From contig CAKQBC010000042.1 in NCBI GenBank assembly GCA_934215995.1, positions 1 to 11,898 of the forward strand: a stretch of 11,898 bases of DNA. The letters are read 5' to 3'. The stretch is from an uncultured Bacillus sp. (GTDB lineage Bacteria > Bacillota > Bacilli > Bacillales > DSM-1321). A program made the position numbers and the translations under genes. The notes under the pieces were generated by a model, which made no database searches, was not told the DNA's origin, and saw only the letters and a list, made by a program, of their open reading frames with translations. This document shows, in pieces, positions 1-11,898 of the stretch (positions are counted from its first letter, which is position 1; every line of letters starts with the position of its first letter).

Positions 1-36
1 CCTGCGGAAGGCCGAGCGCCTCGCGCGCGGCCTGCT
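1..36. other. Extreme-GC end segment, possible chimeric or recombined junction in pilC
   Basis: Of the first 35 bases only 6 are A or T (about 83% GC), while the adjoining pilC sequence has ordinary, much lower GC. In the pilC frame the segment reads QAAREALGLPQ, with 10 of 11 codons ending in G or C. PilC proteins normally continue here with a hydrophobic, proline-containing stretch leading to the second GE motif. This may be an assembly or contig-end artefact, or a true insertion boundary; the window is too short on this side to decide. Confidence 0.4.
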
Positions 37-1003
37 TTTCCATCGGCACCGTGATTGACTGGCCCCTTTCCAGGGAATCACGGGATTGACGGACGACCTT
101 AGCAATCACTTCATTTTCTACCACTTCTTCTACAATGGCCATTGCCTGAAGAATCGGTACAGAGCTTGTGAAAAGCGAACTGAGCGTCCTAGTCATCTTT
201 GCGAGAGTTGCTTTCTGCGAGATTTTCCCGAACAGTGGCATTCGCAAAATAAAATAATCATAATAATAGCGGCTCTTCTTATTGCCTTTAATCGCGGCAA
301 TCGCGAAATAGATGGCAAGAAAAATTAAAACAACGAAATACCAGGAACGCTGCATAAACTCGCTCGCAGACATGACAAACTTTGTGATTGCCGGCAGGTC
401 AGACCCGAAATCGGCAAACATATCGACAAATGTCGGAACCACGGATACGAGTAAGAAGATAACGACAGCAATCGCCAGGATGCCGACAACTACCGGATAA
501 GCCATTGCCGACTTTATTTTCGAACGTGTGGCATGCTGCTTTTCATAATGGATTGCAAGCCTGTCCAGCGCTTCATCCATGTTTCCTCCCGCTTCCCCGG
601 CCCTTACCATGTTGATGAACATCGGTGAGAAAATCTTCTTATGCTTGGCCGCGGCCATTGAAAGCGGATTTCCCTCACGCAGCTTCTCTTCCACATCTTC
701 CAATGCTTTTCGCAGCGCTTTGCTTTCTGTTTGCCTCGAGAGGATATGGGTTGTATCGACCATTGATACCCCGGCCTTCAGCAAAGTGGAAAATTGGCGT
801 AAATAAATGACGAAATCCTGGAGTTTAACCGGGTTTCCAATCGTAATATCTTTGGTGAGCATTGATTGCTTCACTTCTTCAATCGTTTGCACCTTGATCC
901 CTTCACCGGTCAGCTTCACAACGGCATCCCTTCTGGAATCAGCAATGATATAGCCCGACTTTGACCCTTTGATTGTCCTTCCTTTATATGAGAATTTAGC
1001 CAT
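1..1003 (-). CDS. pilC: Type IV pilus inner-membrane platform protein PilC (GspF family), C-terminus cut by window edge
   Basis: Polytopic platform protein that couples the cytoplasmic PilB/PilT ATPases to pilin insertion and removal. The ATG at 1003-1001 directly abuts the pilT stop (TAGATG), with an AAGGTGGAG ribosome binding site inside the end of pilT, so the two are translationally coupled. I read 334 residues; the family is usually about 400. Visible features are a short N-terminal region starting MAKFSYKGRTIKG; the first GspF domain at about 63-190 with the family signature MVRAGEAGG at 132-140; a first TM helix at about 168-190 followed by a short loop; and a second TM at about 221-239. 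The second GspF domain starts near 258 (LFGKISQKATLAKMTRTLSSL) and should carry a second GE motif beyond the edge. The last ~11 residues (from about residue 324) fall in DNA of very high GC and do not resemble the usual FP-rich continuation; see findings. Confidence 0.95.
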   Translation of the reverse strand, partial: MAKFSYKGRTIKGSKSGYIIADSRRDAVVKLTGEGIKVQTIEEVKQSMLTKDITIGNPVKLQDFVIYLRQFSTLLKAGVSMVDTTHILSRQTESKALRKALEDVEEKLREGNPLSMAAAKHKKIFSPMFINMVRAGEAGGNMDEALDRLAIHYEKQHATRSKIKSAMAYPVVVGILAIAVVIFLLVSVVPTFVDMFADFGSDLPAITKFVMSASEFMQRSWYFVVLIFLAIYFAIAAIKGNKKSRYYYDYFILRMPLFGKISQKATLAKMTRTLSSLFTSSVPILQAMAIVEEVVENEVIAKVVRQSRDSLERGQSITVPMEKQAAREALGLPQ

Positions 1004-2044
1004 CTACTCCACCTTTTCCCCTAAAAAAGCTACTGCGGATTCATTTGTGATCACTCCCGCTGCAATGAGGTCCTTCATGCTGCTTTCAAGTGTATGCATT
1101 CCTTGTGCCTTCGAGGTCTGCATGACATTGACGATCTGATGGATTTTTTCATTCCTAATCAGGTTTGCCACTGCCGCATTATTCACAAGGATTTCGGTCG
1201 CCGCTCTCCTCCCGCTTTTATCCGCTTTCGGAAACAGGCGCTGGGATACAATCGAAACAAGGACAGATGCCAATTGAATGCGGATCTGCGGCTGCTGGGC
1301 TGGCGGGAATACGTCGATGATCCGGTCGATGGTTGAAGGAGCGCTTGATGTATGGAGTGTCCCAAGCACCAAATGTCCTGTTTCCGCCGCCGTAATCGCG
1401 GTATGGATCGTTTCAAGATCCCTTAACTCCCCTACGAGGATGACATCGGGATCCTGCCGCAACGCAGCACGGAGACCATTCGCGAAATTATTCGTATCGA
1501 AGCCCACTTCCCTTTGGTCGATGATGCATGTATTATGCTTATGCAAATATTCAATTGGATCCTCGAGTGTGATGATATGCTTTCTCATGACTGTGTTCAT
1601 ATATTGGATCACTGATGCAAGCGTCGTCGATTTTCCGCTCCCTGTCGGCCCGGTTACGAGGACAAGACCCTGCGGTTTTTCAGCGATCTTTCTTAATATC
1701 GGTGGCAATTCCAATTCATCAATAGTCGGAATCCTAGTTGGCACAATTCGTACGGCAAGGGCCACACAAGATCTCTGAAAATAAGCATTCACCCTGAATC
1801 TCGAAATGCCCGGGATGCCATAGGAAAAATCAAGCTCGCCCTTTTCCATGAACTGCTGCCACATGTTATCAGGGATGATTGATTTAGCCATTCCTTCTGT
1901 CTCTGCCGGCAATAGCGGCTCCTTCCCGTACTTCTTCAGGTCCCCGTTCAGGCGCATGACCGGGGGCACTCCAACCGTCATATGAATATCCGATGCCTTT
2001 AGTTCAAAAGCAGCCTTAAGCAATATGTCTATCTTTTTTTTCAT
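1004..2044 (-). CDS. pilT: Type IV pilus retraction ATPase PilT
   Basis: Hexameric secretion-superfamily ATPase that depolymerises the pilus and powers retraction; it acts at the cytoplasmic face against PilC. The 346 residues match normal PilT length. Motifs seen: Walker A GPTGSGKST at 132-140, Asp box ITLEDPIEY at 158-166, Walker B QDPDVILVGELRD at 197-209, His box GHLVLGTLHT at 223-232, and a C-terminal NLIRNEKIHQI (294-304) corresponding to the PilT-specific AIRNLIRE motif. It lacks the MshEN region and tetracysteine motif of PilB, which supports the PilT call. The ATG at 2044 has an AGGGGTG site overlapping the pilB stop, 10 bp downstream of pilB. Its presence implies a retractile pilus rather than a ComG-type pseudopilus, which normally has no PilT. 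Confidence 0.97.
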   Translation of the reverse strand: MKKKIDILLKAAFELKASDIHMTVGVPPVMRLNGDLKKYGKEPLLPAETEGMAKSIIPDNMWQQFMEKGELDFSYGIPGISRFRVNAYFQRSCVALAVRIVPTRIPTIDELELPPILRKIAEKPQGLVLVTGPTGSGKSTTLASVIQYMNTVMRKHIITLEDPIEYLHKHNTCIIDQREVGFDTNNFANGLRAALRQDPDVILVGELRDLETIHTAITAAETGHLVLGTLHTSSAPSTIDRIIDVFPPAQQPQIRIQLASVLVSIVSQRLFPKADKSGRRAATEILVNNAAVANLIRNEKIHQIVNVMQTSKAQGMHTLESSMKDLIAAGVITNESAVAFLGEKVE

Positions 2045-2054
2045 GGGAGCACCC

Positions 2055-3719
2055 CTATTCCAAAATGGCCACTCGTAAAATTTCCTCAGTCGTCGTCAAT
2101 CCTTGTTTCACCTTAAGCAAACCATCGTCAATCAAAAAGATCGTTTTATTCTTTATCGCCAATTCCCTCAATTTCGTAAAAGAGTCCCCGTTCATGATGA
2201 CCCTTTTCATCTCGTCATTTATTACAAGGATTTCATGAATGGCGATCCGGCCTTTATATCCGGTCATATTGCATGAGGAGCAGCCTCTTCCCCGGTTGAC
2301 CCGGTCAATTTTCATGCCCCGCCTTGCAAATATATCTATCTCTCTTTTAGAAGGCTCCTGTTTCTCAGCACAGTCTCGGCAAACCCTTCTTACCAGACGC
2401 TGCGACACCACCCCGCTTAAGGAGGAAGCAATCAGGAAAGGCTCGACCCCCATATCGACCAGCCTTGTAATCGTGCTGAGCGAGTCATTCGTATGGATGG
2501 TGCTGAGCACCAAATGGCCTGTCAGTGATGCCCGGATGGCGATTTCGACCGTCTCCTTATCCCGGATTTCCCCTACCATGATGATGTTCGGATCCTGCCG
2601 AAGGATGGATCTGAGCCCGGCAGCGAAAGTCATGCCGACGTTCGTATTTACCTGGACCTGATTGATTCCTTCGAGCTGGTACTCAACCGGATCTTCTACC
2701 GTGATGATGTTCACTTCTTCACTGTTCAGCTTGTTTAAAGCAGCATAAAGGGTCGAAGATTTACCCGATCCGGTCGGCCCGGAAATGAGCACTATGCCGG
2801 TCGGCTGTTCGATCATCTGATTGAATCGGCCAAAATTTATTTTATTGAAGCCAAGTTTATTCAAATCATTCAGGGAACTTCCAAGATCCAAAATCCGCAG
2901 AACAAGTTTTTCCCCATAAACAGTAGGCAATGAAGACACTCGCAAGTCGACCGGATGAAAGTCGAGAACCATCTTGATCCGACCATCCTGAGGAATCCTG
3001 TATTCCGTAATATCCAAATTGGCCAGAATTTTGATCCTGGCTATCAGGACGCTTTGCATCTGTTTCGGCAATACCCGCTCGGTGCGAAGCACCCCATCGA
3101 CCCGATAGCGGATAATCACTTTCGTTTCCTGGGGATCGACATGGATGTCACTCGCTTTTTGGGTGACGGCATTTGACAATAGCTGATTGACGAGCCTTAC
3201 GACCGGAGAATCGCTATCGGTTATCTTTTCGGCCGGAACAAACTCCTCTTCACGCTTGTTTTCATCCATCAGCTCATCAAGGCCTTCGTCCTGGTCGTAA
3301 TACTTCGTGATCGACCTTACAATGTCATCCCTTGTTGCGATTGCCGTCTCTATCTGGAAGCCCGTCGACAAACGAAGGTCATCAATCGCATAGAAATCCA
3401 TCGGATCGGCCATGGCGACAAACAGGCGGTCTCCGTCCTTCTTCAGCGGGACAAGCATGTTCCTTTTGGCTATCTCCCTCGGGACAATGTTGAAAAGCTT
3501 TATGTCGAACGGGTAGCGGTACAGGCTGACATGGGGAATACCGAGCTGGAACTCCAGCACCTCGATTAGCTGCTGTTCGGTTATAAATCCTTTTTGCAGA
3601 AGCATATCGCCCAGTTTCTGTTTTGGGCTTTTCTCCTGCAATGCGGTCTCCAGCTGCTCCACCGTGATCAATCCGGTCTCTACCAATAGGTCTCCCAATC
3701 TTTTTCGGGTTTGCACCAT
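2055..3719 (-). CDS. pilB: Type IV pilus extension ATPase PilB with N-terminal MshEN domain
   Basis: GspE/PilB-type ATPase that drives pilin polymerisation. At 554 residues it is typical in length. Residues 7-66 form two tandem MshEN motifs, RLGDLLVETGLIT... and KLGDMLLQKGFIT..., ending QLGIPHVSL; in MshE this fold binds cyclic di-GMP. The ATPase core has GPTGSGKSS at 314-322, VEDPVEY at 341-347, RQDPNIIMVGEIRD at 374-387 and GHLVLSTIHTND at 401-412. A zinc-binding tetracysteine is seen as C447-x2-C450 and C480-x2-C483, as in GspE/PilB and unlike PilT. The C-terminal DGLLKVKQGLTTTEEILRV is the usual family ending. The ATG at 3719 follows AAAAGGCGTG and lies 53 bp after the VanW/G5 gene, the widest gap in the operon. 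Confidence 0.97.
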   Translation of the reverse strand: MVQTRKRLGDLLVETGLITVEQLETALQEKSPKQKLGDMLLQKGFITEQQLIEVLEFQLGIPHVSLYRYPFDIKLFNIVPREIAKRNMLVPLKKDGDRLFVAMADPMDFYAIDDLRLSTGFQIETAIATRDDIVRSITKYYDQDEGLDELMDENKREEEFVPAEKITDSDSPVVRLVNQLLSNAVTQKASDIHVDPQETKVIIRYRVDGVLRTERVLPKQMQSVLIARIKILANLDITEYRIPQDGRIKMVLDFHPVDLRVSSLPTVYGEKLVLRILDLGSSLNDLNKLGFNKINFGRFNQMIEQPTGIVLISGPTGSGKSSTLYAALNKLNSEEVNIITVEDPVEYQLEGINQVQVNTNVGMTFAAGLRSILRQDPNIIMVGEIRDKETVEIAIRASLTGHLVLSTIHTNDSLSTITRLVDMGVEPFLIASSLSGVVSQRLVRRVCRDCAEKQEPSKREIDIFARRGMKIDRVNRGRGCSSCNMTGYKGRIAIHEILVINDEMKRVIMNGDSFTKLRELAIKNKTIFLIDDGLLKVKQGLTTTEEILRVAILE

Positions 3720-3772
3720 TCTATTTCACGCCTTTTTACTAGATTTCGGACAGAGCAGCAGGAATCTGCCGG

Positions 3773-5140
3773 TTACTTGCTTTCTTCTTCGCTAAGAGGA
3801 GGTTCTGCTGAATTCTGTTCTTTACGGGCAGGAGTTTCCCCCTCACCTTTTTCTGCGCCTGTACCATCTTCATCCGGTTCCTCTTTTTCATCTTCCGCTT
3901 CCGATCCCGGATCTTGTTCCATGCCTTCTTCTGTTTCTTCCTCTTCAGGCAGTTCTTGCTCTGTCCCGCTTTCCGGCTCGTTTACCGGCGGAACGACCAG
4001 CCCTTGATATACAATACGGTGAATCGGTGCATAGAAATCATCTGCAATCAGTTCTTTCCCGATCAAATAGCCCAGCTCATCGTATATAACCTGATAAAGC
4101 TTAACCATTTGCCCGTTTTTGCCTTCCTTATGAAGAGATGTGCTTCCGCTTGGAATACTGCTGTCGAACTGAACGACTGTCTTCGGCTCAAAAACCCGCT
4201 CATCTTCAGCCGTTATTACATAGCGGTACAAAAATGGACTTCCCCTCAAAACGACTGATAAACGGTTGGCTTCGTAGGCTAATTCAAATGTATATGGTGT
4301 ATCATTTTCATTGGACAAAACCAGGTCCATGTTTTCTTCATGGGAGACTTTCGCTTCATACCCCAGCTTGCTGTAAGCTGGCAATTCCTTGCTTATATGC
4401 CTCTCCAAAACCGAGAAGTTGGTCGGCAAAGCCGCCCCGAACAAGGCAGTTGCGACCATGCTGAGCGTCTCTTCCGAATAACTGTTATTCCCTTCCTCCT
4501 CCAAATAGGCAAGCAGCGAGAAGATACTCTTCCCTTCAAGTTCAATCGTCGGGTAGGAAGAAACAAACTCAGAAAGCTCGACATGGGGCTTTTCCAAGTT
4601 TACAGCTGAAGTGGAGATCACTTCATTCGTTTCATAACCAGCGACGAACTGGTCAAGGTCGTAGCTGTATTCCGAGATTTCCAGATTAGCGGCAGCAGCC
4701 GTCAATTCGGCATTCAGGCGATCATAATCTATTGAAACAGAGCTTAAACCAGGAGAAACCTTTGATAGTTCCTCCTGCAGGGCTTCCCGGGAAACCTGGA
4801 CAACGACGCTATTGTCCTGTCCATTTTTAATTGCGTTTACGGTTTCCAACGGTTCAAAGCTGTAGAAAACCGTTTCTACTTCAGCTTCTTTTTCTTTATA
4901 GGAGATTGTTAGTTTCGTATTCTTCCTCCATTGTTTGACCGCATCCTCCAAAACCCTGGCAGACTCTGTTTTTGTCTTGTTTGATATGTCCTGGGAGGCA
5001 ATCATAGTCCCCTCCGGAAATAGTGGATTATTGCCGAAAAAAGAATCAATCACATTTGTACTGAAAAAAGTGAAACTGAAAATATACGCAGTTGAAATAA
5101 CCAGAATGATGAATAGTCTAACAAAATGATTATTTTTCAA
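3773..5140 (-). CDS. Membrane-anchored VanW-domain and G5-domain wall-side protein with acidic C-terminal tail
   Basis: The 455-residue protein starts with TTG at 5140 (site AAAGGGG about 8 nt upstream; the next in-frame ATG is 45 codons in and would remove the membrane anchor). Residues 7-28 form one hydrophobic helix after few charges, predicted N-in, so the bulk lies outside the membrane. Residues about 50-220 are an uncharacterised region of the kind found N-terminal to VanW. Residues about 222-310 match VanW (YSEETLSMVATALFGAAL, then LERHISKELPAY, YEAKVSHEENMDLVLSN). Residues about 312-382 match G5 (GKNGQMVKLYQVIYDELGYL, FYAPIHRIVYQGL), a fold linked to peptidoglycan or aminosugar binding. 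Residues 386-455 are Glu/Pro/Gly-rich low complexity with no LPXTG sorting signal. VanW's biochemical role is unknown. Its place between the PRC gene and pilB suggests a job in pilus passage through, or anchoring to, the wall; that is inference. Confidence 0.87.
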   Translation of the reverse strand: MKNNHFVRLFIILVISTAYIFSFTFFSTNVIDSFFGNNPLFPEGTMIASQDISNKTKTESARVLEDAVKQWRKNTKLTISYKEKEAEVETVFYSFEPLETVNAIKNGQDNSVVVQVSREALQEELSKVSPGLSSVSIDYDRLNAELTAAAANLEISEYSYDLDQFVAGYETNEVISTSAVNLEKPHVELSEFVSSYPTIELEGKSIFSLLAYLEEEGNNSYSEETLSMVATALFGAALPTNFSVLERHISKELPAYSKLGYEAKVSHEENMDLVLSNENDTPYTFELAYEANRLSVVLRGSPFLYRYVITAEDERVFEPKTVVQFDSSIPSGSTSLHKEGKNGQMVKLYQVIYDELGYLIGKELIADDFYAPIHRIVYQGLVVPPVNEPESGTEQELPEEEETEEGMEQDPGSEAEDEKEEPDEDGTGAEKGEGETPARKEQNSAEPPLSEEESK

Positions 5141-5161
5141 ACTTGAACGCCCCTTTAATGG

Positions 5162-5947
5162 TTACGCTTCGACATTCATAGATAATTCAACCAATAAGCC
5201 TGGATCACCTTTTTGAGCATCTTTCACGTCTTCTCTCGACAGGACTGTACCTTCCCGGAATAAAATTTTCCCGTTCGGATCCTGTATATTTCTTGTTACC
5301 CGCTTTCCTTCAAGCAATTGAAGCTGCTTTAGCCTGAACACTTCATCAAAATCGCCAATTTTGGAATCTGCGGTTGCATATCCCTGCTCTTCGTTAGTCG
5401 CCGTCTCCTCCGCTTCTGCAGCAAGACCCGGTTCTTCCTCCATCAATTGCTCGCTTGCGGAAAGAAAATGCTTACTTGCGTCATCCTCGACAATAATGAT
5501 ATCCCGCCCATATGTAAGGACCGTTTCCGTCGGAAGGACCACTTCCCCGCCGGCCGCCTTAAGGTTGGCTCCAATTATCTGGCCGGTTTCCTCATCAAAG
5601 AAATACTCAGTGAGTTCCCCGAGCAGCTGGCCTTTTCGCGTCATGACCTTCGTATTGATGATTTTCACTTTTTTGTTCAAGAGCTGGTTGGCAATCGGTA
5701 TTTCATTCAGGTCGATAACCGCATTCGCATTATCGACTGTCACAGCGTATTCCCCTATCCCGATTATTTTCTTGAAAGGGATGGCTTTGACACTGACCTG
5801 CCAATCCTCATGGTCGATCGTCAAGAAATCGACTGTGCCTTTTTCCGGATTGATTACCAAGCTTTTTACTTTCCCTACTTCTGTACCTTCTGAAATGCTA
5901 ATAATCGGCAAACCAATAATCTGCATGCTGTTTTTCATGAACTTCAT
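5162..5947 (-). CDS. Two-domain PRC-barrel protein of the pilus operon
   Basis: Soluble protein of 261 residues with no signal peptide or TM segment, predicted cytoplasmic. The N-terminal ~80 residues form one PRC-barrel (SMQIIGLPIISISEGTEVGK, VDFLTIDHEDW, IPFKKIIGIGEYAVTV). Residues ~88-158 form a second (LLNKKVKIINTKVMTRKGQL, ETGQIIGANLK, PTETVLTYGRDIIIV). An acidic linker (~160-195) leads to a short beta-rich C-terminal module containing GKRVTRNIQDPNGKILFREG. PRC-barrels are small RNA- or protein-interaction domains, as in RimM and the photosynthetic reaction-centre H subunit. Start choice: AAAGGTG lies just upstream of ATG 5947; an in-frame GTG at 5953 and ATG at 5938 are alternatives. 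It is 21 bp from the VanW/G5 gene and under 30 bp after the acidic TM gene, so co-transcription is very likely. Its role in piliation is unknown. Confidence 0.85.
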   Translation of the reverse strand: MKFMKNSMQIIGLPIISISEGTEVGKVKSLVINPEKGTVDFLTIDHEDWQVSVKAIPFKKIIGIGEYAVTVDNANAVIDLNEIPIANQLLNKKVKIINTKVMTRKGQLLGELTEYFFDEETGQIIGANLKAAGGEVVLPTETVLTYGRDIIIVEDDASKHFLSASEQLMEEEPGLAAEAEETATNEEQGYATADSKIGDFDEVFRLKQLQLLEGKRVTRNIQDPNGKILFREGTVLSREDVKDAQKGDPGLLVELSMNVEA

Positions 5948-5976
5948 CCACACCTTTACTTTTGGCTTTTATATTT

Positions 5977-7566
5977 TCACCATCTCTGGTTAGTAATCAA
6001 AAATTGTTCGTATAAAAATCGTATCTGCTCCTGCAAAAGAGGATAATGCTCATATTTCACATTCAGTGAAACCGCCAGCCTGTGGAATTTCTCCAGTTGC
6101 TTTGTGTTTTGGTACAGTTTTAATAATTCAGTGGCTACCAGGAAGTAAACGCTGTCCGGCAAACTTTCGGACATATGCGTCTTAATGAAAACCTCCAATT
6201 CATCAGGTTCCATAACTGCTTCATAGTGCTCAATCTGTTGGAGAAATGTATCCGTAAACTGTCTTTCGGCAGGCAGTTCGTTTTCATCTTCATTCACAAT
6301 ACCTTCAACAGGTTCACTGTCATCCGCAAACTCCTCATCTCGAGACTCCAGCTCGTCCCATTCCGGAATTTGCAGTACTTCATCTGCTTCTGTGTCATCC
6401 ATAGCGACTTCAGGCTGGTGTTCTTCCGGTTCTTGAGGAAGCTCCTCCTGGGTGTTGTCTTCCAGAACAGGAACATCCTGTTCCGGTTCTTCAAGCAAGG
6501 TTTCAACCTGGGCTCCTGTCTCTTCTTCCTTCACTGTTTCCAAGCCATCCTCAGCAGTATCTTCTAGGCGATCCTCCTGGTATTCAGAATTGCCAGGATC
6601 ATGATCGTCCACTTTGCCCATAATTTCATCTTCGTTCAGCAGATCTTCAAGCGGAGAGATATACCCCTCATCTTGCCCGCCTTCTGAAGCGTTTCTTTCT
6701 TTCTCCCAATCTATGAAATCATCCTCAAGGCTCCCGGAACTTGCAAGTTCCCCATCATCCTCATTTGTGTCGATTTCATCTTCTACAAGCAAATCTTCCA
6801 GAGGAGAGATGTAATCCTCATCCCGCCCATCTTCAGAAACTGGTTCTTCCCTATCAGTATCCGGGATTCTGTCCTCAAGATTTTCGTCCTGTCCTTCCAT
6901 TCCTTCATTCTGATCCCCATCCACTTTGCCATTTGCCTCGTTTTCATCGAGCAAATCCTGGAGCGGGGGGATGTAATCCTCATCCTGCTCGTATTCGGAA
7001 TATAGAACCGTACCATCAGAAGCAGGCTCTTCCTCTTTCATTTCTGGTTCGGCAAGATCAACCTCTTCCTCTATGCTTTGCAAATCCTCACGACTCGGTG
7101 TTTTTACCTGTTCTTCACTTTCCTCATGCAAAGCCGCGATATATCCTTCATCAGGCTCTGCACTTACGCGCGGAAGAACGGAAACCGGATCCGTTACAGC
7201 ATTAGCATTATATGACTCTAGCACTTCCTCTTCGTCTGCTTTAGACTCCTGTTTCTTTCTGCTCCCGAAAAGGATATCTGCTCCTCGAGAGGAAGAGACT
7301 TCATCCATATCGGCAGATGTCGACAGCAGCAGGAATCCTTCCATCCGGCTTGCTCCCACATAGGAGATTATCAGGACGAGGATCGCCATCAGGCCAAAAA
7401 GCTGCCAAAGTGGGATATAATCCATAGCCGCAAAAGATGCAGCCGAAATAGCAAAAGCCAAAACCGTCAAAATTGCTTTTCCCTTCATGGTCAGCGAGAG
7501 CGGCAAAAAGTACAGCACGGGAAACAAAATAACGGCAGCCACTAAAGACATTAGTAGAAACAACAA
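5977..7566 (-). CDS. Three-TM protein with long acidic, repeat-bearing cytoplasmic tail; first gene of the pilus operon
   Basis: Not a family I recognise by name. I place the start at TTG 7566, preceded by GAGGTG and a 6-nt spacer, giving 529 residues; a longer reading to 7869 would run antisense through the divergent pilin gene. Three hydrophobic helices lie at about 2-25, 31-48 and 52-70. Positive charges (TMKGK after helix 1, SRKK at 102-105) suggest N-out and C-in, so the tail would be cytoplasmic. Residues ~110-430 are very rich in Glu/Asp, probably disordered, and carry three copies of a motif with consensus SExxxDExYIxPLxDLLxE (190-208, 244-262, 294-312) plus a weak fourth copy (DEGYIAAL, 139-146). 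Residues ~434-526 are a predicted all-helical domain. The layout (membrane anchor, acidic linker, helical end) recalls FimV-like pilus scaffold proteins, but I see no sequence match. It heads the operon with its own promoter. Confidence 0.8.
   Translation of the reverse strand: MLFLLMSLVAAVILFPVLYFLPLSLTMKGKAILTVLAFAISAASFAAMDYIPLWQLFGLMAILVLIISYVGASRMEGFLLLSTSADMDEVSSSRGADILFGSRKKQESKADEEEVLESYNANAVTDPVSVLPRVSAEPDEGYIAALHEESEEQVKTPSREDLQSIEEEVDLAEPEMKEEEPASDGTVLYSEYEQDEDYIPPLQDLLDENEANGKVDGDQNEGMEGQDENLEDRIPDTDREEPVSEDGRDEDYISPLEDLLVEDEIDTNEDDGELASSGSLEDDFIDWEKERNASEGGQDEGYISPLEDLLNEDEIMGKVDDHDPGNSEYQEDRLEDTAEDGLETVKEEETGAQVETLLEEPEQDVPVLEDNTQEELPQEPEEHQPEVAMDDTEADEVLQIPEWDELESRDEEFADDSEPVEGIVNEDENELPAERQFTDTFLQQIEHYEAVMEPDELEVFIKTHMSESLPDSVYFLVATELLKLYQNTKQLEKFHRLAVSLNVKYEHYPLLQEQIRFLYEQFLITNQRW
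6625..6999 (-). repeat. Three in-gene copies of an acidic SExxxDExYIxPLxDLLxE motif
   Basis: Copies lie at 6937-6999 (DEDYIPPLQDLL), 6775-6837 (DEDYISPLEDLL) and 6625-6687 (DEGYISPLEDLL), about 50-54 residues apart. Copies 1 and 3 are also followed by a GKVD(G/D) sequence. A degenerate fourth copy is at 7129-7152. The DNA copies are related but not identical, and the motif core is better conserved than the intervening acidic sequence, as expected for a retained binding peptide rather than recent slippage. Confidence 0.8.
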
Positions 7567-7572
7567 AATACA

Positions 7573-7578
7573 CACCTC
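7573..7578 (-). promoter_or_regulatory. Ribosome binding site that fixes the TTG start at 7566
   Basis: GAGGTG on the minus strand, 6 nt from TTG 7566. It is the only good Shine-Dalgarno sequence upstream of the TM segment and sits between the predicted promoter and the start, so it decides against the longer frame reaching 7869. Confidence 0.7.
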
Positions 7579-7588
7579 ATCTCTGTCA

Positions 7589-7616
7589 AATATACAGTAA
7601 GTGCTAAAAATTACAA
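7589..7616 (-). promoter_or_regulatory. Predicted SigA-type promoter for the leftward pilus operon
   Basis: On the minus strand TTGTAA (7616-7611), a 16-nt spacer, then TATATT (7594-7589). Transcription would begin about 16 nt upstream of the GTG-adjacent ribosome binding site and 20-odd nt before TTG 7566. The spacer is one short of ideal and the -35 is 4 of 6 bases matched, so strength is probably moderate. Confidence 0.5.
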
Positions 7617-7639
7617 TTATTACATTTGAAATTATTGTA
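7612..7639. repeat. Imperfect dyad across the divergent promoters, possible operator
   Basis: TACAATTATT (7612-7621) and AATTATTGTA (7630-7639) are inverted copies matching at 9 of 10 positions with an 8-bp spacer. The left arm covers most of the leftward -35 and the right arm touches the rightward TATAAT. The region is very AT-rich, so chance symmetry is a real possibility. Confidence 0.35.
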
Positions 7640-7643
7640 TAAT
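7638..7643 (+). promoter_or_regulatory. Predicted -10 element for the rightward minor pilin operon
   Basis: A perfect TATAAT about 30 bp upstream of the pilin start. The sequence 17 bp upstream (AATTAT at 7615-7620) is a poor -35, so this promoter may need an activator or may be weak. Its would-be -35 overlaps the -35 of the leftward promoter, so the two could compete for RNA polymerase. Confidence 0.45.
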
Positions 7644-7674
7644 AAATTGACAAGATTTGAAAGAAGGGACTATG

Positions 7675-8130
7675 ATGAAATATTTTCAGCTCCTTAAAAA
7701 AGCCCGCGGATTCACCCTGTTGGAGGTGCTGCTGTCCATCGCGATCCTCAGCATTATGTTTATGGCAGTTATGGGATTCTTCTCCCAATCTTTTAAATAC
7801 ACAAAACAGAACGAAAGTAAAACAGTCGGGGTCAATTTTGCTCGTAATGCCTTGAATTATATTGAGCATCAGGACTTCGAGAAAGTGAAGGCTCTGCCTG
7901 CTGATAAGAAACTATTGGATCAAGCTACTTGTGCTTCAGTCTCTGACCAGAAGTTTATGGTTAACTGCGCCAATATACTTAGCAGCGAGATTAATAATGT
8001 TCAATACGATGCAACGATTACGATCAATACGAAAAAAAATGAAGAGCTGTCCGATTTTCTCATTCCCGTCACAGTCCAAGTGAATTGGAACGATAATACG
8101 GTCGAGGTTGAAGGGGTGGTTAAAAAATGA
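7675..8130 (+). CDS. Type IV minor pilin, PilV/GspI-like, with class III signal peptide
   Basis: A 151-residue minor pilin. The leader MKYFQLLKKARG is cut by prepilin peptidase before F13, giving FTLLEVLLSIAIL with the conserved Glu at +5 (E17) and a hydrophobic N-terminal helix to about residue 36. The C-terminal globular part contains exactly two cysteines (C86, C98), likely a disulfide, and ends in beta-rich sequence (VTVQVNWNDNTVEVEGV). Start: GAAGGG lies 6 nt before ATG 7675; ATG 7672 is a close alternative, and TTG 7657 has no ribosome site. Its stop overlaps the next start (ATGA). Minor pilins of this type usually join PilW- and PilX-like proteins in a complex that primes pilus assembly and sits at the tip; the PilV label comes from order and size and is approximate. 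Confidence 0.88.
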   Translation: MKYFQLLKKARGFTLLEVLLSIAILSIMFMAVMGFFSQSFKYTKQNESKTVGVNFARNALNYIEHQDFEKVKALPADKKLLDQATCASVSDQKFMVNCANILSSEINNVQYDATITINTKKNEELSDFLIPVTVQVNWNDNTVEVEGVVKK

Positions 8131-8738
8131 GGAAGCTGCTGAAATCTAAAGGCGGATTCACCCTGATCGAACTGCTGGCGACCATAACTGTATCTTCCAT
8201 TATTCTGACGGTTTTATATTCCATCTTTGCGACCGGCATCACACTCTATCAAAAAATTCAGGTGGAAGCCCAAATGAGGGATGATGCGGATTACATCGCC
8301 ACCATGATCCTGAACGAAATGTACGAAAATCCTCCCCGGTCCGTAAAAATTTATGAAGACACAGCCGAATCAAAGGAAGGAATTCAATTGATTCGCGCTG
8401 AAGAGAAAGTCGTCAACAAGTATCTTGTCGAAGACAGCCAGCAGGATGAAAAAACGATCCAAATCTTTTTTAAAGGCGGCAAGCTGTTCATCGAGAGGTC
8501 ACTGATCGGACAGCAAGAACCTGATGAGACAATTGAAATCGAATCGCCATCAGCAAAGATTGATCCGGACAAATCATTTATCACCCTCGGACAGGAAACA
8601 GGGAACTGTTCCGCGGACAGGAAAGAATGTGCGGCCGGTACAATTGAATTGCAGCTATTCATCATGCCGGACGAAGGTATGGCCGGTTCATTAATCAAAA
8701 GAGAACCATTGAAACTGAACAGTTCATTTGGTTTTTAG
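8127..8738 (+). CDS. Type IV minor pilin, PilW/GspJ-like, with class III signal peptide
   Basis: A 203-residue minor pilin. The leader MRKLLKSKGG is cut before F11, giving FTLIELLATITVSSIILTVL with Glu at +5 (E15). The helix runs to about residue 48 and is followed by a mixed alpha/beta domain. There are exactly two cysteines, C161 and C168 (GNCSADRKECAAG), in a position like the C-terminal disulfide loop of many pilins. The ATG overlaps the upstream stop by 4 bp, with AGGGGTGG 8 nt ahead, so translation is coupled. The larger size and second position match PilW or GspJ in minor-pilin operons. The mature protein should be extracytoplasmic and membrane-held until assembled. Confidence 0.88.
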   Translation: MRKLLKSKGGFTLIELLATITVSSIILTVLYSIFATGITLYQKIQVEAQMRDDADYIATMILNEMYENPPRSVKIYEDTAESKEGIQLIRAEEKVVNKYLVEDSQQDEKTIQIFFKGGKLFIERSLIGQQEPDETIEIESPSAKIDPDKSFITLGQETGNCSADRKECAAGTIELQLFIMPDEGMAGSLIKREPLKLNSSFGF

Positions 8739-8753
8739 AAGGGAGGGAACGAT

Positions 8754-10373
8754 ATGCTGCGCAATGAAAAGGGATCGGCTTTGCTGACCGTGATGATCAT
8801 GCTGCTCGTTTTTACAACACTGGGCCTTGTCCTCCTGTCCGTCAGCATTAACGGAGCCAAAAGAACGGCTGTCCGTGAGGAAGAGATCGTCACGAACATT
8901 GAAGCGCTGACCAACCTGAAGGAAGGCGTCGCCCAGATTCAAAACTATATTGCTAAAGAAAACGAAAAATCACTTGCCAAGCAGATGAGCCTGCTGGATA
9001 TGAATACGTACGATTATGATCAGGAAATTAATCGTTTCATAGATGAAATTAACTCAATAGGGTACACAATCACCAATCTCTCCAAGACACCTGAGTATCA
9101 AATCAGCATTGATTCCAGCCAAACAAGGGTGCTTGAAGTGAGCAACGATTATTACAGCCAGAAGGTGTATATAACCGCGACACCCAGTTTCCTGAAATAC
9201 GCAGTCGGTTCAAGAGGCGATCTGCATATAAATGGCTCCCTGCTCATCGACGGCCAAATTTATGCGAAAGATTCCCTGAACATCAGCAATTATGCCAACT
9301 ATGTATACAAGGGCACTCATTTGACAACCAAGACCGAGCTGCCTGCCGTCGAAGGCAGCAATACTGTGACTGTAGAAAAGGAAATGATTGAACTATGCGA
9401 TTCTACTTCAGCTTCATCTTGCTATGAGGCCAGCAAGTCCGGGTTTACACGTTCAGCCTCTTTGTGGAAGAAAATCACCTCTCCCCAGAAAGCATTTAGC
9501 CATGGGACTGTCGCCTATAACCTGGTTAAAGAGGATTTCATCGAAGTTGACCTGTACCAGACATTCATCGATAAGCTCGTCGTTGACAATCATTTTCCCG
9601 AAAATGTTTTTTCCAGAAAAATGGACAAACAGGAAATAAGGGATAGCCTGACAGCCCTATTCGAAGATATGGAGACAGGAAATTCCGGTTTTTCTATCGT
9701 GGATTCCCTCGCTGATATCAGCCAAGATCCTTTCACTGCTGAAACGTTTTACCATGAAGGGAATGCCAGATTGGAAACAGACGAATTGGTTCTTGGGGAC
9801 GATGACTGGTTAATCATCAACGGCAATGCCGACTTTGAAAGCGAAGGAGAAGAAAATCTGACGATCAAGGGAAATATATTGATTACAGGGGATGTGAATA
9901 TCGCCGGGAACCTTGAACTCGCCTCAGTCATGTACGCACTTGGGGATAATGCAGTGCTGAATAATGCTGATATTAACGGGGAAATGGATTCGAACAATAG
10001 TAACCCAACCTTCATATTCTTGACCGATGGAAATCTTGAAATTGCAAAAATCAATAAATTCGATTCCAGCTCAATTGAAACGAACTTCATCAGCGGCTTC
10101 ATCTATACTACTAAACAGGCTGAAATGTACGGTGTCGGTTCATTAATCCGAATAGACGGGGGCGTTTTTTCCGAAGGGGACCTGGTTTTGAACGGATATA
10201 GGGGTGAAGCGGAAGAAGATAGTTCCTCAAAATTAAAGCTTTCCTCTGCCGAGGATTATACTGCTTCCCGCTTCCGTGTAAAAAACAACAAACAACTATT
10301 CCTCGACCAGATGCATGCATTGCCTAGAGTAGATAAACTATCAACATTGACGGACAGAATCGAGAAAAAATAA
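8754..10373 (+). CDS. Large PilX-like minor pilin with predicted beta-solenoid region
   Basis: 539 residues, far longer than a Gram-negative PilX (about 150-200). The N-terminus MLRNEKG/SALLTVMIMLLVFTTLGL resembles PilX: short charged leader, Gly cleavage site, long helix, and no Glu at +5 (Thr12 instead). Residues ~36-110 are a helical stalk. Residues ~150-186 (GDLHINGSLLIDGQIYAKDSL) and ~350-480 (NLTIKGNILITGDVNIAGNL, LNNADINGEM, GVFSEGDLVLNG) show short hydrophobic/Gly/Asn repeats like a bactofilin-type right-handed beta-solenoid, interrupted by a helical insert at ~255-330. The only cysteines are C215 and C223. GGGAGGG lies about 7 nt before ATG 8754; the gap to the previous gene is 15 bp. 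It is last in the operon and probably a tip or assembly-priming subunit; by its size it could act as an adhesin. Confidence 0.83.
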   Translation: MLRNEKGSALLTVMIMLLVFTTLGLVLLSVSINGAKRTAVREEEIVTNIEALTNLKEGVAQIQNYIAKENEKSLAKQMSLLDMNTYDYDQEINRFIDEINSIGYTITNLSKTPEYQISIDSSQTRVLEVSNDYYSQKVYITATPSFLKYAVGSRGDLHINGSLLIDGQIYAKDSLNISNYANYVYKGTHLTTKTELPAVEGSNTVTVEKEMIELCDSTSASSCYEASKSGFTRSASLWKKITSPQKAFSHGTVAYNLVKEDFIEVDLYQTFIDKLVVDNHFPENVFSRKMDKQEIRDSLTALFEDMETGNSGFSIVDSLADISQDPFTAETFYHEGNARLETDELVLGDDDWLIINGNADFESEGEENLTIKGNILITGDVNIAGNLELASVMYALGDNAVLNNADINGEMDSNNSNPTFIFLTDGNLEIAKINKFDSSSIETNFISGFIYTTKQAEMYGVGSLIRIDGGVFSEGDLVLNGYRGEAEEDSSSKLKLSSAEDYTASRFRVKNNKQLFLDQMHALPRVDKLSTLTDRIEKK

Positions 10374-10386
10374 AAGGTATATGCAA

Positions 10387-10423
10387 AAAAGCCGAAACGC
10401 CAGTAAGCAGCGTTTCGGCTTTT
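10387..10423. terminator. Bidirectional rho-independent terminator between convergent genes
   Basis: A perfect stem of AAAAGCCGAAACGC (10387-10400) with GCGTTTCGGCTTTT (10410-10423) around a 9-nt loop. It is followed by a T-rich tract on the plus strand and preceded by an A-run that becomes a U-run on the minus strand. It lies 13 bp after the PilX-like stop and 22 bp after the ankyrin gene's stop, so it can end both transcripts. Confidence 0.92.
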
Positions 10424-10445
10424 GTTTATGCATGCAATAGTTCCA

Positions 10446-11264
10446 TTAATAATTTCGGAAAACAATCAATGCTTCCTCATCCCTATATTCCTTGGCTATA
10501 TCCATAGCTGTTTTCCCGTTCTCATTTGTAAAAGAAATACTCTCGGGCGCTTTTTCCAACAAGTACCCGTATAATTCACTACGCCCATTTTCCACCGCTA
10601 GGATCAAAAGCGATTTATGCTCATTGGATGCAGAAATCAAATTTGAATCAGATTCCGCAATCTGCTTTACCGTTTCGGCATCCCCCCGTATGACAGCTGC
10701 ATGAAGCGGATTGATTCCTTCTTCATTCTCGGCATAAACGTCTGCCCCATGGCTCAGCATAAGCGAAACGATATCAGAAGCCCCTTTATAGGCAGCGAGA
10801 TGTAATGGTGTGTTGCCATCCTCGTCCTTCATCTGAATCTCTTTTTTACCTTTTTCGATAATCAGTTCAAACAGTCCTGCGTATTCTTTCCGGTCTTCTT
10901 CTGACCAAGCCTGTATGTGGACTCCATCAAGCATTGCATGGGAAGCTGCCAGTAACAGGGGCTCCTCTTTTGTCGTCGCTCCTGATTCAATCAACAGCTT
11001 GGCGATGGTTGTCCTTTGCATCTCCAATGCCAGATGCAAGGGCGTTTTTTCATCTGTTTGTTGATGATTGATCAATTCAGGATGCTCTTCAATAAAAATT
11101 TTCACTTTATCCGGTCTATCCTGCTCAATGTAAGATATTAGCTCCCGGGTTAACTCTTTTTTTTCTTCTTCGGACGGTCCTTTGAATAACCAATACCCTC
11201 CGATAGCTAATGCAAGCAACAGGAAAGCACCAAGGGCAATGGCTGTTTTTTTGTGCAATTTCAT
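10446..11264 (-). CDS. Membrane-anchored ankyrin-repeat protein
   Basis: A 272-residue protein read from ATG 11264 (MKLHKKTAIAL), with AGGA close by and AAAGGGG further upstream. Extending to the ATG at 11327 would add 21 residues that run back across the upstream terminator, so I reject it. A basic N-end and a hydrophobic helix at 7-27 give an N-in, C-out signal anchor (or an uncleaved signal peptide), which would place the repeats outside the membrane. Ankyrin repeats are clear at about 72-100 (EKTPLHLALEMQRTTIAKLL), 149-179 (GNTPLHLAAYKGASDIVSLM), 183-211 and 215-246, with a degenerate repeat at ~104-145 carrying an insertion and a capping repeat from 249. Ankyrin repeats bind proteins; the partner is unknown. 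The gene converges on the pilin operon and has its own terminator, so a pilus link is not implied. Confidence 0.88.
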   Translation of the reverse strand: MKLHKKTAIALGAFLLLALAIGGYWLFKGPSEEEKKELTRELISYIEQDRPDKVKIFIEEHPELINHQQTDEKTPLHLALEMQRTTIAKLLIESGATTKEEPLLLAASHAMLDGVHIQAWSEEDRKEYAGLFELIIEKGKKEIQMKDEDGNTPLHLAAYKGASDIVSLMLSHGADVYAENEEGINPLHAAVIRGDAETVKQIAESDSNLISASNEHKSLLILAVENGRSELYGYLLEKAPESISFTNENGKTAMDIAKEYRDEEALIVFRNY

Positions 11265-11289
11265 GATTCCTGGCCCCTTTCGTACGGAG

Positions 11290-11304
11290 AATGCCAGTGG
11301 CATT
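11290..11304. repeat. Perfect 7-bp-arm palindrome upstream of the ankyrin gene
   Basis: AATGCCA-G-TGGCATT, symmetric around 11297. It sits in the ~50-bp gap between the upstream terminator and the ankyrin start, overlapping a weak TTGAAA-type -35 on the minus strand. It may be an operator, or just a small hairpin in the leader. Confidence 0.4.
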
Positions 11305-11315
11305 TCAATAAAATA

Positions 11316-11347
11316 AGGCCGGCTCATAGCTGAAATCGAGCCGGCCT
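11316..11347 (-). terminator. Rho-independent terminator of the Big_2 gene
   Basis: Perfect 10-bp GC-rich stem AGGCCGGCTC (11316-11325) and GAGCCGGCCT (11338-11347) with a 12-nt loop. Read on the minus strand it lies 6 nt after the Big_2 stop and is followed by TTATTTTATT. It separates that gene from the ankyrin gene downstream. Confidence 0.9.
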
Positions 11348-11353
11348 ATCAAG

Positions 11354-11898
11354 TCAATATTTATCTTTGTCCCGAACGCCATCCAATGTTTCTACGACTT
11401 TTATAGTTGTTTGTGCCGGGAAAGATTCTCCCTTGTCGTTCATAACTCGTATATCAACCGTTATTTCGCCGTAGCGTTTTCCGGTCACTATGCCTTCATT
11501 GTCTACAGTTGCAATATAGTCATTATCCCCGGTATAAATATGCTTTTCTATATCTGTAGCATCATTAGGAGTATACGTGATTGGTATCTTTATCGTCTTG
11601 CCTTTTTCTATTTTCAACTCACCCGGTACGGAAATTCCCAGCAATGGTTGGCCCACTTGGACTATTATGGTTGCTGTGATGTTGTCCCTCGGCCTTTGTT
11701 TTACCGGGGATACAGTTATTATCGTATCTCCTGTGCCTTTGGCTGTAATGACGCCTGTGTCCTTATTCACTTCCGCTACTGTCGGATCTGACGATTCCCA
11801 TTTTAATACTTTATAGGTGGCATTCAAAGGTTCAATCGTTACGGTTGCCGCTGGATGGACTGCCCCTTTTTTCATTTGAATAAGCGCGGGAGCAGCAG
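11354..11898 (-). CDS. C-terminal part of a bacterial Ig-like (Big_2) surface protein, N-terminus outside window
   Basis: The frame is open from the right edge to TGA at 11356-11354, 180 codons of which the last 173 follow an internal Met. That Met (11875) falls inside a domain and has no ribosome site, so it is not taken as the start. Two Big_2 domains are visible. The first has NATYKVLKWESSDPTVAEVN, then GVITAKGTGDTIITV. The second runs from LLGISVPGELKIEKGKTIKI through YIATVDNEGIVTGKRYGEITV to TIKVVE. The protein ends in a short charged tail with no LPXTG and no C-terminal TM helix. Big_2 domains are usual spacers in secreted or surface-bound adhesins and cell-wall proteins. The anchoring and the functional head must lie upstream, beyond the edge. 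Confidence 0.85.
   Translation of the reverse strand, partial: AAPALIQMKKGAVHPAATVTIEPLNATYKVLKWESSDPTVAEVNKDTGVITAKGTGDTIITVSPVKQRPRDNITATIIVQVGQPLLGISVPGELKIEKGKTIKIPITYTPNDATDIEKHIYTGDNDYIATVDNEGIVTGKRYGEITVDIRVMNDKGESFPAQTTIKVVETLDGVRDKDKY

Follow-up and report, generated by a model that had tools for sequence, protein, structure and literature searches.

Protein X, the 529-residue product of an open frame on the minus strand of the window (positions 7566-5977; the window is the whole stretch of 11,898 nucleotides analysed here), belongs to a real, unnamed membrane protein family that is restricted to Bacillaceae and near relatives, is associated with type IV pili and has a strictly linked partner, a PRC-barrel protein. 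We see an even chance that X serves the type IV pilus machine as a membrane adaptor and that X, the PRC-barrel protein and a VanW-G5 protein make up a single envelope-spanning unit by which this machine is held or positioned.

Results

Protein X and its operon

The frame of X, a three-TM acidic protein (5977..7566, minus strand), has a TTG start, preceded at the usual distance by the ribosome-binding site GAGGTG. Since homologs of X are present in dozens of genomes, the gene is real and conserved. X is the first of six genes on a single strand, in the order X, PRC-barrel, VanW-G5, pilB, pilT and pilC. The extension ATPase gene pilB (2055..3719, minus strand) matched TIGR02538 at 5.7e-186, under the curated cut-off of that model, and residues 7-58 of its product matched the c-di-GMP-binding motif model NF053729 of NCBIfam with 63.3 bits against a cut-off of 38. 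The retraction ATPase gene pilT (1004..2044, minus strand) scored 482.8 bits with TIGR01420 (cut-off 319.1), and the platform protein gene pilC (2..1003, minus strand), truncated by the window edge, was named by sequence and operon position. Two minor-pilin genes run divergently on the plus strand, the first with a prepilin N-terminus (7657..8130, PF07963 1.7e-07; 8127..8738, PF07963 1.4e-06). They are followed at 8754-10373 (plus strand) by a 539-residue protein, possibly a large pilus-tip protein, that has a hydrophobic segment near its N-terminus and a weak bactofilin-like stretch below cut-off. At 10446-11327 (minus strand) an ankyrin-repeat protein, likewise with a hydrophobic N-terminal segment, adjoins a Big_2 (Ig-like) protein truncated by the window edge.

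The original prediction for this DNA had placed X at the head of a pil operon and described three N-terminal hydrophobic helices, a repeat-bearing acidic region and a helical C-terminal domain. The gene order given above agrees with this, the three helices were seen in both hydropathy and alignment, and the repeats and the C-terminal domain were recovered as detailed below. The figure of about 320 acidic residues is right as the length of the acidic region and wrong as a residue count, which is 127 D/E in 348.

A lineage-restricted family tied to type IV pili

The pilB loci from 71 genomes were annotated and the family was recovered through these loci. An HMM of the TM domain found X in 57 of the 71; because the model was trained on 52 of those loci, this number expresses homology and not prediction. 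Across 299 genomes surveyed in the order to which the window belongs, a set that partly overlaps the 71, the TM domain was detected in 143, that is in 136 of 205 PilT-positive versus 7 of 94 PilT-negative ones; X was undetectable by the TM-domain search in 69 of the 205. Where X and pilT lie on the same contig, the two are on the same strand in 127/127 cases among the matches listed and no more than 10.5 kb apart in 126/127, the exception being G226 at 11.2 kb. Of the other nine PilT-positive genomes with X, at least two have X and PilT on different contigs. PilT occurs twice on contig C25 of G195, with about 12 kb between the same-strand copies. Beyond the order the family is rare in our samples. 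Sampling 299 genomes of the class returned the C-terminal domain (CTD) in 11, of which eight were already in the order sample, two were new (G366 and G497, both with the CTD beside PRC and VanW) and one was off-target (G536). Among 299 genomes of the phylum the TM domain was found in three, two from the order and one off-target (G660). The pilus association, for which the original prediction had proposed a survey of genome context, is thus upheld by the PilT distribution and by the short distances to pilT, and homologs were not found routinely away from pil genes.

X was also said to match no named family, and we found no significant Pfam, NCBIfam or PDB-sequence match, hence no match to a known non-pilus family; the PDB sequence search gave nothing better than E 0.074. 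Weak Pfam and NCBIfam matches (DUF3987, DUF3322, LCxxNW, BCCT, Wzy_C and others) were discarded, as they were far under cut-off where shown and inconsistent between members. Protein database searches with X gave only two metagenome copies, which are 88-90% identical, plus one Peribacillus protein in some of the searches; some of these searches scored only about 8000 candidates sharing most words and are therefore not a census. Genome contigs searched with the X sequence itself gave no relative. No description of X was found in the open-licence full-text literature, and no open-licence paper was found that combines PRC-barrel, type IV pil and pilB.

A second X-like protein, acidic, with three TM helices and without the CTD, lies between VanW and pilB in two loci that also carry long X (L075:6389-7729, plus strand; L076:4497-5756, minus strand). 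Cytobacillus firmus NBRC 15306 has its X divided between two frames (L012:6549-7833, plus strand) by either a sequencing error or a recent break, and X is whole in the close relatives L013, L015 and L018.

The C-terminal domain and the PRC-barrel protein

Members of the family occur in a long form, which carries the CTD, and in a short form, which has the three TM helices and a shorter acidic tail. The CTD (residues 432-529, 98 aa; 5977..6273, minus strand) was modelled by AlphaFold2 on 35 homologous CTDs as five helices with a mean pLDDT of 92, a confident model that points to a TPR-like fold. FimV was not among the fold matches listed for the CTD, which proves nothing.

The neighbouring PRC-barrel gene (5162..5953, minus strand) encodes 263 residues and passes the gathering score of PF05239 (57.7 bits, cut-off 21.2; E 1.2e-15). 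An HMM of the CTD, for which 33 of the proteins from PRC loci were the training set, matched 35 of 35 PRC-bearing pil loci versus none of the 36 others (71 loci). In the 36 genomes without a PRC gene at the pil locus the partner is absent genome-wide: 20 have no PRC match at E 0.001, and 16 have generic PRC proteins only, in frames of 167-198 aa, the best remaining match being a generic PRC in a 186-aa frame (2e-11). The CTD is present in 74 of the 299 order genomes, the PRC gene in 77 and both in 74, and in all 74 CTD genomes the two are on the same strand with their matches 17-106 bp apart. The three PRC-only genomes have a long X with a TM domain preceding PRC, the CTD of which is unrecognised by the HMM. 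CTD matches in G216 and G290 were dropped as off-target, as they fall in ORFs of more than 1400 aa away from pil genes.

When mapped on a PilB+PilT tree, the CTD and the separately coded PRC protein change six times, and six of six independent pairs agree (sign test p 0.031); the tree was made by a quick method and has some long branches, and six switches are of borderline significance. Peribacillus glennii (L005) has a natural X-PRC fusion, seen in this one genome, in which PRC starts directly after the CTD within a single open frame. In L033, L037, L043, L065 and L069 the X-PRC pair stays together about 5 kb beyond pilT. The joint gain and loss of the CTD and the PRC gene suggests a working partnership between them within the pilus machine. 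AlphaFold applied to the natural fusion gave no confident docking of the CTD on PRC (pTM 0.33).

Membrane domain, topology and the VanW-G5 protein

The TM domain of X (residues 1-85, three helices; 7312..7566, minus strand) was examined in a 49-row alignment and by charge counts. Loop 1 is basic (LTxKGK) and loop 2 contains a conserved W. The mean number of K+R is 2.51 in loop 1, 0.29 in loop 2 and 2.14 after TM3. By the positive-inside rule and the natural fusion to the PRC protein, X is predicted to be N-out/C-in with its tail in the cytoplasm, and the same location claimed earlier for the tail stands as a prediction on these two grounds.

The VanW-G5 protein (3773..5140, minus strand; 455 aa, one N-terminal TM) passes the gathering scores of PF04294 (29.1 bits versus 27; 7.6e-07) and PF07501 (27.3 versus 23; 4.3e-06). 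At E <=0.1, all 42 relatives, a set that includes the window protein, gave a VanW match and 39 of them a G5 match; apart from G5, the search turned up no peptidoglycan-binding domain in these 42. G5 binds wall sugars. The distribution of X is nested within that of VanW: VanW is present in all 57 X-bearing loci, X is absent from 6 of 63 VanW loci, and none of the 8 loci without VanW has an X match. Minimal X proteins of 94-104 aa, made of the TM helices alone, lie directly upstream of VanW (L078, L079, L083, L087), and their existence means that the acidic tail and the CTD are optional. VanW proteins beside X align to the window VanW from residue 20 or earlier in 56 of 57 cases (the exception is L034), whereas those without X align only from residue 132-193 (6/6), the six X-less loci representing two clades only. 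The N-terminal part of VanW and X would seem to belong together, as these alignments suggest, though two events cannot prove it. A conversion of VanW to a lipoprotein upon loss of X is not claimed, since it came from a loose regular expression only (3/6 X-less versus 5/38 X-bearing).

The acidic tail

Residues 86-433 (348 aa; 6268..7311, minus strand) contain 36.5% D/E, with a net charge of -108 and a pI of 4.05. The repeat D-E-[DG]-Y-I-[PS]-P-L-[QE]-D-L-L occurs at residues 195 (DEDYIPPLQDLLDE; 6943..6984, minus strand), 249 (DEDYISPLEDLLVE; 6781..6822, minus strand) and 299 (DEGYISPLEDLLNE; 6631..6672, minus strand), with a degenerate copy at residue 139. None of 5000 shuffles that preserved the composition of the tail reached three pattern matches, so the window copies are beyond chance. 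Tails are 207-707 aa long in 37 long forms and 49-361 aa in 28 short forms, with mean D/E of 33% and 27%, respectively.

A pattern made by hand and picked after inspecting the tails, [YF]-h-x-[EDPS]-h-[EDQ]-x-h-h, occurred in 15 of 30 long (about 0.22 expected) and 5 of 24 short (about 0.09 expected) non-redundant tails among those first seen. In unseen tails, taken from 40 fetched loci of which 3 were dropped as similar to or among those already seen, it occurred in 0 of 18 long and 2 of 19 short. The failure in unseen long tails led us to reject it as a universal tail pattern. Unsupervised motifs from 24 short tails were also rejected as universal, being driven by close relatives and not carrying over to held-out long tails. 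Most likely the hand-made pattern is a motif shared by the wider clade to which the window belongs. Its presence in short forms that have no PRC makes PRC an improbable target, and the pattern may serve as the best remaining lead to a contact with PilB, PilT or PilM.

X in the absence of pilus motors

X is kept in genomes where the type IV pilus pilB and pilT are absent (G130, G337) or partly deleted (G092). At locus L077 of G130, X, PRC and VanW are intact and the type IV pilus pilB, pilT and pilC are missing; the notion that X and PRC are broken there was dropped, as both are open frames and X ends at its own stop. The best PilB and PilT relative in G130 is one 354-aa frame of 41-42% identity, presumably the competence ATPase ComGA. 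In G366, X-PRC-VanW lies by maf-radC-mreB, about 300 kb from pilB-pilT. The tail-less X of about 100 aa lies beside a complete pilB-T-C in L078, L079 and L087.

Discussion

What arrangement could bring together a membrane domain that follows VanW and a C-terminal domain that follows PRC? In the adaptor reading, the three-helix domain of X would sit N-out/C-in in the membrane beside VanW-G5, the body of which would be outside, and the acidic tail would reach into the cytoplasm as a spacer and perhaps a docking line. In the long form the TPR-like CTD would dock the PRC-barrel protein encoded next door. X, PRC and VanW would hold the pilus machine, or set its position, with respect to the cell wall in the manner of FimV/HubP, with the functions split over separate chains, and may affect piliation. 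A more specific version, in which VanW-G5 outside, X in the membrane and PRC inside form a monoderm landmark that grips the wall and places the pilus machine, is possible, though we hold it as tentative. Such a module could be stripped stepwise, with the CTD and PRC lost first, then the acidic tail, then X and the N-terminal part of VanW, and finally VanW.

The original prediction had the tail tethering the motor, and in its direct form the acidic tail would bind PilB or PilT through its repeats and keep the ATPases at the membrane. X shares an operon with pilB-T-C, its presence tracks PilT, and the tail pattern was strongly over-represented in the relatives first seen; short forms carry the pattern without the CTD and PRC, so it would target something else, possibly a motor. 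However, the pattern was chosen after looking and fared poorly in unseen tails, tail-less X proteins coexist with full pilB-T-C, and X-PRC or X-VanW is kept where the motors are absent or distant. The domain of X that varies tracks PRC and the TM part tracks VanW, and the tether was accordingly not borne out. X may bind or position the motor, though some results argue against it, and we regard the direct tether as unlikely. We are even less inclined to see X chiefly as a protein that accompanies or stabilises VanW in the membrane, with a fast-evolving acidic spacer of little function. In favour of this, minimal X (about 100 aa) consists of nothing but TM helices next to VanW, X is nested within VanW, and the tail length is variable. 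Against it, the tails remain acidic in both forms, and the CTD is conserved, confidently modelled and has a strict partner. We hold this reading to be very improbable.

X and PRC could also act as an on/off switch that makes pilus activity answer to the state of the cell, signalled for instance by c-di-GMP or division, with no scaffold involved. PilB matches a c-di-GMP motif, many related loci have a GGDEF-GAF gene on their 5' side, the FimV domain of HubP activates a phosphodiesterase (passages of PMC12918733), and the CTD-PRC pair is optional, as expected of a regulator. By Pfam, however, neither X nor PRC has an enzymatic or ligand-binding domain, and the GGDEF gene lies beside X with and without the CTD. 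A tblastn search over L001-L071 placed the GGDEF-GAF diguanylate cyclase gene 5' of the pil genes in 20 of 22 loci with short X, in 14 of 35 with PRC and in 1 of 14 that lack X, but several loci are cut at their edge and the frequencies are confounded by this. An exclusion of the PRC form by the GGDEF gene was rejected for the same reason. A further GGDEF-GAF diguanylate cyclase gene is at L083:3253-5016. Taken together, a purely regulatory role appears improbable to us.

The adaptor reading touches a subject on which, to our knowledge, little is established: how pili are anchored and placed on the thick monoderm wall is poorly known, and we know of no obvious monoderm counterpart of the Gram-negative outer-membrane secretin, periplasmic ring and FimV. 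SgmX, a TPR protein of Myxococcus xanthus, reportedly stimulates pilus formation. X is like it in that a domain modelled as TPR-like would serve a type IV pilus machine and unlike it in being membrane-anchored, with a TPR-like domain of one short unit. Gram-positive pil operons carry pilB, pilC, pilD, pilM and related genes, and the pil operon of Bacillus strain NRRL B-14911 was described as maybe the first reported in a Bacillus (passages of PMC3244431). VanW has no mention in the main text of that paper, and X and the PRC gene are undescribed in its pil-operon passages.

The closest parallel in layout is FimV/HubP, the polar scaffolds of Gammaproteobacteria, which have a membrane anchor, an acidic repeated tail and a TPR end (passages of PMC12918733). 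X shares with them the membrane anchor and a long, variable acidic region with repeats (imperfect ones in HubP); its C-terminal domain looks TPR-like in the model, and it has a pilus link, as does P. aeruginosa FimV (passages of PMC12918733). The FimV/HubP trait of a cytoplasmic acidic tail is present in X with its 127/348 D/E and three repeats, the side of the membrane being predicted. X differs in having three TM helices instead of a single TM region, with TM1 starting at the N-terminus, in having a PRC-barrel protein as partner, and in that the outside part would be VanW-G5. A LysM domain was not found among the Pfam matches of 37 X members (E <=0.1), nor was a FimV-named NCBIfam match at E <=1 in the 37, for which the presence of the FimV model in the library is not confirmed. 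Without LysM and with three TM helices, X is not a member of the FimV family. The suggestion that X is a counterpart of FimV-type scaffolds therefore survives for the layout, with an acidic tail and an apparently TPR-like end, and fails for family membership. If X works like FimV/HubP, its wall-facing part is VanW-G5. X, PRC and VanW offer a testable three-gene set, with a predicted architecture and a predicted CTD-PRC pair, in culturable Bacillaceae, and the comparison with FimV/HubP suggests that scaffolds with an acidic tail and a TPR-like domain may have arisen independently on pilus machines.
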